From Nonomuraea deserti (GTDB lineage Bacteria; Actinomycetota; Actinomycetes; Streptosporangiales; Streptosporangiaceae), in NCBI RefSeq assembly GCF_004348685.1, contig NZ_SMKO01000010.1, positions 1 to 64,000 of the forward strand: 64,000 nt of DNA, in the 5' to 3' direction. Shown here piece by piece: positions 1-64,000 of this stretch. The position numbers were made by a program, and so were the translations under genes. Position 1 is the first letter of the stretch, and each line of letters starts with the position of its first letter. Under the pieces are notes generated by a model. The model searched no databases. It saw only the letters and a program-made list of their open reading frames with translations, and was not told the DNA's origin.

Positions 1-148
1 AACCGGTGACCAGCCAGCCCTGGTGCCCGTCGGGGAAGGGGAAGCGGCTGATCGGGCCGTGCTCGCGGGCGTCGATCAGCCCTGCCGGCGGGTCGAAGGG
101 ACAGCCGGGCTGACGCGCCGTCGGCATCGTGGAGACGATGTGTTCCAT
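1..148 (-). CDS. Cytochrome P450, N-terminal part (gene runs off the window start)
   Basis: The 49 visible residues run MEHIVSTMPTARQPGCPFDP, then a stretch ending FPFPDGHQGWLVTG. This is the proline-rich N-terminus of actinobacterial class I P450s (CYP105/107-like), which are soluble, ferredoxin-fed monooxygenases. The heme-binding Cys loop lies outside the window. The ATG at 148 is chosen because a GAGAGGA Shine-Dalgarno sits six bases upstream; an in-frame ATG at 154 abuts that site. The gene is divergent from the SARP regulator and is preceded by copy A of the 66-bp repeat that also precedes the ABC exporter operon. That suggests joint control, perhaps in a small secondary-metabolism or detoxification unit (inference). 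Confidence 0.72.
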   Translation of the reverse strand, partial: MEHIVSTMPTARQPGCPFDPPAGLIDAREHGPISRFPFPDGHQGWLVTG

Positions 149-185
149 GGTCATTCCTCTCAAGGGCAGGCCGCACTGGCTGAAC

Positions 186-251
186 GTGTCCACCATCGCC
201 GACCGCTCTGATACCGGGCCGTCGCCGTGCTGACACGGCCGCTGACACGAC
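186..251. repeat. 66-bp intergenic repeat, copy A (candidate SARP-controlled promoter)
   Basis: This segment is nearly identical (about five mismatches) to 5282-5347, with a constant offset of 5096. It contains GCTGACAC at 229-236 and 241-248 (period 12) and a related TGATAC element near 209. It lies just upstream of the minus-strand P450. Short direct repeats near a promoter are the usual layout of SARP binding sites, so it is a likely target of the regulator at 445-3606. Confidence 0.7.
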
Positions 252-339
252 ACCTCCATGGCCGGCGAGGCCGGAGCCGATCGGCCCCGGTGATTGGCCC
301 GGCGACCGCCACGGCGACCGGGCACGGCGACAGCTGGGC

Positions 340-423
340 GATCGGCCCCGTGATCGGCCCCGTGATCGGTCCCGTGATCGGCCCCGGTGATTGGCTCGTG
401 ATCCGTCCGGTGATCGGCTCGGG
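340..423. repeat. 12-bp tandem repeat in the leader of the SARP gene
   Basis: About seven units of GATCGGCCCCGT and close variants run head to tail (clear starts at 340, 352, 364, 376) up to the first possible start codon of the regulator. An isolated unit lies near 279. The spacing is close to one helical turn. It could be a multi-site operator or simply a slippage-prone minisatellite; in the antisense frame it reads PITG repeats, which is not taken as coding. Confidence 0.65.
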
Positions 424-444
424 ATGTCGTCGCGGTTCGGCAGA

Positions 445-3400
445 ATGACTGATGTGCGCGTCGAATTGCTGGGACCGTTCGCGGTGCTGAACCGCGGTGG
501 GGCCGTCGTGGAGGTTCCCGGCGTCCGGCTGCGTGCCCTGCTGGCCGCACTCGCCCTCCAGCCTGGCCGGATCGTCACCCGGTCGAGGCTGGTGGACTGG
601 ATCTGGGGGCAACGCCCGCCCGCCGACGAGGTGAACGCTCTGCAGGCGCTGGTGTCCAGGCTGCGCAGGGTGTTGCCGGAGGGTGTGATCGAGGCGGAGT
701 CCGGCGGCTACCGGCTGGCCGTGGATCCCGACGCCGTGGACGTGTGCCGGTTCGAGCAGCTGGTGGGTCAGGCCCGTGCCGCCGAGCCCGCGGCGCGGGC
801 GGAGCTGCTGCGCTCGGCCCTGGCGTTGTGGCGCGGCGCGCCCATGGCGGACATCGCCCTGGAGGGCAGCGATGCGTTCGACGCCGCCGTCGCGCGTCTG
901 GACGAGCTCCACGTCGCCGCGCTCGGGGATCGGGTGGATGCCGACATCCGCCTCGGCCGTGGCTCGGCGCTGGTCTCCGAGCTGACCGGGCTGGTCGCCG
1001 CGTACCCGCTGCGGGAAGGGTTCGTGGCGGCGTTGATGCGCGCGCTCGCCGAGGCGGGGCGCGCGAACGAGGCGTTGACCCTCTACCAGCGGACGCGCGA
1101 GCGGCTCGCTGAGGAGCTGGGCGCCGATCCGTCGGCCGCGCTCTCCGCGCTGCACACCGCGCTGCTGCGGGGCGAGCTGGGCGAGCGGGCGGAGCACCGC
1201 AGGACGAACCTGCGCGCCGAGCTGACGAGTTTCGTCGGCCGGGACGATGATCTTTCCGCGGTCGCGGGTCTGGCCGTCAGGCACCGGCTGGTCACCTTGA
1301 CGGGGGCGGGCGGCTCCGGCAAGACCAGGCTGGCCACGGAGACCGCGCGCACGATGCTTCCCGAGCTGCCGGACGGGGTGTGGCTGGTCGAACTGGCCTC
1401 GGTGCGAGCGGGCGGCGAGCTGGCGCAGGCCGCACTCACCGCGATCGGCCTGCGTGACCAGCCGCTGCTCGGTGGTGGTGCGCGGGGCGGGGAAACGATG
1501 GATCGGCTCGTCGCCGCGGTCCGGGAGCGCGCGATCCTGCTGATCCTGGACAACTGCGAGCACGTGATCGAGGCGGCCGCGGCCTTCGCGGACCGGCTGC
1601 TGGGGGAGTGCCGGAGGTTGCGGATCCTGGCCACGAGCAGGGAGCCGCTCGGCATCACAGGGGAGGTGCTGTGGCAGGTCGAGCCGCTCGCACTGCCCGT
1701 TGAGGGAGCGGACCCGTCCGAGGTCGGGGCCTCGCCCTCGGTGCGGCTGCTGCGGGACCGCGCGGATCTGGTGCGCAAGGACATCGGCTCCGACGCGCGC
1801 GCACTGTCGGCCATGGCGCGGATCTGCCGGGCGCTCGACGGGGTGCCGCTGGCGATCGAGCTGGCCGCGGCGCGGCTGCGTACGATGTCCGTCGATCAGC
1901 TGGCCCGCCGGCTCGACGATCGCTTCCGCCTGCTGACCGGCGGCAGCCGTACGGCGCTCGCCCGGCACAGGACGCTGCGCGCGGTCGTGGACTGGAGCTG
2001 GGATCTGCTGACCGAGGCCGAGCGCGGCGTGCTGCGGCGGCTGTCGGTGTTCGCCGGCGGGGCGAGCCTGGAGGCGGCCGAACGGGTGTGCCGGGACGAG
2101 GGGGTCGCCGGGGAGCAGGTGCTCGAACTGCTGACCGCGTTGATGGAGAAGTCGCTGGTGCTCGCCGACGGCGCCGGCGCGCCACGCTACCGGATGCTCG
2201 ACACCATCAGGGAATACGCGGCGTACCGGCTCGCCGAGGCCGGGGAGACCGAGGCGGCGCGCCGGGCGCACCTTGACTACTTCACCGAGCTGGCCGAGAC
2301 GGCCGACCCGCACCTGCGCCGGGCCGAGCAGCTGGAATGGTTGTCCACGCTCGAGGCCGAGCACGACAACATCAGCGCGGCCCTGCGCGGGGCGATCGCC
2401 GAGGGACGGGCCGAGGAGGCGATGCGGCTGGCCGGGGCCGCGGGCTGGTACTACTTCCTCAGCGGGCACAGGGCGGAGGGCGCCGAGTTGAGCATCGCGG
2501 CGACCTCGCTGCCCGGCGAGGTCGCCGATGAGGTGCGGGCGCTGGCGTACCTCATCGTGACGGTGTTCGTGACGTCCGGAGTCAGCGGCGATCAGTATCA
2601 GGCGCGGGAGTTGATCCACGAGGCGCACCGGTTCGCCCAGCGCAGTGGGGCGAGCCATCCGCTGCTCAAGTTCGCCAGGGTGCTGGAGCTGACGCTGCAG
2701 GGCCCGGCGGAGCTCCTGCCCGCGTTCGAGCCGCTCATCGCGGGTGACGATCCCTGGGTGCGCGCGCAGGCCAGGCTCACTCGTGGCCGGTTCCGGCTCA
2801 CGTTCGGCGGCGACGAGACCGACGTGGACAACGACGCCGAGATCGCCCTTGCCGAGTTCCGCACGCTGGGCGACCGGATGGGGATCTCGCTGGCGCTGAC
2901 CTTCCTGGCCGATCGGCTCGCCACGCGCGGCGAGTTCGCACGCGCCTGTGAGCACTACGAAGAGGCGGTCGTGGCGCTGTCCGAGGTGGGCGCGACCGAG
3001 GACGTGGTCGGCATGCGGGCGCGGCTGGCCCAGCTGTACTGGCTGCTCGGCGATGAGCAGTCCAGCGCTTCCGCCACGGCGGAAGCGCAGCGGTGCGCGG
3101 GCGGGATCGCCTGGCCGGACGCGCTTGTCGAGCTGGCTCTCTCGAATGCGGAGCTGGCGCGCTGGCGCGGCGAGCCGGACCAGGTACACGAGCACCTGGC
3201 CACAGTGCGGGGGGTGCTGGGCGACGCGGCGATGGCCGACTCCGTCCGTGCCATGACCATGCACCTGTACGGCTACCTCACCGACGATCTGGAGAAGGCC
3301 CGCGCGTATCGGGCCGAGGCGTTGCGCGCGGCCCAGTCCGTGGAGCGCACCTTCCCACCGACGATCGCCAACATGTTGATCGGGATCGCGGACCTCGCGC

Positions 3401-3606
3401 TGCGCCAGGGGCAGTACGAGCAGGCCGTGCGACTGCTCGCGGCGAGCGAGGGCGTGCGCGGTACACCGGACCGTTCGCAGCCGGACGTTTCCCGGATCGC
3501 CGCGGAGGCGCGCGACCGCCTCGGCGAGAGCGCGTTCGCCGAGGCGGCCCGTGACGGGCGGCGGCGCGATTGGCGTGAGCTGGCCGCGATCACACTCGCT
3601 TCGTGA
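445..3606 (+). CDS. AfsR/SARP-type transcriptional regulator (winged helix, BTAD, NB-ARC, C-terminal TPR-like)
   Basis: About 1053 residues. The N-terminus (VRVELLGPFAVL onward) is an OmpR-like winged helix to about residue 85, followed by a BTAD domain (about 92-240). An NB-ARC ATPase follows with Walker A TGAGGSGKTRLA near residue 285 and a Walker B-like LLILDNCEH. The C-terminal half is helical with TPR-like repeats. This is the AfsR layout: DNA binding fused to an ATP-dependent switch, usually activating secondary-metabolite or export genes. In-frame starts also exist at 391, 424 and 454; 445 gives the usual short N-terminus but has no strong Shine-Dalgarno. The gene lies between two minus-strand units carrying the same 66-bp upstream element, its likely targets. 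The last 17 bases overlap the convergent permease gene. Confidence 0.88.
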   Translation: MTDVRVELLGPFAVLNRGGAVVEVPGVRLRALLAALALQPGRIVTRSRLVDWIWGQRPPADEVNALQALVSRLRRVLPEGVIEAESGGYRLAVDPDAVDVCRFEQLVGQARAAEPAARAELLRSALALWRGAPMADIALEGSDAFDAAVARLDELHVAALGDRVDADIRLGRGSALVSELTGLVAAYPLREGFVAALMRALAEAGRANEALTLYQRTRERLAEELGADPSAALSALHTALLRGELGERAEHRRTNLRAELTSFVGRDDDLSAVAGLAVRHRLVTLTGAGGSGKTRLATETARTMLPELPDGVWLVELASVRAGGELAQAALTAIGLRDQPLLGGGARGGETMDRLVAAVRERAILLILDNCEHVIEAAAAFADRLLGECRRLRILATSREPLGITGEVLWQVEPLALPVEGADPSEVGASPSVRLLRDRADLVRKDIGSDARALSAMARICRALDGVPLAIELAAARLRTMSVDQLARRLDDRFRLLTGGSRTALARHRTLRAVVDWSWDLLTEAERGVLRRLSVFAGGASLEAAERVCRDEGVAGEQVLELLTALMEKSLVLADGAGAPRYRMLDTIREYAAYRLAEAGETEAARRAHLDYFTELAETADPHLRRAEQLEWLSTLEAEHDNISAALRGAIAEGRAEEAMRLAGAAGWYYFLSGHRAEGAELSIAATSLPGEVADEVRALAYLIVTVFVTSGVSGDQYQARELIHEAHRFAQRSGASHPLLKFARVLELTLQGPAELLPAFEPLIAGDDPWVRAQARLTRGRFRLTFGGDETDVDNDAEIALAEFRTLGDRMGISLALTFLADRLATRGEFARACEHYEEAVVALSEVGATEDVVGMRARLAQLYWLLGDEQSSASATAEAQRCAGGIAWPDALVELALSNAELARWRGEPDQVHEHLATVRGVLGDAAMADSVRAMTMHLYGYLTDDLEKARAYRAEALRAAQSVERTFPPTIANMLIGIADLALRQGQYEQAVRLLAASEGVRGTPDRSQPDVSRIAAEARDRLGESAFAEAARDGRRRDWRELAAITLAS

Positions 3607-4339
3607 ACGACACGCGCGCCCACACGTAGCCGATCGACGCGAGCCCCGCACACCAGGCGATCGCCGTGATCGCCGAGCCCGCGGATGGCGTGCCGGTCAG
3701 CAGCCCGCGCAGCGTCTCGATGATCGACGTGAACGGTTGGTGTTCGGCGAACTGCCGCGCGCCCGGCCCCATCTTGTCGGCGGGCACGAAGGCGCTGCTC
3801 AGGAAGGGAAGGAGCATCAGCGGGACGGCGGCGAGACCCGCGCTTTCCGGCGTTTTCGCCGCGAGTCCGAACGCGACGGTCAGCCAGCCGATCGCCACCA
3901 CCGTCAACACGACGAGGCCGATCGCGCCGAGCCACTCCGGAAGACCCGCCGACGGCCGGAATCCCATCAGGAACGCGACCCCGACGACGAACGCGATGGC
4001 CACCAGGCTCCGCAGCATGGTCGCGATCACGTGCGCGTTCAGCAGCGCGGCCCTGGACACGTCCATGACGCGAAGCCGGTTGACGAACCCGCTCGTCATG
4101 TCGGAGTTCACCGCGGTCGCGGTGGGACTGATGCCGTAGCAGATGGTCGTCATGATCAATCCGGGCGTCGCGTAGTCGGCGTAGTCGACGCCGACGTCGA
4201 ACGCGTCGCCGAGGATGTAGACCATCAGGAACATCAGAACGATCGGCATGACGATGGCGTTGAACAGCGCCAGCGGGTTGCGCATCGTGTGCCGGAAGTT
4301 GCGCCGCAACATGGTCGCGGAATCCACCATGACCTTCAT
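3590..4339 (-). CDS. ABC-2 type transporter permease (DrrB-like)
   Basis: 249 residues with about six membrane segments (for example NAIVMPIVLMFLMVYIL and LVAIAFVVGVAFLMGF). The length and the central region PGLIMTTICYGISPTATAVN fit ABC-2 membrane proteins of the daunorubicin-resistance DrrB type. It should form the channel of an exporter with the ATPase upstream. Its ATG overlaps the ATPase stop codon (ATGA at 4336-4339), indicating translational coupling. The substrate is unknown; the neighbouring P450 and SARP suggest a hydrophobic metabolite or drug. Confidence 0.88.
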   Translation of the reverse strand: MKVMVDSATMLRRNFRHTMRNPLALFNAIVMPIVLMFLMVYILGDAFDVGVDYADYATPGLIMTTICYGISPTATAVNSDMTSGFVNRLRVMDVSRAALLNAHVIATMLRSLVAIAFVVGVAFLMGFRPSAGLPEWLGAIGLVVLTVVAIGWLTVAFGLAAKTPESAGLAAVPLMLLPFLSSAFVPADKMGPGARQFAEHQPFTSIIETLRGLLTGTPSAGSAITAIAWCAGLASIGYVWARVSFTKRV

Positions 4340-5280
4340 CGTGCGTTGACCTCCTTGCTCGCGTGACCGGTGAGGGCCAGGAAGACGTCGTCCAGGTCGG
4401 GTGTGTGCACCGAGAGTTCCTCGGCTTCGACGGAATGCGCGTCGAGCCGTTCGAGCAGCGCGCGCAGCGACCTCACCCCGCCGTCGCCGGGCACCCGCAG
4501 GGTCAGCTCTTCGTCGTCCCTCGTGGACTCGGGCAGGATCCGCGCCGCGAGGTCGAGTGCGGGCCGGTGAGCGAACCGGAGCCGGACATGGCTGCCGGGA
4601 ACGCGGCGCTTGAGCTCGGCGGCGGTGCCCTCGGCGACCAGCCGGCCCCGATCGAGTACGGCGATCCGGTCGGCGAGCTGGTCGGCCTCCTCGAGATACT
4701 GGGTGGTGAGGAAGATGGTCGTGCCGTCGGCGACCAGTTCCCGGATGATCTCCCACATGGTGCGGCGGCTGCGCGGATCGAGACCCGTCGTGGGCTCGTC
4801 CAGGAAGATGATCTGCGGCTTGCCGACCAGCGTCATGGCGAGATCCAGCTTGCGGCGCATGCCGCCGGAGTACGACACGGCCGGCTTGCCCGCCGCCTCG
4901 ACCAGGTCGAACCTGTCGAGCAGCCGGCCGGCGACGCGTCGGCCCCGATCCTTGGGCAGGTGCAGGAGGTCCGCCATCAGCAGCAGGTTCTCCTCGCCGG
5001 TGAGCAGGTCGTCCACCGAAGCGAACTGCCCGGTGACCCCGATCGCCGCGCGCACCGCCCTGGTCTCCGTGGCCCCGTCGTGCCCGGCGACGACCACCTT
5101 GCCGGCGTCCGGGGCCAGCAGCGTGGTCAGCACGTTCACCGTCGTGGTCTTCCCCGCGCCGTTGGGCCCGAGCAGGGCGAAGATCGTGCCGGCCCGGACA
5201 TCCAGGTCGATGCCGTCGACCACGACCTTGTCTTTGTACGCCTTCCGCAGCCCCGAGGCCGCGATCGCTGAACCGTTCAT
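4336..5280 (-). CDS. ABC transporter ATP-binding protein (DrrA-like)
   Basis: 314 residues carrying the full ABC ATPase set: Walker A LLGPNGAGKTTT, signature YSGGMRRKLDLA, Walker B IIFLDEPTTGLD and H-loop region TTQYLEEADQLADR. The C-terminal extension ending in DLDDVFLALTGH is typical of the DrrA subfamily of antibiotic exporters. The start at 5280 is preceded by GGTGGA, which lies inside copy B of the 66-bp repeat; an in-frame ATG at 5292 is the alternative. First gene of a two-gene operon with the permease. Confidence 0.92.
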   Translation of the reverse strand: MNGSAIAASGLRKAYKDKVVVDGIDLDVRAGTIFALLGPNGAGKTTTVNVLTTLLAPDAGKVVVAGHDGATETRAVRAAIGVTGQFASVDDLLTGEENLLLMADLLHLPKDRGRRVAGRLLDRFDLVEAAGKPAVSYSGGMRRKLDLAMTLVGKPQIIFLDEPTTGLDPRSRRTMWEIIRELVADGTTIFLTTQYLEEADQLADRIAVLDRGRLVAEGTAAELKRRVPGSHVRLRFAHRPALDLAARILPESTRDDEELTLRVPGDGGVRSLRALLERLDAHSVEAEELSVHTPDLDDVFLALTGHASKEVNAR

Positions 5281-5281
5281 G

Positions 5282-5347
5282 GCGTCCACCATCGGCGACC
5301 GCTCTGACACCGGGCCGTCGCCGTGCTGACGCCGCCGCTGACACGAC
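5282..5347. repeat. 66-bp intergenic repeat, copy B (candidate SARP-controlled promoter)
   Basis: Second copy of the element at 186-251, again directly upstream of a minus-strand gene. TGACAC-type cores begin at 5305, 5327 and 5339 (GCTGACGC at 5325-5332, GCTGACAC at 5337-5344). The left end supplies the ribosome binding site region of the DrrA-like gene. Conservation of position and orientation in front of two unrelated genes argues for a regulatory role. Confidence 0.7.
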
Positions 5348-5371
5348 CGTTCGGCGACGACCCGCAGGGGG

Positions 5372-5402
5372 TTGCATCCGGTACCCAGGTACAGGTTTAC
5401 CG
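5372..5402 (+). promoter_or_regulatory. Candidate MerR-type promoter/operator
   Basis: TTGCAT (5372-5377) could be a -35. It is followed by the perfect short palindrome GTACC-CA-GGTAC (5381-5392) and by outer arms CGGTA (5379-5383) and TACCG (5398-5402). A dyad just behind a -35 is how MerR-family regulators sit on promoters, and a MerR gene is second in this unit. No convincing -10 was found. Confidence 0.35.
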
Positions 5403-5409
5403 TCGAGAC

Positions 5410-5754
5410 ATGGCACAACACATCGACCTGGCCTGGGCCCCTTCGTCGTGCACGCTGCCCACCGCGGAGCAGCCGCTGCGCCTGGCCGAGTTCGACACCC
5501 TGTTCGCCGACGCGGTGCGGAGCGTGGCCCGGCCCGATCGCACGCGGCTACGCCTGGACCTCGTCCTCAGCCCCGGCAACGCCTCACGGGCCGCCGGGCT
5601 GGCCGCGCGGGAGAACGGCTGCTGCTCGTTCTTCACCTTCACCCTCACCATCGCGGAGGGCGGCCTGGCGCTGGACGTGACCGTACCGCCCGAGCACGTC
5701 GAGGTGCTGGACGCCCTGCAGGCACGCGCCGGCGCGGCGGGGCGGCCGACGTGA
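5410..5754 (+). CDS. Small Cys-containing protein cotranscribed with MerR
   Basis: 114 residues, no signal peptide or membrane segment. The central motif ARENGCCSFFTFTL carries a CC pair, followed by a short beta-rich C-terminal half. Proteins of this kind are found beside MerR regulators in actinomycetes, but no biochemical function is known to me. Its TGA overlaps the GTG of the MerR gene (GTGA), so the two are translationally coupled. A metal- or thiol-binding role is only an inference from the cysteine pair and the neighbours. The ATG at 5410 was chosen because upstream in-frame codons run into the repeat and promoter region. Confidence 0.75.
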   Translation: MAQHIDLAWAPSSCTLPTAEQPLRLAEFDTLFADAVRSVARPDRTRLRLDLVLSPGNASRAAGLAARENGCCSFFTFTLTIAEGGLALDVTVPPEHVEVLDALQARAGAAGRPT

Positions 5755-6197
5755 GGCAGGACATCGACGGTCCGTACCTGCGCAGCGGGCAGGTGGCCGA
5801 GCAGGCCGGGGTCAACCCGCAGACCTTGCGTTACTACGAGCGCCGCGGCCTGATCGCCGAACCGCGGCGCAGCCCCGGCGGGCACCGCGCCTACCCGCCC
5901 GACACCGTCACCCTGCTGACCGTGATCAAAGCAGCCCAGCGGCTCGGCTTCACCCTGGACGAGGTGGCCGAGCTGATCGACACCGGCCGGCGCGGTCACC
6001 CCACCCCGGACCTGCGCGCCCGCGCCCAGGACAAGATCGCCGAGGTGGACGCGAAGATCGCTGACCTGACCACCATCCGGGCGGCGCTCACCGCGGTGGT
6101 CGACGCCGGCTGCGACAGCCTGACCCACTGCACCTGCCCCGACTGCCCGCTGCCGTTCGCCGACCTGGCCGAAGGCCGGGCCCGCGACGAGAACTGA
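5751..6197 (+). CDS. MerR-family metal-responsive regulator
   Basis: 148 residues. The N-terminal MerR winged helix reads YLRSGQVAEQAGVNPQTLRY followed by YERRGLIAEPRR. A dimerisation helix and a cysteine cluster ending CDSLTHCTCPDCPLPF follow. The C-terminal CxC-xx-C motif resembles thiol metal-binding loops of mercury/heavy-metal MerR members, although residue spacing differs from classic MerR. The start is GTG, overlapping the stop of the preceding small Cys protein. It probably controls its own operon through the dyad upstream of 5410. Confidence 0.85.
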   Translation: MRQDIDGPYLRSGQVAEQAGVNPQTLRYYERRGLIAEPRRSPGGHRAYPPDTVTLLTVIKAAQRLGFTLDEVAELIDTGRRGHPTPDLRARAQDKIAEVDAKIADLTTIRAALTAVVDAGCDSLTHCTCPDCPLPFADLAEGRARDEN

Positions 6198-6199
6198 TC

Positions 6200-6428
6200 G
6201 CCTGGGCCCCCGCTCCGGGCCAGCCGCAGTTTCCTCCTCCGGAGGCGGACACCTCGGCCAGCGGCAGCGGGGTGGACAGCAGGCCGCCGCTGATGCCGGT
6301 GGCCAGGCCGGCCCGCTGCCGCTGCGCTTCGGCCAGGCCGGAGGAGCACACGCCGGTCTCGAACAGTTCGAGCTGGACGTCGCCGGCCGGCCCGACCGGG
6401 CCCGCGCCGATCACGACGACGCGGCCGG
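6200..6428 (-). pseudogene. Remnant downstream of ArsR (possible flavoprotein oxidoreductase start)
   Basis: Directly after the ArsR stop the minus strand reads RVVVIGAGPVG, the dinucleotide-binding start of FAD/NAD(P) oxidoreductases often linked to arsenic operons. After about 11 residues the similarity ends and an unplaced stretch (LELFETGVCSSGLAEAQ) follows in the same frame, with no complete domain. I read this as a broken remnant; it may contain pieces of more than one gene. Confidence 0.4.
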
Positions 6429-6770
6429 TCAGCCGCACCCGCCGCCGGGAGTCTCCTCGGCCGGCGGGCAGCAGGCGTCGAGGCTGGCCTTCAGGTCCAT
6501 CAGCGCCTTGCGGATCCGGGCCGGGTCGGCACGGTAGTAGACCGTCTTCCACTCCCGCCGGGAGGTCAGCACGCCGCCCTCGCGCAGGGTCGCCAGATGG
6601 GTGGAGGTGGCCGACTGGGCCAGCGACATGCGTTCGGCGACCTCGTTGACGGTCAGCTCGGCGCCGCCGTCGAACAGCTCCATGATCTGCTGGCGCGTCT
6701 CGCTGGCCAGCGCTTTGAGGAAGCCGCGAGCCTCGGTGCTCAGCTCGAACGCATTCGTCGCCATGGTCAT
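6429..6770 (-). CDS. ArsR/SmtB-family metalloregulator
   Basis: 113 residues. The winged helix-turn-helix spans about residues 15-95 (LKALASETRQQIMELF, then ELTVNEVAERMSLAQSATST and the wing REWKTVYYRA). A C-terminal tail with CC (DACCPPAEE) and a final GGGCG could ligate a metal. ArsR proteins repress metal-resistance genes and release DNA on binding metal. The start is ATG 6770, with an in-frame ATG at 6764. A perfect 7-bp inverted repeat lies just upstream. The genes it should control appear only as fragments on both sides. Confidence 0.86.
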   Translation of the reverse strand: MTMATNAFELSTEARGFLKALASETRQQIMELFDGGAELTVNEVAERMSLAQSATSTHLATLREGGVLTSRREWKTVYYRADPARIRKALMDLKASLDACCPPAEETPGGGCG

Positions 6771-6787
6771 AGCATCACCCCGACCGA

Positions 6788-6821
6788 ATCATATTGTGAT
6801 TTCTGGATATGAGGATATGAT
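6788..6821. promoter_or_regulatory. Candidate ArsR operator
   Basis: ATCATAT (6788-6794) and ATATGAT (6815-6821) form a perfect 7-bp inverted repeat, and ATATGAG at 6807-6813 repeats the right arm. The stretch is unusually AT-rich for this genome and lies between ArsR and the start of an oxidoreductase fragment on the other strand, the normal place for an ArsR site. Confidence 0.55.
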
Positions 6822-6945
6822 GCGGCGGTCATCGGAGCCGGCCAGTCCGGCCTGCCGCTTACAGCGCCCTGCCCGGCCAAGCGTTCCCCGGCGATCCCGA
6901 TCACTACCCCAGCCGGGACGAAGTCGTGGCCTACGTGCGGAGTCC
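6822..6945 (+). pseudogene. Fragment of a flavin-dependent oxidoreductase (ArsO-like)
   Basis: In one frame the plus strand reads AVIGAGQSGL (about 6826-6857). In another it reads YSALPGQAFPGDPDHYPSRD followed by EVVAYVR (about 6870-6942). Both are parts of the N-terminal third of flavin-binding monooxygenase-like proteins that accompany arsenic ArsR regulators. The roughly 30-40 residues normally between them are missing, a frameshift separates them, and nothing recognisable follows. It was divergent from ArsR. Confidence 0.5.
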
Positions 6946-7073
6946 GGCGGCGCCGGTCAGGACAACCGTCTCCATCGTCATGCCGGCAGTATGCCGACGC
7001 CGTCCGACACTCCCGCCCGCAGGAGGGGCCCTTCGCCGCCGCACGCCGTTCGGGCCCGCTCGCGATCGGGACG

Positions 7074-7529
7074 TCACACCCTCCAGGTGCTGGTGCACTT
7101 GGCCGCGCTGCCACCGAGGCCGGGCTGCTTCGTGCAGGCCTTGTACAGCCAGTTGGCTTTGGCCCGGTGTCCCTGGCTGTAGGTCGTGTTCTTGATCGAC
7201 AGCGGTTGCGGCGAGCTCTCCCACTTCCCCTTCGAAGGGTTGTAGACCGACAGCCACAGATGATTGCCGTTCGCTCCGGAATTCTTCGGGACACGAGCCC
7301 AGATGTAGGTGTTCGCTCCCCACTTTCCCGAACGAAGCTGCAGCGTGTAGGTCTTCTTGGCGACGGTGACCTTCTTCGTCGTCAGGTTGCCGACGTTGGT
7401 GGCGTATTTCGGCGCGCTCGCCGACCAGTAACCCGCCGCCTGGGCGCTGGAGGCGGACATGGCCAGAGCGGCCGACGCCGCCAGGACGACAGTGCCCATG
7501 GACGCGACGCGCCCCACGATTCTCCGCAT
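7074..7529 (-). CDS. Small secreted protein of unknown function
   Basis: 151 residues. Residues 1-32 (MRRIVGRVASMG, a hydrophobic alanine-rich core, then SASSAQA) are a Sec signal peptide with a likely cleavage after AQA. The mature part of about 119 residues is rich in Lys, Trp, Tyr and Asn, with two cysteines near the C-terminus (ACTKQPG and AKCTSTW) that could form a disulfide. No known domain recognised. A GGAG lies 12 bases before the ATG. It is transcribed away from the MarR gene at 7715. Confidence 0.78.
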   Translation of the reverse strand: MRRIVGRVASMGTVVLAASAALAMSASSAQAAGYWSASAPKYATNVGNLTTKKVTVAKKTYTLQLRSGKWGANTYIWARVPKNSGANGNHLWLSVYNPSKGKWESSPQPLSIKNTTYSQGHRAKANWLYKACTKQPGLGGSAAKCTSTWRV

Positions 7530-7714
7530 GCGTGCGATCTTCTCCTTCTCCCGGCCTCTTGGGTCCGGGTCGGCTGACTCCGGCCCGTCAAACGCTAGGG
7601 AGCGGCGGTATATCCGGGGTATGCCGCCCGATTGATCTGTCCGGGCGGGTCCGGCCTCGTCACCTGCGTCGGCAGCACGTTCATTGGCTGCGCCAACGAT
7701 GTAGGGTGGCTGTC

Positions 7715-8155
7715 GTGGAAGAGACCCCTGCACGCCTGAGCGCTAAGCCGAGCTGGCTGCTCACCCAGCTGGCAGTGCACGCTCACCGGTTGGCGTCCGA
7801 CGGCTTCGGCAAGGCGGGTGCGCGCGGATACCACTACCGCATCCTGGCCGCGCTGGCCGAGTTCGGGGTGGCCAGCCAGGCCGAGCTCGGCCGCCGGTGC
7901 AACATGGACCGCAGCGACGTCGTGGCGGCGATCAACGAACTGGCCGAGCAGGGGTTCGTCGAGCGCACGCCGGACCCTGACGACCGAAGGCGCAACATGG
8001 TGACCCTCACCGGGGCGGGCGACCGGCAACTGCGACGCCTGGACCGAGCCCTCGAGAAGGTGCAGGACGATCTGCTCGGACCGCTTCTGGCCGAGGACAG
8101 GCAGACCCTGACCCGCCTGCTCGCTCGGCTGCTCGCGCACCACCAACGGGGGTGA
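7715..8155 (+). CDS. MarR-family transcriptional regulator
   Basis: 146 residues with a MarR winged helix: SQAELGRRCNMDRSDVVAAI is the recognition helix-turn-helix and ERTPDPDDRRRNMVTLTGAG is the wing, with dimerising helices at both ends. GTG 7715 was chosen with a weak GGGTGG upstream; GTG 7706 is possible. MarR proteins usually repress adjacent genes and respond to aromatic or oxidising ligands. Here the divergent neighbour is the small secreted protein. Confidence 0.83.
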   Translation: MEETPARLSAKPSWLLTQLAVHAHRLASDGFGKAGARGYHYRILAALAEFGVASQAELGRRCNMDRSDVVAAINELAEQGFVERTPDPDDRRRNMVTLTGAGDRQLRRLDRALEKVQDDLLGPLLAEDRQTLTRLLARLLAHHQRG

Positions 8156-8291
8156 GGGGAGCCGGTCCGGGGTAGGCGCCGACGCGCCGCCACCGCGACC
8201 CGGCACAAGCTGACCTCCAGGCCTCGCCGCCCGGCCGGGCCGCGCGAAAAGATCGAGCATGAACGGCGCGGCTCGTGTCAGGATGCTCGGC

Positions 8292-9059
8292 ATGTCCAAC
8301 CGCGCATTGAGCTTCGGGGTGATGGCGGAAGCATACGAACGGTTCCGGCCGGGATACCCTGTGCAGCTTTTCGACATGGTGATGGCGTACGCGGCCCAGC
8401 CCGTTCCGACCGCCCTCGAGATCGGCGCCGGCACGGGCAAGGCAACCCGCCTGTTCGCCCAGCGAGGGATCACCGTCACCGCCACCGAGCCTGATGGGGC
8501 CATGCTCGCCGAGCTGCGCAAGCACGTGCCTGCGAACGTCAGCACCGTGCGAGCCGCCTTCGAGGACCTGCGGCCGGGCGAGACGTACGGGCTGGTCTAC
8601 GCGGCGGCGGCGTTGCACTGGACGAACCCGGAGGACCGGTGGTCCCGCATGGCGGCGCTGCTCGAGCCGGGCGGCGTGTTCGCCTCGTTCGGCGGTCCCG
8701 TGCGGCCGGCTGACCCGGCCGTGGAGGAAGCCGTTCGCGTGGCACGGTCACCGTTCCTGGCCGGCGACGAGATCCCGTCTCCTGACGGGACGCCTCCGGA
8801 GCAGGACATGCAGTGGCCGGGTACGGAGCTCCAGCGGTCCGCGTGGTTCGCCGATGTCCGGCAGTCCGTGGTCGAGCGGCGGTTGACGATGAGTGCTCGC
8901 GACTACGTCGGTTATCTCTCGACCGTCTCGGCGTATCTCGTCCTGCCGGCCGTGGAGCAGGAGCAGGTGTTCAGCCGCATCATGCGGGCTCTGCCCGCGA
9001 CGGTCGAGATCGTCGCCGACGTCACCGTCCATGTCGCGCGCCGGCGCCGGGAGCCCTAG
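8292..9059 (+). CDS. Class I SAM-dependent methyltransferase
   Basis: 255 residues with the Rossmann methyltransferase signature: motif I ALEIGAGTGKATRLF, motif II acidic residue in TVTATEPDGAML, and later LVYAAAALHWTNPEDRW and LLEPGGVFASFGG. The N-terminal FGVMAEAYERFRPGYP is typical of ubiE/SmtA-like small-molecule methyltransferases. ATG 8292 is preceded by AGGA at a spacing of eight; upstream in-frame ATGs exist at 8259 and 8283. Substrate unknown. Confidence 0.82.
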   Translation: MSNRALSFGVMAEAYERFRPGYPVQLFDMVMAYAAQPVPTALEIGAGTGKATRLFAQRGITVTATEPDGAMLAELRKHVPANVSTVRAAFEDLRPGETYGLVYAAAALHWTNPEDRWSRMAALLEPGGVFASFGGPVRPADPAVEEAVRVARSPFLAGDEIPSPDGTPPEQDMQWPGTELQRSAWFADVRQSVVERRLTMSARDYVGYLSTVSAYLVLPAVEQEQVFSRIMRALPATVEIVADVTVHVARRRREP

Positions 9060-9111
9060 TCCGCGCTGGTGGAATACGTGACGACACTCATCCCCGGCGG
9101 CGCGCGGAGAC

Positions 9112-9762
9112 CTACGTACGAGGGTGCAGGACGACGAACAACCCCCGGGCCCGGGAGCCGTCCGGCAACCGCCAGGAGCCGGCGACGTGGCCGAGCGCTC
9201 GCGGGGGAAGGGACGGCGCGTCGTCCGGTGAGGGACGCAGGGCCCGGTGCAATCGGAGGGCCGTAGCCCGCGACGCGGGCAGCAGGGTGCCCTCCTGGTC
9301 GTCGGTGGCGGCGGTGAAGCCGGCGAGGCCGTCACCGCTGTAGGACCGGGTGACCTCCCGGTCGGGGGTGTCGCTGGTGTTCTGGTCCTGGGCCTGGACG
9401 CGGCCCTCGATCAGGGCCAGCAACTGGGCGACGAGCACCGGGTCGTGGCAGCCGTCGTAGGCCCAGCGCCGCCCCAGCACGCCGTGCTCCATGGTGCCGA
9501 CGAGAGCGTGCTCGGCCCCGTCGAGCGGGGCGCCGCGATAGGTGAGCGGCACCAGGTAGCTGGTCGGGTGGGCGCCGGAGCTGTCGGTGACCACCATGAA
9601 CTCGATCCCGACCTCACCCTGCGGGTCGTCCAGCCGGAAGCCGCCGGCCTTGGCCAGTTCGGGTGCGCCCGCGCCGCCGAGGTACCACGGCCGGGTGGGG
9701 AGCCACGAGGTGAGGAGCTCCAGCTTGGTCGGCTTGAGGGCGGTGCGGTGGATGACGGCCAT
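9112..9762 (-). CDS. Maltokinase N-terminal cap-like domain protein
   Basis: 216 residues beginning MAVIHRTALKPTKLELLTSW. This matches actinobacterial proteins that resemble the N-terminal cap domain of maltokinase but lack the kinase domain (HALVGTMEHGVLGRRWAYDG in the middle). The cap alone has no known catalytic residues, so the role is uncertain; a glycan- or maltose-related function is inferred from the fold only. It forms a minus-strand run with the zinc-ribbon protein and helR, but gaps of about 100 and 65 bp make an operon unproven. Confidence 0.72.
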   Translation of the reverse strand: MAVIHRTALKPTKLELLTSWLPTRPWYLGGAGAPELAKAGGFRLDDPQGEVGIEFMVVTDSSGAHPTSYLVPLTYRGAPLDGAEHALVGTMEHGVLGRRWAYDGCHDPVLVAQLLALIEGRVQAQDQNTSDTPDREVTRSYSGDGLAGFTAATDDQEGTLLPASRATALRLHRALRPSPDDAPSLPPRALGHVAGSWRLPDGSRARGLFVVLHPRT

Positions 9763-9867
9763 GCCGGGTTCTCTTCCGCTGCGGGCGTACGGTCTGGTCG
9801 TTGCTGGCAAGGCCCACGAGCTCCCCCGGAGATCGTGGACCCGGCCATCGTGCCACGTCGTCCCGGC

Positions 9868-10266
9868 TCACGCGTCGCCGGGGTCGCGCAGCGCCAGTGC
9901 CTGGGCGTCGGCCAGCCCTTTCCTGGCTGCGATCCTGCGCCGTGCCCGCACCTGCGCGCTCGTGTGCGGGCGGTATTTCGGCTCCCTCCCGCAACCGCAC
10001 GTCTCGAAGCCTTCGTACCGGAGCCCCGCTCCCAGCACGGCCGCGACGGCCGCCCATTCGCGGTCCTTCGTCCTGCGCGGGGCGGCGAAGTCATGGCCGG
10101 CGAAGAGCATCGGCCGGCGGCAGCGCGTGCACAGGTGCTCCGCGCCGTCCCAGGCCAGCTTGCGGCTCTGCCGGCAGGAGACGCACACGTAGTGGACCTT
10201 GTAGGTGACCTCCGCGTATGTGCACACATGACCAGAGTACCCGCGGGCTTCGGCGAAGATCGTCAC
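9868..10266 (-). CDS. Zinc-ribbon protein, function unknown
   Basis: 132 residues. CVSCRQSRK and CTRCRRP are separated by about 16 residues and form a four-cysteine zinc ribbon; a third pair (ETCGCGRE) follows. The C-terminus is Arg/Ala-rich and basic, which may favour nucleic-acid binding (inference). ATG 10266 gives the longest form; GTG 10227 starts just before the conserved-looking TYAEVTYKVHYVC and may be the true start. Downstream of helR on the same strand. Confidence 0.62.
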   Translation of the reverse strand: MTIFAEARGYSGHVCTYAEVTYKVHYVCVSCRQSRKLAWDGAEHLCTRCRRPMLFAGHDFAAPRRTKDREWAAVAAVLGAGLRYEGFETCGCGREPKYRPHTSAQVRARRRIAARKGLADAQALALRDPGDA

Positions 10267-10330
10267 GCTTGCGCCCCCAGACCCGAGGCGCCCGGGCCAC
10301 GGGCGAGGAGACCGTCGCCCGCCGCCGACG

Positions 10331-12478
10331 TCAGGAGCTCGTGAGGATGACGAGTTGCCGGGTCGCTCGGGTCATGGCGACATAGTGGTCGACCGCTCCT
10401 TCGACGCCCGTGCCGAACGCCTCCGGGTCGACGAGCACCACGAGGTCGAACTCGAGCCCCTTGGCCAGCTCCGGGGTCAGCGACCGGACGCGGGGGGCCG
10501 CCTGGAACGCGGGGTCGCCGATGACGCAGGCGGTCCCGTCGGCGTGGGCGGCGAGCCAGGCGTCGAGGATCGAGCCCAGATCCGAGGTGGATCCGTGTAC
10601 GACGGGGACGCCGCTGCTGCGGATGGAGGTCGGCACGTTGGCGTCCGGGAGCACGGCCCGGATGACCGGCTCGGCTTCCGCCATGATCTCTTCCGGCGTC
10701 CGGTAGTTGATGCTCAGGGAGGCCAGGTTGACCCGGTCGAGCCCGATCCGTTCGAGCCGTTCCTGCCACGACTCCGTGAACCCGTGCCTGGCCTGGGCGC
10801 GGTCCCCGACGATGGTGAAGCTCCTGGACGGGCACCGGAGCAGCAACATCTGCCATTCCGCGTCGGTCAGTTCCTGGGCCTCGTCCACGACGATGTGGGC
10901 GAACGGGCCGGCGAGCAGGTCGGGTTCGGCGCCGGGCAGTGCGTTCTCGTCGACCAGGGCGTCGCGCAGGTCCCGTCCGTGCAGCATCGTCACGACGCCT
11001 TCGCCGTCGTCGTCGGCCTCGAGAAGGTGGTCGACGACGCCGGCCATGCGCTCGCGTTCGGCGGCGATGGACGCTTCTTGGCGGCGCCTACGCCGTGACG
11101 TCTCCGGATCGCCGAGCCGTTGCCGTGCGGCGTCAAGGAGCGGCAGGTCGGACACCGTCCAGGCCTGGGCGTTCTCGCGCTGCAGCAGCAGGACGTCCTC
11201 GCGGCTGAGCCAGGGGGCGCACTTGCGCAGGTAGGCCGGCACCGACCACAGGTCTCCGACCAGGTCGGCCGCCTCGATCACCGGCCACGCGCGGTTGAAG
11301 GTCGTGAGCAGTTCCCTGTTCTGCAGCAGCGACCTGCGGAGCAGGTCGAGGGAGATGTCGCCGTCGTGCTTGTCGGCCACGATCGTGAGCAGTTCCTCCC
11401 AGATCTGGTCACGCGCCTCGTTGTGCGGGGTGCCGGGTTCCGGCGCCTCGAACGCCTCGGCCCAGTCGTCGGCGCTCAGCCAGATGTCGGACCAGTGGGT
11501 CGTGACCGCCATCCCCTTGGTGGGCGGGTTCTCGTAGAACCTGACGGCCGGCTCGATCGCCTTGATCAGGTCCGCGGACGACTTCAGGCGGGCCACGTCC
11601 GGGTCGGTCTCGATCGCCGCGCCGGCTCCCTCGGCGACGAGGTCCCGCAGGGTGCAGGTCTGTACGCCCTCCTCGCCGAGGCTGGGGAGCACGTCGGAGA
11701 CGTAGGCCAGGTAGGGCTGGTGGGGGCCGACGAACAGCACGCCGCCCCGGCGGTGACCGAGGCGCGGGTCGGAGTAGAGGAGGTAGGCGGAGCGGTGCAG
11801 GGCGACGACGGTCTTGCCCGTGCCGGGGCCGCCGTCGACGACGAGGGCGCCGCGGGATCCGGCGCGGATGATGGCGTCCTGGTCGGCCTGGATGGTGCCG
11901 AGCACGTCGCGCATCCGGGGTGACCTGCTGCTGCCCAGGCTGGCGATGAAGGCGGACTGGTCGTCGAGCGCGGCGTGCCCTTCGATCCGGTCGGGGGTGA
12001 ACACCTCGTCCCAGTAGTCGCTGATCCGGCCGCGGGTCCAGCGGTACCTTCGGCGGCTGGCCAGGCCCATCGGGTTGGCGTGGGTGGCGCCGAAGAACGG
12101 CTCGGCCGCGGGGGAGCGCCAGTCGAGCAGCAGCCGGCGGCCCGCGCTGTCCGTGAGGCCGAGCCGTCCGACGTACACGGGTTCGGGGTGGTCCGCGCCG
12201 ACCATGTGCCCGAGGCACAGGTCCAGGCCGAAGCGGCGCAGGGCACGCAGGCGAGCGGTCAGCCGGTGGATCTCCAGGTCCCGGTCCAGCGCCTGCCGCC
12301 CTTTGCCGCCGGGCGCCCTGCGCTCGGCTTCGAGGCGGTCCGACAGCTCGGCGATCGACTGCTCGAGGCTCTCCGCGATGGCCGCGAAGTGCTGCTCATC
12401 GCCGGCGATCAGCGCCGGGTCGGCCTTGGGGGCGAGGTGGTCGGGAAGGTCAAACGCGCTGGTGGTCAGCGGGTTCAC
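10331..12478 (-). CDS. helR: HelR, RNA polymerase recycling motor ATPase (rifamycin tolerance)
   Basis: 715 residues, UvrD/HelD-like superfamily 1 motor. Walker A GGPGTGKTVVALH lies near residue 215, the motif II region is HIVVDEAQELTDAEWQML, and later motifs include FTIVGDRAQARHGFTESW and VAMTRATRQLVIL. The N-terminal coiled coil (AIAESLEQSIAELSDRLEAE) matches the HelD/HelR arm that enters RNA polymerase. HelR is known in actinomycetes to displace rifamycins from RNA polymerase and to be induced through a rifamycin-associated element. Such an element lies at 12641-12659. GTG 12478 is supported by GGAG eight bases upstream. Confidence 0.9.
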   Translation of the reverse strand: MNPLTTSAFDLPDHLAPKADPALIAGDEQHFAAIAESLEQSIAELSDRLEAERRAPGGKGRQALDRDLEIHRLTARLRALRRFGLDLCLGHMVGADHPEPVYVGRLGLTDSAGRRLLLDWRSPAAEPFFGATHANPMGLASRRRYRWTRGRISDYWDEVFTPDRIEGHAALDDQSAFIASLGSSRSPRMRDVLGTIQADQDAIIRAGSRGALVVDGGPGTGKTVVALHRSAYLLYSDPRLGHRRGGVLFVGPHQPYLAYVSDVLPSLGEEGVQTCTLRDLVAEGAGAAIETDPDVARLKSSADLIKAIEPAVRFYENPPTKGMAVTTHWSDIWLSADDWAEAFEAPEPGTPHNEARDQIWEELLTIVADKHDGDISLDLLRRSLLQNRELLTTFNRAWPVIEAADLVGDLWSVPAYLRKCAPWLSREDVLLLQRENAQAWTVSDLPLLDAARQRLGDPETSRRRRRQEASIAAERERMAGVVDHLLEADDDGEGVVTMLHGRDLRDALVDENALPGAEPDLLAGPFAHIVVDEAQELTDAEWQMLLLRCPSRSFTIVGDRAQARHGFTESWQERLERIGLDRVNLASLSINYRTPEEIMAEAEPVIRAVLPDANVPTSIRSSGVPVVHGSTSDLGSILDAWLAAHADGTACVIGDPAFQAAPRVRSLTPELAKGLEFDLVVLVDPEAFGTGVEGAVDHYVAMTRATRQLVILTSS

Positions 12479-12640
12479 GTCAGCAGCTCCGATCTGAGGG
12501 CGCGTGGGCCATCGCCGTCCTGGGACACGCCGGCTGGGGCGGCCTTGGTCGTCGCGCCCGCGCCGCCGTGGCGTACGACGGCGCATCCCCCGTTCACGCA
12601 GGTTGTTCCGGCCTTGGCCGACGATTGTGCGGCACGACCC

Positions 12641-12659
12641 GGGTCTTGCCGCAAGCCCC
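12641..12659 (-). promoter_or_regulatory. Rifamycin-associated element (RAE)
   Basis: On the minus strand this reads GGGGCTTGCGGCAAGACCC, a near-perfect 19-bp inverted repeat matching the published RAE that precedes rifamycin-inducible resistance genes in actinomycetes. It is 163 bp upstream of helR. Its TTGCGG could serve as a -35 for helR, with CACAAT 19 bp further as a weak -10. Confidence 0.86.
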
Positions 12660-12691
12660 CCGGTGCGCTATAGGTTGAGAGTGGAAAGGAG
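12646..12691 (+). promoter_or_regulatory. Outward promoter across the RAE with a ribosome-binding site but no clear gene
   Basis: On the plus strand TTGCCG (12646-12651), a 17-bp spacer and TATAGG (12669-12674) make a good vegetative promoter whose -35 lies inside the RAE. AAAGGAG follows at 12685-12691. The only frame after it starts at GTG 12691, runs antisense into the AKR gene and has no recognisable product. Confidence 0.5.
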
Positions 12692-12797
12692 TGGGAGTCC
12701 CCTTTCCCCTCTGGTCCGCTGTGGACGGACGACCTCTTCGCGAAGCCGCCGCCCTCGTTCCGGACGCCCAGGACCGGAGAACGGCTTCCGGCGTCCT

Positions 12798-13736
12798 TCA
12801 GAGCCGTATGTCGGCGGAGCGCGACGGCACTACGTCGAGAGCGGCGAGCGTCGCGTCGTCGAACGTGATGGCGCCGGCGGCGACGTTCGCCTCGAGGTGG
12901 CCGGGGTTCGCGGTGCCGGGGATGAGCAGCACGTTCGGGGCGTGCCGGAGCAGCCAGGCGAGGCCGACCTGTGACGGGGTGCAGCCGATGGACGCGGCCG
13001 CGTCGCGGACCGCCGGCTCGTCGGTCACCTTCGGCATCTGCGGGAACGCGCCGCCGAGCGGGAAGAACGGCACCCAGGCGATCCCTTCGCCGGCGCAGAG
13101 CCGGACCAGGTCCTCGTCGGCGCGCGTCACGAGGCTGTACGCGTTCTGCACGCAGGCGATGCCCGCAGGGAGCGCCCGGCGCAGCCCGTCGAGGGTCACG
13201 CTGCCCAGGCCGATCGCGCCGATCTTGCCTTCGTCGCGCATCGCCGTCATCACCGCGAGCTGGTCGTCGAGGTCGACCACCTGGTCGCCCACGGCCCGGA
13301 CTCCGGGGCCGATGTCGAGCCGCCGGAGGTTCACGACCGGCAGCCGGTCGAGGCCGAGGCTCCTGAGGTTGTCCTCGACGCTCGCCCGGAGCTCCTCGGG
13401 ACGTTGCGCGGTGCGGAGCGGGAGGGGGCCGCCGGGGTCGGGGTCGGCGCCGATCTTGGTCACGACGACGACGCCGTCCTCGGGGCGCACGGCCTCGCGG
13501 ATGATCTCGTTGACGAAGCCGTTGCCGTAGAACTGGGCGGTGTCGATGTGGTCGACGCCGAGCTCGACGGCGCGCCGGAGCAGCGCGACGGCTGCGCTCC
13601 TGTCGCCGTGCAGGCGCTCGATCTGCATCGCGCCGTATCCGACTCGGGAGACGGTGTGGCCGGCGAGCCGGCCGGAGCCGCCGGGGCGCGGAACGCCGGT
13701 GGCCGTGACGTCGAAGGATGAGGTGCCGGTTGGCAT
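12798..13736 (-). CDS. Aldo/keto reductase family oxidoreductase
   Basis: 312 residues of AKR barrel. It has the catalytic Asp/Tyr region VDHIDTAQFYGNGFVNEIIR, a Lys in VVVVTKIGADPD, and the NADPH-binding C-terminal part ending in LLIPGTANPGHLEANVAAG. The usual His of the tetrad appears replaced (PVVNLRRLDI, where typical members have a V-x-x-H strand), as is common in the YdbC/aldo-keto group linked to TetR regulators. It is divergent from a TetR gene, with two identical-core palindromes in the shared promoter region, so it is probably repressed by that regulator. Confidence 0.88.
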   Translation of the reverse strand: MPTGTSSFDVTATGVPRPGGSGRLAGHTVSRVGYGAMQIERLHGDRSAAVALLRRAVELGVDHIDTAQFYGNGFVNEIIREAVRPEDGVVVVTKIGADPDPGGPLPLRTAQRPEELRASVEDNLRSLGLDRLPVVNLRRLDIGPGVRAVGDQVVDLDDQLAVMTAMRDEGKIGAIGLGSVTLDGLRRALPAGIACVQNAYSLVTRADEDLVRLCAGEGIAWVPFFPLGGAFPQMPKVTDEPAVRDAAASIGCTPSQVGLAWLLRHAPNVLLIPGTANPGHLEANVAAGAITFDDATLAALDVVPSRSADIRL

Positions 13737-13777
13737 GATGGAAGTTCCGTCCGTCCTACGTGAGAGGGCAGAGAAAG

Positions 13778-13791
13778 CGGAGGGGCCTCCG
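13778..13791. promoter_or_regulatory. TetR operator 1
   Basis: CGGAGG-GG-CCTCCG is a perfect palindrome, extended to AGCGGAGG/CCTCCGCT on both sides (13776-13793). It is one of two copies 36 bp apart between the AKR and TetR genes. Confidence 0.72.
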
Positions 13792-13813
13792 CTGCGACCG
13801 ACTGTAGCACTAT

Positions 13814-13827
13814 CGGAGGTGCCTCCG
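13814..13827. promoter_or_regulatory. TetR operator 2
   Basis: CGGAGG-TG-CCTCCG has the same half-sites as operator 1. It ends three bases before the TTG start of the TetR gene, so binding here would block that gene's own initiation. TACAGT (minus strand, 13806-13801) between the two operators could be the AKR -10. Confidence 0.72.
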
Positions 13828-13829
13828 TT

Positions 13830-14483
13830 TTGAGTTCCCCGGAATCGACGCCCACCGCTGCCCGTACCGGCCGTCCTGTCCGCGCCCATGCCCGGCGCAA
13901 CCGCGAGACCCTCATCGCCGTCGCGCGGGCCACCTTCGCGGCCGCCGAGGGCACCGTCTCGCTCGAGGGCATCGCCCGGGACGCCGGGGTCGGGATCGGC
14001 ACGCTCTATCGCCACTTCCCCACCCGCGAGGCGCTCGTCGAGGCCGTCTACGCCGCCGAACTCGACGACGTCACCGCCGGCGCCTCGACCCTGCTCGACG
14101 AGTTCCCTCCCGAGGTCGCGCTCCGCGAATGGATGGACCGTTACGCGGCGTTCGTCGCGACGAAGCGCGGAATGGTCGACACGCTCCGCGCCGGCTGGGC
14201 CTCCGGACGGATCGCGACACCGACCACCAGAGAGCGCATCACCGCCGCGCTCGGGATGATCCTCGCGAGCGGCGCACAGGCCGGCACGCTCCGCGCGGAC
14301 GTCGATCCCGACGATGTCACCGCGATGCTCCTCGGGGTGTTCCTGTCCACGGCCGCGAGCGACCGGTGGGAGCAGACCGGCCGGCTGCTCGACCTGGTGA
14401 TAGACGCCCTCCGCCCCTCAGGAGCACCCACCCGGCCCTGCCGCGGCGGGGACGCGGCGGGCGGGAGCCGGCCCTCTCCCTAG
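13830..14483 (+). CDS. TetR-family regulator of the divergent aldo/keto reductase
   Basis: 217 residues. The N-terminal TetR helix-turn-helix reads TVSLEGIARDAGVGIGTLYR and is followed by HFPTREALVEAVYAAE. The C-terminal ligand domain (SRDRWEQTGRL-like region) resembles the AKR-linked TetR_C group, and the last 20 residues are a low-complexity tail. TTG is the first in-frame start and lies directly after operator 2, suggesting autoregulation. The stop overlaps the stop of the truncated ROK gene on the other strand. Confidence 0.85.
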   Translation: MSSPESTPTAARTGRPVRAHARRNRETLIAVARATFAAAEGTVSLEGIARDAGVGIGTLYRHFPTREALVEAVYAAELDDVTAGASTLLDEFPPEVALREWMDRYAAFVATKRGMVDTLRAGWASGRIATPTTRERITAALGMILASGAQAGTLRADVDPDDVTAMLLGVFLSTAASDRWEQTGRLLDLVIDALRPSGAPTRPCRGGDAAGGSRPSP

Positions 14484-14895
14484 TCGCTGAAGGTCACGAA
14501 ACTCTGGATGGCGACCACGGCGCCGCCGCGGGCCCATTCGCGGAAGTCGTCCGCCTCGATCACCACGTCGGCCGAGCCCGGCACGCCCCGCCGGTTCGCG
14601 GTGAGCGCCGAGTCGAGGTCGTCCTTGCCGACGCGGGCCAGTTCGACGCCCTCGCCCGCCAGGATCACCGTCTTCACCATGGAGATCGTCGTGATGTGCG
14701 CGATGAGCCTGCCGAGGGCCCGCGCGGCCTCCCGGACCACGCCCAGGCACACCTGCTCGCCGGCCGCGGCGCCCCGCATGACCTCCTCGTACGTCACCGC
14801 CCGCCGCAGCCCGAGCCCGGCGGAGATCTCGATCGAGTCGCTGGACAGGTACGCCGAGGCGCAGCCGCGGTGACCTTCCGTGCACATGGGCCCGC
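14480..14895 (-). pseudogene. ROK-family regulator, C-terminal remnant
   Basis: About 138 residues of the C-terminal half of a ROK transcriptional regulator remain. They begin at the zinc/sugar motif PMCTEGHRGCASAYLSSDSI and continue through VCLGVVREAARALGRLIAHI and VKTVILAGEGVELA to a normal stop. The winged helix and first sugar-kinase-like lobe are missing. Upstream of about 14895 the same frame runs into the antisense of the alpha-galactosidase, with no ROK similarity. ROK regulators commonly control sugar genes such as the neighbouring glycosidase. Confidence 0.72.
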
Positions 14896-14899
14896 CGGG

Positions 14900-16024
14900 G
14901 CTCAGCACGGCCGCCGCGACGACAGCGCCGGGCTCGGCGACTGGCACGTCGACGCGGACGTGTGACCCGATCGGGCTGCATCCGCTGGTCGAGCGGGTCA
15001 GGGAGCTCGGCATGCAGTTCGGGCTCTGGCTGGAGCCCGACATGATCAACCCGGACTCCGACCTGGCCCGCGCCCACCCCGGCTGGATCCTGCGGACCGG
15101 CGACCGCCTCCCGCCCGGCACCAGCAGGTCCTCGACCTCACCAATCCCGAGGCGTACGCCGCTATCAAGGAGCGGCTGCTCGCCCTGATCACCGAGTACG
15201 ACCTCGACTTCGTCAAGTGGGACCACAACCGCGACCTCGTGGACGCCGGGTCCACGATCCGCGAGGGCCGCGCCTCGGTCCACGCCCAGACCCTGGCCGT
15301 CCACCGGCTGCTCGACGAGATCCGCGCCGCGCACCCCCGGCTGGAGATCGAGTCGTGCTCCTCCGGCGGCGCCCGCGTCGACCTCGGCATCCTGGAGCGC
15401 ACCGACCGCGTCTGGGCCAGCGACTGCATCGACCCCGCCGAACGCCGGCAGATCATGCGCTGGACCGCCCAGCTGCTGCCGCCCGAGCTGGTCGGCAGCC
15501 ACATCGGCGCCGGCCGCTCCCACACCACCGGCCGCCGCCATGAGCTCTCGTTCCGGGCCGCTACCGCCTTCTTCGGCCACTACGGCATCGAGTGGGACCT
15601 CACCTCGCTCACCGACGCCGAGCTCGACGAGCTGGCCGGCTGGATCTCCCTGCACAAGCGGCACCGCCGCCTGCTGCACACCGGCACGATGGTCTGCCTG
15701 GACGACACGCCGGAAGGCGTGTCGGCGCACGGCGTCGTCGCCGCAGACGCCGGCGAGGCCGTCTACGAGATCGCCGTGCTGGACCGCCCGGCCACCTGGC
15801 CGCCCGGCCTCATCCGGCTCCCCGGGCTCGACCAGGACACCGTCTACCGCGTTCGCCCGCTCGTGCCCGTGACCTCACGCGGGGCCGCGCCCGCCTGGCT
15901 GTCCGGCGGCGCCGAGCTGCCCGGTTCGGCGCCGGCCACCGCGGGCGTCGCGGTGCCGCCGCTGTTCCCCGAACAGTCCGTGCTCGTCCACCTCGAGGCC
16001 GTGACCCCGGCCGCTACGGCGTGA
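14900..16024 (+). pseudogene. GH36 alpha-galactosidase, N-terminally deleted and frameshifted
   Basis: Similarity begins abruptly at GRRDDSAGLGDWHVDADV (14905-14961), shifts frame to GLHPLVERVRELGMQFGLWL (from about 14975), then shifts again near 15115 to QQVLDLTNPEAYAAIKERLL. From there it is open to the stop at 16024. Both catalytic Asp regions of GH36 survive (DFVKWDHNRDL and VWASDCIDPAERRQ), but the N-terminal half of the usual roughly 700-residue enzyme and a start codon are missing. It was divergent from the ROK gene; one deletion probably removed both 5' ends. Confidence 0.78.
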
Positions 16025-16673
16025 CGGCGCCGCTCTCCCACGCCCAGACGGCGATGCCCACGCGGTTGCGGGTGCCGAGCTTGCGCTGGATGCCGGCGAT
16101 GTGGTTCTTGACCGTGCCGGGCGAGATGAACAGGACGGCGGCGATCTCGGCGTTGGTGTGGCCGCGGGAGACCAGCCGGGCGATCTGGAGCTCGCGATCG
16201 GTGAGGGCCGGTTCCCCCCGCGCCGCCCTGGGAGGGGGCGTCATGAGGTGCCGCAGGAGCCTTACGGTGATCTGCGGGCTGATGAGGGTATCGCCGGACA
16301 TGGCGGCGCGGACGGCCTCGGCCAGCAGGGCCGGGCCCGAGCGTTTCAGCAGGAAACCGCAGGCGCCGTTGCGCAGCGCGGTGTGGACGTACTCGTCGAG
16401 GTCGAAGGTGGTGACGACCACGACGCGGATGGGGTCGGCCACGTCCGGTCCGGCGAGCAGGCGGGTGACCTCGAGCCCGTCGACGCCGGGCATCCGGATG
16501 TCGGCCAGCACCACGTCCGGGCGCAGGTGACGGGCCTGTTCGACGGCGGTGGCGCCGCAGGCGGCCTCGGCGACGACGGTCATGTCGGGCTGGCTGTCCA
16601 GGATGATCCGGAAGGCGTGGCGGATGTTCTCCTGGTCGTCGGCGATCAGGATGCGCGTCGGACCGGGGGTCAT
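16014..16673 (-). CDS. NarL/LuxR-type response regulator
   Basis: 219 residues. The receiver domain has acidic pair DD in ILIADDQENIR, phospho-acceptor Asp in VVLADIRMPGVDG, the Thr of VVVVTTFD and Lys of FLLKRSG. A LuxR helix-turn-helix follows (LTDRELQIARLVSRGHTNAE, then VLFISPGTVKNHIAGIQRKL). Its ATG overlaps the kinase stop (ATGA), so the two form a coupled pair. The 3' end overlaps the alpha-galactosidase remnant by 11 bases. Target genes are unknown; the adjacent membrane proteins at 17.9-19.6 kb are candidates. Confidence 0.92.
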   Translation of the reverse strand: MTPGPTRILIADDQENIRHAFRIILDSQPDMTVVAEAACGATAVEQARHLRPDVVLADIRMPGVDGLEVTRLLAGPDVADPIRVVVVTTFDLDEYVHTALRNGACGFLLKRSGPALLAEAVRAAMSGDTLISPQITVRLLRHLMTPPPRAARGEPALTDRELQIARLVSRGHTNAEIAAVLFISPGTVKNHIAGIQRKLGTRNRVGIAVWAWESGAVTP

Positions 16674-17773
16674 GCGCGGACCTGCCGGGTGCCTTCGGGC
16701 GCGGGAGCCAGCGGGACGGTGGCGGCGACGCGCCATCCGCCGGGAGCGTGCGGGCCGGCGGTGAGCGTGCCGCCGAGGGCTTCGACGCGTTCGGTCAGAC
16801 CGGCCAGGCCGAGACCGCCGCCACGGGCCACGCCGCGGGGGGAGTGCCCGGCCACGGCGTCATCGGTCACGGTGACCACGAGAGCGTCGGCGGCCGGGGT
16901 GCCGCGGACGCTCACCTCCACCCGGCTCGCCGTCGCCGCGTGGCGGCGTACGTTGGTCAGCGACTCGACGACGACGCGGTACGCCGTGGCGGCCACCTCG
17001 CGGGATACGCCGCCGGGGGCGTCGACGTCGAGGTGGACCGTCGCGGTGCCCGAGGACGAGAACCTCTCGGCCAGCTCCCGGAGGTCGGCCAGGCCGGGCA
17101 GCGGTGTGCGGTGCGCCGGCTGCTCGGCGGCGAGATCGTCCTCGTGCAGCATCCGTACAGTCCGGTCCATCGACGCCAGCGCCTGCAGCGCGGCGTGCTC
17201 GATGCGCCGGAACGCCGCCACCGACTCCCGCGGGTCCCGCTCGGCGAGGATCTGCCCGGCCTGGGCCTGGGCGAGCATCTCGCTGACGTCGTGGGCGACG
17301 AAGTCGTGCAGGTCGCGGGCGAGCTGTGCGCGCTGCGCCTGGCGGGCCGCACGCACCGAACGGGCCCGGTAGTCGTCCAGCGACCGCAGATAGAGCCCGA
17401 CCATGGCCGCGAGCACCGCGGACAACACCCATACGGCGAAGCCGGCCAGTGCCGCCAGAGTCGGTGTTCCCGTGCCGAAGCGCAGCAGGAGGACCGGCAT
17501 GGCGCAGCCGGCCAGCGCCGCGGAGACCAGCGCGTGCCGGGCGGGCGCGACCCGGACCGTCACCAGGATCAGGATCAGCAGGCAGGCGGACTCGCCGAGC
17601 AGCCAGCCACTCGCGGCGCCCTCCTGCCGCTGCTCCTCGCCGAGCAGCAGGAGGCCGCCGGTCACGGCCAGCGACACGACGCCCGCCGCGCACGTGGCCG
17701 CCGCGACGCGCCGGCCCGCGACCGCACCGGCCCGCCGACGCCACCACAGGGCTCTTCCGCTTTCCGCGCGCAC
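16670..17773 (-). CDS. DesK-type sensor histidine kinase
   Basis: 367 residues. The N-terminal half has about four to five membrane helices (AGVVSLAVTGGLLLL and LAALAGFAVWVLSAVLAAMV among them). The HisKA_3 phospho-acceptor region is QLARDLHDFVAHDVSEML, and the ATPase domain has ESLTNVRRHA (N-box) and GGGLGLAGLTERVEALGG (G-box). This is the NarL-partner kinase class. The start is GTG 17773 without a clear Shine-Dalgarno. It signals to the coupled response regulator downstream; the stimulus is unknown. Confidence 0.9.
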   Translation of the reverse strand: MRAESGRALWWRRRAGAVAGRRVAAATCAAGVVSLAVTGGLLLLGEEQRQEGAASGWLLGESACLLILILVTVRVAPARHALVSAALAGCAMPVLLLRFGTGTPTLAALAGFAVWVLSAVLAAMVGLYLRSLDDYRARSVRAARQAQRAQLARDLHDFVAHDVSEMLAQAQAGQILAERDPRESVAAFRRIEHAALQALASMDRTVRMLHEDDLAAEQPAHRTPLPGLADLRELAERFSSSGTATVHLDVDAPGGVSREVAATAYRVVVESLTNVRRHAATASRVEVSVRGTPAADALVVTVTDDAVAGHSPRGVARGGGLGLAGLTERVEALGGTLTAGPHAPGGWRVAATVPLAPAPEGTRQVRA

Positions 17774-17938
17774 ATGTCGAGCTTAGACATCCGGTACCGC
17801 ATCTCACCTGTGCCGAACGGCACATTCCGGGCCCGGATCCGCGTGCGGCCGTGCCGTTCGGCCCATGGGCCGCTCGCCCGGCCTCCTCGATGCTGAACCC
17901 GGGACGTGATCGGTTCATGACAGAGGATGTGGTGAGGC

Positions 17939-19027
17939 GTGTTTCGCTGGCTGGCGAGCTGGCCGGCCTGGTCGGCATACGCGGCGGCCGGGTGGTCGGC
18001 GCTCTACGGGGCGCTGGGGCTCTTCTGGGCACGGGGTGGCGGCGGTTTCCCGTTCGCGCCCGTCGACGACGACCATGCGTCGGGCTCGGTCCTTGAAGGC
18101 AGCACCGCGGGGTCGGTCGCGCCGGCCATGGCCGCCATCGGGCTGATCGGCGTGCTGGCCGCGCTGGCGATGGCCCGGCAATGGGGACGAAGCGGTGCGC
18201 GCATGGCGCTGCTCGCCTTCGGGTGGGCCCTGGCCGGCACGCTCGCCCTGGTGATCCAGGACTACACCATGCTCGCGCTGGTCGCCTTCGCTCCGTTCCT
18301 GCTGGTGTTCGCCTTCACCGGTGTCCCAGGCCCGCAGGAGGGCATCGGGGACATCCTCTACTGGCACCGGGTCAACCTGATCATCATGTTCGCCGGCGGG
18401 GTGCTCTGGGCCCTGGCCACCCTCGCCTACCAGCGGCGCACCAGGCGGGCCTGCGCGCACTGCGGCCGGGGCGGCCAGGCGATCGCGCGCTGGACGACGC
18501 CGGAGGCCACGCGCCGCTGGGGCCGGTGGGCGGTGTACGTGGCGTGCGCCGCGCCCGTGCCGTACGAGGTGACGCGGATCGCCTGGTATTTCGGCATCCC
18601 GCTCGGCATCTCCGACGACTTCCTCCGCATGATGCGGGAGACGCCCGGCATGGCGGAGGTGGGGCTCGGCTGCGCCCTCGCCTCGATCGGCGGAGCCATC
18701 CTCACCCACGGCCTCATCCGCCGGTGGGGCGAGGTCTACCCGCGCTGGGTCCGGTTCAGGGCGGGGCGGCGCGTGCCGCCGGCGCTCGCCGTCGTCCCGG
18801 CGTCCATCGTGGCGATCGTCGCGATACCGGCCGGCTTGATGAACCTCCGCATGGGCGTCGAAGCCGGCGCCGACCGGACGTGGGGCATGAACGCGCCCGG
18901 CGCACTGTGGATCGTCTGGGGCGCCGCCCTCGGCGTCGCGGCGTGCGCCTACGGCCTGCGCCGGCGGCGGCCCTGCCGGCACCACCGGCCGGAAGCGCGG
19001 CGGGAGGTCCCCGCGTGCCCCGGATGA
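17939..19027 (+). CDS. Polytopic membrane protein, function unknown
   Basis: 362 residues with about eight hydrophobic segments (for example MAAIGLIGVLAALAMA, MLALVAFAPFLLVFAF and ALAVVPASIVAIVAIPAGL). A cytosolic or extracytosolic loop carries CAHCGRGG. No known transporter signature. GTG 17939 is preceded by AGAGGA; an in-frame stop at 17933 excludes earlier starts. It is divergent from the DesK-type kinase and overlaps the DUF998 gene, so the three may form a signal-response locus (inference). Confidence 0.75.
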   Translation: MFRWLASWPAWSAYAAAGWSALYGALGLFWARGGGGFPFAPVDDDHASGSVLEGSTAGSVAPAMAAIGLIGVLAALAMARQWGRSGARMALLAFGWALAGTLALVIQDYTMLALVAFAPFLLVFAFTGVPGPQEGIGDILYWHRVNLIIMFAGGVLWALATLAYQRRTRRACAHCGRGGQAIARWTTPEATRRWGRWAVYVACAAPVPYEVTRIAWYFGIPLGISDDFLRMMRETPGMAEVGLGCALASIGGAILTHGLIRRWGEVYPRWVRFRAGRRVPPALAVVPASIVAIVAIPAGLMNLRMGVEAGADRTWGMNAPGALWIVWGAALGVAACAYGLRRRRPCRHHRPEARREVPACPG

Positions 19028-19623
19028 CCGCGGCCGCTGCCTGGATGGCGACTCCGCAGGTGTTCGTGGTGGACCTCTGGGTGCAGGCCGCCTGGAGGGG
19101 ACCGTACCCCGTGCTGGACGGATACCTCAGCGACCTGGGGAACACGGCATGCCTGCCCGACGCGTGCTCCGCACGGCACGCGCTGATGAACGCCTCCTTC
19201 GTCTGCCTCGGCCTGCTGCTGGGAATGGGCCTGCCGCTCGTTCCCGCCTCCCCGCGCCGCGTGCGAACGCTGGTGGGCCTGGCCGCGCTGGGCTGGTGCC
19301 TGGTCGGTGTGGCGCCGGAGAACGAGAGCATGCCGCTCCACCTGGCCGGCGCGCTGCCGATCTTCTTCTGCGGCAACGCGGGGATGATCCTCGACGGCCT
19401 GCACTCGTGGAGCCACGACCGCCGGCGGGCCGTGTGGAGCGGGTTCACCGGCGCGGTCGGATCGGCCGCGACAGGGCTCTTCCTCGGCGGCCAGTTCCTC
19501 GGGCTCGGGCAGGGCGGGATGGAACGGCTGGCCGTGTACGCGCCGGCGCTCTGGGCCGCGGGGCTCGGCGCGGCGAGCGTGCTGACCCGCGCGGACACAG
19601 GTCGAGCCGCGCCCCTGCGATGA
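19015..19623 (+). CDS. DUF998-family membrane protein
   Basis: 202 residues with about six membrane helices. The pattern PVLDGYLSDLGNTACLPD near the start and LVGVAPENESMPLHLAGA in the middle is characteristic of DUF998 proteins. GTG 19015 has GGGAGG seven bases upstream, better than the ATG at 19024 that overlaps the previous stop. Either way it is translationally coupled to the preceding membrane protein. Function unknown. Confidence 0.78.
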   Translation: MPRMTAAAAWMATPQVFVVDLWVQAAWRGPYPVLDGYLSDLGNTACLPDACSARHALMNASFVCLGLLLGMGLPLVPASPRRVRTLVGLAALGWCLVGVAPENESMPLHLAGALPIFFCGNAGMILDGLHSWSHDRRRAVWSGFTGAVGSAATGLFLGGQFLGLGQGGMERLAVYAPALWAAGLGAASVLTRADTGRAAPLR

Positions 19624-19633
19624 GCCGGCGACG

Positions 19634-21001
19634 TCAGGCGATGCGCAGCATCGCCCGGCTGTTGTGCAGGATGCGGAAGCGCCCGTCGGCCCCGGGGTCG
19701 AGGAAGACGACCTCCCGGCGCTCCCCGTGGTCCTGGCCGACCTCGACGAAGCGGGAGTCGTCGAGCGCGGCCAGCGTCGCGACCGGGTTCGTGACCAGGG
19801 ATTCGATGTAGCTGTAGCGCGGGATGGTGGTCATCGTCAACGCGTTCCGCCCGTCGTGGTCGATCCTGATGGTGGCCAGCCCCATGTCGAAGTCGCCAAT
19901 GTACCGGCGGGGGTCGATGGGCGCCCCGGTCTCCGGAGGGGTCGCCGGCACGGGGGCGCGCACGCCGGCCAACTCGTTCAGCAGCGGATGGACGAGGTCG
20001 GCGTGGAGCTCGTCAGCGGCGCCGCCGTTGGTGAGCAGGGCCACGGCCACGTCCGCTCCGGGGACCATGCGCAGGTAGGCCTTCTGCCCGATCGTCGCCC
20101 CGGAGTGGCCGGTCACCGTGCCGCCGTCCCAGTCGTGCACCTCCATGCCCAGTCCGTACGAGCGGGGGAAGGCGGACAGCGGCGGCGGCGTCACCTGCGG
20201 CGTGCTCATGGCCTCGACGGCGGCGCGCGAGAGCAGGCGCGTGTCGTCGCGGGCGAGCCCGTGGCGCAGGTGCAGGCGCGCGAACTCCAGCAGGTCCGAG
20301 GCGCTCATGGCCAGCCCCCCGGCCGGGTCGAGCGCGCGCGGGAGCGACCAGACGGGAGCCGGGTTCGTCGTCCCCGCCGTCTCGACGTGGCCGACCGCGG
20401 CGCGGTGCATGAGCGCCTGCTCCGGCAGGGTGACGACGGTTCCCAGCCGCAACGGCCCGGCCAGCTGCCGCTGTGTCACCTGGCCCCAGGCGCCGTCCCG
20501 CAGCACCTCGACCAGGCGGCCGAGGACGACGAAACCGGCGTTGTTGTACGAGAACAGCGCCCCGGGCCGGGTCACCTTGGGAGCACCCGACAGGTTGGCG
20601 ACGAGGGCGGCCACGGCGTCCTCGTTCCTGCCGTAGTCGGCGAGGTCCTCCCCCGGGAATCCCGCGGTGTGCGTCAGCAGGTGACGAGGGGTGACGGCGG
20701 CCGCGGCGGCGTCGTCGGCGAGCGTGAACTCCGGGAGGTGGTCGCGGACCGGCCGGTCGAGGTCCAGCCGCCCCTCGTCCACGAGCTGCATGACGAGCGT
20801 GGCCGTCCACGTCTTGGTGACGGATCCGATCTGGAAGACCGAGTCCGGGGTGGCCTCGACGCCGGTGCGGGTGTTGAGCACTCCCGTGGCCGCCTCGAGG
20901 ACGGTCCCGTCGTGCAGGGCCGCGAGTGCGGCGCCCGGCACCCGGTGCCGGCCGGCCAGCGTGGCGAGGCGCTCGCGCAGGTCTGATGCGGTGATCGTCA
21001 T
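19634..21001 (-). CDS. Class C beta-lactamase-like serine hydrolase
   Basis: 455 residues with the penicillin-binding-protein/class C fold motifs: S60-V-T-K63 (IGSVTKTW), Y152-N-N154 (FSYNNAGF) and H299-S-G301 (TGHSGATIG). No signal peptide is evident, so it is probably cytoplasmic, an esterase or D-aminopeptidase-like enzyme rather than a secreted resistance beta-lactamase (inference). A lipocalin-like C-terminal domain follows from about residue 360. It is divergent from a helix-turn-helix regulator that probably represses it. Confidence 0.86.
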   Translation of the reverse strand: MTITASDLRERLATLAGRHRVPGAALAALHDGTVLEAATGVLNTRTGVEATPDSVFQIGSVTKTWTATLVMQLVDEGRLDLDRPVRDHLPEFTLADDAAAAAVTPRHLLTHTAGFPGEDLADYGRNEDAVAALVANLSGAPKVTRPGALFSYNNAGFVVLGRLVEVLRDGAWGQVTQRQLAGPLRLGTVVTLPEQALMHRAAVGHVETAGTTNPAPVWSLPRALDPAGGLAMSASDLLEFARLHLRHGLARDDTRLLSRAAVEAMSTPQVTPPPLSAFPRSYGLGMEVHDWDGGTVTGHSGATIGQKAYLRMVPGADVAVALLTNGGAADELHADLVHPLLNELAGVRAPVPATPPETGAPIDPRRYIGDFDMGLATIRIDHDGRNALTMTTIPRYSYIESLVTNPVATLAALDDSRFVEVGQDHGERREVVFLDPGADGRFRILHNSRAMLRIA

Positions 21002-21030
21002 GGTGTTCCCCCCAGGTCGATTGATCTCAC

Positions 21031-21060
21031 ATTTAAGACCATAGCCAAAAATGGAGTCAA
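21031..21060 (-). promoter_or_regulatory. Promoter of the serine hydrolase with a dyad in the spacer
   Basis: On the minus strand TTGACT (21060-21055), a 17-bp spacer and CTTAAA (21037-21032) form a promoter about 30 bp before the ATG. The spacer holds CCAT-N8-ATGG (21039-21054), a likely site for the divergent regulator. Confidence 0.5.
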
Positions 21061-21102
21061 TGGGGCGCTACGATTTGCGCCAGGACGATCGGAGGAATGC
21101 CC

Positions 21103-21639
21103 GTGAGTGATGTCGGTGTGCTGCACCCGGTCCGAATCCGGCTGGCGCAGATCCTGGCCCTCGGCCCCCGCACCGGGACACAGCTGCGCCGTGCGTTGCC
21201 GGACGTCCCCTACAGCAGCCTCTACCGGCACATCCGATGGCTCGTCGACGCGGGCGTCATCCGCGTCATCGGCGAGCGCAAGGTGCGCGGAGCGGTCGAG
21301 CACACCTATGAGCTGGACGAACGCGCCGTCCAGGGCGCGGTGCCCGATCCGGCGGGGTTGTCGGCCGGCGACCACGAGCGGGCGGTGACCGCCTTCGTCA
21401 CGGGCCTGATGGCGCAGGCGCACGCCTACCTGGAGGGCGACCCGGACGATCCGGTCGCCCAGGGGCTGACCTACACGTCCGTCCACGTGTGGGTGGACGA
21501 CGAAGAACTGGCCCGGCTCCGCGCGCGCCTGCGCGACCTGATCGACCCCCTCGCGCATGCCACCCCCGGGCCCGGGCGGCGGCAGATCACCCTCGGCGTC
21601 GTCGCGATCCCGCAGCCGGGCGGCGCGGACCCCCGGTGA
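21103..21639 (+). CDS. Helix-turn-helix transcriptional regulator (PadR/ArsR-like)
   Basis: 178 residues. The N-terminal winged helix reads HPVRIRLAQILALGPRTGTQ then LRRALPDVPYSSLYRHIRWL, with a wing containing GERKVRGAVEHTYEL. The C-terminal helical part is acidic and may bind a ligand. GTG 21103 is chosen because GGAGGA lies six bases upstream; ATG 21097 abuts that site. Likely repressor of the divergent serine hydrolase. Confidence 0.8.
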   Translation: MSDVGVLHPVRIRLAQILALGPRTGTQLRRALPDVPYSSLYRHIRWLVDAGVIRVIGERKVRGAVEHTYELDERAVQGAVPDPAGLSAGDHERAVTAFVTGLMAQAHAYLEGDPDDPVAQGLTYTSVHVWVDDEELARLRARLRDLIDPLAHATPGPGRRQITLGVVAIPQPGGADPR

Positions 21640-21654
21640 GGCCTGGTCCGGCTC

Positions 21655-22458
21655 CTACGGCGCGGTGAGCGGTTCGGCCTCGTACGCGTCGTGCAGCAGC
21701 TTCACGAAGGACGGCGCTTCTGGCAGGGACACGGGCCCGATCCGGTGCACGGCCAGCCCCGGCGTCCACGAGTTCATCACCACGGCGCCCGCCAACGCCG
21801 GCAGGCCGGCGAGCGTGACCTCCTCGACGCGCTGGGGCACGCCGAGGCGATCCAGCTGCCTGCGTACGATGCCCATCGTGATCCCGGCCAGCATCTCGGC
21901 CTCGGGCCACACCACCGCCGAGCCGTCCCAGAAGGCCACGTTCCAGATCGAACCCTCGCTGATCCGGCCCCGGTGGTCGACGAAGGCGGCGTCGTCGAAG
22001 CCCTGGTCGACGGCCTGGCGGAGGTAGTAGGTCTTGGCCACCTCTCCGACGTGCTTCACGGCAGGGAGGACTCGTTCGTGCTCGACCGCCGCCAGGGCGA
22101 GCGGGCCCAGCGGGCCGGTCGCGGCGGGTCCGGTGCGTACGAGCAGCCCCGGCTCCACCTCGGGGCTCGCCACGGTGAACTCGCCCGCCGGGGAGTAGAC
22201 CGTGGCGCTCAGAGAGAGGTCGGCCGGCCCTGCCTGGATCGCCGCCCGCAGGCAGGCGCGCACCCGGTCGTCGGGCAGGGCCCGGCCGAACAACTGCAGC
22301 GAGGCGGAGCGCAGCCGTTCCAGATGGAGGTCAAGGCCCCGGACCCGGCCGCCGCGCACCTGCATGGCGGTGAAGTGGGCGTAGCCGGCGAAGGCGAGCG
22401 GCGCCAGGTCGTCAGCACTCGCCGCGTGGCCGTCGCGTTGGACAACGAAGGAAGACAT
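21655..22458 (-). CDS. Class IV aminotransferase (PLP-dependent)
   Basis: 267 residues of fold type IV, as in branched-chain aminotransferases and aminodeoxychorismate lyase. The PLP Lys is in LPAVKHVGEVAKTYYLRQA and the Glu in GRISEGSIWNVAFWDG. Signature segments around GITMGIVRRQL and TLAGLPALAGAVVMNSWTPG match the family. The actual substrate cannot be told apart by eye. ATG 22458 has GGAG at a spacing of six. It is divergent from a MerR regulator, with a textbook MerR-type promoter between them. Confidence 0.85.
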   Translation of the reverse strand: MSSFVVQRDGHAASADDLAPLAFAGYAHFTAMQVRGGRVRGLDLHLERLRSASLQLFGRALPDDRVRACLRAAIQAGPADLSLSATVYSPAGEFTVASPEVEPGLLVRTGPAATGPLGPLALAAVEHERVLPAVKHVGEVAKTYYLRQAVDQGFDDAAFVDHRGRISEGSIWNVAFWDGSAVVWPEAEMLAGITMGIVRRQLDRLGVPQRVEEVTLAGLPALAGAVVMNSWTPGLAVHRIGPVSLPEAPSFVKLLHDAYEAEPLTAP

Positions 22459-22508
22459 ACGTCGCTCCAGCAATGCTCATCAGGTGGAATGTCCGTTACC
22501 ACAGCGAC

Positions 22509-22538
22509 GTTAAAGCTTGACATCGATGGAAAGGTCAA
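22509..22538 (-). promoter_or_regulatory. MerR-type promoter of the aminotransferase gene
   Basis: On the minus strand TTGACC (22538-22533), an 18-bp spacer and TTTAAC (22514-22509) form an overlong-spacer promoter. The inverted repeat TTGAC-N12-GTCAA (22538 to 22517) fills the spacer, the arrangement MerR activators use to untwist the DNA. Confidence 0.62.
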
Positions 22539-22543
22539 ACCCC

Positions 22544-22888
22544 ATGCTGATCGGTGAGTTGTCCCGGCGCACCGGGGTCAGCGCGCGCCTGCTGCGCTAC
22601 TACGAGGCTCAGGGGCTGCTCCACACCAGCCGCGGGCCCAACGGTTACCGCCACTTCGACGAGGATTGCGTGGTCACGGTACGGCAGGTGCGCGCCTTGC
22701 TGAGGGCCGGGCTGTCCACCGAGGTGATCCGGTCGGTGTTGCCGTGCGCGCGGGGCGAGCGCCCGGACATCGAATGGTGCGCCGAGCTGTGGGACATCCT
22801 GAACGGTGAGCTGGCGACCATGGACCAGCGCATCGACGAGCTCCAGAGCAGCCGTGACGCTCTCGCCGGTTTCCTGGCGCGGCCCTGA
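22544..22888 (+). CDS. MerR-family transcriptional regulator
   Basis: 114 residues. The MerR winged helix is LIGELSRRTGVSARLLRYYE followed by AQGLLHTSRGPNGYRHFDED. A coiled coil (ELATMDQRIDELQSSRDALA) follows for dimerisation. Cysteines in SVLPCARGERPDIEWC could sense redox or metal, but no classical metal loop is present. ATG 22544 sits just after the dyad shared with the divergent aminotransferase promoter, consistent with autoregulation. Confidence 0.86.
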   Translation: MLIGELSRRTGVSARLLRYYEAQGLLHTSRGPNGYRHFDEDCVVTVRQVRALLRAGLSTEVIRSVLPCARGERPDIEWCAELWDILNGELATMDQRIDELQSSRDALAGFLARP

Positions 22889-22892
22889 GCCG

Positions 22893-23702
22893 TCAGGAGG
22901 TGGCGGTCCGTGTCGCGGTGATCACCACGGCGGTGTAGCGCATCGTGAAGGCGCCGCCGTTCGCGTCGATCGCCGCGCCGATGGCCGACAGCAGCTCGTC
23001 CAGCTTGGCGGGCGGGAGCCGGTTGCTGCCTCCGTGCGTGGGCACCTGGTCCAGCCACTCCTCCCGGGTGTAGGAGCGTTCCCAGTCGAAGTGCCACTGC
23101 TCCGGATCGCTGAACGCGCCGACCTCGCGAAACCCGTCCGCCGCGTGGGTGAACATCGCCGAGTACGCCTCCATGAGCGGCATCACGCTGTCGTACGCCG
23201 GCATTTCGGGTAGCACCCGGCGATAGGCCGCGGCGAAGGCCTCGTTCAGGTCGGCCGGGGGCTGGAACACGTTCCAGAACAGCGCCAGCCGTCCCCCGGG
23301 CCGCAGCACCTCCGCCGCCTTGGCCGCGCCGGCGACCGGGTCCACCCAGTGCCAGGTCTGCCCGGCGGCGACCGTGTCGAAGGTCCGGCCCGCGGCGTCC
23401 CAGGTCTCGAACGTCGACACCTCGCATTCGACCCCGGTGTGCCGGGCCAGGTCGGCCATGCGCTCGTCGGGCTCGACGCCGAGCACCTTGCAGCCGGCGG
23501 CCTGGAACTGGCGGGCGGCGATGCCGGTGCCGGTGCCGACGTCGAGAAGCTCGGGACCGGGGCCGGCGGCGACGATCCGCTCTATCAGGGCGTCAGGGTA
23601 GCGGGGGCGGGTGCGGTCGTAGCGTTCGGCGTGCGTGCCGAACGACTCCGCCACCTGCCGGAGACGATGGGGCTGGTTACCGCCGGGCGGTATAGTGGGC
23701 AT
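22893..23702 (-). CDS. Class I SAM-dependent methyltransferase
   Basis: Up to 269 residues. Motif I is ELLDVGTGTGIAARQF, motif II KVLGVEPDERMADLAR, then TVAAGQTWHWVDP and VLRPGGRLALFWNVF. The fold is that of ubiE-like methyltransferases; the substrate is unknown. ATG 23702 lies inside one of two palindromic operators, so GTG 23654, which starts at VAESFGTHAERYDRTRPRYP, may be the real start. It is divergent from a TetR gene and probably repressed by it. Confidence 0.84.
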   Translation of the reverse strand: MPTIPPGGNQPHRLRQVAESFGTHAERYDRTRPRYPDALIERIVAAGPGPELLDVGTGTGIAARQFQAAGCKVLGVEPDERMADLARHTGVECEVSTFETWDAAGRTFDTVAAGQTWHWVDPVAGAAKAAEVLRPGGRLALFWNVFQPPADLNEAFAAAYRRVLPEMPAYDSVMPLMEAYSAMFTHAADGFREVGAFSDPEQWHFDWERSYTREEWLDQVPTHGGSNRLPPAKLDELLSAIGAAIDANGGAFTMRYTAVVITATRTATS

Positions 23703-23730
23703 GTGCCCACCATAGTGGGCAAGCGCCCAC
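23695..23730. promoter_or_regulatory. Two TetR operators in tandem
   Basis: GTGGGC-ATGT-GCCCAC (23695-23710) and GTGGGC-AAGC-GCCCAC (23715-23730) are palindromes with identical half-sites exactly 20 bp apart. TATAGT (23691-23696) may be a plus-strand -10 overlapping the first. They cover the region between the methyltransferase and TetR genes. Confidence 0.72.
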
Positions 23731-23776
23731 TCGTCCAGTCGCGTGGGCCCGGCGAGGTCGAAGGGAAGGACGCGCG

Positions 23777-24376
23777 GTGCCGACAGGGGTGGCCATGCGC
23801 GACGTGCGCGAGCAGTTGTTCACCGCCGCGGAGCGCATCCTGCTCCGAGCCGGGCCGAGCGGGCTGACCAGCCGGGCGGTCACCACCGAGGCCGGCTGCG
23901 CCAAGGGCGTGCTGCACCGGCACTTCGCCGACTTCGACGCCTTCCTCGCCGAGCTCGTCCTCGACCGCATCGGCCGCATCGACGCTCAGGCGGTCGCCCT
24001 GCGCGACTCCGCCGGCACCGGCACCGTCGCCGGCAACCTCACCGGAGCGCTGACCGGCGTGTTCGAGTCGGTCGCCGTGGCGATCGTCGGCCTCATCACC
24101 TTCAGGGACGAACTGCGGGCCCGGCTGCGCCAGACCCGCCCGGCCGGGATCCCGCTCCTGGCCGAGGCCACCACCATGATCGCCTCCTACCTCGCCGCCG
24201 AGCGCGAGATGGGCCGCATCGCGGTGGACGCCGACGTCGACACGCTCGCGCTCACGCTCATCGGGACCGCGCACCTGCTGTACGCCGGCAGGGAGGGCGC
24301 CCCGCCGGAGGCCGGAGCCGTCGAGAAGGTCGTGACCACGGTCATGGCCGACGTCGTGCAGAGACGGTTGCTCTGA
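23777..24376 (+). CDS. TetR-family transcriptional regulator
   Basis: 199 residues. The helix-turn-helix is SGLTSRAVTTEAGCAKGVLH followed by RHFADFDAFLAEL. The C-terminal helical ligand domain has no diagnostic motif. GTG 23777 with AAGGA at a spacing of six and ATG 23795 with AGGGG at a spacing of five are both plausible starts. The twin GTGGGC palindromes upstream are its likely binding sites. Confidence 0.85.
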   Translation: MPTGVAMRDVREQLFTAAERILLRAGPSGLTSRAVTTEAGCAKGVLHRHFADFDAFLAELVLDRIGRIDAQAVALRDSAGTGTVAGNLTGALTGVFESVAVAIVGLITFRDELRARLRQTRPAGIPLLAEATTMIASYLAAEREMGRIAVDADVDTLALTLIGTAHLLYAGREGAPPEAGAVEKVVTTVMADVVQRRLL

Positions 24377-24393
24377 CCCCGCGTGACGGCTGC

Positions 24394-24942
24394 TCAGCCG
24401 GCGTCGGGAACGTACGTCAGGTTGAGCACGCCGGTCTCGAAGGTCTCCGACTTGACCAGCTTGAGCGGGTGGGTCGGGGTGTCCTCGAACAACCGCTGGC
24501 CGTGACCCACGGCGATCGGATGGACGAGCAGGTTGAGCTCGTCGAGCAGCCCGTTGGCCAGCAGCCACCGCACGGTCGTCGCGGAGCCGGACATCTGGAT
24601 GTCGCCGCCGCTGATCTCCTCCTTGATCTCGCGCAGCCTGGCCGCGACGTCACCGGAGACGACGGTGGTGTTGTCCCAGTCGGCCTTGTCCAGGGTGCTG
24701 GACACGACGAATTTGCGGGCGTTGTTGATGGACGCGGCCACCTCCGGGTCGGCGTCCGTCGTCGTCCAGTACGCGGACCACTCGTCGTACAGTCTGCGGC
24801 CCATCAGCATCGCCGCCGCGCTCTGCATGCCCGCCTGGACCACGGCGCCCATCTCGTCGTTCCAGTAGGGGAAGTGCCACTGGTCCGGCGACTCGACCAC
24901 GCCGTCCACGGAGATGAAGAAGCTCGAAATGATCTTAGCCAT
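24394..24942 (-). CDS. Dihydrofolate reductase family protein (RibD C-terminal-like)
   Basis: 182 residues beginning MAKIISSFFISVDGVVESPD, the start of the stand-alone RibD_C/DHFR-like family (YwjB/YyaP type). Other supporting segments are MLMGRRLYDEWSAYW, FVVSSTLDKADWDNTTVVSG and IQMSGSATTVRWLLANGLLD. The fold binds NADPH; the physiological substrate of these proteins is generally unknown. ATG 24942 has AGGGAAC upstream. Confidence 0.86.
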   Translation of the reverse strand: MAKIISSFFISVDGVVESPDQWHFPYWNDEMGAVVQAGMQSAAAMLMGRRLYDEWSAYWTTTDADPEVAASINNARKFVVSSTLDKADWDNTTVVSGDVAARLREIKEEISGGDIQMSGSATTVRWLLANGLLDELNLLVHPIAVGHGQRLFEDTPTHPLKLVKSETFETGVLNLTYVPDAG

Positions 24943-25020
24943 CGTTGGGTTCCCTAGTCGTCGGAGTTGCTCAGGGGTGGCGCGCATGCGCCCGAAGTGA
25001 AGGTTAGGCGGGAGGGGCGC

Positions 25021-25731
25021 TCACGTCTTGTACAGAAGCGACAGCGGCTCACCCGGATGCCGGCCGCTCAATTGCGTGGCGGTCCGCCCGACATAGCGGG
25101 TCAGCGACCGCGCCAGGTGCGGCTGGTCGAAATAGCCGAGCCGGTGGATCACGTCGCTGACCGGCGTGCCCTCCTGGATCAGGATCGCCGCCTGCCTGGC
25201 GCGGGAGATCCGCTGGGCGGCGCCGCGCGTGAGGCCGGTCGCCGCCATGAAGCGCCGCTGGACGGTGCGTTCCGACACGTCCGGCGCAGCGCCGCTGAGC
25301 ACCGAGGCGACGACGGGGTCGCAGTCCACCACCTCTTCGCGCACCATCCGCCGGACGAACGCCTCGGCGTTGTCGTAGCCGGGAAGGTGCCAGGTGGAGC
25401 CCTTCAGCCAGAACGACCTGCGCGTCGCGCCGGGGATCTCCACGGCGCCGTTGACGAGCCGGCCGCTGGGAAGGTGGGGCATGGACGTGCCGAGCGAGAA
25501 CGTGATCCCGAAGAACGTCGCGTCCTCGGGCACGGGGGCGGCGCTCGCCGCCGTCTCGGGGCCCCGGACGGCCACGCTGACCTGACCGCGATGAGCCCAG
25601 ACCACCAGCTCGCAGTGCGCGGTCGCGATCGACGTCATCCGGGCGATGTCATGGCTGCTGCTGCGCCACACCCGCTCGATGTACGGCGAATCGGATGGTC
25701 GACTCTCGACGTCCAGCCCCATCCGGGTCAT
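25021..25731 (-). CDS. AraC-family transcriptional regulator
   Basis: 236 residues. The C-terminal AraC DNA-binding domain (about 145-230) has two helix-turn-helix units, including TGLTRGAAQRISRARQAAIL and VSDVIHRLGYFDQPHLARSL. The N-terminal part is a cupin-like sensor domain with GTSMPHLPSGRLVNG. ATG 25731 directly follows a G-run; ATG 25722 has better spacing from it. It is transcribed in the same direction as the RibD-like gene and may control it. Confidence 0.83.
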   Translation of the reverse strand: MTRMGLDVESRPSDSPYIERVWRSSSHDIARMTSIATAHCELVVWAHRGQVSVAVRGPETAASAAPVPEDATFFGITFSLGTSMPHLPSGRLVNGAVEIPGATRRSFWLKGSTWHLPGYDNAEAFVRRMVREEVVDCDPVVASVLSGAAPDVSERTVQRRFMAATGLTRGAAQRISRARQAAILIQEGTPVSDVIHRLGYFDQPHLARSLTRYVGRTATQLSGRHPGEPLSLLYKT

Positions 25732-25825
25732 CCCCCCTTCGCCGCATATAGGCCACTGAGCAGGCAGTCTGGCACGATTCTGGCCGGCCGTGTAGGGCGC
25801 AGGGGGGCACGGATCGCCGGGAGAA

Positions 25826-25856
25826 ATAACAGTCCTTATATAAGAGCTGTTATAGT
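25826..25856 (+). promoter_or_regulatory. MarR operator overlapping a leaderless promoter
   Basis: ATAACAG (25826-25832) and CTGTTAT (25847-25853) are perfect 7-bp arms flanking the inner palindrome CTTATATAAG (25835-25844). TATAGT (25851-25856) ends six bases before the ATG at 25863, where transcription would start at or near the A of the start codon. Confidence 0.65.
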
Positions 25857-25862
25857 TACCTC

Positions 25863-26363
25863 ATGGCTGACCCCAACACCCCCGATCCCACCCGCGAGAG
25901 CCTCTGGCGGCCGCTGCGCGTCCTGCAGGCTTCGATGGACGCCGACATCGCCCGGCTCTACTCCGAGAAGCGCATCGACGGGCTCAAGCCGAGCTTCGTG
26001 ATGGAGCTGCTCCGGCTCAACGCCCTCGGGCCGATGACCATCACCGAACTGGCCGAGTCGGTCGGCCGGACGCACTCGGCGCTCAGCCAGAAGGTGGCCG
26101 CCATGCGGGAGGCCGGCTGGGTCGAGACCGTGCCGGGTGACGACGCGCGCAGCAAGAAGGTGACGCTCACCGACCACGCCCGCGGCGTCGTCGGCCGCCT
26201 GGCGGCGGAGTGGCGGGCCACCGAGGCCGCCGTCGCCGAGATCGAGGCGGAGATCCCCTACCCGCTCACCCGGGTCGTCGCCGACATCGAGCAGGCCCTG
26301 GCCCGCAAGAGCTTCCACGACCGCATCGCCGAGAAACTGGCGCAGGACCCCGCGTGGGAGTGA
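25863..26363 (+). CDS. MarR-family transcriptional regulator (probably leaderless mRNA)
   Basis: 166 residues. The winged helix is GPMTITELAESVGRTHSALS followed by QKVAAMREAGWVETVPGDD and the wing KKVTLTDHARG. A long C-terminal helix carries EAEIPYPLTRVVADIEQAL. There is no Shine-Dalgarno; the -10 ends six bases before the ATG, indicating a leaderless transcript. A strong palindrome covers the promoter, so it is autoregulated. Its last codons (AWE plus stop) are the first copy of a downstream tandem repeat. Confidence 0.86.
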   Translation: MADPNTPDPTRESLWRPLRVLQASMDADIARLYSEKRIDGLKPSFVMELLRLNALGPMTITELAESVGRTHSALSQKVAAMREAGWVETVPGDDARSKKVTLTDHARGVVGRLAAEWRATEAAVAEIEAEIPYPLTRVVADIEQALARKSFHDRIAEKLAQDPAWE

Positions 26364-26460
26364 CGCGCGCCGGACCTGCCTGTCAGGCCCGAGCGTGGGA
26401 GCGACGCGCTGACCTGCCCGATCGAACCCGAGCGTGGGAGTGACGGCTGGACGTGCCTGT
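26352..26460. repeat. Tandem repeat of the MarR gene 3' end
   Basis: GCGTGGGAG followed by a degenerate roughly 30-bp tail begins at 26352 (last codons of MarR), 26393 and 26432, with periods of 41 and 39. Between the units the shared text is approximately GACCTGCC...CCCGA. The copies after the stop are non-coding. The array ends at the stop codon of the convergent membrane gene. Confidence 0.7.
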
Positions 26461-26844
26461 TCAGGCCTGAGGGCCGCGGGGGAGGGTGGCGGTGTACGCC
26501 GCCCAGTCCGCCGGATGCGCCATCCCCTTGCGCACGGGCACCTTCCGGGCCCCGCCCGCCTCGTCGATGACGATGCGGTTGCCCTCCAGGCGCGGGCTCC
26601 CGCCCGTGGGGATGTGGAATCTGCGTTCGGCCGGTCCGATCGGCGCGGTGAGAACGATGGCCTGGGGCTCGACCAGGAAATACGGCCGCCGCAAGTAGAC
26701 GGCGCCGACTCCGGCGAAGATCAACCCGACGACGATCGTCGGGCTGAACGAGCCGAGCAGGAGGAGCCAGAGCTGTAAGAGGACCATGACCGTACCGAGG
26801 ACCAGGAACGTCCAGCCCACGAGCGGGTTGTAGCGGATCTTCAT
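26461..26844 (-). CDS. Small membrane protein, function unknown
   Basis: 127 residues. Two adjacent hydrophobic helices (about 10-55: VGWTFLVLGTVMVLLQLWLL and TIVVGLIFAGVGAVYLRR) are followed by a beta-rich domain of about 70 residues (VLTAPIGPAERRFHIP and NRIVIDEAGGARKVPVR), resembling PH-like domains of bacterial membrane proteins. No catalytic motif is seen. It stands alone, convergent with the MarR gene. Confidence 0.73.
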   Translation of the reverse strand: MKIRYNPLVGWTFLVLGTVMVLLQLWLLLLGSFSPTIVVGLIFAGVGAVYLRRPYFLVEPQAIVLTAPIGPAERRFHIPTGGSPRLEGNRIVIDEAGGARKVPVRKGMAHPADWAAYTATLPRGPQA

Positions 26845-26909
26845 GGAGTGAGCCGTCCTTCGCCGACGATGCGTGCCGGCTCATGATCCTCGCCGCCGGC
26901 GGCTCAGGG

Positions 26910-26953
26910 GGCAAGGGCCCAGGCAGGGCCGGGCAAGGGCCCAGGCAGGGCCG
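26910..26953. repeat. Two perfect 22-bp tandem units in an intergenic region
   Basis: The 22-base unit starting GGCAAGGGCCCAGGCAGG occurs at 26910-26931 and 26932-26953, with a partial third copy after. It lies between the divergent membrane gene and the flavin reductase gene. No regulator or gene explains it; slippage is likely. Confidence 0.7.
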
Positions 26954-27024
26954 GGCAGGGGCGCCAACGAGACGTCCGAAGGCCGCCAGCGCCCGGCCCT
27001 GGTCTGCCGCAAGAGTGGGGGGCC

Positions 27025-27708
27025 ATGAGCACTCTCGCCGACACGCACACCCTCATCGAGCCGAACATCCTCTACTTCGGCACCCCCGTGGTCCTCATCT
27101 CCTCCACGAACGAGGACGGGACCCCCAACCTGGCCCCCATGTCGTCGGCGTTCTGGCTGGGCTGGCGTGCGGTGCTGGGGCTGGGGGCGCGGGCCAAGAC
27201 GGCACAGAACCTGCTCAGGACCCGCGAATGCGTGCTCAACCTCCCGTCCGACGCGCTCGCGCCGGCCGTCGACCGGCTGGCGCTGACCACCGGCTCCGAC
27301 CCCGTGCCCGAGCGGAAACACGCGCGCGGCTACCGGCACGTGGCGGACAAGTTCCGGCGGGCGGGGCTGACCGCCGTCCCGTCCGAGACGGTGGCGCCGC
27401 CCCGGGTGGGCGAGTGCCCGGTCAGCATGGAGGCCGTGCTCGAACGCCATCACCCTGTGGGCGACGACGGTGGGATCCTGTCGTTCGAGGTGCGGGTGCA
27501 GCGGGTCTGGGTGCACGAGGGGATCCGCATGGCGGGCACGGACGACCGCATCGACCCCGACGCCTGGCGCCCGCTCATCATGAGCTTCCAGAAGTTGTAC
27601 GGGCTCGGCCCGCAGGTGCATCCGTCCACGCTCGCGCGGATCCCCGAGCGGCTCTACCGCAGCGCCGACCTAGAGCGGGCCCGCGCCGTCCAGCAGGGCC
27701 AGCCATGA
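27025..27708 (+). CDS. Flavin reductase-like FMN-binding protein
   Basis: 227 residues starting with NILYFGTPVVLISSTNEDGT and NLAPMSSAFWLGWRAVLGLG, the FMN-binding split-barrel pattern of the flavin reductase-like family (PF01613). Later CVLNLPSDALAPAVDRLALT fits the same fold. Such enzymes reduce flavin for a partner monooxygenase or act on flavin directly; no partner oxygenase is adjacent. ATG 27025 follows a G-rich leader. The 3' end overlaps the convergent NUDIX gene by 39 bases. Confidence 0.82.
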   Translation: MSTLADTHTLIEPNILYFGTPVVLISSTNEDGTPNLAPMSSAFWLGWRAVLGLGARAKTAQNLLRTRECVLNLPSDALAPAVDRLALTTGSDPVPERKHARGYRHVADKFRRAGLTAVPSETVAPPRVGECPVSMEAVLERHHPVGDDGGILSFEVRVQRVWVHEGIRMAGTDDRIDPDAWRPLIMSFQKLYGLGPQVHPSTLARIPERLYRSADLERARAVQQGQP

Positions 27709-28179
27709 GCGGCCGGCGCAGACCCGGTTGATCTCCTCGATCGCCAGCCACTCGGCGGCGCTGGTCTCCGACCCGGCGGGCGGCCGGGTCGGGGAGCCCA
27801 GTGCCGGGAGTGAGGCCCGGAACATCACCATGTACGCCAGCGGCGGGTAGCGGTAGCCGTCGGGCGCCGGGGCGAGGAGTTCGATGCGTTCCCAGGCGAA
27901 GACGGACAGCGCGGACGAGGGCAGACGCAGGCCGGTCTCCTCGTAGAGCTCGCGGGCCGCGGCGTCGGCCGCCGTCTCCCCGGCTTCGAGGTGGCCACCG
28001 GGGAGGTCCCAGCCGCGCCCGTCCACGCGCGTCATGAGGGTGCGGCCCGCCCGGTCCGACACGAACGCGAACGCGCACGTGGTCTGCTCCAGCGGCGGGA
28101 GGGACCCGGAGCGCATCAGGTCCATGCGGTGCGCCACGGGGATGTAGGGGAGCGTGCCGGTCACGACCAGATGAGTCAT
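27670..28179 (-). CDS. NUDIX hydrolase
   Basis: 169 residues with a complete Nudix box: GGHLEAGETAADAAARELYE followed by ETGL, which matches G-x5-E-x7-REU-x-EE-x-GU. It hydrolyses a nucleoside diphosphate linked to another group, with Mg2+ bound by the box glutamates; the substrate cannot be deduced. The N-terminal MTHLVVTGTLPYIPVAHRMD region is unusual but intact. The ATG is 19 bases downstream of the ABC permease stop, so it may be the last gene of that operon. Confidence 0.87.
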   Translation of the reverse strand: MTHLVVTGTLPYIPVAHRMDLMRSGSLPPLEQTTCAFAFVSDRAGRTLMTRVDGRGWDLPGGHLEAGETAADAAARELYEETGLRLPSSALSVFAWERIELLAPAPDGYRYPPLAYMVMFRASLPALGSPTRPPAGSETSAAEWLAIEEINRVCAGRSWLALLDGAGPL

Positions 28180-28198
28180 GCCTCCATCGTGCCCGCGA

Positions 28199-28942
28199 TC
28201 AGACGCCCCGGCGCATGGCCCGGTTGCCGAGGTAGAGGCCGGCCGCGGCCACCGCGCAGGCGGCGGCGGTTCCGTACAGGATGGAGGGGCTCGCGAGGTG
28301 GCCGGCGAACAGGGCACGCTGGGCGTCGACGATGTACGTGACCGGGTTGGCGTACCCGATGGCCCGCAGCCAGGCGGGGGCGGTGTCCAGCGGGAGGAGC
28401 ACCCCCGAGCACAGGAGCAGCGGGAACAGGATCGACTGGCTGACGATGTAGAACAGGGTGCCGCCGGGCGCCGACTTGATGGCGAGGACGAACGAGAGGG
28501 AGCCCAGCCCGACCCCGAAGATCACCAGCTGCACCAGGCCGGCCAGCACGCCCGCCGGATGGAGGTCGAAGCCGAGGGGCAGCGCCAGCAGGATGATCAG
28601 CACGGCCTGGGCCAGCAGGATGATCATCTCTTTCATGGTCCTGCCGACGAGCATCGCGGTGCGGTTGAGCGGTGTGACCATCAGGCGCTCCATCGAGCCG
28701 CCGATCAGCTCGACCAGCAGCGTGTAGCCGGCGGCCATCGGGCCGGTCAGGCACATCATGACCAGGATCCCCGGCACGAACCACTGCCACGACGAGCCGA
28801 CCGCCCCGTCCAGCAGCGACCCGAACAGGAACAGGAACAGCAGCGGCTGCCCCATCTCGAAGAGGAGCCCGACGGGCTCGCGCAGGGTCGGCCTGAACTC
28901 GCGCGAGAAGATGGTGGCGGTGTCACGCAGGAATGTCGTCAT
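28199..28942 (-). CDS. ABC-2 type transporter permease
   Basis: 247 residues with about six membrane spans. FEMGQPLLFLFLFGSLLDGA, PMAAGYTLLVELIGGSMERL and NPVTYIVDAQRALFAGHLAS are characteristic of ABC-2 drug exporter permeases. The start at 28942 lies 20 bases inside the ATPase gene, so the two are translationally coupled. This is the second DrrAB-like exporter in the window; it has no P450 or SARP neighbour. Confidence 0.88.
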   Translation of the reverse strand: MTTFLRDTATIFSREFRPTLREPVGLLFEMGQPLLFLFLFGSLLDGAVGSSWQWFVPGILVMMCLTGPMAAGYTLLVELIGGSMERLMVTPLNRTAMLVGRTMKEMIILLAQAVLIILLALPLGFDLHPAGVLAGLVQLVIFGVGLGSLSFVLAIKSAPGGTLFYIVSQSILFPLLLCSGVLLPLDTAPAWLRAIGYANPVTYIVDAQRALFAGHLASPSILYGTAAACAVAAAGLYLGNRAMRRGV

Positions 28943-29864
28943 CGGTGAGGCTTCTCCCGGTAAGCGCGAGGAACACGTCGTCAAGGGTGGGGCGGGCGGT
29001 CTCGGCGGTGGTGACCCTGATGCCGGAGCCGTCCAAAGTGCGGAGATAGTCGGGCAGCGCCGCGGCGGCGTTGGGCACCTGGAGGCGCACGGTGGTCCCG
29101 GTCGCGGTGCCGTTGCCGATGCGGGCGGCCGTCGCCGCCTCCTGCTCGGTGCTGGTGGTGATGGTGATGTGGTCGCCGGCTAGGTCGTTCTTGAGCCGTT
29201 CTGCGGTGCCGTCCGCGATGATCTTCCCGCCGTCGATGATCACCACGCGTTCCGCCATGTTGTCGGCCTCCTCCAGGTAGTGCGTGGTGAGGAAGAGCGT
29301 CGTGCCGAACGTCTCCCGAAGCCGGAGGATGTGCTGCCAGATGTCGGCGCGGCTCTTCGGATCGAGCCCGGTCGAGGGCTCGTCCAGGAAGAGCAGGTCG
29401 GGGCGGTGGATGAGGCCGAGGGCGATGTCCAGGCGGCGGCGCTGGCCCCCCGAGAGGGTGCCGGGCTTGCGCCTGGCCAGCGGCACGAGGTCGAGCAGGT
29501 CCAGCAGTTCGTCGGCGCGGGCGGCCGCGTCGCGGGTGCTCAGGCCGTAGCAGCGGCCCTGGGTGATGAGCTCGTCGCGGACGAGGAAGTTCTCGCCCGC
29601 GCTGTTCTTCTGGCCGACGTAGCCGATGCGGGCGCGCACGCCGGCCGGGTTCTGGCCCACGTCGTGGCCCGCCACCGTGGCGGTGCCCGAGGTGGGCGGC
29701 AGCAGTGTCGTGAGCATGCGCAGGGTCGTGGACTTTCCCGCGCCGTTGGGGCCGAGGAACGCCACGAGCCGGCCGGCCTCCACGTCGAGGTCGATGCCGT
29801 GAACGGCGGTGACGGTCTCCTTCTTGACTTTGAACTCTCGGGTCAGGCCCCGGGCGTGGATCAT
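28923..29864 (-). CDS. ABC transporter ATP-binding protein (DrrA-like)
   Basis: 313 residues. Walker A is FLGPNGAGKSTT, signature LSGGQRRRLDIALG, Walker B LLFLDEPSTGLDP, and the H-loop region is LTTHYLEEADNMAER. The C-terminal part ends in TLDDVFLALTGRSL, as in drug-export ATPases. ATG 29864 has AGGAG at a spacing of seven. It partners with the downstream permease; substrate unknown. Confidence 0.92.
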   Translation of the reverse strand: MIHARGLTREFKVKKETVTAVHGIDLDVEAGRLVAFLGPNGAGKSTTLRMLTTLLPPTSGTATVAGHDVGQNPAGVRARIGYVGQKNSAGENFLVRDELITQGRCYGLSTRDAAARADELLDLLDLVPLARRKPGTLSGGQRRRLDIALGLIHRPDLLFLDEPSTGLDPKSRADIWQHILRLRETFGTTLFLTTHYLEEADNMAERVVIIDGGKIIADGTAERLKNDLAGDHITITTSTEQEAATAARIGNGTATGTTVRLQVPNAAAALPDYLRTLDGSGIRVTTAETARPTLDDVFLALTGRSLTDDDIPA

Positions 29865-29950
29865 GGTCGGTCTCCTCTGGGCATGGCGAAGAAACCCCTG
29901 GTCGGGGCGCGAAAAGCAGGAATGAGACCAGTTTGGGCAGGGGAAACCCG

Positions 29951-29991
29951 GTTTGGCAAACGCGAATGTCACGTTCATAAACGGATGTGAC
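29951..29991. promoter_or_regulatory. Inverted repeats upstream of the ABC exporter
   Basis: GTTTG-G-CAAAC (29951-29961) and GTCAC-N14-GTGAC (29968-29991) lie between the exporter and the divergent kinase gene. They could be regulator sites for an exporter that has no linked regulator gene; no matching promoter was identified. Confidence 0.3.
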
Positions 29992-30124
29992 CTGCGGAAA
30001 CGACGTCTTCGACGTCCCCTCCTACAAGGGCGATTTCGGGGCTCTGAGGTGCGGGTTTCCCGGTGACGGAGAAGTTTTTCCCGAGCGGGGCCCGGGGGCG
30101 GCGGTTCTGGCAGCATGTCGGGGC

Positions 30125-30676
30125 ATGCGCAGGCTTGCCGTGCTGGTGAACGGGTTGCCGGGAGCGGGGAAGAGCACGCTGGCCCGGGCCCTCGGCCGTG
30201 AGCTCGGGCTGCCCGTCTTCTCCAAGGACGTTCTCAAGGAGACGCTGGCCGACGTGCTCCCCAGGCCCGACGGGGTGGAAGGGCGGGAGTGGAGCAGGCG
30301 CCTCGGGATGGCCGCGGGCGAGAGCATGTGGACGTTGCTCGCGAACTCCCCGCCGGGCGCGGTGCTGGAGAGTCCGTGGCTCGCGCCGCTGCGTCCCGTG
30401 GTGCTGGCCGGGCTCGACCGCGCGGGCGTCCCGCCCGCGGGGGTGCGGGAGGTCTGGTGCGAGGTGCCGCCCGACGTGGCGAGGAGCCGGTACGAGCGCC
30501 GGGTGCGGCATACGATCCACCATGACGCCGAGGTCGACGACGAGCGGTGGCGGCAGTGGACGGCGGCGGCGCGGCCGCTCGCGCTGGGGCCGGTCTATTC
30601 AGTTGATACGTCGAAGGACGTGAATATAGCCCGACTTGCACATTTGTGTGTGGCTCCGGAAGGATCTCCGGCGTGA
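30125..30676 (+). CDS. P-loop AAA/zeta-toxin-like kinase
   Basis: 183 residues. Walker A is VNGLPGAGKSTLARALGREL near the N-terminus. VFSKDVLKETLADVL follows, as in small-molecule kinases related to chloramphenicol phosphotransferase, gluconokinase and zeta toxins. The C-terminal RSRYERRVRHTIHHD resembles the lid region. Its substrate is unknown. Its TGA overlaps the GTG of the GH25 gene, an unexpected translational coupling between a cytoplasmic kinase and an exported muramidase. ATG 30125 is the likely start because upstream in-frame codons encode nothing recognisable. Confidence 0.78.
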   Translation: MRRLAVLVNGLPGAGKSTLARALGRELGLPVFSKDVLKETLADVLPRPDGVEGREWSRRLGMAAGESMWTLLANSPPGAVLESPWLAPLRPVVLAGLDRAGVPPAGVREVWCEVPPDVARSRYERRVRHTIHHDAEVDDERWRQWTAAARPLALGPVYSVDTSKDVNIARLAHLCVAPEGSPA

Positions 30677-31677
30677 AACGTCTGTGGTTATCAGCGGTGA
30701 TTCTGGCGACCGGGATGACGGGAGTCGCCGAGGCCGCCGACGGAGTTCCCGGGGTCGACGTCAGTAACTGGACCGGTGACGTCGACTGGGAGAGCGTGGC
30801 CTCCGAAGGCGGCAAATTCGCGTTCGTGCAGGCCACCGAGGGGGCCGACTACCGCAACCCACGTTTCGACACGCAGTTCGGCGGTGCGGCGGAGGCAGGG
30901 CTCTTCCGCGGCGCTTATCACTTTGCGCAACCGCACGAATCCGATGGGATGACTCAAGCCGACTATTTCCTCCAGAATGGCGGCGACTGGGTCAGTGATG
31001 GCCAAACCCTGCCGGGGGTCCTCGATGTGGAGGACAATCCGTACAAAGACAAGAACGGCAAGAACTCCTGCTACGGCCTGTCGACGAAGGACATGGTCAC
31101 CTGGATCAAGGACTTCACCGTCAGATACCGCAGGGCGACCGGCCGGCACGCGATCATCTACACCACGACGAGCTGGTGGCGGACCTGCACGGGAAACTCG
31201 GCCGCGTTCACATCCAACCCCCTCTGGCTGGCCCGCTGGGGCAGCGAGCCTGGTTCGCTGCCGAAGAGCTGGAAGAGGCACACGTTCTGGCAGTCGGCGG
31301 AGAAGGGCACGCTGTCCGGCGGCCAGAACTCGTTCAACGGCAGCGAGTCCCAGCTCAAGGCGCTGGCCAACCCGCCGGCCGAGGTCATGGTCTCGGGCGA
31401 GGCCACGAGCCGGACGTCGTACAGGGTCGTCGTGACGAACACGGGCCCGCACCCGGTCAAGGACATCAAGGTGTCGGGGCGCGCGTTCGGCGGGCAGCGG
31501 GTGGTCGAGGCGCCGGCGTGCAAGTTCAGCGGCACGGCGGTGTCGTGCCGGATCGAGGAGCTGCCCCGGGCGAAGAAGGTGATGTTCGTGTTCACCACCA
31601 AGCCCAGGAAGCCGAAGGGCACGGTCGGCATGAACGTCACCGTCGGTTCGGTGAAACTCACTCTCAAAGCGCGATAA
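30673..31677 (+). CDS. Secreted GH25 muramidase (lysozyme) with C-terminal Ig-like domain
   Basis: 334 residues. A signal peptide covers residues 1-21 (KRLWLSAVILATGMTGVAEA). The GH25 barrel has catalytic residues D29 (GVDVSNW) and D118/E120 (GVLDVED), with AYHFAQP and HAIIYTTTSWW strands. From about residue 240 a beta-sandwich (SRTSYRVVVTNTGPHPVKDI) may bind the wall or act as a spacer. It cleaves the beta-1,4 link after N-acetylmuramic acid in peptidoglycan. The GTG overlaps the kinase stop and has AAGGA at a spacing of eight. Confidence 0.9.
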   Translation: MKRLWLSAVILATGMTGVAEAADGVPGVDVSNWTGDVDWESVASEGGKFAFVQATEGADYRNPRFDTQFGGAAEAGLFRGAYHFAQPHESDGMTQADYFLQNGGDWVSDGQTLPGVLDVEDNPYKDKNGKNSCYGLSTKDMVTWIKDFTVRYRRATGRHAIIYTTTSWWRTCTGNSAAFTSNPLWLARWGSEPGSLPKSWKRHTFWQSAEKGTLSGGQNSFNGSESQLKALANPPAEVMVSGEATSRTSYRVVVTNTGPHPVKDIKVSGRAFGGQRVVEAPACKFSGTAVSCRIEELPRAKKVMFVFTTKPRKPKGTVGMNVTVGSVKLTLKAR

Positions 31678-31719
31678 GGCAGGATTAATCCCAAGTCCCG
31701 GTGTTGGAGGGGGTTTGGG

Positions 31720-32265
31720 ATGAAGCGGCGGTTGGCTGTGGCGGCGGCGCTGATCCTGCTGACCGCCACGGCCTCGGTGCCGCTCGGCCTGTCCCTGCCG
31801 CCCAGGATCGTCCAGCTCGCCTACGAGATCGAGCGGTACGGCATCGCGTACTCGTGGGGCGGCGGCCACGCCGAGGAGCCCGGTCCTTCGAAGGGCACCT
31901 GCAGGGGTTACCGGGGCAGGATCAAGCCCTGCCCGGCGGCCAGGACACGCGGCCTCGACTGCTCGGGGCTGGCCAGGTGGGTGTACGCGCTGGCGCACGG
32001 CGAAGACGTGCTGGGGCCGGGTAACACCGACGCGCAGGTACGGAAAATGCGCCGGGTGAAGTCCCCGAAACCAGGGGATCTAGCGTTCTTCGGAAAGATC
32101 ACCAAAAAGACTGTCAAAACCCATCACGTCGGCATCTATCTGGGCAATGGGACGATGATGAACGCACCCGAGACCGGGGCGATCGTGCGCGTCGACGACA
32201 TTAAGGAGAAGGAGGACTTCGCCGGCTTCTACCGGTACCGCCCGCCGCGCAAGGGCTCCCGCTGA
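31720..32265 (+). CDS. NlpC/P60-family cell-wall hydrolase
   Basis: 181 residues. Signal peptide MKRRLAVAAALILLTATASV, then a compact NlpC/P60 domain with catalytic C81 (GLDCSGLARW), H136 (HHVGIYLGNG) and a polar third residue shortly after (MMNAPETG). These are D,L-endopeptidases or amidases that cut peptidoglycan stem peptides. It lies 42 bp behind the GH25 gene with a GGAGGG ribosome-binding site, so the two wall hydrolases are probably expressed together. CRGYRG...KPCP adds a possible disulfide. Confidence 0.86.
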   Translation: MKRRLAVAAALILLTATASVPLGLSLPPRIVQLAYEIERYGIAYSWGGGHAEEPGPSKGTCRGYRGRIKPCPAARTRGLDCSGLARWVYALAHGEDVLGPGNTDAQVRKMRRVKSPKPGDLAFFGKITKKTVKTHHVGIYLGNGTMMNAPETGAIVRVDDIKEKEDFAGFYRYRPPRKGSR

Positions 32266-32335
32266 CGATCCTTCAGACCGGTGACGCGTGTGACTGGCCG
32301 GAAATTGAGAGACCCGACGGCTAATGTGTGCCGCT

Positions 32336-32566
32336 ATGGACAGGCGATGGGTCGGCCTCGACGGTTACGAGGTCGTGGCCGCCGTGCGGGGCGGGCGGCA
32401 GGTGCTGCGGGTGCGCCGGCACGGATGGATGGTCGCCGACTGCGTCTCCGTCGCGGAGGTGGCCAGGCTCGTCGATCTGGCCGACCTGTGCGAGGTCATC
32501 GAGCTCCCCGCCCGGCGCCGCGCGGAGGTCCCCGCGGAGGCCGGAACAAGTTCGCATCAGGGCTGA
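32336..32566 (+). CDS. Small conserved-looking protein, function unknown
   Basis: 76 residues: MDRRWVGLDGYEVVAAVRGG, then a basic/hydrophobic stretch with RVRRHGWMVADCVSVAEVAR and LADLCEVIELP. No signal or membrane segment, no family recognised. The amphipathic composition and location just before the tRNA genes favour a real gene. TAATGT (32322-32327) may be a -10 giving a very short leader. Confidence 0.55.
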   Translation: MDRRWVGLDGYEVVAAVRGGRQVLRVRRHGWMVADCVSVAEVARLVDLADLCEVIELPARRRAEVPAEAGTSSHQG

Positions 32567-32584
32567 GCGCCGTGTATGGTTACA

Positions 32585-32606
32585 CCTGTCCGCAGCGCCG
32601 GACAGG
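32585..32606 (+). other. Hairpin abutting the 5' end of tRNA-Thr
   Basis: CCTGTCCG (32585-32592) and CGGACAGG (32599-32606) form a perfect 8-bp stem with a 6-base loop. The last base of the stem is the first base of the tRNA. It could affect 5' processing by RNase P or act as an attenuator. Confidence 0.5.
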
Positions 32607-32678
32607 CCCCTATAGCTCAGTCGGCAGAGCGTCTCCATGGTAAGGAGAAGGTCAACGGTTCGATTCCGTTTGGGGGCT
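32606..32678 (+). tRNA. tRNA-Thr (GGT)
   Basis: 73 nt. The acceptor stem GCCCCTA pairs with TGGGGGC, the D arm is GCTC-AGTCGGCA-GAGC, the anticodon stem-loop TCTCC-ATGGTAA-GGAGA has anticodon GGT, and the T loop is TTCGATT. CCA is not encoded. TATGGT at 32573-32578 may be its -10. Confidence 0.93.
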
Positions 32679-32696
32679 CGCAATCCGAACAGGCAG

Positions 32697-32732
32697 AACG
32701 CCCGGTCCAAGAGATCTTGGAGCCGGGCGTTT
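32697..32732 (+). terminator. Intrinsic terminator after tRNA-Thr
   Basis: AACGCCCGG and CCGGGCGTT form the outer stem and CCAAGA/TCTTGG the inner stem of a strong hairpin, followed by TTTCCCGTTG. The placement 18 bases after the tRNA fits termination. Confidence 0.72.
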
Positions 32733-32739
32733 CCCGTTG

Positions 32740-33198
32740 TGCGCGATGAATTCGCCCTGAGAGCCGGCCGCGCGGAAGCGGTGTCCCGCGCACCTGCACC
32801 GTAGCCCGGGGGTGTCGAGGCTTCAGGAGGTGCGGTGCTGCCGACTCGGCGGCGGGCTCGGGCAGCGCACGGGCCTGGTCTGCGGCCGGAGCGGTGAGGG
32901 TGTCCGACCCTCTCCCACCCTGGCGCTTGCGGAGCAGCGGCTCCATCGCGTGCTCGCCGTACCCGGACGGGGTCAGCCGTCGACGATGGCGGGGGATGTG
33001 CGGATATATGCGACTTGTATGGGTGGGCGGAGGAGGTCTATCGTCGCTGGTGATGCGCGAGCCCCTACTGCGCTCCTGATTTCGGTTGCCGGGGATCCTG
33101 AGGCATACTGGAGAGACCCCGCCCGATGGAGCGAGTTGCTGATGTGCTCGCCGCGTCGGGTATTCTCTACGATGGTCGGTGTCGTTAACCGGCTCAAA
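32740..33198. other. Gene-free stretch between the two tRNA genes
   Basis: About 460 bp in which no frame on either strand gives a recognisable protein, and the long frames are antisense to tRNA or have random composition. TTGCTG (33135-33140) and TATTCT (33160-33165), about 19 bp apart, may be the promoter of tRNA-Met. Nothing else is seen. Confidence 0.5.
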
Positions 33199-33272
33199 GG
33201 CGGAGTAGCTCAGTCAGGCAGAGCAAACGGCTCATAATCGTTGTGTCGCCGGTTCAAGTCCGGCCTCCGCTA
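33199..33272 (+). tRNA. tRNA-Met (CAT), elongator type
   Basis: 74 nt. The acceptor stem GGCGGAG pairs with CTCCGCT (one G-T end pair), the anticodon stem-loop is AACGG-CTCATAA-TCGTT with anticodon CAT, and the T loop is TTCAAGT. It lacks the three G-C pairs in the anticodon stem that mark initiator tRNA. CCA is not encoded. It lies 70 bp upstream of rpmG. Confidence 0.93.
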
Positions 33273-33342
33273 CTGCCCAATCCCAGGTCGACGGCCTGGG
33301 CACGGGCGTGTCCATGTCCCGAACGTAGAAAGGCACTCCCAA

Positions 33343-33507
33343 GTGGCTGCCACCGACGTTAGGCCGAAGATCACGCTGGCCTGCCAGGAGTGCAAGCACC
33401 GCAACTACATCACGCGGAAGAACCGGCGCAACGACCCGGATCGGCTTGAGCTGAAGAAATACTGCCCTAACTGCCGCTGCCACCGCGCGCACCGCGAGAC
33501 CCGCTAG
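33343..33507 (+). CDS. rpmG: 50S ribosomal protein L33 (zinc-binding form)
   Basis: 54 residues, the usual length. Two CxxC pairs (C14/C17 in ACQECK and C41/C44 in YCPNC) show that this is the zinc-containing C+ paralogue. The middle [20 protein letters not shown] is typical L33. GTG 33343 has AAAGG nine bases upstream. It binds 23S rRNA near the exit site. Its place after tRNA-Met and before two MaoC dehydratases and murB is a conserved actinobacterial order. Confidence 0.95.
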
Positions 33508-33520
33508 GTTCGCACCGGGC

Positions 33521-33536
33521 AGGGGCCTCGGCCCCT
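33521..33536. terminator. Hairpin after rpmG
   Basis: AGGGGCC-TC-GGCCCCT is a perfect palindrome 13 bases after the rpmG stop. It has no T-run but is a plausible actinobacterial terminator or transcript 3' end. Confidence 0.5.
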
Positions 33537-33695
33537 CTCATACGCTCCATCGCACAGCCGGCGTCCCCTTCGCAGGGCGCCGGTTCGTCGTGTCCGCCCC
33601 CCGGCAAAATCACGGCCATCTCCCGCGACAGCCGAACGTTGTTCTGTTACCGTCGCCCTCAGCAGCGCTCGGTTGGAGACTACGAGGAGCCACTG

Positions 33696-34145
33696 ATGGC
33701 CTTGAACCGTGACTTCGTGGGCCGGAGCTATCCGCCCAGCGCCCCTTACGAGGTCAGCCGGGTGAAGATCAGGGAGTTCGCCACCGCGATCGGCGACAAC
33801 AATCCTCTCTACCGCGACAAGGAGGCCGCGCAGGCCGCCGGCTATCCCGACGTGATCGCGCCGCCGACGTTCCCGATCGTCTTCAGCCTGCAGAGCGGCG
33901 GCGAGGCACTCGCCGACCCCGGCCTGGGGCTCAACTTCGCCATGGTCGTCCACGGCGAGCAGCGCTTCGAGTACGTACGCCCCGTCATCGCCGGCGACGA
34001 GCTGGTCACGACCGCGACGATCACCGACATCCGCACCGCCGGCAGCAACGAGCTGCTGACCGTGCGCAGCGACGTGACGACCGTCGAGGGCGAGCCCGTC
34101 TGCGTCACCTACAACACGATCGTCGAGCGCGGAGGGGCCGCCTGA
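33696..34145 (+). CDS. MaoC-like dehydratase, N-terminal-type subunit (HadA/Rv0635-like)
   Basis: 149 residues, single hot-dog fold: YEVSRVKIREFATAIGDNNP, PDVIAPPTFPIVFSLQSGGE and FEYVRPVIAGDELVTTATIT. This matches the Rv0635 (HadA) family, which forms a heterodimer with a Rv0636-like partner and dehydrates 3-hydroxyacyl chains in fatty-acid elongation. The partner is the next gene, overlapping by one base. In this probably mycolate-free organism the substrate may be a shorter acyl chain (inference). GAGGAG lies six bases before the ATG. Confidence 0.88.
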   Translation: MALNRDFVGRSYPPSAPYEVSRVKIREFATAIGDNNPLYRDKEAAQAAGYPDVIAPPTFPIVFSLQSGGEALADPGLGLNFAMVVHGEQRFEYVRPVIAGDELVTTATITDIRTAGSNELLTVRSDVTTVEGEPVCVTYNTIVERGGAA

Positions 34146-34573
34146 TGACCGCCACGGTGAAGTACGACCAGGTCGAGGTCGGCCAGGAGCTCGCGGCCAT
34201 CGACTACCACGTGCGCCGCTCCAACCTCGTCATGTACGCCGGGGCCTCCGGTGACTTCAACCAGATCCACTGGAACGAACGCTTCGCCAAGATGGTCGGG
34301 CTGCCCGACGTGATCGCGCACGGCATGTACACGATGGCGCAGGCCGGCCGGTACGTCACCGACTGGGCGGGAGATCCCGGGGCGGTCGTCGACTTCGGCG
34401 TGCGGTTCTCGTCGATGGTGGTCGTGCCCGATGACGACCAGGGCGCCACGATCACGGTCAGCGGCGTGATCGAGGAGAAGCTCGGGGACAAGCGGGTGGT
34501 CGTCGGGCTCGTCGCCAGGTCGGGTGAGGCGCAGGTGCTGTCCAAGGCGCGCGCGGTGGTGCAGCTGTCCTGA
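34145..34573 (+). CDS. MaoC-like dehydratase, catalytic subunit (HadB/Rv0636-like)
   Basis: 142 residues. The hydratase-2 motif with the catalytic Asp and His is GASGDFNQIHWNERFAKMVG followed by LPDVIAHGMYTMAQAG. It should form the active site of a heterodimer with the upstream subunit. The start overlaps the previous stop (TGATG). Part of the conserved rpmG-hadA-hadB-murB neighbourhood. Confidence 0.9.
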   Translation: MTATVKYDQVEVGQELAAIDYHVRRSNLVMYAGASGDFNQIHWNERFAKMVGLPDVIAHGMYTMAQAGRYVTDWAGDPGAVVDFGVRFSSMVVVPDDDQGATITVSGVIEEKLGDKRVVVGLVARSGEAQVLSKARAVVQLS

Positions 34574-34629
34574 CCGTCGGTGCGGGCCGGGATGATAGGT
34601 CGGCCCGCTTCCGGGTACTCCGTGACGGT

Positions 34630-35775
34630 ATGTCTGAAGCCGCGCGAGAAGTCTGGCCCACGGTCCGATCGATCCCCGTCTCCGCCGTCACCGACGCCAA
34701 GCCCCCTGGGCACCTGCGGCCGCCGCGCCTCGAGGACGTGGCCGGCACCTCAGGCTCCGGCCGCGACACCGCCGGCGGCCCCGGCCCGGCGGGCGGTTCC
34801 GGTGCGACGGGCGGCTCTGGCTCTGGCTCTGGGTCGGGGGCTGGCTCTGGTGCGGCGGGGAAGGCACGCGGCTCCGGTGCGGGTGCGACTGGTGTCGGTA
34901 CGGCCGGGGCCAAGCGGCGGGGCACGCACGCCCGCCAGAACCCCGCCGCCGAGCTGGGCTTCTCCGGCGACCCCGGCCAGCACGGCGACGACGACGGCGA
35001 CGGCATGCTGCACGCCCAGCGCACCTGGGACGCCTCGCTCGCCACCAGCCGCCTCGACGACCTGGGCGTCAACACCGAGCGGCAGCGCGTCGAGACCGCG
35101 GACATCACCACGAGCGTGGGCCTGCTCGTGGACGGCTGGCCCGAGGACGTGCAGCGGTGCGTGCAGTCGCTGCTCGACCACACGAGGGCCCGCGTGCTCG
35201 CCCTCGACCTGGGCAACGTCGACGGCGCCGGCAACGTGCTGGACGACCTGGCCCGCCGCTGTCCCGACCGGATCGCCGCCTGGCACGTCGCCGAGCGGCC
35301 GCACTGGCGCGGCGGCACCGCCACCTGGGGCGAGAGCCGGGCCAAGCTGCTGCGGCTCGACATGTCCGAGGTGCACGTACTGATGGAGACCACCACCGTG
35401 CTGCGCGGCGACGCGCTGACCCCGCTGATCGCGGCCATCGCCGAAGGCGCCGTCGCGGCCGGCTGGTGGGGCGCGGAACCGCTCGACGACGGCCGGAGCT
35501 GGCGCGAGGCAGGGCCGGGCCGGGTGCGGGCGCTCACCGGAGACCTCATGGCGGTACGCCGGTCGGCGGCGCTCGGAGCGCTGCCCGAGGACGCCCATCA
35601 CGGCACGAACGCCGACCTGGAGCTCTCGCTCGCCCTGCACGGCAAGCTGGTCGTGCCCCGCGACCGGGCGCCCGTGGAGCGCCTCGGCCGGCACGACCTG
35701 CCCGACGACTATCTGGAGCGGGAGTCGCGGCGCAACTATGACGGGGTGCTGCGCCTGCTGAGCGCCTCGGCCTGA
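34630..35775 (+). CDS. Glycosyltransferase-like protein with a Gly/Ser/Ala-rich insert
   Basis: 381 residues. The conserved part starts near ARQNPAAELGFSGDPGQHGD and includes TTSVGLLVDGWPEDVQRCVQ, ARVLALDLGNVDGAGNVL, HWRGGTATWGESRAKLLRL and VLMETTTVLRGDALTPLI. This is a GT-A-like fold found next to murB in actinomycetes; ALTGDLMAVRRSAAL and NADLELSLAL fit. Residues about 40-95 are a low-complexity GSG/GAG linker of uncertain use. The donor and acceptor are unknown; a cell-envelope role is inferred from murB. No strong Shine-Dalgarno is seen at ATG 34630. Confidence 0.72.
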   Translation: MSEAAREVWPTVRSIPVSAVTDAKPPGHLRPPRLEDVAGTSGSGRDTAGGPGPAGGSGATGGSGSGSGSGAGSGAAGKARGSGAGATGVGTAGAKRRGTHARQNPAAELGFSGDPGQHGDDDGDGMLHAQRTWDASLATSRLDDLGVNTERQRVETADITTSVGLLVDGWPEDVQRCVQSLLDHTRARVLALDLGNVDGAGNVLDDLARRCPDRIAAWHVAERPHWRGGTATWGESRAKLLRLDMSEVHVLMETTTVLRGDALTPLIAAIAEGAVAAGWWGAEPLDDGRSWREAGPGRVRALTGDLMAVRRSAALGALPEDAHHGTNADLELSLALHGKLVVPRDRAPVERLGRHDLPDDYLERESRRNYDGVLRLLSASA

Positions 35776-35824
35776 CGCAGCGGCAGTCCCTTGGGCGGAT
35801 ATCCCGTTAGTAAGCTGTGGATCC

Positions 35825-36862
35825 ATGGAGATGCTCGCGCCGTACACCACGTTGGGCCTGGGCGGGCCCGCCCGCGATTTCGCCGAGGCGTCCACGGCGG
35901 AGCAACTCGTCTCCCTGGTGGCCGATGCCGACAGGAACGCCGTGCCCACCCTGGTGCTCGGCGGGGGCAGCAACGTCGTGGTGGCCGACGAGGGTTTCGA
36001 CGGGCTGGTGATCAAGGTCGCCACCCGGGGCGTGACCGTGTCGCGCGACGGCGAGCAGGTGCTGGTCACCGTCGAGGCGGGCGAAGACTGGGACCCGCTG
36101 GTCGCCCGCGCCGTGGCAGAGGGCTGGTCGGGCCTCGAGTGCATGTCCGGCATTCCCGGGCAGGTCGGGTCGACCCCGATCCAGAACGTCGGCGCGTACG
36201 GCCAGGAGGTCGCCCAGACCATCAGGTGCGTGCGCGCCTACGACCGGCGCACCCGGCAGGTGGTCGACCTGGAGGCGCGGCAGTGCGGCTTCTCCTACCG
36301 CGACAGCGTCTTCAAGCGCGATCTGGCGCGGCACGTGGTGCTCGCGGTGACGTACGCGCTGGACGTCTCGGAATTGTCCGGCCCGCTGGCGTACGCGGAG
36401 CTGGCCGGCCGGCTGCGGGCCGAGCCGGGGAGCCGGGTGCCGCTCGCCCGGGCGCGTGAGGCGGTCCTGGAGCTGCGGCGGGGCAAGGGCATGGTGCTCG
36501 ACCCGGGCGACCCCGACACCCGCAGCGCCGGGTCGTTCTTCACCAATCCGGTCCTGACGGCCGAGCAGGCGGAAGCGCTGGCGGTGCGCGCTCCCGGCCA
36601 TCCGCAGTGGGACATGCCCGACGGATCGGTCAAGGTGCCCGCCGCCTGGCTGATCGAGCAGGCCGGCTTCCCGAAGGGTTACGAGCTCGGGCCCGTACGC
36701 ATCTCGACCAGGCACACGCTGGCGCTCACCAACCCCACGGGGGCCGCCACCACCGCCGACCTGCTGGCGCTGGCCAGGCAGGTCCGCGACGGGGTGCGGG
36801 AGAAGTTCGGGGTCACGCTGGTCAACGAGCCGGTGCTGGTCGGCTGCGCCCTCGGGGAATAG
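35825..36862 (+). CDS. murB: UDP-N-acetylmuramate dehydrogenase
   Basis: 345 residues, type I MurB. The FAD-binding domain has VLGGGSNVVVADEGFDGLVI and GLECMSGIPGQVGSTPIQNV followed by GAYGQEV. The C-terminal domain has the catalytic Ser region RSAGSFFTNPV and the Glu region TLVNEPVLVG. It reduces UDP-GlcNAc-enolpyruvate to UDP-MurNAc with NADPH in the cytoplasm, the second committed step of peptidoglycan precursor synthesis. The gene begins 49 bp after the glycosyltransferase gene. Confidence 0.95.
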   Translation: MEMLAPYTTLGLGGPARDFAEASTAEQLVSLVADADRNAVPTLVLGGGSNVVVADEGFDGLVIKVATRGVTVSRDGEQVLVTVEAGEDWDPLVARAVAEGWSGLECMSGIPGQVGSTPIQNVGAYGQEVAQTIRCVRAYDRRTRQVVDLEARQCGFSYRDSVFKRDLARHVVLAVTYALDVSELSGPLAYAELAGRLRAEPGSRVPLARAREAVLELRRGKGMVLDPGDPDTRSAGSFFTNPVLTAEQAEALAVRAPGHPQWDMPDGSVKVPAAWLIEQAGFPKGYELGPVRISTRHTLALTNPTGAATTADLLALARQVRDGVREKFGVTLVNEPVLVGCALGE

Positions 36863-36894
36863 CGGCCCGATCTGGTCTGTTATGGTGTCTCGGA

Positions 36895-37030
36895 ATTACC
36901 GAAGGGGAGTAGTCCCAATCGTGTGATCGACACACTGGCGCTTCATCGCGCCCGGTCGCACGGGCCTTAGACGGGCGGACGAGACCTTCGGCCTGGCAGC
37001 CATGCGACAAGTCGCTGCCGGGCCGAAGCC
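36895..37030 (+). promoter_or_regulatory. yybP-ykoY (Mn2+) riboswitch with expression-platform hairpin
   Basis: The aptamer hallmarks are GAAGGGGAGTAG (36901-36912) and GACGAGACCTTCGG (36978-36991). P1 is CCGAAGG (36899-36905) paired with CCTTCGG (36985-36991). The 3' strand of P1 can instead join a long hairpin CTTCGGCCTGGCAGC (36987-37001) with GCTGCCGGGCCGAAG (37013-37027), a clear alternative structure. It lies directly upstream of a TMEM165/GDT1 gene, a known manganese exporter class for this riboswitch. Confidence 0.85.
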
Positions 37031-37085
37031 GTGCCCGCATCTCCCCGGGTTTTCGCTTCCGGCCCGGTCGCGCGGAAGAGGACCG

Positions 37086-37652
37086 TTGGAAGCGTTCTGG
37101 ATCAGTCTCGGCGTCATCTTCGTGGCCGAGCTCGGCGACAAGAGCCAGCTGATGGCGATGACGTTCGCCACCCGTTTCAAGACCTGGCCCGTGCTGCTGG
37201 GCATCACGATCGCCACGACCGTCGTGCATCTGCTCAGCGTCGCCGTGGGCGGCCTGATCGGCGACGCGTTGCCGACGACGGCCATCTCCGTGGTGGCCGG
37301 GCTGGCCTTCCTCGGGTTCGCGGCGTGGACGTTGCGCGGCGACGAGCTGACCGAGGACGAGGCGCAGAAGGCCCGGCGCACCACCAGGAACGCCCTGATC
37401 GCGGTGACGGTGGCGTTCTTCCTGAGCGAGCTGGGCGACAAGACGATGCTGGCCACGATCACGCTGGCGACGCAGCACGGCTGGGTCGGCACCTGGATCG
37501 GCTCGACGGTCGGCATGGTGGCGGCGGACGCGCTGGCCATCGTCGTGGGGCGGCTGATGGGCAGGCACCTGCCCGAGAAGGCCATCAGGTACGGCGCCGC
37601 CGCGGCGTTCGCGGTGTTCGGCGTCGCGCTCCTGGTCGAACCGCTGGTCTGA
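37086..37652 (+). CDS. TMEM165/GDT1 family Mn2+/Ca2+ exporter
   Basis: 188 residues with six membrane helices in two repeats, each with the E-x-G-D-K signature of the UPF0016 family: FVAELGDKSQLMAMTFATR and FLSELGDKTMLATITLATQ. These acidic motifs line the cation path. Export of excess manganese fits the Mn2+ riboswitch in its leader. The start is TTG 37086 with GAGG upstream; the riboswitch hairpin ends 59 bases before it. The last codons are repeated downstream of the stop. Confidence 0.9.
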   Translation: MEAFWISLGVIFVAELGDKSQLMAMTFATRFKTWPVLLGITIATTVVHLLSVAVGGLIGDALPTTAISVVAGLAFLGFAAWTLRGDELTEDEAQKARRTTRNALIAVTVAFFLSELGDKTMLATITLATQHGWVGTWIGSTVGMVAADALAIVVGRLMGRHLPEKAIRYGAAAAFAVFGVALLVEPLV

Positions 37653-37721
37653 AGGCTGTCGTGTCCGTGGTCGAGCCGCTGCTTGTAGGCCGTCGCGCTC
37701 CTGGTCGAACCGCTGGTCTGA
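37622..37721. repeat. Tandem repeat of the TMEM165 gene 3' end
   Basis: The last 31 bases of the gene (37622-37652, including the stop) recur perfectly at 37691-37721. A degenerate copy (GTCCGTGGTCGAGCCGCTGC, from about 37661) lies midway, so the period is about 34.5 bp in three copies. The extra copies are non-coding and end just before the LAL regulator stop. Confidence 0.82.
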
Positions 37722-37724
37722 GAC

Positions 37725-40601
37725 CTACGGTGACAGCAGCGACAGCCGGTGGGCCGCCGCGGCCGCCTCACCCCGGGTGGTCACGCCCAGCTTGGCCAGG
37801 ATGTTGGACACGTGCACGCTCACCGTCTTCGCCGAGATGAACAGTTCGGCGGCGATGTCCCGGTTGGTCCGGCCCTGGGTGACCAGGCGCAGCACCTCCA
37901 GCTCGCGCGGCGTCAGCAACTCCGACTGCTCCTGCCCCTGTGAGAGCCCGCCCACCCGGCGGGACAGCGCCTCGATCTCCTCGACGAGCGGCGTCGCGCG
38001 CAGCGCCTCGGCCAGGGGCAGCGCCGTCTTCAGCCGCGCCGCCGCACCCTCGCGGTCGCCGCCGCGCGCCACCACGGTGGCCGCCTGCAGCAGCGCCTTG
38101 GCCTGGTTGTGCGGGCGCTGGAGCCGCTCCCAGGCCGCCGCCGCGGCGTCGAACTCCCCCGAGTACGACAGCCGGTACGCCTCCACGACCGGCCCGATGA
38201 CCGACAGCTCGGCCGCCACCTCGGCGGCCTGCCGGCGCACGGCCGCGGTGCCCTCGGCCGCGGCGGGTTCGGCGGTCTCCGCGGCGTCGCAGACCGTGCG
38301 CAGCAGGGAGAGCAGCCGCCAGCCGAGCATGGCCTTGCTCGACTGCCGGGGACGCGACAGCACCCGCTCGGCCACGTCCAGGGCGGCGTCCGGCTCGCCC
38401 TTGGCGAGGTGCCAGCGCATGAGCAGGCGGGCGTTGTTGGTGACGTCCTGGACGAACTCCTCGGGGCGCTCCTTCAGGATGCCGACCTCCGACAGGATGC
38501 CCTCGACCAGCGGCAGCTCGCCTCTGGCCAGCGCGATGTCGGCGCGCACCCGCAGCAGGGCGTAACGGGTGCGCAGGACGGGCCCGTGGCCGAGCGCGGT
38601 TTCGACGGCCTCGACGGCTTCGTCCCAGCGGCCGAGCGACTCCAGCACCTCGGCCCGGTTGTTCAGGATGAACAGGCCGCTGCCGCGCAGCCTGCCGTAC
38701 TGCTTGGCGAGCCGCCAGCCGTCCTCCGCCATGCGCAGGGCCTCGTCGTCGCGGCCCATGTCGGTCAGGGCGTCGATGTTGTTGCCCATGGCTCTGGCGA
38801 TGATGCGGCCGGCGTTCGCCGTCCTGCCGAGCTCCAGGGCCTGCTCGTTGACCATGATCGTGGACTCCAGCTCGCCGTTGAGCGAGTGGCCGAGCGCCAG
38901 GTTCATCAGCAGGTCGGCTTCGAGGCTCCGTTCGCCGTGCTCCCTGACCAGCCGCAGGCCGTCGGCGATCAGCTCGCCCGCCTCGGCGATCTCGCCTCTC
39001 AGCATGAGGTGGCGGCTCAGCGGCGTGACGACCTCGGCCCAGTCGAGGCTGTTCTCGGGGACGAGCCGCAGCGCGTGCCTGAGGTCGTCGATGACCCCCG
39101 GATGCCCCTTGGAGTTCTTGATGCCGGCCCGCCGCACGATCAGCTGGGCCACCCGCGCCGGCTCCGCTTCCTCGTCCAGGTCGCACAGCGCGCCCTTGAC
39201 GAACTTCAGTGCCGTGTCGACGTCGCCGCCGGCGTTGGCGGCCTCGGAGGCCCGTTCCAGCACGGCGGTGTGGTCGGCGCCGATGAGCTCGGCCGCGTCG
39301 GGCACGCGGTCCCACAACATGAGGACGCGTTCGAGCAGGGGAACGGCCTCGGTGTAGGCGTACGCCTTGAACGACTTCTGCGCCGCCTCCCAGGCGGAGA
39401 TCAGCGCCCAGTGGTCGTCGCGGGCGCCGTACCAGTGGTGGGCCAGTTCGACGGCGGCGCGGCCGGGCGGGACCAGCCTGCGGTCCTTGGAGATCTCCTC
39501 GGCGTACCTGGCGTGCAGCCGCTGGTGTTCGCCGGGCAGCAGCTCGTCGTGGACGGCCTCGCGGATCAGGGAGTGGCGGAAGACGTAGGCGCGGTTGTCG
39601 GCGATCTGCAGCACGTTCCCCGCGATCGCGGGGCGCAGCGCGCTCTCCAGCTCGATGTCGGACAGGCCGCTCACGGCGGCCAGCAGCGCGTGGCTGACCC
39701 TGGTGCCGCCGGCCGCGGCGACGCGCAGCACGCGCTGGGTCTCCTCGGGCAGGCGTTCGACGGCGCTGAGGATGAGGTCCTGCATGGAGTCGGGGACCGT
39801 GCAGTCCTCGCCGCCGTCCAGCAGGGCCTCGACGAACAGCGGGATGCCCTCGCTGCTCTCGTAGACCTTCTGCACCTTGGCGTACTGGGGGACCTCGCCG
39901 AGGATGCCGGTCATCTGCTGGGCGACCTCGTCCCTCGACAGGCGGGGCAGGTCGAGCCGGTGCACGCCGTTGACCCGGCCCAGCTCGGCCAGCACGGGCC
40001 TGAGCGGGTGCTGGCGGTGCAGGTCGTCGGAGCGGTAGGTCATGACGATGAGGACCTGCGGCGTGTGCAGGTTGCGGCTGAGGAAGGCGATGAGGTCGCG
40101 GCTGGACCTGTCGGCCCAGTGGATGTCCTCGATGACGAGGATGGTGGGACGGCTTGCCGCGAGGCGTTCGAGCAGGGTGAGGAACTGCTCGAAGAGCCTC
40201 GCGCGGCCGGCGTCGGTCTCTCCGTCGCCGTTGAACTCCCCGAACTCGGGCAGCAGCCGGGCGAGATCGCGTTCGGCGCCGTCAGGCAGCAGCCCGGTCA
40301 CCGTGCCGGGCCCCCGCTCCCTGACGAGCTGCCGGAGCGCGGCGGTGAAGGGCGCGTAGGCCAGGCCCTCCGTGGACAGCTCGACGCAGCCGCCGTACAG
40401 CACGTGAGCGCCTCCGGCGGCGCAGTGCTCGGCGAAGCGGTGGACGAGCCGGGTCTTGCCGACCCCGGCCTCGCCGCCGATGAGGACAGCCGTCACCGTG
40501 CCCTTGAGCGCCTCGTCGAAGGTCTCGGAGAGCGCCTTCAGCTCCTCTTGCCGCCCGACGAAGACGGGACTGACAGATCGTCCCCGCATGTCATCCAGCA
40601 T
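37725..40601 (-). CDS. LAL-family (large ATP-binding LuxR) regulator
   Basis: 958 residues. The N-terminal AAA domain has Walker A LIGGEAGVGKTRLVHRFAEH and Walker B-like TILVIEDIHWADRSSRDLI. The centre is a long alpha-helical repeat region (TPR-like, roughly 430-870). The C-terminal LuxR helix-turn-helix is LTPRELEVLRLVTQGRTNRD followed by IAAELFISAKTVSVHVSNIL. LAL proteins are ATP-dependent activators of sugar or secondary-metabolite genes. ATG 40601 and ATG 40589 are both possible. A 22-bp-spaced direct repeat lies just upstream and may be its own site. Confidence 0.92.
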   Translation of the reverse strand: MLDDMRGRSVSPVFVGRQEELKALSETFDEALKGTVTAVLIGGEAGVGKTRLVHRFAEHCAAGGAHVLYGGCVELSTEGLAYAPFTAALRQLVRERGPGTVTGLLPDGAERDLARLLPEFGEFNGDGETDAGRARLFEQFLTLLERLAASRPTILVIEDIHWADRSSRDLIAFLSRNLHTPQVLIVMTYRSDDLHRQHPLRPVLAELGRVNGVHRLDLPRLSRDEVAQQMTGILGEVPQYAKVQKVYESSEGIPLFVEALLDGGEDCTVPDSMQDLILSAVERLPEETQRVLRVAAAGGTRVSHALLAAVSGLSDIELESALRPAIAGNVLQIADNRAYVFRHSLIREAVHDELLPGEHQRLHARYAEEISKDRRLVPPGRAAVELAHHWYGARDDHWALISAWEAAQKSFKAYAYTEAVPLLERVLMLWDRVPDAAELIGADHTAVLERASEAANAGGDVDTALKFVKGALCDLDEEAEPARVAQLIVRRAGIKNSKGHPGVIDDLRHALRLVPENSLDWAEVVTPLSRHLMLRGEIAEAGELIADGLRLVREHGERSLEADLLMNLALGHSLNGELESTIMVNEQALELGRTANAGRIIARAMGNNIDALTDMGRDDEALRMAEDGWRLAKQYGRLRGSGLFILNNRAEVLESLGRWDEAVEAVETALGHGPVLRTRYALLRVRADIALARGELPLVEGILSEVGILKERPEEFVQDVTNNARLLMRWHLAKGEPDAALDVAERVLSRPRQSSKAMLGWRLLSLLRTVCDAAETAEPAAAEGTAAVRRQAAEVAAELSVIGPVVEAYRLSYSGEFDAAAAAWERLQRPHNQAKALLQAATVVARGGDREGAAARLKTALPLAEALRATPLVEEIEALSRRVGGLSQGQEQSELLTPRELEVLRLVTQGRTNRDIAAELFISAKTVSVHVSNILAKLGVTTRGEAAAAAHRLSLLSP

Positions 40602-40631
40602 GTCATGCCTTATCGGTTGCTTTCGACGCCT

Positions 40632-40673
40632 TTATGGGGCTGCGCAGACCCTGTTATGGGGGTGCGTAGGCCC
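40632..40673. promoter_or_regulatory. Direct repeat upstream of the LAL gene
   Basis: TTATGGGG-x-TGCG-x-AG-x-CC occurs at 40632 and 40654, exactly 22 bp (two helical turns) apart, 30-70 bp before the LAL start. Two half-sites on one face of the helix suggest an activator site; CATAAA and CATAAC on the minus strand could be -10 elements. Confidence 0.5.
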
Positions 40674-40698
40674 GGCCACGAGGGAGGATGTGGCCGGG
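40671..40698 (-). terminator. Hairpin after the 48-residue protein gene
   Basis: CCCGGCCAC (40671-40679) and GTGGCCGGG (40690-40698) form a perfect 9-bp stem with a 10-base loop, 15 bases after the stop codon. It has no T-run. Confidence 0.5.
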
Positions 40699-40712
40699 CA
40701 CTCGTGGGACGG

Positions 40713-40859
40713 TCATGAGGAACGGCGCTTGCCGAAGACCGAGCGGCGCCCGGCCTTGTTCGCCCGCTGCGCCTCGCGTACGCGGCGGTGCTCGGCGGCC
40801 GCCTTGCGCAGCTCGCTGGCCTGGTTCTTCATGAGCTCGAATTCGATCTCGGGATTCAT
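40713..40859 (-). CDS. 48-residue basic protein, function unknown
   Basis: It reads MNPEIEFELMKNQASELRKA then AAEHRRVREAQRANKAGRRS and VFGKRRSS. The first half is an amphipathic helix and the second half is strongly basic. AGGAG lies five bases before the ATG, and a hairpin follows the stop, so this short frame is very likely a gene. Small proteins of this kind (MNPEIExELMK...) recur in actinomycetes; a nucleic-acid or membrane-surface role is only a guess. Confidence 0.75.
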   Translation of the reverse strand: MNPEIEFELMKNQASELRKAAAEHRRVREAQRANKAGRRSVFGKRRSS

Positions 40860-40948
40860 GGTGTCTCCTGCTTTTTCGTGCTTTTCCTGACACCCTCAAG
40901 ACTCGTCCTAAGGCCCGGCCCGCCACATCGGGTGGATGCCTTATCTCT

Positions 40949-40973
40949 GGTACGCGGACACGCCAGGCGTACC
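40949..40973 (+). promoter_or_regulatory. Inverted repeat upstream of deoC
   Basis: GGTACGC (40949-40955) and GCGTACC (40967-40973) are perfect 7-bp arms with an 11-base spacer, about 70 bp before the deoC start. It may be an operator for the nucleoside catabolic operon; no regulator is linked. Confidence 0.42.
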
Positions 40974-41043
40974 TAGGACCTGGGGCACGACCGCCCTAAG
41001 GTGGTCCGGTTTGGAGCTGGAGGCCCTGGTCGGCGATGCTGTG

Positions 41044-41985
41044 ATGGTGTCAACTGTGACTACCTCGCTCACGGACGTCGCTTCGTCCGACACCGCGTTG
41101 CGAGCATTCCTGCACGGCCTGCCCGGTGTCGACCGGGTCGGCGCGGACCAGCGGGCGGCCATGCTGGGCACCCGTTCGATCAAGACCACGGCCAAGGCGC
41201 AGGCCATCGACCTGGCCATCTCGATGGTCGACCTGACCACGCTGGAGGGGGCCGACACGGCCGGCAAGGTGCGCGCGATGTGCACCAAGGCCGTGCGGCC
41301 CGGCGGCGACGCGCCCAAGGTGGCGGCCGTCTGCGTCTATCCCGACCTCGTCCCGGTCGCGGTCGAGGCGCTCGGCGGCGCCGGGGTCAAGGTCGCCTCG
41401 GTGGCGACCGCGTTCCCGAGCGGCCGCTCCTCGCTCGAGGTCAAGGTCGCCGAGACCACCGGAGCGGTTTCGGCGGGCGCCGACGAGATCGACATGGTGA
41501 TCGATCGGGGGGCGTTCCTGTCCGGCCGCTACATGAAGGTGTACGAAGAGATCGTCGCGGTGAAGGCCGCTTGCGGGGCGGCCCACCTGAAGGTGATCCT
41601 GGAGACCGGGGAGCTGGCCACCTACGACAACGTCCGGCGGGCCTCCTGGCTGGCGATGCTGGCCGGCGCCGACTTCATCAAGACCTCGACGGGCAAGGTG
41701 TCGCCGGCGGCGACACCGCCGGTGACGCTGATCATGCTGGAGGCGGTGCGCGACTTCCGTGACGCGACCGGCCGCCAGGTGGGGGTCAAGCCGGCCGGCG
41801 GCATCCGCACCACCAAAGACGCCATCAAGAACCTGGTGCTGGTCAACGAGACGGCCGGCGACGACTGGCTCACGCCGGAGTGGTTCAGGCTGGGCGCGTC
41901 GTCGCTCCTCAACGACCTGCTCATGCAGCGCCAGAAGCTGGCCACCGGCCGCTACGCCGGTCCCGACTACTTCACCCTGGACTGA
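41044..41985 (+). CDS. deoC: Deoxyribose-phosphate aldolase
   Basis: 313 residues, the longer DERA type. The Schiff-base Lys is in AGADFIKTSTGKVSP, with the proton-relay Lys in GRQVGVKPAGGIRT and the Asp region in GADEIDMVIDRGAFLSG. It splits 2-deoxyribose 5-phosphate into glyceraldehyde 3-phosphate and acetaldehyde. The two downstream aldehyde dehydrogenase genes would oxidise acetaldehyde. ATG 41044 is one of several near starts (GTG 41041, 41047, 41056); none has a strong Shine-Dalgarno. Confidence 0.92.
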   Translation: MVSTVTTSLTDVASSDTALRAFLHGLPGVDRVGADQRAAMLGTRSIKTTAKAQAIDLAISMVDLTTLEGADTAGKVRAMCTKAVRPGGDAPKVAAVCVYPDLVPVAVEALGGAGVKVASVATAFPSGRSSLEVKVAETTGAVSAGADEIDMVIDRGAFLSGRYMKVYEEIVAVKAACGAAHLKVILETGELATYDNVRRASWLAMLAGADFIKTSTGKVSPAATPPVTLIMLEAVRDFRDATGRQVGVKPAGGIRTTKDAIKNLVLVNETAGDDWLTPEWFRLGASSLLNDLLMQRQKLATGRYAGPDYFTLD

Positions 41986-43415
41986 TGATGGCGATCTTCG
42001 AGTACGCCCCCGCGCCCGAGTCGCGCGACGTCGTCGACATCAAGCCGTCGTACGGACTGTTCATCAACGGTGAGTTCGCCGACGGCTCCGGCACCCCCTT
42101 CAAGACTGTCAACCCCGCGACCGAGGAGCAGCTGGCCGAGGTGGCCACGGCGACCTCCGACGACGTCGACAGAGCCGTGCAGGCCGCGCGCAAGGCGTTC
42201 GGGGTCTGGAGCGCGCTGCCCGGCGCGGAGCGGGCGAAATACCTGTTCAGGATCGCGCGGATCATCCAGGAGCGGGCTCGCGAGCTGGCCGTGCTGGAGT
42301 CGCTCGACAACGGCAAGCCCATCCGCGAGTCGCGCGACGTGGACGTGCCGCTGGTGGCGGCCCACTTCTTCTACTACGCGGGGTGGGCCGACAAGCTGGC
42401 CTACGCGGGGTTCGGCGGCGCCCGGCCGCTGGGCGTGGCCGGGCAGGTCATCCCGTGGAACTTCCCGCTGCTCATGCTGGCCTGGAAGATCGCGCCCGCG
42501 CTGGCCTGCGGCAACACGGTGGTGCTCAAGCCGGCCGAGACGACGCCGCTGACCGCGCTGGCCTTCGCCGACATCTGCCGTCAGGCCGACCTGCCGCCGG
42601 GCGTGGTCAACATCGTGACCGGCGCGGGCGAGACCGGCGCCGCCGTGGTGGGCCACCCCGACGTGAACAAGGTGGCCTTCACCGGCTCCACCGAGGTGGG
42701 GCGGACCATCGCGCGGGCGGTCGCGGGCACCGACAAGAAGCTGACCCTCGAACTGGGCGGCAAGGCGGCCAACATCGTGTTCGAGGACGCCGCCGTCGAC
42801 CAGGCCGTCGAGGGCATCGTCAACGGCATCTTCTTCAACCAGGGCCACGTGTGCTGCGCCGGGTCGCGGCTGCTGGTGCAGGAGTCCGTCCACGAGGAGG
42901 TGCTGGAGTCGCTGCGCAGGCGGCTGAGCACGCTCAGGCTGGGCGACCCGCTCGACAAGAACACCGACATCGGCGCGATCAACTCCGCCGAGCAGCTGGC
43001 GAAGATCCGTTCGCTGAGCGACCTCGGCGAGAGCGAGGGAGCGCAGCGCTGGTCGCCCGCGTGCGAGCTGCCGGACAAGGGGTTCTGGTTCCCGCCGACC
43101 GTCTTCACCGGGGTCGCGCAGTCGCACAGCATCGCCAGGGACGAGATCTTCGGTCCCGTGCTGTCCGTGCTGACCTTCCGCACGCCCGCCGAGGCCGTCG
43201 AGAAGGCCAACAACACCCCGTACGGGCTGTCCGCCGGCATCTGGACGGAGAAGGGCTCGCGCATCCTGTGGATGGCCGACCGGCTCAGGGCCGGGGTCGT
43301 CTGGGCCAACACGTTCAACAAGTTCGACCCGGCCTCGCCCTTCGGCGGCTACAAGGAGTCCGGGTACGGCAGGGAAGGCGGGCTGCACGGGCTGGAGGCG
43401 TACCTCGATGTGTGA
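41985..43415 (+). CDS. Aldehyde dehydrogenase
   Basis: 476 residues, full-length ALDH. The NAD region has [20 protein letters not shown] and [20 protein letters not shown], the general base Glu is in [13 protein letters not shown], the catalytic Cys is in [15 protein letters not shown], and [14 protein letters not shown] is present. The start overlaps the deoC stop (TGATG). It probably oxidises the acetaldehyde released by DeoC to acetate with NAD+ (inference from the operon). Confidence 0.93.
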
Positions 43416-43621
43416 GCGTCACCAACCGGGCCGCACGCCCGGCTCCAGGTGCGGGCTGCGCCGCGCCCGTCGCGCGCAGGCCACAGGAGGGCACGCCTTC
43501 GCCAGGGTCGGGCGTCCCGTGCGCACCGGCTGGTTCGCCCACCGCTGCGGCGTGAGCCGGTGCGGCCAGGTCTTCGTGCCGGTCCAGATGTCGCAGGAGT
43601 CCACGTGGAGGGGGCGCGGCG

Positions 43622-44467
43622 ATGAGTAGGTTGTCCGTCAGAAAGACCTACAAGCTGTACATCGGAGGGGCGTTCCCGCGCTCGGAGAGTGGGAGGTCCT
43701 ACCCTGTGACCTCGGCCAAGGGCGACTTCCTCGCCAACGCTTCGCGCGCCTCGCGCAAGGACGCCCGCGACGCCGTGGTGGCCGCCCGCAAGGCGTTCCC
43801 CGGCTGGTCGGGCGCCACCCCCTACAACCGGGGGCAGATCCTCTACCGCGTGGCCGAGATGCTGGAGGGCCGGCGCGGCCAGTTCGCCGAGGAGCTCGGC
43901 GGCGGCAAGCGGGCGGCGGCCGAGCGGGTCGACGCGACGGTCGACCGGCTGGTCTGGTACGCGGGGTGGTCCGACAAGATCGCCGCCGTGCACGGTGCGG
44001 CCAACCCGGTGGCGGGACCGTACTTCAACCTGTCGTCGCCCGAGCCGACCGGCGTGGTGGCCGTGGTGGCGCCCGCCGATCCGCTGCTCGGGCTGGTGTC
44101 GGTGGTCGCCCCCGTGATCGTCACCGGCAACACCTGCGTGGTGGTGGCCTCCGAGCCGTCCCCGCTCGCGGCGATCACCCTGGCCGAGGTGCTGGCCACC
44201 TCCGACCTGCCGGGCGGGGTGGTGAACATCCTCACCGGGTCGCAGGCCGAGCTGGCTCCCTGGCTGGCCGCCCACATGGACGTCAACGGGCTCGACCTGA
44301 CCGGGGTCGACGACGCCGACCTCGCGCTGCGGTGCGAGCAGGCGGCGGCGGAGAACCTCAAGCGCGTGTTGCGCCCCGCGCCGGAGGACTGGACGGCCGA
44401 CCCCGGGCTCGGGCGGATGACCCGGTTCCTGGAGACCAAGACCGTCTGGCACCCGATCGGCATCTGA
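43622..44467 (+). CDS. Truncated aldehyde dehydrogenase-like protein without catalytic Cys
   Basis: 281 residues. The N-terminal part matches ALDH (KLYIGGAFPRSESGRSYPVT, VVAARKAFPGWSGATPYNRG and GVVAVVAPADPLLGLVSVVA) up to the cofactor domain. The normal FTGS/ELGGK/Cys region is missing and replaced by a short tail (RCEQAAAENLKRVLRPAPED). It therefore cannot catalyse the standard reaction. It may be a regulatory or structural partner of the full ALDH. The frame is intact with a GGAGGGGG ribosome-binding site, so it is not an obvious pseudogene. Separated from the ALDH gene by 206 bp with no recognisable gene. Confidence 0.82.
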   Translation: MSRLSVRKTYKLYIGGAFPRSESGRSYPVTSAKGDFLANASRASRKDARDAVVAARKAFPGWSGATPYNRGQILYRVAEMLEGRRGQFAEELGGGKRAAAERVDATVDRLVWYAGWSDKIAAVHGAANPVAGPYFNLSSPEPTGVVAVVAPADPLLGLVSVVAPVIVTGNTCVVVASEPSPLAAITLAEVLATSDLPGGVVNILTGSQAELAPWLAAHMDVNGLDLTGVDDADLALRCEQAAAENLKRVLRPAPEDWTADPGLGRMTRFLETKTVWHPIGI

Positions 44468-44488
44468 CCCCGCCATCCCACGCCGTCC

Positions 44489-44506
44489 CCCCGGTTCAGG
44501 CCGGGG
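44489..44506 (+). terminator. Hairpin after the ALDH-like gene
   Basis: CCCCGG (44489-44494) and CCGGGG (44501-44506) form a stem with a 6-base loop, 21 bases after the stop. An AT-rich stretch (about 44530-44585) follows before the convergent amidase stop. Confidence 0.5.
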
Positions 44507-44583
44507 CGGTTCCTCTCAGGATGCTGAACGGGACGTGCATAAGTCCAAAAGATAGATCGTATGAGATCTAGAAGAACTGGTTA

Positions 44584-46026
44584 TCAGAAACCGAGGCCCG
44601 GCGGCCGCAGCGGCGGATGGGCGGCCTGCAACTGGGCCGCCAGGCCGAGCAGATGAGGCTCCCCACCGGGCGGGGCGACGATCTGCACCGCGATGGGCAG
44701 CGCGGTCGAATGCGTGGCGATCGGCACGGTGATCGCGGGCCAGCCGCACATGTTCCACGCGCCGGTGGCGGGGGCGTACCTGACGTTGGTCACCGCGTTG
44801 CGCACGAAACCGCGCCTGCCCCAGCGGTCGGCCAGGGGCGGGATCGCGGCCAGAGCGGGCATGACCATGGCGTCGGCGTTGCCGAACCACTGGTCGGCGC
44901 CGTAGCCGCTCCAGCGCTCGCGACCGCGCGCGCCGTCCAGCTTGAGCGCGCCCAGGGCCCGGCCCGCGCGGCTCAGCGCCCGCGTACGCCGCTCCAGCCG
45001 GTTCCTGTCCAGGCCGTCCGCCGCCGCCGCGGCCCTGACCAGCCACGCCGCGACCGACGCCGGGCCCAGCCAGCCCGGCAGCTTGCGGGTGTGCTCGACC
45101 ACCGTGTGCCCGGCCACGCGCAGCGTCTCGCCCGCCGCGCGTACGGCGGCCTGGAACTCCTTGTCCACGGTCATGCCCGCGGGCAGCGGCTGCGGGGCGT
45201 ACGCCACCCGCAGGTCGAACGGCTCAGGGCCGTCGGACGGCGGCTGCGGCTCCCACACCTTGTCGTCGTCGGCCCAGACCGAGCGCAACATGGGCGGGCT
45301 CGGCTCCTCCCGCCGCCCCGACCGCCACGCCCGAGCCAGCGACGGGTCCGCGGCCAGCACCGACAGCGCCAGCGCCAGGTCGGGCGCCGTCCGGGCCAGC
45401 GGGCCGTTCTCGCACAACCGGTCCCAGTCGTCGGAGGGCGGCGGCACCAGCCCGGTGCCCGGCTTGATGCCCAGCACCCCGCAGCACGCCGCCGGGATGC
45501 GTACCGAGCCCATGCCGTCGTTGCCGAGCGCCAGCGGCACCATGCCCGCCGCCACGGCCGCGGCGCTGCCCGCCGACGAGCCGCCGGGCGTGCGCGCCAG
45601 ATCCCACGGGTTGCGCGCGATGCCGTAGGCGCTGTCGCCGAACGCGACCAGCCCCAGCTCGGGCAGGTTCGTCAGGCCGACGACCACCGCGCCGGCCGCG
45701 CGCAGGCGCGCCACCGTCTCGTGATCCTGCCGCGCGGGCACGTCCGGCGTCGCCCTGGACCCGGCGCGCATGGCCTCACCGGCCACCTCCAGGTTGTCCT
45801 TCACCGCCACCGGCACGCCGGCGAGCGGCAGCTCCGCGAGGTCGCGCCGCTTCTGCAACGCCCGTGCCTCGTCCACCGCCTGCTCTCTGACCAGCCGGAA
45901 CGCCCGTAATCTGGGATCGCGCTCCGAGATGGCGTGGAGATGCTCCTCGACGACGGTCGCGGCCGTGACGTCCCCGCTCCTGACGGCCGTCGCGATCTCG
46001 ACAACGGACCTGCCTGCCCACAACAT
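44584..46026 (-). CDS. Amidase signature family enzyme
   Basis: 480 residues. The Ser-Ser-Lys triad is visible: K76 in LAGVPVAVKDNLEV, the cis-Ser in RTPGGSSAGSAAAVAAGM and the nucleophile S174 in GNDGMGSVRIPAACCG. The usual GGS before the nucleophile is MGS here. It hydrolyses a carboxamide; the substrate is unknown. ATG 46026 was chosen because it starts the conserved LWAGRSVVEIATAVRSGDVT. There is no close Shine-Dalgarno, and the upstream 57 bp are shared with the divergent threonine-synthase-like gene. Confidence 0.88.
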   Translation of the reverse strand: MLWAGRSVVEIATAVRSGDVTAATVVEEHLHAISERDPRLRAFRLVREQAVDEARALQKRRDLAELPLAGVPVAVKDNLEVAGEAMRAGSRATPDVPARQDHETVARLRAAGAVVVGLTNLPELGLVAFGDSAYGIARNPWDLARTPGGSSAGSAAAVAAGMVPLALGNDGMGSVRIPAACCGVLGIKPGTGLVPPPSDDWDRLCENGPLARTAPDLALALSVLAADPSLARAWRSGRREEPSPPMLRSVWADDDKVWEPQPPSDGPEPFDLRVAYAPQPLPAGMTVDKEFQAAVRAAGETLRVAGHTVVEHTRKLPGWLGPASVAAWLVRAAAAADGLDRNRLERRTRALSRAGRALGALKLDGARGRERWSGYGADQWFGNADAMVMPALAAIPPLADRWGRRGFVRNAVTNVRYAPATGAWNMCGWPAITVPIATHSTALPIAVQIVAPPGGEPHLLGLAAQLQAAHPPLRPPGLGF

Positions 46027-46082
46027 GACTAGAGTGTGCAGCTTTTCCTTGTGAGTTGCGAGCCTGGATAGAGTCGGTACGC

Positions 46083-47261
46083 GTGAACGGACCGTCTCTC
46101 GCCCGCCGCCAGCGCTCCCTCGGTGACCCCTCGGCCGAATATCCGCTGTTCCCGCCGCTGACCCGGGGCTGCCCTCGGACCAGCACCGCCGAGATCGCCT
46201 ATCCGCTCGACGTCGACTACGACTACGACCAGGTCGACCCGGGCCTTTTCGCGCAGGAGCCGGGCACCGACATCGCGCGCTGGTCGCCGCTCCTGCCGCC
46301 CCTGGAGGCGCCCACGCTGGGGGAGGGCGGGACACCGCTGGTGGCGTTCGACGGCGTGTACGTCAAGGACGAGTCGCGCAATCCCACCTGGTCGCACAAG
46401 GACCGCCTCAACCGGGTCACCGTGAGCGCCGCCCTTGCCTCGGGCGCGCCCGGCGTGGTCGTGGCCTCCTCCGGCAACCACGGCGCCTCCGCCGCCGCCT
46501 ACGCGGCCAGGGCCGGCCTGCCCGCGATCGTGCTGACCTCCGCCGCGTCGCCGCCCGCCGTCCAGGCGTTCGCGCGGGCGTACGGGGCCAAGGTCGTGTC
46601 CGTGCCCATCGAGGCGCGCTGGCCGCTGCTCCGCGAGGTCGTCGACCGGCTCGGCTACCACCCCGTCAGCAACCAGACCGTGACGCACACCGGGCACCCG
46701 TTCGGGCCCGAGGGCTACAAGACGATCGCGTACGAGCTGTTCCGGCAGCTCGGGCGGCCGCCCGCGGCCGTCTTCGCGCCCACCGGCTACGCCGAGCTGC
46801 TCTACGGGGTGTGGAAGGGGTTCACGGAGCTGCGGCGGCTCGGGGTCGCCGAGACCGTGCCGCGGATGTTCTCCTGCGAGACCGCCGCGGGCGGTCCCCA
46901 CGCCAGGGCGCTGGCCACCGGCGTGCCCGCCGCGATCGTCGAGCTCGGGCGGAGCGACGCGTACGGCATCGCCGGGCCGGTCGGCGGGCACCGGGGGGTG
47001 CTGGCCGTGCGGGACAGCGGCGGTGAGGCGGTGCTGCTGACCGACGAGGAGCTGCGCGCCGCGCAGCGCGACCTGGCCAGGCAGGGGATGTGGCAGGAGT
47101 TGTCGGGGGCGGCGGGGGTGGCCGGGTACCGGCGGCTCGGGCGCGACTTCGACGGGCCCGTGGTGTGCATCGCCACGTCGAGCGGGTTCAAGGACGTGGG
47201 AGTGGGGTCCGGGAGCTTCCCCGCCCTCCCCGAGCCGACCCTGGACGATCTCCTGGCCTGA
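46083..47261 (+). CDS. PLP-dependent enzyme, threonine synthase-like
   Basis: 392 residues, fold type II. The PLP Lys is in SRNPTWSHKDRLNRVTVSAA, with the phosphate loop region VVVASSGNHGASAAAYAARA and the Ser/Thr near the C-terminus CIATSSGFKD. The N-terminal domain containing YPLDVDYDYDQVDPGLFAQ resembles threonine synthases, but this subgroup is poorly characterised and may use another hydroxy- or phospho-amino acid. GTG 46083 is the start; the frame ends with codons that are repeated after the stop. Confidence 0.82.
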   Translation: MNGPSLARRQRSLGDPSAEYPLFPPLTRGCPRTSTAEIAYPLDVDYDYDQVDPGLFAQEPGTDIARWSPLLPPLEAPTLGEGGTPLVAFDGVYVKDESRNPTWSHKDRLNRVTVSAALASGAPGVVVASSGNHGASAAAYAARAGLPAIVLTSAASPPAVQAFARAYGAKVVSVPIEARWPLLREVVDRLGYHPVSNQTVTHTGHPFGPEGYKTIAYELFRQLGRPPAAVFAPTGYAELLYGVWKGFTELRRLGVAETVPRMFSCETAAGGPHARALATGVPAAIVELGRSDAYGIAGPVGGHRGVLAVRDSGGEAVLLTDEELRAAQRDLARQGMWQELSGAAGVAGYRRLGRDFDGPVVCIATSSGFKDVGVGSGSFPALPEPTLDDLLA

Positions 47262-47299
47262 GCCCGTCTCTGAGCGATCTCCTGATCGGAGCCCGTCTC
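47244..47299. repeat. Tandem duplication of the threonine-synthase-like gene 3' end
   Basis: CGATCTCCTG begins at 47246 and 47275 and GCCCGTCTC at 47262 and 47291, a 29-bp period in two copies. The first covers the last codons and stop of the gene; the second is non-coding. Confidence 0.65.
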
Positions 47300-47339
47300 C
47301 GCGTCCGGCCGGGCGTGATCAACGTCGGGGTGGTGGCGA

Positions 47340-48053
47340 TCAGGGTCTGAGCCACACGCGGAGCGGGCCGATGCAGGTGAAGCCGTGGTTCACGGCGGCC
47401 TCCGGGTCGCTTTCGTAGCCGACCAGCGGGCGGCCGGGCAGGAGCTCGGCCGCCATGGCCAGCGTGCCCGCCCACGCGGTGTCCAGGTCGCAGCCGGAGG
47501 CGAACACGTTGGAGACGCCCGCCACCGCACCGCTCGCGGTGAGCACCGAGCCGCAGACGATCTCGCCGTCGATCCGGCCGCAAAGGATCTCCACGTGGCC
47601 GAGGAGCGAGGCCGGGAAGAGGCCGTTCACCTCGCCGGAGAAGGCCGTCCGTTCCCAGTCGGCGAGCGTGGCCGCGTCGCCGACGACCTCCCACCCGACC
47701 ACCTCAACCGGGCGCCGCCGGGCCGCCGGTCCGGTGCTCGTCCGGCTGATGCCCGTCCGTCCGGGAGCGGAACGCCACAGCCACTGGGCCTCGAACAGCA
47801 CGTCGAAGCCCGGTAGGTCGAGTGTGGCGTAACTGTCCTTGACCGAGGCGCCAGGGCCGGAGTCGATGCGGTCCAGCACGTCGGCCGCCGTCGCGGCGGG
47901 GGAGAGGGTGACGGCGTCCGGATAGAAGAGCGGGGTCCTGACAGGATTGGTCCAGGCACTGCCGGTGAACGTGCCGGGAGAACCGTGGGCGCGGCACATC
48001 AGGTCGCACCACTCGGCGTTGTCGCGCACGGCCTCCGCCAGCATGCCGGTCAC
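47340..48053 (-). CDS. GNAT-like acetyltransferase domain protein
   Basis: 237 residues. The C-terminal half has a GNAT-like pattern (HVEILCGRIDGEIVCGSVLT, then WAGTLAMAAELLPGRPLVGY and NHGFTCIGPLRVWL), while the N-terminal half (WCDLMCRAHGSPGTFTGSAW) is not recognised. The substrate is unknown. GTG 48053 overlaps the hrpB stop (GTGA) and has GGAG at a spacing of six, so it is translationally coupled to the helicase. Confidence 0.72.
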   Translation of the reverse strand: MTGMLAEAVRDNAEWCDLMCRAHGSPGTFTGSAWTNPVRTPLFYPDAVTLSPAATAADVLDRIDSGPGASVKDSYATLDLPGFDVLFEAQWLWRSAPGRTGISRTSTGPAARRRPVEVVGWEVVGDAATLADWERTAFSGEVNGLFPASLLGHVEILCGRIDGEIVCGSVLTASGAVAGVSNVFASGCDLDTAWAGTLAMAAELLPGRPLVGYESDPEAAVNHGFTCIGPLRVWLRP

Positions 48054-50533
48054 GATGCGCTCCGTTTCACCCGCCGGGTCGGCGTGGCCGTGAGGGGGTC
48101 CTCGGGCCACGGGTGCTTGGGGTAGCGGCCGCGGAGCTCGGCGCGTACGGACCGGTAGCCGTCGCGCCAGAACGACGCCAGGTCCGCCGTGACCGCCACC
48201 GGCCGGCCCGCGGGGGAGAGCAGATGCACCAGGACCGGCACACCGGAGATCTGCGGCGTCTCCTGCAGGCCGAACAGCTCCTGCAGCTTCACCGCCAGCA
48301 CCGGCTGCTCGCCCGAGTAGTCCACGCGGATGTGGGAGCCGCTCGGGACCTCGACGCGTTCGGGAGCGGCCACCTCCAGACGCTCGCTCCACGGGATCAG
48401 GCGCCGCAGCGCGGAGGCCACGTCGATGCGTTCGAGGTCGGCGCGGCGGCGGGCCCTGGACAGCTCGGGTTCGAGCCACTGGGCGGCCCACTGGTCGGCC
48501 GGGTCGGTGAGCGCGTCCGTCGGGGGCCACGGCGGGCCGATCGCGCGGTGGCAGAAGGCCAGGCGGTCCCTCAGGTCCTTGGCCTGCTTCGTCCAGGTCA
48601 GTACGTCTTCCGTGGCCAGGCCGTACAGGACGGCCTCGCGGACGTCGGCGTCCTTGAGCGGGGCCGAGGAGAGCTCGATCGCTCCCAGCCGCTCCACCCG
48701 GCGGGCGGACACGTCACCGCGGCGCTCACCCGGCGGGACCCGCCAGGTCACCTCGTCCTCCGTGGTGACGGGGCAGGCCAGCCTGGCGGTGGCCTCGTCG
48801 ATGACGACCGCCTGCCGGACGCGGGCCGAGGCCGAACCGGTCGGGCGGTCGGCGACGGCAACGGCCAGCCAGGGGGCGGTGGCCAGCCTCGACCCCTCGG
48901 GGAGTTCGGCGCGGGTGCCGGACGCCATCAGGTAGCCGCCGCCGCTCCTGCGCGCCACCCGTTCGGGGAACGCGAGCGCCACGACCGTCCCCGCCAGCAC
49001 GTCATCCGTCCCGCGCGCCGCCGCGCCCTCCCGGTCGGTGCTGCTCGCCGGCCCGCCTGGCTTCTCGCCCGTCCTGGCCGTCGCGCCCGCCGGTTCGCCG
49101 CTCCCGTACGTCCCGGTGGCGGTGCGGCGCAGGCGGGCGGTCTCCTGGCGCCAGCGGGCCGCGTACGGGGTGCCGCCGCGCCGGGCCGTACGCCAGAGCT
49201 CCACCAGGTCGTCGCCCGCGTCGCGGGGCGGCTGCTCCGACAGCAGGGCCACCACCTCGGCGGCGCGCGGCCCGAGATCGAGCAGGGCGCGGGCCAGGCG
49301 CGGGTGCACGCCGGCGAGCGCCATCCGCCGTCCCCGGCGGGTCACCCGCCGCCCTTCCACAGCCCCGAGAGCATCCAGGACGCGGGCGGCGGCGGACATC
49401 GCCGCGGCCGGCGGCGGGTCGAGGAGCGCCAGGCCGGACGCGTCGGGCGTGCCCCAGCAGGCCGCCTGCAGCGCGAACCCCGTCAGGTCGGCCAGCACGA
49501 TCTCCGGCCTGGCGCGGTCGGCGAGGCGTTCGTGGTCGGCCGCCGCCCAGCAGCGGTAGACCGCGCCGGGGGCCTCACGGCCCGCTCGCCCGGCCCGCTG
49601 GTCCGCGGACGCCTTCGAGACCCTGACCGTGGTGAGCGAGCCGAGGCCGCGGGCGTGGTCGGTGCGCGGCTCCCGGGCCAGCCCCGAGTCGACCACCACC
49701 CGGACGCCGGGGACGGTCAGGCTCGACTCGGCGACCGACGTGGCCAGCAACACCCTGCGGGCCGTGCCGGGCGACAGCACGGCGTCCTGGACGCGGGCCG
49801 GAGCCTGGCCGTGCACCTGAAGGACCTCCACGCCGGCCCCCGCCAGCAGCCCCGCGACCTTCGCGATCTCGCCCACGCCGGGCAGGAAGCACAGCACGTC
49901 GCCGTCCCGCTCCGCGAGCGCCACGCGCACCGTCGCGGCGACGTGGGCCAGCAGGGCGGGATCGACGCGCAGGCCGTGCGGCGGGGCGACCGGGCGCGGC
50001 GGTGGCGCCCACACGGTCTCGACCGGGTATGTGGCGCCGGTGGCGGCGACGACGGGCCCGCCGAGCAGCCGCGACCACGGCCCGGCGTCGGCGGTGGCGG
50101 ACGTGGCCAGCAGCCGCAGGTCGGGCCGGAGCGTGTCGCGTACGTCGAGGAGGAACGCCAGCGCGGTGTCGGCGTCCAGGTGGCGCTCGTGGCACTCGTC
50201 GAGCATGACCGCGTCGATCCCGGCCAGCTCCTGGTCCCGCTGGAGGCGCTGGAGGAGCACGCCGGTGGTGACGACCTCGACCATGGGGTTCGCGCCCGTG
50301 TGGCGTTCGCCGCGGATCGTGTAGCTCACCCCCATCCGCCGGGCGGCGGCGCGCACGGCCAGGCGCCGCGGCTCGGCCACCAGCACCCGCATCCCGGTCT
50401 CGGCCAGGGCGAGCGGGACGACCGTCGTCTTGCCGGTGCCGGGCGGGGCGGTCAGGACGGTGGCGCCGTGCCGGTCGAGTGTGCCGAGCAGCTCGGGCAG
50501 GACGTGACGGATGGGCAGGTCGGGGCCGGTCAT
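48050..50533 (-). CDS. hrpB: ATP-dependent helicase HrpB
   Basis: 827 residues, DExH family. Walker A is VLTAPPGTGKTTVVPLAL, motif II MLDECHERHLDADTAL, motif III LLATSATADAG, and motif VI region SKASADQRAGRAGREAPGAV. The C-terminal HrpB-specific domain ends near AVTADLASFWRDGYRSVRAE and LRGRYPKHPWPEDP, which is diagnostic. HrpB is an RNA helicase-like protein of unclear role. It is operonic with the GNAT-like gene. Confidence 0.93.
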   Translation of the reverse strand: MTGPDLPIRHVLPELLGTLDRHGATVLTAPPGTGKTTVVPLALAETGMRVLVAEPRRLAVRAAARRMGVSYTIRGERHTGANPMVEVVTTGVLLQRLQRDQELAGIDAVMLDECHERHLDADTALAFLLDVRDTLRPDLRLLATSATADAGPWSRLLGGPVVAATGATYPVETVWAPPPRPVAPPHGLRVDPALLAHVAATVRVALAERDGDVLCFLPGVGEIAKVAGLLAGAGVEVLQVHGQAPARVQDAVLSPGTARRVLLATSVAESSLTVPGVRVVVDSGLAREPRTDHARGLGSLTTVRVSKASADQRAGRAGREAPGAVYRCWAAADHERLADRARPEIVLADLTGFALQAACWGTPDASGLALLDPPPAAAMSAAARVLDALGAVEGRRVTRRGRRMALAGVHPRLARALLDLGPRAAEVVALLSEQPPRDAGDDLVELWRTARRGGTPYAARWRQETARLRRTATGTYGSGEPAGATARTGEKPGGPASSTDREGAAARGTDDVLAGTVVALAFPERVARRSGGGYLMASGTRAELPEGSRLATAPWLAVAVADRPTGSASARVRQAVVIDEATARLACPVTTEDEVTWRVPPGERRGDVSARRVERLGAIELSSAPLKDADVREAVLYGLATEDVLTWTKQAKDLRDRLAFCHRAIGPPWPPTDALTDPADQWAAQWLEPELSRARRRADLERIDVASALRRLIPWSERLEVAAPERVEVPSGSHIRVDYSGEQPVLAVKLQELFGLQETPQISGVPVLVHLLSPAGRPVAVTADLASFWRDGYRSVRAELRGRYPKHPWPEDPLTATPTRRVKRSAS

Positions 50534-50543
50534 GGCGATCGGG

Positions 50544-50930
50544 TCAGCGCCGGCCCCGCTCGCCGGACGCGGCGAGAACCGACTGGTCGCGGGACGCGGC
50601 GGAGGGCGAGGCGTCGCCGGACGCGGCGAGGATCGAGTCGAGCAGGCCGGGGAAGCGGGCGTCGAGGTCGTCGCGGCGCAGGCTGATGTATTTCATCCGG
50701 CCCTCCTGCTTGGTGCAGACGACGCCGGCCTCCCTGAGAGTGCGGTGGTGGTGTGAGGTCGTCGACTTGTGCACCCCGAGGTGGTCGCCGGCCTCTCCGC
50801 AGGTCATCTCGCCGACCGTGGCCAGCCGGGCGACGATCTTCAGCCGGATGGGGTCGGACAGCGCCCGCAGGACCTCGGTGAGCTCGATGTCCTCCGTCGC
50901 CGGGTGCGGAAGCAGGCGCATGGATCCCAT
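50544..50930 (-). CDS. ArsR-family regulator of the divergent MFS gene
   Basis: 128 residues. The winged helix is TEVLRALSDPIRLKIVARLA followed by EMTCGEAGDHLGVHKSTTSH and HHRTLREAGVVC. A serine/alanine-rich tail follows. ATG 50930 has GGAGG at a spacing of four. It is divergent from an MFS exporter with a perfect 12-bp inverted repeat between them, so it very likely represses that gene. Confidence 0.87.
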   Translation of the reverse strand: MGSMRLLPHPATEDIELTEVLRALSDPIRLKIVARLATVGEMTCGEAGDHLGVHKSTTSHHHRTLREAGVVCTKQEGRMKYISLRRDDLDARFPGLLDSILAASGDASPSAASRDQSVLAASGERGRR

Positions 50931-50939
50931 CCTACCTCC

Positions 50940-50973
50940 GTCGCATTGTTTGACAACCATAAAACAATGCGAC
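50940..50973. promoter_or_regulatory. Operator between ArsR and MFS genes
   Basis: GTCGCATTGTTT (50940-50951) and AAACAATGCGAC (50962-50973) are perfect 12-bp arms with a 10-base spacer. TTGACA (50950-50955) on the plus strand overlaps the left arm and could be the -35 of the MFS gene, so repressor binding would block it. Confidence 0.75.
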
Positions 50974-51010
50974 AGTTTGATATGTGTCCAACTGTATGGG
51001 GGAGGCTCTC

Positions 51011-52168
51011 TTGAGCACACGGCTCTACCCGCTGGCTGCCGGAAATTTCGCGATCGGTACGGGCATGTTCGTCACCGCCGGACTCCTGCCGCCCATCTCG
51101 ACGGACCTCGGCATCTCCACGGCGGCGGCGGGTCAGCTCATGACCGTGTTCGCGCTGGCGTACGCGGTCCTGTCACCCCTGCTCGCCGCCGTGACCGCGC
51201 AGCTGCCCCGCAGGACGTTGCTGCTGGCGGGGATGGGCGTGTTCGTGCTGGGGAACGCGTTGACCGCGCTGGCGCCGACGTACACGCTGATCATGGTCAC
51301 CCGGGTGCTCGCGGCCGCGGGCGCCGCCATGTTCACGCCCACCGCGTCCGCCGTGGCGAGCGCGCTGAGCCCGCCGGAACGCCGCGGCCGCGCGCTGGCG
51401 CTGGTGATCGGCGGGGTGAGCATGGCGTCCGCGATCGGCGTGCCGCTCGGCACCTGGCTGGGCGGCGCCGCGGGCTGGCGGGCCACGCTCTGGCTGGTCA
51501 CCGGGCTCGGCGTGGCCGGGCTCGCCGGGGTGGCCGCCCTGGTGCCCGACGTCGCGATCCCGATGTCGGGGCGGCTGAAGGAGCGGTTCGTGCCGCTGGC
51601 CGACCGGCGGGTGCTGGCCGTGCTGGGCACGCACGTGCTGGTGTTCGCCGCGAGCTTCGCCGCCTACACCTACATCGGGTCGCTGTTCGACCTGCCGCTG
51701 GCGGCCGTGTTGTGGGCGTGGGGGCTCGGCGGCGTCGTCGGCAACACGCTCGGCGGGCGCCTCACCGACGCGTACGGGCCGCGCCGCATGATCCTGATCG
51801 GGCTGGTCGCGAGCACCGTGTTCCTGGCCCTCGTCCCCGTCGCGAACCTGGCGCTGCCCGTCGCACTGGTGTGGGCGTTCCTGTGGAGCGCGCTCGGCTG
51901 GCTGATCGCGCCCGCCCAGCAGTTCAGGACCGTCGCCGCCGTGCCGGGCGACGTCCCGGTCGGGCTGGGCCTGCTGTCGTCGGCGCAGTATTTCGGGTTG
52001 TTCGTGGCCGGGCTGGCGGGCGGCGCGGCACTCGGCTGGTACGGCAGGACGGGCGTGATCGTGCTGTCCACCGGGCTGGGGCTGGCGGCACTGGTGTTCA
52101 CGCTGGCCACCTACCGGGCCGTCGCGGCGCCCGTGATCTCCTCCAGGGAGAGCTCGCCCGTCAGGTAG
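51011..52168 (+). CDS. MFS transporter (drug/sugar exporter type)
   Basis: 385 residues with twelve membrane helices in the order typical of MFS exporters: LYPLAAGNFAIGTGMFVTAG, ALSPPERRGRALALVIGGVS and the conserved GGRLTDAYGPRRMILIGLVA loop. It resembles Cmx/AraJ-like efflux proteins. The start is TTG 51011 with GGAGG at a spacing of five; GTG 50984 and ATG 50996 lie upstream without a Shine-Dalgarno. It is probably induced when the divergent ArsR regulator leaves the operator. The 3' end overlaps the convergent TetR gene by 58 bases. Confidence 0.9.
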   Translation: MSTRLYPLAAGNFAIGTGMFVTAGLLPPISTDLGISTAAAGQLMTVFALAYAVLSPLLAAVTAQLPRRTLLLAGMGVFVLGNALTALAPTYTLIMVTRVLAAAGAAMFTPTASAVASALSPPERRGRALALVIGGVSMASAIGVPLGTWLGGAAGWRATLWLVTGLGVAGLAGVAALVPDVAIPMSGRLKERFVPLADRRVLAVLGTHVLVFAASFAAYTYIGSLFDLPLAAVLWAWGLGGVVGNTLGGRLTDAYGPRRMILIGLVASTVFLALVPVANLALPVALVWAFLWSALGWLIAPAQQFRTVAAVPGDVPVGLGLLSSAQYFGLFVAGLAGGAALGWYGRTGVIVLSTGLGLAALVFTLATYRAVAAPVISSRESSPVR

Positions 52169-52731
52169 CGCTGGATGGCGGGCGTCACCGTGGCCGCCAC
52201 CAGGTGGGCGGGCATCGAGGCGAGCGGGTCGACCTTGAGGATGTAGCGCATCATCGCCACGCCGATCAGCTGCGAGGCGGCGAGGAGCCCGCGGATCTCG
52301 GGGTGGTCGTGTGACAGGCGACCGGCGAGCGGGGTGAGGAGTTCCTCGCGCATCAGCTCTTTCAGCAGGTCGGCCGCCGCGGGGGTGGCCGAGGCCGAGT
52401 GCAGGACGGCGGCGAGCGTGGGGCCGTGCGACGGGCTCTCCCACAGCTCCAGGTAGCGCGTGACGAGCCGCTCGGCGAGGTGGTCCTCGTCGCCCTCGAA
52501 GGACTCGGCCAGCAGCGCGACCGGCATGCTCTTCTTGATCGCCGCGTCGAACAGGCCGTCCTTGTTGCCGAAGAAGTGCATCACCAGCGCGGGGTCGACG
52601 GCCGCCTCGCGGGCCACGCCCCTGATCGTGGTGCCGGGGTAGCCCCGGGACACGAACGACGCGATCGCCGCCGCCAGGATCAGCTCCCTGGTCTGCGGGT
52701 TTCCCGGGCGCCTGCCCCGTTCTTCGGCCAT
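52111..52731 (-). CDS. TetR-family transcriptional regulator
   Basis: 206 residues. The helix-turn-helix is RGYPGTTIRGVAREAAVDPA followed by LVMHFFGNKDGLFDAAIKKS. The C-terminal domain (AERLVTRYLELWESPSHGPT and LLAASQLIGVAMMRYILKVD) matches the TetR_C_33-type group. Targets are unknown; no operator palindrome was found in the 57 bp between it and the divergent membrane gene. Confidence 0.86.
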   Translation of the reverse strand: MAEERGRRPGNPQTRELILAAAIASFVSRGYPGTTIRGVAREAAVDPALVMHFFGNKDGLFDAAIKKSMPVALLAESFEGDEDHLAERLVTRYLELWESPSHGPTLAAVLHSASATPAAADLLKELMREELLTPLAGRLSHDHPEIRGLLAASQLIGVAMMRYILKVDPLASMPAHLVAATVTPAIQRYLTGELSLEEITGAATAR

Positions 52732-52788
52732 GGGGCCATTCAACCAGCGACGCCGCTCGCGGCCCCGCCCGGCCGTACGTCGGCCAGA

Positions 52789-53262
52789 ATGGTCGCCGTG
52801 GCTGACGACAACGACCCCCGCGACGAGCCCGTGCCCGCCGGCGCCCCGCAGCCAGAAGGCGCCCCGTCGCCGCCGGGGAACGACCCGCGTGACGAGCCCG
52901 CGCCCTTCGGAGCCGTCGTCCTGCTGACGGCCGGCTCCGCGGTGGCGGTCATGGTGATCTCCGCGCTCATGTCGGACCCGCCGGGAATGAGGTTCCACCT
53001 CGGCGGACCGATCGCCCTCGTGGTTTTCGAGGTGGTCACGAACGAGGTGTGGTGGCAGCGCTGGTGGGGCGCGATCCCGGGCGCGATCGGCGGCCTGGCC
53101 TGCTATTTCGAGGGCCGGGCCGCGCTGGCCGACCTCGTCGGCGACACCTGGGGCCACCCGATCGCGTACGTCGCCGCCTGGACGTTGTTCGCCGTCGTCT
53201 TCGCCCTGTGCAGCCGCTATCCCCGCACCGTCAGCCGTTGGCGGGGATCCACCCCAACGTGA
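52789..53262 (+). CDS. Membrane protein with disordered N-terminus, function unknown
   Basis: 157 residues. The first 40 are Pro/Asp/Glu-rich and hold two NDPRDEP repeats, predicted disordered. They are followed by three membrane helices (FGAVVLLTAGSAVAVMVISA, GPIALVVFEVVTNEVWW and IAYVAAWTLFAVVFALCSR). ATG 52789 or GTG 52798 starts it; neither has a Shine-Dalgarno. The 3' end overlaps the convergent uppP gene by 32 bases. Confidence 0.65.
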   Translation: MVAVADDNDPRDEPVPAGAPQPEGAPSPPGNDPRDEPAPFGAVVLLTAGSAVAVMVISALMSDPPGMRFHLGGPIALVVFEVVTNEVWWQRWWGAIPGAIGGLACYFEGRAALADLVGDTWGHPIAYVAAWTLFAVVFALCSRYPRTVSRWRGSTPT

Positions 53263-54061
53263 CCGCCAGGATGACGAAGAACCCCAGGATGATCCGGTAG
53301 ATCACGAACGGGGTGAAGCGGTGGGTGCTGATGTATCTCAGGAACCAGGCCACGGCCAGATAGCCGACGGCGAACGAGATGATCGTGGCCAGGATGGTGG
53401 GCCCCCACGCGGGTGCCGGGCCCTCGCCGATCTCCCGCAGCTCGAACACGCCCGAGGCCAGGACGGCGGGGATCGCCAGCAGGAACGAGTATTTCGCGGC
53501 GTCCTCGCGGCGGTAGTCGAGCAGCAGTCCCGCGGTGACCGTGCCGCCCGAGCGGGACACGCCGGGGATCAGGGCGAGCGCCTGGGCGCAGCCGTAGACG
53601 AGGGCGTGGGGGAGGCTCAGGTGCTTCTCCAGCGTGAGCTTGTTGCGGGCGGTGCGGTCGGCGAGCCACAGGATGCAGGCGAAGACGATCAGCGTGGTGC
53701 CGACCAGCCGCAGGTCGCGGAAGCCGGTCTCGATCTGGTCTTTCAGCAGCACGCCGAGGATGCCGATGGGCAGCGAGCCGGCGATGATGTACCACCCCAT
53801 ACGGGCCGCCCAGTGGCCGCGCAACTCCTTGACGAACAGGGAGCGCGTCCAGGTGGAGATGATCTCCCAGATCTCCTTACGGAAATAGATCAGCACGGCC
53901 GTCTCCGTGCCGAGCTGGATGACCGCGGTGAACGCAGCGCCGGGATCCTGCCAGCCGGCGAAAGCGGAGACCACACGGATGTGGGCGCTGGAGGAGATCG
54001 GCAGGAACTCCGTGAGCCCCTGGATCAGCCCCAGCACCACCGCTTCTAGCCAGCCGATCAC
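53231..54061 (-). CDS. uppP: Undecaprenyl-diphosphatase
   Basis: 276 residues, about eight membrane helices. The two BacA/UppP signatures are present: LIQGLTEFLPISSSAHIRVV and ALALIPGVSRSGGTVTAGLL. It dephosphorylates undecaprenyl diphosphate on the outer face of the membrane, recycling the lipid carrier for peptidoglycan; it can confer bacitracin tolerance. It stands alone on the minus strand, 39 bp downstream of the RpiR gene. Confidence 0.95.
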   Translation of the reverse strand: MIGWLEAVVLGLIQGLTEFLPISSSAHIRVVSAFAGWQDPGAAFTAVIQLGTETAVLIYFRKEIWEIISTWTRSLFVKELRGHWAARMGWYIIAGSLPIGILGVLLKDQIETGFRDLRLVGTTLIVFACILWLADRTARNKLTLEKHLSLPHALVYGCAQALALIPGVSRSGGTVTAGLLLDYRREDAAKYSFLLAIPAVLASGVFELREIGEGPAPAWGPTILATIISFAVGYLAVAWFLRYISTHRFTPFVIYRIILGFFVILAVTLGWIPANG

Positions 54062-54100
54062 GACGAAACCTTCCGAGAATGCGGGAGTGACGAGGTGAGG

Positions 54101-54982
54101 TTAGCGGAAACGGGGGCCGAGCAGTTGCTCGCGTAGCGCGCTCAGCTGGTGGGAGTGCTCGACCGAGCGGGTCTGGTCGAGGGAGTCGAGCGCCAGCAGC
54201 AGCGCGTCGGCCACGATGATGCCGGTCAGGGGCTCGCCGGTGATGCCGGTGGGCGTGTGCGGCGCCGCGAGTGCCGCGTCCACGCGGTCGGCGAACTCGC
54301 CTCCGAGCTCGTCGGAGATCAGCACGATGCCCGCGCCCACCGCGTGGGCCCGGTCGATGAGCACCGTGATCTCCTTCAGCCGGCGGCCCGGCTGGAAGAT
54401 GACGAGCACGTCGCCGTGGCCCAGCGCGAGCAGGTCGTCGGCCAGCGCGAAGCCGGTCGCCGAGGTGGCGCGGGCGCGGTGGCCGCGGCGGCCCAGCTTG
54501 AGCGCCAGGTGGCGGGCGGCGGGGTCGGAGGCGCCGGTGCCGAAGACGAGCACGCCCGGCGCGTTGACCAGCAGCTCGACCGCCTTCTTGAACGCCTCGG
54601 CGTCGAACAGGCGCCGGCAGTGGTCGATGCGCTCGCGGGCCTCGTCGAAGACCCGCTCCCAGATGCCCGACAGGTCCTGCCCGACGTGGCTGATGCGCTG
54701 CTTGAGGCGTACGTCGGGGGCCACCGCCGAGGTGAACTCGGCCGCCAGCACGCGTTTCAGCCCGGGCAGCCCGCCGAAGCCGAGCCGCTGCATCGTGCGC
54801 ACGACGGTGGCGTTGCTCGTGCCGGTCGCGGCACCCAGCTCCTGGGCGCTGGCGAACAGGATCTGCTCGGGCGGGGCGGACACGAGGAACTGGCACACCG
54901 CCCGCTCGGCCGGCGACAGCTCGTCCCACAACTGCCTGACCTTGGCTCTGAGCTGCTCGACCGGACCGTGTGTATTTTCCAT
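54101..54982 (-). CDS. RpiR-family (MurR-type) transcriptional regulator
   Basis: 293 residues. The N-terminal HTH_6 domain reads ELSPAERAVCQFLVSAPPEQ with ASAQELGAATGTSNATVVRT and MQRLGFGGLPGLKRVL. The C-terminal SIS sugar-phosphate-binding domain reads GVLVFGTGASDPAARHLALK and GDVLVIFQPGRRLKEITVLI. RpiR regulators usually sense phosphosugars, often wall-derived ones. ATG 55012 is also in frame but lies inside one of three 15-bp sites, so 54982 is preferred. It probably controls the divergent C45 hydrolase and ABC importer operon. Confidence 0.88.
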   Translation of the reverse strand: MENTHGPVEQLRAKVRQLWDELSPAERAVCQFLVSAPPEQILFASAQELGAATGTSNATVVRTMQRLGFGGLPGLKRVLAAEFTSAVAPDVRLKQRISHVGQDLSGIWERVFDEARERIDHCRRLFDAEAFKKAVELLVNAPGVLVFGTGASDPAARHLALKLGRRGHRARATSATGFALADDLLALGHGDVLVIFQPGRRLKEITVLIDRAHAVGAGIVLISDELGGEFADRVDAALAAPHTPTGITGEPLTGIIVADALLLALDSLDQTRSVEHSHQLSALREQLLGPRFR

Positions 54983-55000
54983 TACGGCTATTGACTCCTC

Positions 55001-55069
55001 TGTAGCGATCATTACTCTGTCTTGGAAACGACCGCTACAGACTCGCCGCCTCCTGAAATGAACGTTACA
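55001..55069. promoter_or_regulatory. Three copies of the probable RpiR site
   Basis: The consensus TGTARCG-x-TC-R-TT-x-C occurs three times: TGTAGCGATCATTAC (plus, 55001-55015), TGTAGCGGTCGTTTC (minus, 55039-55025) and TGTAACGTTCATTTC (minus, 55069-55055). The first two face each other and the last two are direct repeats 30 bp apart. Confidence 0.68.
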
Positions 55070-55093
55070 GGCCGGTCGGTCCAAGGAGCACCA

Positions 55094-56227
55094 TTGAGCC
55101 TCACTTCCCTGCCCCTCGTCGAGATCTCCGGCGCTCCGCGCGAGCGGGGACGCCAGTACGGCGAGCAGGCCCGTGATCGCGTCCAGCGTGCGATGACCTA
55201 CTACGCCGAGGCGTTCGGGCACTCCAGCGGACTGACATGGGAGCAGGTCGTGCAGCGCGCGGCCCGCTGGGTGGAGCCGAGCAGGGCGTTCGCGCCGGAC
55301 CTGGTCGAGGAGATGGAGGGCATCGCCGAGGGCGCGGGGGTCGACTTCCTCGACGTCCTGGCGCTCAACGCGCGCGGCGAGATCATCTACGACACCACGT
55401 TCAGTTCCATGGAGCCCGACGGCTGCACGTCGTTCGCGCTGATGGGCGAGGCCGCGGGCGACGGCCACGTCTACGCGGGCCAGAACTGGGACTGGCGCGA
55501 CGGGGTGTCCGGCACGCTGATGGTGCTCAGGGTGGTCCAGCCGGGCAAGCCGACGGTGATCATGCACGTGGAGGCGGGGCAGGTCGGGCGGCAGGGGGCC
55601 AACTCGGCGGGCATCGCGCTCAACGCCAACGGGCTCGGGGGGCGCTTCGACGACTCGGTGGGCGTGCCGCAGACGCTGATCAGGCGCAGGGTGCTCGACA
55701 GCGACAACCTCAACGCCGCGCTGGAGGCGCTGACCAAGCCGCGGGCCCACATCGCGAGCAACGCGCTCGTCACCCATCGCGAGGGCTTCGCGATCGACCT
55801 GGAAACCACCCCGGGAGCGGTCGGCTGGATGTACCCGACCGACGGGCTGCTCGTCCACGGCAACCACTACCAGGCGTTCGTGCCGCCGCAACTGGCCGCC
55901 TCCTACCGGCCGGGCTCGGCCGACTCGCTGTTCCGGGTGCCGAGAGCCGAAGGCGGGCTGCGGGCCGTGGCCGAGGCGTCCGGCACCGACGAGGCACGCA
56001 AGCGCATCAGGCTCGCCATGTCCGACCACCTCGGCTACCCCGAATCCCTCTGCACCCACCCCGACCCCGCCCAGCCCGCCGTGAGACGGTGGGCGACCCT
56101 GCTGTCGAGCTGTGTCGACCTCACCACCGGCGACTACCTGATCGCGGCGGGCACGCCCTGCGACCACGAGTACGAGCGCGTGCCCTGGAACCTCTACGAC
56201 GGACCGCATGGAGAAGTGACCCCGTGA
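55094..56227 (+). CDS. C45-family hydrolase (isopenicillin N acyltransferase-like)
   Basis: 377 residues, Ntn-hydrolase fold. The nucleophile expected after autoprocessing is C111 (MEPDGCTSFALMG), followed by YAGQNWDWRDG. This is the C45 pattern shared by acyl-CoA:6-APA acyltransferase and related amidases. Here it would hydrolyse or transfer an amide-linked acyl group. TTG 55094 has AAGGAG at a spacing of five. It overlaps the substrate-binding lipoprotein gene (GTGA), placing it first in a seven-kilobase operon. Confidence 0.87.
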   Translation: MSLTSLPLVEISGAPRERGRQYGEQARDRVQRAMTYYAEAFGHSSGLTWEQVVQRAARWVEPSRAFAPDLVEEMEGIAEGAGVDFLDVLALNARGEIIYDTTFSSMEPDGCTSFALMGEAAGDGHVYAGQNWDWRDGVSGTLMVLRVVQPGKPTVIMHVEAGQVGRQGANSAGIALNANGLGGRFDDSVGVPQTLIRRRVLDSDNLNAALEALTKPRAHIASNALVTHREGFAIDLETTPGAVGWMYPTDGLLVHGNHYQAFVPPQLAASYRPGSADSLFRVPRAEGGLRAVAEASGTDEARKRIRLAMSDHLGYPESLCTHPDPAQPAVRRWATLLSSCVDLTTGDYLIAAGTPCDHEYERVPWNLYDGPHGEVTP

Positions 56228-57831
56228 AGAAGACGCTCGCCCTCCTAGGGCTCATCGGTCTCACCGCGGCCTGCGGCGGCCCCGCCGCGACCACCAAGCC
56301 ACCCGACCCGGCCAAGCTCACCCTGGTCGACCGCACGGCCAAGGCGGCAGGCCCGCTCGACTCCGCCGTCTGGCTGATCGACGAGGAGCCGGGCACCCTC
56401 GACCTCGACACCGACGGCGGCACCAACAACCGCACGATCATGGCGAACGTCTGCGAGCGCCTCATGCAGACCCAGCCCGACATGACGGTCAAACCCTGGC
56501 TGGCGGAGAAGGCCGAGCGGCCCGACCCCAAGACCATGGTGCTCACGCTGCGCCGGGACGCCACGTTCCACGACGGCTCGCCGGTCACCGCCGACGACGT
56601 CGTGTGGAGCCTCAAGCGGCACGCCGGCGAGGGCATGGACGAGTCCGACGAGTTCGAGGACGTCGACTCCGTCAGCAAGACCGGCGACCACGAGGTCACG
56701 ATCGCGTTCAAGAAGCCCAACTCGCTGTTCGACCAGGCCATCGCGGGCGGCGCCGGCATCGTGCTGAACAAGGAGGCCGTCGAGAAGCAGGGCGAGGAGT
56801 TCGGCACGCCGGGCCACGAGGACGCCTGCAGCGGGCCGTACGAGGTGGCGGAGTGGAAGTCGGGCAGCCACCTCACGATCACCCGCCACGACGCGTACTG
56901 GAACAAGGACGTCAAGCCGCTCACCAAGAGCATCACCTTCAAGTGGGCCGAGGACACGGCGCTGGTCAACAGCCTGGTCACCGGCGAGGCGCAGGGGGCC
57001 TACCTGTCCGACACGGGGCCCGCGGTCGCGCTGCAGGCCAACCAGGCGGTCACCGTCTCCTACGGCGCCACCACGCGGGTGTACGTGTTGTTGCCCACCG
57101 ACCGCGGCGTGATGAAGGACCCGAAGATCCGCCGGGCGATGTCGCTGGCGATCGACCGCGCGGGCATCGCCAAGTCGGGCTTCGCCGGGCTGGCCAGGCC
57201 GTGGAAGGTGCCGGTCGGGGCCGGAGCCTGGTCGTACGAGAAGGAGGCGTTCCAGGCGGCCTACGACCAGTTGCAGGGGGCGCCGGACAAGCCGCGGCTC
57301 GACGAGGCCAAGAAGCTCGTGCAGGAGGCGGGCTCGCCCAAGGAGCCGATCATCGTGGCCACCAACGGCGAGCAGTCCCGCACGGTCATCGCCAACGCGG
57401 TGGTCGACGCGGCGAAGAAGATCGGGCTCACCGCGCAGATCAAGACCGTGCCCGCGTCCGAGTTCGGCAGCTTCTACACCGACGAGTCGCTGCGCGCCCA
57501 GGTCGATCTGGTGCCCGACGACTGGTACATCACCAAGTCCGACCCGATCGGCTTCTACGACAACGGGCTGACCGGCTCGGCGAACAACTGGGTCAAGTTC
57601 AGCTCCCCCGAGTACGACGAGCTCGTGGCCGCGGCGCTGGAGACCACCGACGACGCGGCCCGCGCCAAGGACGTCATCGAGCTGCAGCGCCGCTTCACCG
57701 CCGACATGGTGTGGATCTCGCTGGTCGAGGTGCCCAACGCGGTCGTGCTCGGCGGCAAGGTCACCGGGCCGCCCGCCTCGCAGGTGCACATGAGCTACCC
57801 GTGGGCGGCCGACCTCGGGGCCAAGGGCTGA
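56224..57831 (+). CDS. ABC importer substrate-binding lipoprotein (family 5, Dpp/Opp type)
   Basis: 535 residues. The lipobox is GLTAAC with lipidated C17, followed by a Pro/Thr-rich linker. SBP family 5 features are GTLDLDTDGG, LTLRRDATFHDGSPVTADDV, FSSPEYDELVAAALE and a late DDWYITKSDPIGFYD. It captures peptides or similar solutes outside the membrane for the two permeases. GTG overlaps the stop of the C45 gene. Confidence 0.93.
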   Translation: MKKTLALLGLIGLTAACGGPAATTKPPDPAKLTLVDRTAKAAGPLDSAVWLIDEEPGTLDLDTDGGTNNRTIMANVCERLMQTQPDMTVKPWLAEKAERPDPKTMVLTLRRDATFHDGSPVTADDVVWSLKRHAGEGMDESDEFEDVDSVSKTGDHEVTIAFKKPNSLFDQAIAGGAGIVLNKEAVEKQGEEFGTPGHEDACSGPYEVAEWKSGSHLTITRHDAYWNKDVKPLTKSITFKWAEDTALVNSLVTGEAQGAYLSDTGPAVALQANQAVTVSYGATTRVYVLLPTDRGVMKDPKIRRAMSLAIDRAGIAKSGFAGLARPWKVPVGAGAWSYEKEAFQAAYDQLQGAPDKPRLDEAKKLVQEAGSPKEPIIVATNGEQSRTVIANAVVDAAKKIGLTAQIKTVPASEFGSFYTDESLRAQVDLVPDDWYITKSDPIGFYDNGLTGSANNWVKFSSPEYDELVAAALETTDDAARAKDVIELQRRFTADMVWISLVEVPNAVVLGGKVTGPPASQVHMSYPWAADLGAKG

Positions 57832-57834
57832 GCC

Positions 57835-58752
57835 GTGGCGGTCCGCAAGCTGGCCGGGCTGGTCGCCACGCTGCTCGCCACCTCTTTCGTGATCTTCGGG
57901 GCGTCGTACGCGGCGCCCGGTGACCCGGTCACGTTCCTGGCGGGCGGCAAGGAGAACCTGACACCCGAATACCTGGCCGCCATCCGCGCTCAGTACCACC
58001 TGGACGACCCGTTCCTGGTGCAGTACGCGCGGTGGCTGGGCGACGCCGTGACAGGCGACCTCGGGCGCTCGATGCAGTACAACGACCAGGTCTTCGACCT
58101 GATGCTGGCCCGGCTGCCGAGCACGCTCGGGCTGGTGGCGTACGCGTCGGTGTTGTTCGTGGTGTTCGGCGTCGCCCTCGGGGTGCTGGCGGCGGTCCGC
58201 GGCGGCCGCGCCGACTCCGCCGTCGTCGCCGGCACCACGCTGGCCACCTCGGTGCCGTCGTTCGTCACCGCCGCCGTGCTGATCTCGCTGTTCGGCGTGC
58301 AGCTCGGCTGGTTCCCCGTCATGGGCGGCGGGTCGCTGTGGCACCTGACGCTGCCCGCCGTGACGCTCGCGCTGGGCGCGCTGGCCATCATCAGCCGGGT
58401 GACCAGGCAGGCCATGGTCGAGCAGCGCGAGCTCGACCACGTGACCGTGGCCCGCGCGTCGGGGCTGGCCGAGCGGCTGATCGTCACCAGGCACGTCCTG
58501 CGCGGCGCGCTCGGCCCGATCGTGACCATGTGCGGGCTGGTCACCGCCGGCATGCTGGCGGGCACCGTGGTCGTCGAGACCGCGTTCAGCCTCAACGGGA
58601 TCGGCTCGCTCCTGGTCAAGGCGATCAACACGCACGACTTCCCCGTGACCCAGGCGGTGATGTTGTTCATGGTCGCCGCGTACATCGTGGTGACCACGCT
58701 CGTCGAGCTGCTGCAGCCGCTCATCGACCCCAGGGTGAGGAGGCGGGCATGA
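57835..58752 (+). CDS. ABC importer permease (DppB-like)
   Basis: 305 residues, six membrane spans. The cytoplasmic coupling (EAA) region is VEQRELDHVTVARASGLAER and LIVTRHVLRGALGP. The N-terminus YAAPGDPVTFLAGGKENLTP and FLVQYARWLGDAVTGDLGRS is typical of DppB/OppB. It pairs with the next permease in the channel. The GTG is three bases after the lipoprotein stop. Confidence 0.93.
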   Translation: MAVRKLAGLVATLLATSFVIFGASYAAPGDPVTFLAGGKENLTPEYLAAIRAQYHLDDPFLVQYARWLGDAVTGDLGRSMQYNDQVFDLMLARLPSTLGLVAYASVLFVVFGVALGVLAAVRGGRADSAVVAGTTLATSVPSFVTAAVLISLFGVQLGWFPVMGGGSLWHLTLPAVTLALGALAIISRVTRQAMVEQRELDHVTVARASGLAERLIVTRHVLRGALGPIVTMCGLVTAGMLAGTVVVETAFSLNGIGSLLVKAINTHDFPVTQAVMLFMVAAYIVVTTLVELLQPLIDPRVRRRA

Positions 58753-59591
58753 CGACCGTCGTCTCCACGCTCTCGCCCGGGCCCGCGCGACCCCTCGGCT
58801 ACTGGCTGGCCGGCGCCTTCCTCGGGCTGGTCGTCGCGGCGGCCCTGCTGGCGCCGGTGGTGGCGCCGTACGAGCCCGACGCGGTCGACTTCGCCGCCAC
58901 GCTCGCGCCGATGTCGCCCGGACACCCGCTGGGCGCCGACCAGTCGGGCCGCGACCTGCTCAGCAGGGTCATGTACGGCGCCCGCACCTCGCTCATCGGC
59001 CCGCTGCTGCTGCTCGCCATCGCCTCGGTCCTCGGCGTCGCGCTCGGCACGCTGGCCGCCTGGCACCGCGGCTGGGTCGACACCGTCGTGGCCAGGCTGA
59101 CCGACGTCATGTACGCCTTCCCCGGGCTGCTGTTCGTCGTGCTGATCGTGGCCGTGTTCGGCAACGGGATGACCACGGCCGTCATCGCGCTCGGCCTGGC
59201 CTACACGCCGACGATCGCCCGCTACACCAGGAGCGTCGCGCTGGGCGAATGCGCCAAGCCGTACATCGACGCCTACCGGGTGCAGGGCATGGGCGGCTTC
59301 ACGATCTGCGTGCGGCACCTGGTGCCCAACATGGCGCGCTCTATCGTCGGCTACCTGGTCGTGCTGTTCGGGGAGGGACTGATGAGCCTGGCCACGCTGA
59401 GCTTCCTCGGGTTCGGGGCGCAGCCGCCGTCCTCCGACTGGGGGCTGATGGTCAAGGAGGGGCAGCCGGCGATCGTGCAGGGGGCGTTCCTGCCGGTGCT
59501 GGTGCCGGGCGCGGCCATCGCGCTCGTGGTCGTGTCGTTCAACGTGATCGGCGTGCGCCTGGCCGACCGCATGGGCGTGAGGGGGGCGTGA
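58749..59591 (+). CDS. ABC importer permease (DppC-like)
   Basis: 280 residues. HPLGADQSGRDLLSRVMYGA near the N-terminus is the DppC/OppC signature, and the EAA region is ECAKPYIDAYRVQGMGGFTI and CVRHLVPNMARSIVGYLVV. SFLGFGAQPPSSDWGLMVKE is also diagnostic. The ATG overlaps the stop of the first permease (ATGA). Confidence 0.94.
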   Translation: MTTVVSTLSPGPARPLGYWLAGAFLGLVVAAALLAPVVAPYEPDAVDFAATLAPMSPGHPLGADQSGRDLLSRVMYGARTSLIGPLLLLAIASVLGVALGTLAAWHRGWVDTVVARLTDVMYAFPGLLFVVLIVAVFGNGMTTAVIALGLAYTPTIARYTRSVALGECAKPYIDAYRVQGMGGFTICVRHLVPNMARSIVGYLVVLFGEGLMSLATLSFLGFGAQPPSSDWGLMVKEGQPAIVQGAFLPVLVPGAAIALVVVSFNVIGVRLADRMGVRGA

Positions 59592-60532
59592 TGGTGCTTT
59601 CCGTCGAAGGGCTGACGATCGAGGCGGGCGGACGGCGGCCGATCCTCGGCGACGTCTCGCTCACCGTCGGCCGGGGCGAGATCGTGGGCCTGGTCGGCGA
59701 GTCCGGCTCCGGCAAGTCCACTCTCGCCCGCTCGGTGCTGCGCCTGCTGCCCCGGCACTCGACGGTGTCGGGGCGGGTGCTGGTCGCGGGCGACGACGTG
59801 CTCACGATGGAGCCAGGCGCGCTGCGCGACCTGCGCGCCACGCAGGTGTCGATGATCTACCAGGATCCGCGCTCGTCGCTCAACCCGGTCCGCAGGATCG
59901 GCGACTTCCTCACCGAGCGCATGGTGTTCACGCTGGGCCGGCCCAAGGCGGAGGCCCGCGCGCGGGCGCTGGAGCTGCTGGCCGCGGTCGGCCTGCGCGA
60001 GCCCGAACGGCACATGCGGCAGTACCCGCACGAGCTGTCGGGCGGCATGTTGCAGCGCGTGGTCATCGCCGCCGCGCTGGCCGCCGACCCGGCGCTGCTC
60101 CTGGCCGACGAGGCGACCAGCGCGCTCGACGTCACCACCCAGGCCGAGACGCTCGCGCTGCTGCGCCGGGTGCAGGCCGAGAGGGAGCTCGGCATGTTGT
60201 TCATCACCCACGACCTGCACCTGGCCGCCGCCTTCTGCGACCGGGTGCACGTGCTGTACGCGGGCACGCTGGTCGAGTCGCGGCCGGCCAAGGAACTGTT
60301 CGAGGACCCGCGCCACCCGTACACCGCGGGGCTGCTGGCCTGCACGCCCGAGCTCGACGACCCCCGCCCGATCCGCCCGATCCCCGGCCGGCCGCCCTCG
60401 CTGGACGACGCGTTCACCGGCTGCCCCTTCGCGCCCCGGTGCCCGCACGCCACCGGCGCCTGCGAGGAGTGGCGGCCGCGGCCCGTGACCGTGCCCGGCG
60501 GCTCGGCCGCCTGCCGGCTGGTGGAGGTCTGA
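59591..60532 (+). CDS. ABC importer ATPase (DppD-like)
   Basis: 313 residues. Walker A is VGESGSGKSTLARSVL, signature LSGGMLQRVVIAAAL, Walker B LLLADEATSALDVT, and the H-loop is MLFITHDLHLAAAFCDR. The C-terminal oligopeptide-type region has the Fe-S-like cysteines CPFAPRCPHATGACEEWRP. It energises uptake together with the next ATPase. ATG overlaps the previous stop by one base. Confidence 0.94.
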   Translation: MVLSVEGLTIEAGGRRPILGDVSLTVGRGEIVGLVGESGSGKSTLARSVLRLLPRHSTVSGRVLVAGDDVLTMEPGALRDLRATQVSMIYQDPRSSLNPVRRIGDFLTERMVFTLGRPKAEARARALELLAAVGLREPERHMRQYPHELSGGMLQRVVIAAALAADPALLLADEATSALDVTTQAETLALLRRVQAERELGMLFITHDLHLAAAFCDRVHVLYAGTLVESRPAKELFEDPRHPYTAGLLACTPELDDPRPIRPIPGRPPSLDDAFTGCPFAPRCPHATGACEEWRPRPVTVPGGSAACRLVEV

Positions 60533-60533
60533 C

Positions 60534-61295
60534 ATGCTCGCCGTACACGCCCTGTGCAAGTCGTTCGACGGCGCGGTGGCCGCCGCCGACGTCTCCTTCG
60601 AGCTGGCCGCGGGCGGCTCGCTCGGCCTGGTGGGGGAGTCGGGTTCGGGCAAGACCACGATCGCCCGCATGCTCGTCGGCCTGGTCACCCCCGACTCGGG
60701 CACGATCACCGTGGCCGGCAGGGCCCGCACCGTCAGGGAGCGCGGCAGGGCCGCCAGGCTGCGCAGGGCCCGCGAGATCCAGATGGTGTTCCAGGACCCG
60801 TACGTCTCGCTCGATCCCAGGCTCACCGCGGCCGAGTGCCTGCGCACCGCGCTCAGGCTGCACGGCAAGGAGCTCTCACGCGCCGGCGAGCTGCTCGACC
60901 AGGTCGGGCTGGGCGCCCGCGAGGCCGGGGCGCGGCCCCACCAGCTCAGCGGCGGCCAGCGCCAGCGCCTGGCCATCGCCAGAGCCCTGGCGGTCGAGCC
61001 GTCGGTGCTGGTACTGGACGAGGCGGTGGCCGCGCTGGACGTGTCGATCCAGGCGCAGATCCTCGAGCTCCTCGCCCGGGTGCGCCGCGACTCGGGCGTC
61101 GCCCTGCTGTTCGTCAGCCACGACCTGGCCGTGGTGCGCCACCTCTGCGACGACACGCTCGTCCTGCACCGGGGGGTGGTGGTCGAGCGGGGGCCGGTCG
61201 CGCGGGTGCTGGCCGAGCCCGAGCACCCCTACACCAGGCTGCTGCTCGACTCGGTGCCCCGGCCCGGCTGGGACCCGGCCAAGGCAACCCGCTGA
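60534..61295 (+). CDS. ABC importer ATPase (DppF-like)
   Basis: 253 residues. Walker A is VGESGSGKTTIARMLV, signature LSGGQRQRLAIARAL, Walker B VLVLDEAVAALDVSIQ (EAVAALD instead of EATSALD), and the H-loop is LLFVSHDLAVVRHLCDD. It is shorter than usual because the C-terminal cysteine region is missing. It starts one base after the stop of the other ATPase. Last gene of the importer operon. Confidence 0.93.
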   Translation: MLAVHALCKSFDGAVAAADVSFELAAGGSLGLVGESGSGKTTIARMLVGLVTPDSGTITVAGRARTVRERGRAARLRRAREIQMVFQDPYVSLDPRLTAAECLRTALRLHGKELSRAGELLDQVGLGAREAGARPHQLSGGQRQRLAIARALAVEPSVLVLDEAVAALDVSIQAQILELLARVRRDSGVALLFVSHDLAVVRHLCDDTLVLHRGVVVERGPVARVLAEPEHPYTRLLLDSVPRPGWDPAKATR

Positions 61296-61355
61296 CGATA
61301 TCCATACGACCGGCCGCGGTTGAGAAGCGCAATCCCCTATGCGATCGTCTGACCC

Positions 61356-62276
61356 ATGGACCAGCTCGCGGCGCTTCTCGACGGCCCGCGTGCCCGCGGC
61401 GCCTTCCTGCTCCGCTCGGTCCTCGCTCCGCCCTGGGCGCTGCGCATCCAGGACGAGGCCCCGCTGTCGGTGATCGCCCAGGTGTCGGGCGAGTCGTGGA
61501 TCGCGCTCGACGGGCGCGCACCGGTACGCCTGCCGCCGGGCGAGGTCGCGGTCACCCGCGGGCCGGAGCCGTACACCGTGGCCGACCATCCCGGCACCGA
61601 GCCGCAGGTCGTCATCCACCCCGGCCAGCACTGCGCGACACCCGACGGACGGCCGCTCACCGGGACGATGGACCTGGGCGTGCGCACGTGGGGCAACGAC
61701 CCCGACGGCGGCACCGTCCTGCTGACCGGCACCTACAACCTGGAGGGCGCGGTCAGCAGGCGGCTGCTCGAAGCGCTGCCCCGGCTGATCGTGCAACCTG
61801 GCGGCCCGATCATCCCGCTGCTCACCGACGAGATCGTCAAGGACGAGCCCGGCCAGGAGGCCGTGCTCGACCGGCTGCTCGACGTGCTGCTCATCGCGGT
61901 GTTGCGGGCCTGGTTCGCCACCCACGAGGCGCCCGGCTGGTTCCGCGCCATGAGCGACCCGGTGGTGGGCCGGGCCATGCGGATGATGCACAACGACCCC
62001 GCCCGTCCCTGGACGGTGGCCGCGCTGGCCGCCGAGGTGGGCGTGTCCAGGGCGTCGCTGGCCAGGCGCTTCACCGAGCTGGTCGGCGAGCCGCCGATGG
62101 CCTTCCTCACCGGCTGGCGCCTGGCCCTGGCCGCCGACCTGCTGCGCGAGCCCGACACCACGATCGGCTCGGTCGCCAGGAAGGTCGGTTACGGCAGCCC
62201 GTTCGCGCTGAGCGCGGCGTTCAAGCGCGTCCACGGCGTCAGCCCGCAGGAACATCGGGCCGGAGCCCTGCTGTGA
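61356..62276 (+). CDS. AraC-family regulator with cupin sensor
   Basis: 306 residues. The N-terminal cupin_6-type domain (about 1-180) holds RLPPGEVAVTRGPEPYTVAD and GGTVLLTGTYNLEG. The C-terminal AraC helix-turn-helix pair is PWTVAALAAEVGVSRASLAR and TTIGSVARKVGYGSPFALSA. It starts 60 bp after the importer operon and overlaps the HAD gene (GTGA). It may regulate the HAD gene or the importer; no operator was identified. Confidence 0.87.
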   Translation: MDQLAALLDGPRARGAFLLRSVLAPPWALRIQDEAPLSVIAQVSGESWIALDGRAPVRLPPGEVAVTRGPEPYTVADHPGTEPQVVIHPGQHCATPDGRPLTGTMDLGVRTWGNDPDGGTVLLTGTYNLEGAVSRRLLEALPRLIVQPGGPIIPLLTDEIVKDEPGQEAVLDRLLDVLLIAVLRAWFATHEAPGWFRAMSDPVVGRAMRMMHNDPARPWTVAALAAEVGVSRASLARRFTELVGEPPMAFLTGWRLALAADLLREPDTTIGSVARKVGYGSPFALSAAFKRVHGVSPQEHRAGALL

Positions 62277-62779
62277 AGCCGCTGCTGCTGCTCGACGTCG
62301 ACGGCGTGCTCAACCCGATGGGCCGGCCGACGCCCGACTACCGGCGCTACCGGTGCACGATCGGCGGCGAGGTCTACACCGTGCACCTCAACCCCAGGCA
62401 CGGTCGCAGGCTGCTCGACCTGGCCATCGCCACCGGGTCCGAGCTGGTGTGGGCGACCACGTGGGAGCAGCACGCCAACGACTGGATCGCGCCCAGGATC
62501 GGCCTGCCCTCGCTCCCCGTCATCCCGCTGACCTCCGACCCGCCGAGCGAGCACGGCGAGATGTTCAAGACCCCGCACGTGGCCGCCTACGCCGGCCGGC
62601 GGCCGTTCGTGTGGTTCGACGACCAGGTGTGGGCAGAGGACGAGGAGTACCTCAGGGTCCGTCAGGGGCTGGCCGACTTCCTGCTCATCCACGTGGACCC
62701 GATCCGGGGCCTGACCAGCCGGCATCTGGGCATGGCTCAGGAGTGGCTGACCCTTACAGGGTTTTCTCAGGGTTCCTGA
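62273..62779 (+). CDS. HAD-like phosphatase domain protein (Swiss Army Knife RNA repair type)
   Basis: 168 residues. HAD motif I LLLLDVDGVLNPMG holds the two catalytic Asp residues, motif II-like ELVWATTWEQHANDWIA follows, and the late acidic motif is FVWFDDQVWAEDEEYLR. This matches the stand-alone HAD domain named for the Swiss Army Knife RNA repair proteins. Substrate unknown. GTG overlaps the AraC stop. Confidence 0.82.
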   Translation: MKPLLLLDVDGVLNPMGRPTPDYRRYRCTIGGEVYTVHLNPRHGRRLLDLAIATGSELVWATTWEQHANDWIAPRIGLPSLPVIPLTSDPPSEHGEMFKTPHVAAYAGRRPFVWFDDQVWAEDEEYLRVRQGLADFLLIHVDPIRGLTSRHLGMAQEWLTLTGFSQGS

Positions 62780-62841
62780 CGGGAGTCCGTCGGGCCGGTC
62801 GGTCGTTGTACGGGTAGGTCGTAACCACACGGAGGCACAGC

Positions 62842-63033
62842 ATGTACCGCTCAAGAGAGCACAGGATTCTGGCCGGCGTCTGCGGCGGTCTCGCCGACAA
62901 GATGGGCCTTCCTCCCACCCTCGTCCGGATCCTCTGGCTGCTGCTCTCGCTCATCCCGGGGCCGCTCTGGGTGGTCTACGTGGCGATGTGGATCCTCGTT
63001 CCCGAGGAGCCGAAGGGCTACCGGGCGGCTTAG
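62842..63033 (+). CDS. PspC domain small membrane protein
   Basis: 63 residues. The PspC pattern is [20 protein letters not shown] followed by [20 protein letters not shown] with one membrane helix and [11 protein letters not shown] at the end. PspC proteins take part in envelope-stress responses, but no other psp genes are nearby. GGAGG lies six bases before the ATG. It overlaps the 3' end of the opposite-strand TetR gene by 83 bases. Confidence 0.88.
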
Positions 63034-63769
63034 GCGCTGACGATCCCGGCTCACTGTCCGTTGCCCGTCTGGACGGTGGGCCGGTGAAACCGCCCCGGCC
63101 GCGGTCGGGGATCCTCTCGAGGCCGTCGAGTATCAGGTCGAGCCCGAAGCCGAACTCGTCCGCGTACGCGTAGCCCGGCTGAAGGGCGTGGTCCGCGAGC
63201 ATCTCGGCGAGGTGCGGATAGACGCCCGCGGGCATCTGCCGGCCGATCGTCTCCGCCACGTCCCCGAGCTCTTCGGGGGTGCTGAACGGCAGGCTCGACT
63301 CCTGCAGGACGAACCCGTAGATGTAGCTGTCGAGGGCGGAGAACGCGTGAGCCGCCATCGCGATCGGGAAGCCCGCCGCGCGCAGAGCGCCGATCACCGA
63401 GTCGTGGTGCCGCAACGTCGAGGGGCCGGGATTGCGCCGCGAGTCCATCAGCCCCAGGGCCCAGGGATGACGCGAGAGCACGTGGCGGGCGGAGATCGCG
63501 CGCCGGCGCATGGCGGTCTTCCAGTCGACATCGCCGGCGGGCAACTCGATCTCGCTGAAGACCAGGTCGACGATTCCGTCGAGAATCTCGTCCTTGTTGG
63601 CCACGTGGTGATAGAGCGACATGGCCTCGACCTTGAGGTGCTCGGCCACCTTGCGCATGGTGACCGAGGCGACGCCCTTCTCGTCGGCCACGTGCACGGC
63701 GGCTTCCAGGACGCGCTCCTTGCTGAGCGGGGTCCGAGTCGTCCGTGGCCGGCGGGGGCGCGATGGCAT
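62951..63769 (-). CDS. TetR-family regulator with a C-terminal TetR_C_1-like domain
   Basis: 272 residues. The helix-turn-helix is [20 protein letters not shown] followed by [20 protein letters not shown]. The ligand domain includes [11 protein letters not shown] and [15 protein letters not shown] (TetR_C_1-like). The last 45 residues are a Pro/Arg/Ser-rich tail that runs antisense into the PspC gene and may be an extension by stop loss. ATG 63769 has GGGAGA nine bases upstream. Two palindromes in the divergent promoter region are its probable sites. Confidence 0.84.
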
Positions 63770-63811
63770 GTGCGAATCTCCCGATATTTCCTGACGTCTT
63801 CGACGCCGGGC

Positions 63812-63866
63812 TTGACTGCCTTACGCGCGTAAGGATAGCGTCCGAGCCATACCTTACAGGTGTAAG
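63812..63866. promoter_or_regulatory. TetR operators and outward promoter
   Basis: CCTTACGC-GCGTAAGG (63819-63834) and CTTACA-GG-TGTAAG (63853-63866) share the half-site CTTAC, centres 33 bp apart. On the plus strand TTGACT (63812-63817), an 18-bp spacer covering the first palindrome and TAGCGT (63836-63841) form a promoter for the gene at 63931. Confidence 0.7.
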
Positions 63867-63930
63867 AATCCGGGCTCGCGGTTGGGCATCGTTCTGAGGG
63901 CGGCGCCGTACCCGCGGCGAAAGGGAGGTC

Positions 63931-64000
63931 ATGGACGCACGCGAAGGATCTGCGGGCGCCGGCGACAGGCGCGCCATGAAGGTCTGCATCGTCGGGGCTT
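63931..64000 (+). CDS. Start of an NAD(P)/FAD-binding protein (cut by the window end)
   Basis: 23 residues are visible: MDAREGSAGAGDRRA followed by MKVCIVGA, the beginning of a dinucleotide-binding Rossmann fold as in FAD-dependent monooxygenases or NAD(P)-dependent epimerases. ATG 63931 is preceded by GGGAGG; ATG 63976 starts directly at the fold. It is divergent from the TetR gene, whose operator overlaps its promoter, so it is probably the regulated target. Confidence 0.6.
   Translation, partial: MDAREGSAGAGDRRAMKVCIVGA

Follow-up and report, generated by a model that had tools for sequence, protein, structure and literature searches.

The window, the whole 64,000-nucleotide stretch of Nonomuraea deserti DNA that was analysed, contains an rpiR regulator gene (54101–54982, minus strand) that is divergent from a coupled operon (55094–61295, plus strand) for a C45 Ntn-hydrolase followed by the five parts of an Opp/Dpp importer. 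As the best reading of this set, we tentatively favour the uptake of an N-acylated amine and its hydrolysis inside the cell, under repression by RpiR. The operon genes are joined by GTGA, ATGA and GTGA overlaps, the remaining gaps being 1–3 bases, so that the tight overlap described in the first-pass annotation is seen, and each part of the regulator, hydrolase and importer layout lies where it had been placed (Table 1).

Table 1. Features of the rpiR–C45–importer locus, in window positions
Feature	Position	Strand	Basis
RpiR-family regulator, HTH_6 + SIS, FQPGR in place of SxSGxT phosphate loop	54101..54982	-	domain profiles, alignment, fold comparison
Probable fourth, weaker operator GTATTTTCCATTAC, overlaps rpiR start codon	54972..54985	.	
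Probable C45 promoter TTGACT-N16-TACTCT	54991..55018	+	conservation
Operator copy 1 TGTAGCGATCATTAC, in promoter spacer and over first -10 bases	55001..55015	+	pattern search, relatives' alignment
Operator copy 2 TGTAGCGGTCGTTTC	55025..55039	-	pattern search, relatives' alignment
Operator copy 3 TGTAACGTTCATTTC	55055..55069	-	pattern search, relatives' alignment
C45 Ntn-hydrolase, 377 aa, TTG start, nucleophile Cys111 in DGCTS	55094..56227	+	profiles, alignment, fold
Family 5 substrate-binding lipoprotein, SBP_bac_5, LTAAC lipobox (by eye)	56224..57831	+	
Importer permease B, BPD_transp_1	57835..58752	+	profile
Importer permease C, BPD_transp_1	58749..59591	+	profile
Importer ATPase D, ABC_tran + oligo_HPY	59588..60532	+	profile
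Importer ATPase F, ABC_tran + oligo_HPY	60534..61295	+	profile

Of the 80 best relatives, 72 have all seven genes in the same order, and contig ends cut the set in five more. The set is spread across soil actinobacteria, including Nonomuraea, Streptomyces (S. griseus and S. albus among them), Lentzea, Amycolatopsis and Nocardiopsis, and this conservation supports the reading of it as an import and amide-hydrolase unit with adjacent regulator and operators. Clustering of open reading frames of at least 120 amino acids revealed no other widely conserved neighbour, the best family (MqnA-like by eye) being present in 14 of 64 loci. The uppP and AraC genes, found next to the set in Nonomuraea only, were rejected as parts of it. 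Full-text literature searches found no description of the seven-gene set, matching the earlier statement that no such pathway was known. An intact C45 gene stands without rpiR and importer in 2 of 20 Nonomuraea neighbourhoods (the same two genomes within the 80). Separate encoding of the enzyme in relatives had been named beforehand as a refuting observation; it does occur, yet is rare, and seems to stem from deletion, as a scar of the rpiR 3' end remains (by eye). Pairwise dN/dS values of 0.21–0.30 for these two importer-less genes point to purifying selection, and since the gene is kept there, the C45 enzyme may have another role.

Three exact copies of TGTARCGNTCRTTNC are located between rpiR and the C45 gene, as the first-pass annotation had noticed, and are conserved in relatives. 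The operator is a conserved inverted repeat, GTARY-N4-RYTAC, with one copy inside a conserved promoter, the TTGAC of which is kept in 74 of 75 loci; a strict consensus promoter scan did not call this promoter. In a number of relatives the site is also found 30 bp before operator copy 1. Operators and promoters were counted in the 75 of 80 loci with rpiR found adjoining C45. When sites are scored at no fewer than nine of ten half-site positions, the 14 Nonomuraea loci contain 3.0 operators per locus, against 0.02 in shuffles, and the 61 loci of other genera 2.34, against 0.025; operator conservation is far above chance. The exact 15-bp site has four copies in the 10.7-Mb genome, three of them in this intergenic cluster. 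With at most one mismatch there are 21 genome matches, versus 44 for a reversed control pattern: the site is not in excess across the genome and stands out just as the rpiR–C45 cluster. The genome-wide search that had been suggested thus bears out the cluster and not a wider distribution, and a regulon-wide operator was rejected.

The regulator, scanned as 54101–54985, contains both domains of the RpiR/MurR family, HTH_6 (35.2 bits, cut-off 28.3) and SIS (32.9 bits, cut-off 25). It shares with MurR and NanR the combined HTH and SIS fold, the divergent position and the paired inverted-repeat operators; it differs from them in that all of its 76 orthologues have lost the phosphosugar loop. When the loop is located by alignment to MurR, SxSGxT is kept in none of the 76 aligned orthologues, while P[GA]R is present in all of them; a more distant copy (locus L057) has FQTGR at this place. 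A search for SxSGx[TS] anywhere in the protein matches 10 of the 76, of which the three inspected fall outside the loop. Among the eight other RpiR genes of the same genome, SxSGx[TS] is present in four and off by a single residue in a further two; another of the eight (L191) is without the loop, and one (L194) was not recovered in this comparison. In SpNanR, a triple mutant of the phosphate loop abolishes effector binding (PMC12713135). The absent loop lowers the case for a regulator that senses a phosphosugar and leaves that for a repressor of RpiR fold as it was. Judged from the alignments, the RpiR of this set appears to have lost its sugar-phosphate sensor, contrary to the phosphosugar sensing at first ascribed to it.

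The C45 gene, scanned as 55022–56227, matches NF040521 (233.4 bits, cut-off 85) and PF03417 (45.7 bits, cut-off 23.2). Its start is likely the TTG at 55094 rather than 55022, given an AAGGAG ribosome site and a start kept in most aligned relatives. No signal peptide was seen when the sequence was inspected by eye. The predicted model has an Ntn fold with a cysteine nucleophile at the cleavage site, as expected of a C45 member. The closest solved fold is isopenicillin-N acyltransferase, followed by acid ceramidase, NAAA and cephalosporin acylases; these are Foldseek's own matches, which leave room for other families. The acyl-CoA:isopenicillin-N acyltransferase of Penicillium (family C45; 2x1c/d/e) is 25% identical to the enzyme of the window, which differs in being bacterial and part of an import operon, with a penicillin substrate not indicated. 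The cysteine is lost in a second C45 of one relative (G166), which one of the comparisons across relatives omitted. C45 proteins reportedly figure in the literature on diazo-compound biosynthesis; in the papers searched, no C45 enzyme was found that is linked with an import operon or has a natural substrate assigned to it in bacteria. In Drosophila, the C45 enzyme Tan is an N-beta-alanyldopamine hydrolase, cutting the amide of an omega-amino acid; it is an animal protein without an importer.

The importer belongs to the Opp/Dpp type (family 5), with an SBP_bac_5 domain, two BPD_transp_1 domains and two ABC_tran domains with oligo_HPY. The best solved relative of its lipoprotein, by sequence and by profile, is AapF, a distant one, which we take to be the binding protein of the HEHEAA importer; DppE, which binds dipeptides, ranks second by profile. 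Both have an aspartate at the position of OppA Asp419 (in our own reading of the alignments), the residue that presumably pairs with the alpha-amine of a peptide. Among 77 proteins of 450–620 amino acids, that of the window included, this position is serine in 60 and threonine in 17, and never aspartate. The genome's own binding proteins (30 of 34 matches used, one being the window's protein) have aspartate there in just 7 of the other 29, in a stretch that aligns poorly. The Ser/Thr residue makes an importer of free peptides less probable, and nothing else.

The neighbours of the set bear on its substrate. In four of the 80 loci, those of Lentzea, Amycolatopsis and two Nocardiopsis (three arrangements; a raw count, noticed after the fact), the cassette is linked to amine-oxidation genes: one for an aminobutyraldehyde dehydrogenase, together with one for either a class III aminotransferase or a flavin amine oxidase. 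Such genes do not adjoin the cassette of the window, and the Streptomyces and Nonomuraea loci have no amine genes save a partial match (L111) and a distant aldehyde dehydrogenase (L162). Genes for omega-aminotransferases or amine oxidases are part of several paralogous C45 operons. C181, the fourth of the genome's C45 genes, lies on an 11.6-kb contig, where Pfam named just C45 among four open reading frames tested. Plasmid contexts of C45 genes (22 of 78 matching records, read from annotation and gene layout) include an Opp-type importer in 15, a class III aminotransferase no more than about 8 kb away in seven, and RpiR in one, which is the cassette itself; these are annotated records with near-duplicates (two R. 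etli), not a random sample. The neighbours in these few relatives hint at an acyl-capped amine and not at the sugar or wall fragment that the first-pass annotation had favoured, the catabolic neighbours found being those of amine oxidation.

Comparable operons exist elsewhere. In annotated records of Rhizobiaceae and relatives, GntR–C45–Opp operons, for which no paper was found, likewise combine C45 with a binding protein of family 5 size, permeases and an ATPase. GntR replaces RpiR in most of them, there is one double-length ATPase (by gene size), an alpha/beta hydrolase, amidase or omega-aminotransferase is often added, and their C45 enzymes are about 32–40% identical to that of the window. 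One report (PMC12670165) places C45, glnQ, glnP, glnH and rpiR near aphA1 on Klebsiella michiganensis chromosomes. This region shares with ours C45, an ABC importer and rpiR, the last named for a strain other than that of the C45 map; its importer is of the polar amino-acid type, the likeness is by gene names, and function is not studied there.

In the mechanism that we propose, RpiR, probably as tetramers, would occupy the 14-bp inverted repeats two at a time, at a spacing of about 30 bp, and repress the C45 promoter that these cover, as the position of the sites and RpiR precedent suggest. An inducer, probably not a sugar phosphate, would release it. Lipoprotein and importer would take up a small amide without a free alpha-amine, and the cytoplasmic C45 enzyme would cleave itself before Cys111 and then hydrolyse the amide. 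As substrate class, N-acylated amines or amides of omega-amino compounds, such as acyl-putrescine, are the most likely; the freed amine would pass to an aminotransferase or amine oxidase and on to aminobutyraldehyde dehydrogenase, enzymes whose genes lie outside this locus in most genomes. It is possible, if doubtful, that the system is dedicated to scavenging N-acylated omega-amines (acyl-polyamines or plant phenolamides), with an RpiR pocket that now senses an amine or amide, and that a C45–importer core recurs across phyla with swapped regulators (RpiR, GntR, IclR) and importers (Opp, polar amino-acid, polyamine).

The same import and cleavage could serve to scavenge peptides or amino acids with an N-acyl or formyl cap in general, releasing an amino acid; we consider this unlikely. 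The family 5 binding protein, the permeases and ATPases of dipeptide type, the rank of DppE, the Ser/Thr residue of all 77 proteins, which would allow a blocked N-terminus, and the M20 peptidases and amidases that adjoin some C45 paralogues are consistent with it; against it, no amino-acid catabolic gene was found to recur beside the cassette and the catabolic genes in the four loci are amine genes. It is very improbable that the substrates are N-acyl muropeptides or acylated amino sugars and that RpiR senses them as a phosphosugar: the missing loop, kept in half of the genome's other RpiR genes, and the SpNanR mutant argue against such sensing, uppP was found to adjoin in Nonomuraea only, and no murein or sugar gene was found to be conserved beside the set.

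Uptake of a beta-lactam or acylated antibiotic, to be inactivated or used by an acylase-like C45, would suit the nearest solved folds and a paralogous C45–importer operon of the same genome that also encodes an amidase and a member of the beta-lactamase family; a beta-lactamase is absent from the cassette itself and was not found among its conserved neighbours, leaving this a small chance. It also seems improbable that the amide is imported as a signal rather than as food, as with the PipR-linked AapF importer. The rank of AapF fits a signal, as does the ABC transporter that the PipR system needs to import HEHEAA, an ethanolamine derivative, according to a review (PMC10134790); yet AapF is distant, a close homologue does not bind HEHEAA according to the same review, the presence of a C45 hydrolase in the operon points to breakdown, and no conserved signalling gene was found beside the set. 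Finally, C45 could be a transferase, as its fold and family name allow; that it makes a product from an imported precursor is very improbable, as no conserved biosynthetic neighbour was found and several C45 paralogue contexts appear catabolic.

The regulator of this set offers a naturally occurring example of an RpiR protein whose signal is probably not a sugar phosphate. Soil bacteria widely possess C45 enzymes, and a unit this conserved offers a tractable route to a natural substrate for them.

The window lies inside a 118,990-base contig of a 10.7-Mb genome, and its nearest named relatives by the C45 Ntn-hydrolase belong to Nonomuraea. The C45 gene is followed by those for the lipoprotein (the family 5 substrate-binding protein), two permeases and two ATPases, with junctions that are either overlaps (GTGA, ATGA and GTGA) or gaps of 1–3 bases; the full five-part ABC importer recognised in the first-pass annotation is indeed a complete family 5 set. 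The C45 start at 55094 is preferred to the listed start at 55022, because it is conserved in most aligned relatives; the latter would make operator copies 2 and 3 coding. On its own strand, rpiR is followed directly by the undecaprenyl-diphosphatase gene uppP, a neighbour of the cassette seen in Nonomuraea only.

Coordinates of the cassette, its operators and the adjoining gene
Feature	Coordinates	Strand	Start	Remark
uppP	53231–54061	−		
rpiR	54101–54982	−	ATG 54982	leftward
Operator copy 1	55001–55015			exact
Operator copy 2	55025–55039			exact
Operator copy 3	55055–55069			exact
Operator cluster	55001–55069			three copies
C45 to importer	55094–61295	+	TTG 55094	rightward; AAGGAG begins eleven bases upstream of C45

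The cassette is a real, conserved operon. A C45 match of some kind is present in 50 of 54 genus genomes, and 17 of the 20 Nonomuraea neighbourhoods fetched contain C45 with the full importer; in L057, too, an RpiR gene is adjacent. Class-wide, 17 of 394 genomes searched have C45 at 1e-30, and besides the window's own genome the complete set is present in G296, G342 and G266. Scanning one genome per species (84,980 species) gave 183 relatives, of which the best 80, some of them genomes already covered above, were examined. All seven genes occur in order in 72 of these, bearing out the set as a unit; contig ends cut five others short, C45 stands by itself in two, and one is without rpiR. Complete sets come from Nonomuraea, Streptomyces, Embleya, Kitasatospora, Wenjunlia, Lentzea, Nocardiopsis, Saccharopolyspora and Paenarthrobacter. 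Amycolatopsis locus L170 has no rpiR and an IclR-type gene downstream. C45 of the cassette type is also found on large Streptomyces and Embleya plasmid-collection records (gene order read in the former). When flanking reading frames of 64 non-Nonomuraea loci were clustered, no family occurred in more than 14.

A C45 gene encoded separately in relatives, which the first-pass annotation named, together with inactivity on acyl amides, as a refutation, is found in Nonomuraea neighbourhoods L051 and L055; L058 has a C45 remnant only. L051 (G027) and L055 (G044) have lost rpiR, the operators and the importer and retain an intact C45, with an rpiR 3' scar next to it. In L056 (G034, a Nonomuraea dietziae record), the C45 frame is split into two overlapping pieces, the other operon genes being present.

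The underlying operator is an inverted repeat of 14 bp, GTARY-N4-RYTAC, of which the 15-mer noticed earlier is one face; the three copies of that 15-mer in the shared rpiR/C45 region are confirmed. The genome contains one further exact copy only, and at one mismatch 21 matches against 44 for the reversed control, so that the cluster is local, with no excess elsewhere. Three sites within 2 mismatches are present in 16 of 16 Nonomuraea neighbourhoods with an adjacent rpiR 79–97% identical; at that limit none is present in L057, which is more distant, and L051 and L055 have no site. In other genera (61 loci), the mean is 2.34 sites versus 0.025 in shuffles, at 9 of 10 half-site positions, and at 8 of 10 the spacings of neighbouring sites peak at 30 bp (42) and 50 bp (31). 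The four candidate sites of the window (54972, 55002, 55025 and 55055) are separated by 30, 23 and 30 bp. Operator copy 1 falls within the spacer of TTGACT-N16-TACTCT, which occurs once in the window and in none of 100 shuffles; TTGAC is present in 74 of 75 loci. Because a strict promoter scan did not call this element, we infer a promoter from conservation. Copies 2 and 3 leave a gap of 16 bp between them and span 44 bp in total, a geometry that, read beside a published RpiR paper, makes repression the likeliest mode of action; that paper also shows other RpiR proteins acting as activators.

The proposal that RpiR senses a phosphosugar is not supported. According to PMC12713135, SpNanR contacts the effector phosphate via Ser135, Ser179, Leu180, Ser181 and Thr184, effector binding is lost when three of these are changed to alanine (S179A/S181A/T184A), and the phosphate loop is described as highly conserved across RpiR structures. 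In contrast to MurR and SpNanR, the cassette RpiR lacks this loop: where MurR has SYSGSK, the window's protein has FQPGRR (placed by MurR alignment). P[GA]R occupies the column in 76 of 76 cassette RpiR proteins (the window plus 75 loci), and SxSGxT in none. Since the loop is replaced in all these orthologues, phosphosugar sensing is unlikely. Among the genome's eight other RpiR genes, SxSGx[TS] is present in four and departs by a single residue in two more; one is without the loop and one was unrecovered. Another RpiR gene, at G000:C449:997-2614 (L193, L216), forms a divergent pair with the gene of a family 5 binding protein and has a near-canonical loop, SHTGAT.

At the position matching the alpha-amine-binding Asp of OppA, in a poorly aligned stretch, all 77 lipoproteins have Ser or Thr; Asp is found there in 7 of the genome's 29 other binding proteins. 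This fits, without proving, a ligand with no free alpha-amine. The closest solved binding proteins are AapF, the binding protein of the PipR-linked transporter, and, by profile, DppE. A review (PMC10134790) reports that this transporter takes up the ethanolamine derivative HEHEAA and that a close homologue does not bind HEHEAA.

Amine-oxidation genes flank the cassette in 4 of 80 loci; if Nonomuraea and the Streptomyces group are set aside, the count is 4 of 6. In Amycolatopsis suaedae, an aminobutyraldehyde dehydrogenase is coupled to C45, with a class III aminotransferase downstream; Lentzea has both upstream of rpiR, and two Nocardiopsis (L176 by tblastn only) have a flavin amine oxidase and the dehydrogenase downstream. 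The window's genome contains only two aminobutyraldehyde dehydrogenases at E up to 1e-100.

An Opp importer accompanies three of the four C45 genes of this genome, which has 34 SBP_bac_5 matches; the fourth C45 is on an 11.6-kb contig. L098 (G000:C470, 5700–18900) contains, on one strand, an Opp importer, C45, FMN-binding protein, copper amine oxidase and S58 peptidase, plus a CoA-transferase and an aldehyde dehydrogenase (the latter scoring under all family cut-offs), and resembles a complete amide-to-acid pathway. L097 (G000:C366, 6900–16550), also on one strand, has a beta-lactamase-family protein, Opp importer, C45, and an amidase and alpha/beta hydrolase in place of the extra enzymes of L098, a layout close to the alphaproteobacterial GntR-C45-Opp type. 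L083 combines C45 with methylmalonate-semialdehyde dehydrogenase and a class III aminotransferase. AptA-type omega-aminotransferases exceed the cut-off in R. etli and Tistrella, R. etli IE4803 has an annotated beta-alanine-pyruvate transaminase, and S. cadmiisoli a polyamine importer with C45. Of 78 plasmid records, 22 contexts were opened; an Opp-type importer is present in 15 of them and a class III aminotransferase in 7. The amine points from the cassette loci, the paralogues and these contexts were noticed after the fact and come in part from paralogues about 35% identical. In L082 (G166:C199, 8839–14225), ABC-type genes stand between a pair of C45 genes (49% and 42% identical); the permease ahead of the first is, by eye, of polar-amino-acid type, and the second, its Cys nucleophile lost (DRGSS), is a probable pseudoenzyme. 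A polysaccharide-deacetylase-family gene recurs near C45 (L088, L089, L094, L095, L096 and L205), in 5 of the 14 actinobacterial loci L083–L096 plus S. cadmiisoli, the polyamine-importer locus; the deacetylase-associated loci gave no Opp binding protein or permease match.

That no described pathway has exactly this set agrees with a full-text search of open-licence papers, which found none, weak evidence as most subscription papers lie outside it. The closest published arrangement found (PMC12670165) is a Klebsiella region where C45, glnQ and glnP are mapped near aphA1 and rpiR is named for another strain. The operon is apparently undescribed so far. It is a putatively catabolic operon of a familiar kind, consisting of an importer, a predicted hydrolase and a probable local repressor; its regulator is unusual, and its proposed substrate class lends itself to testing.
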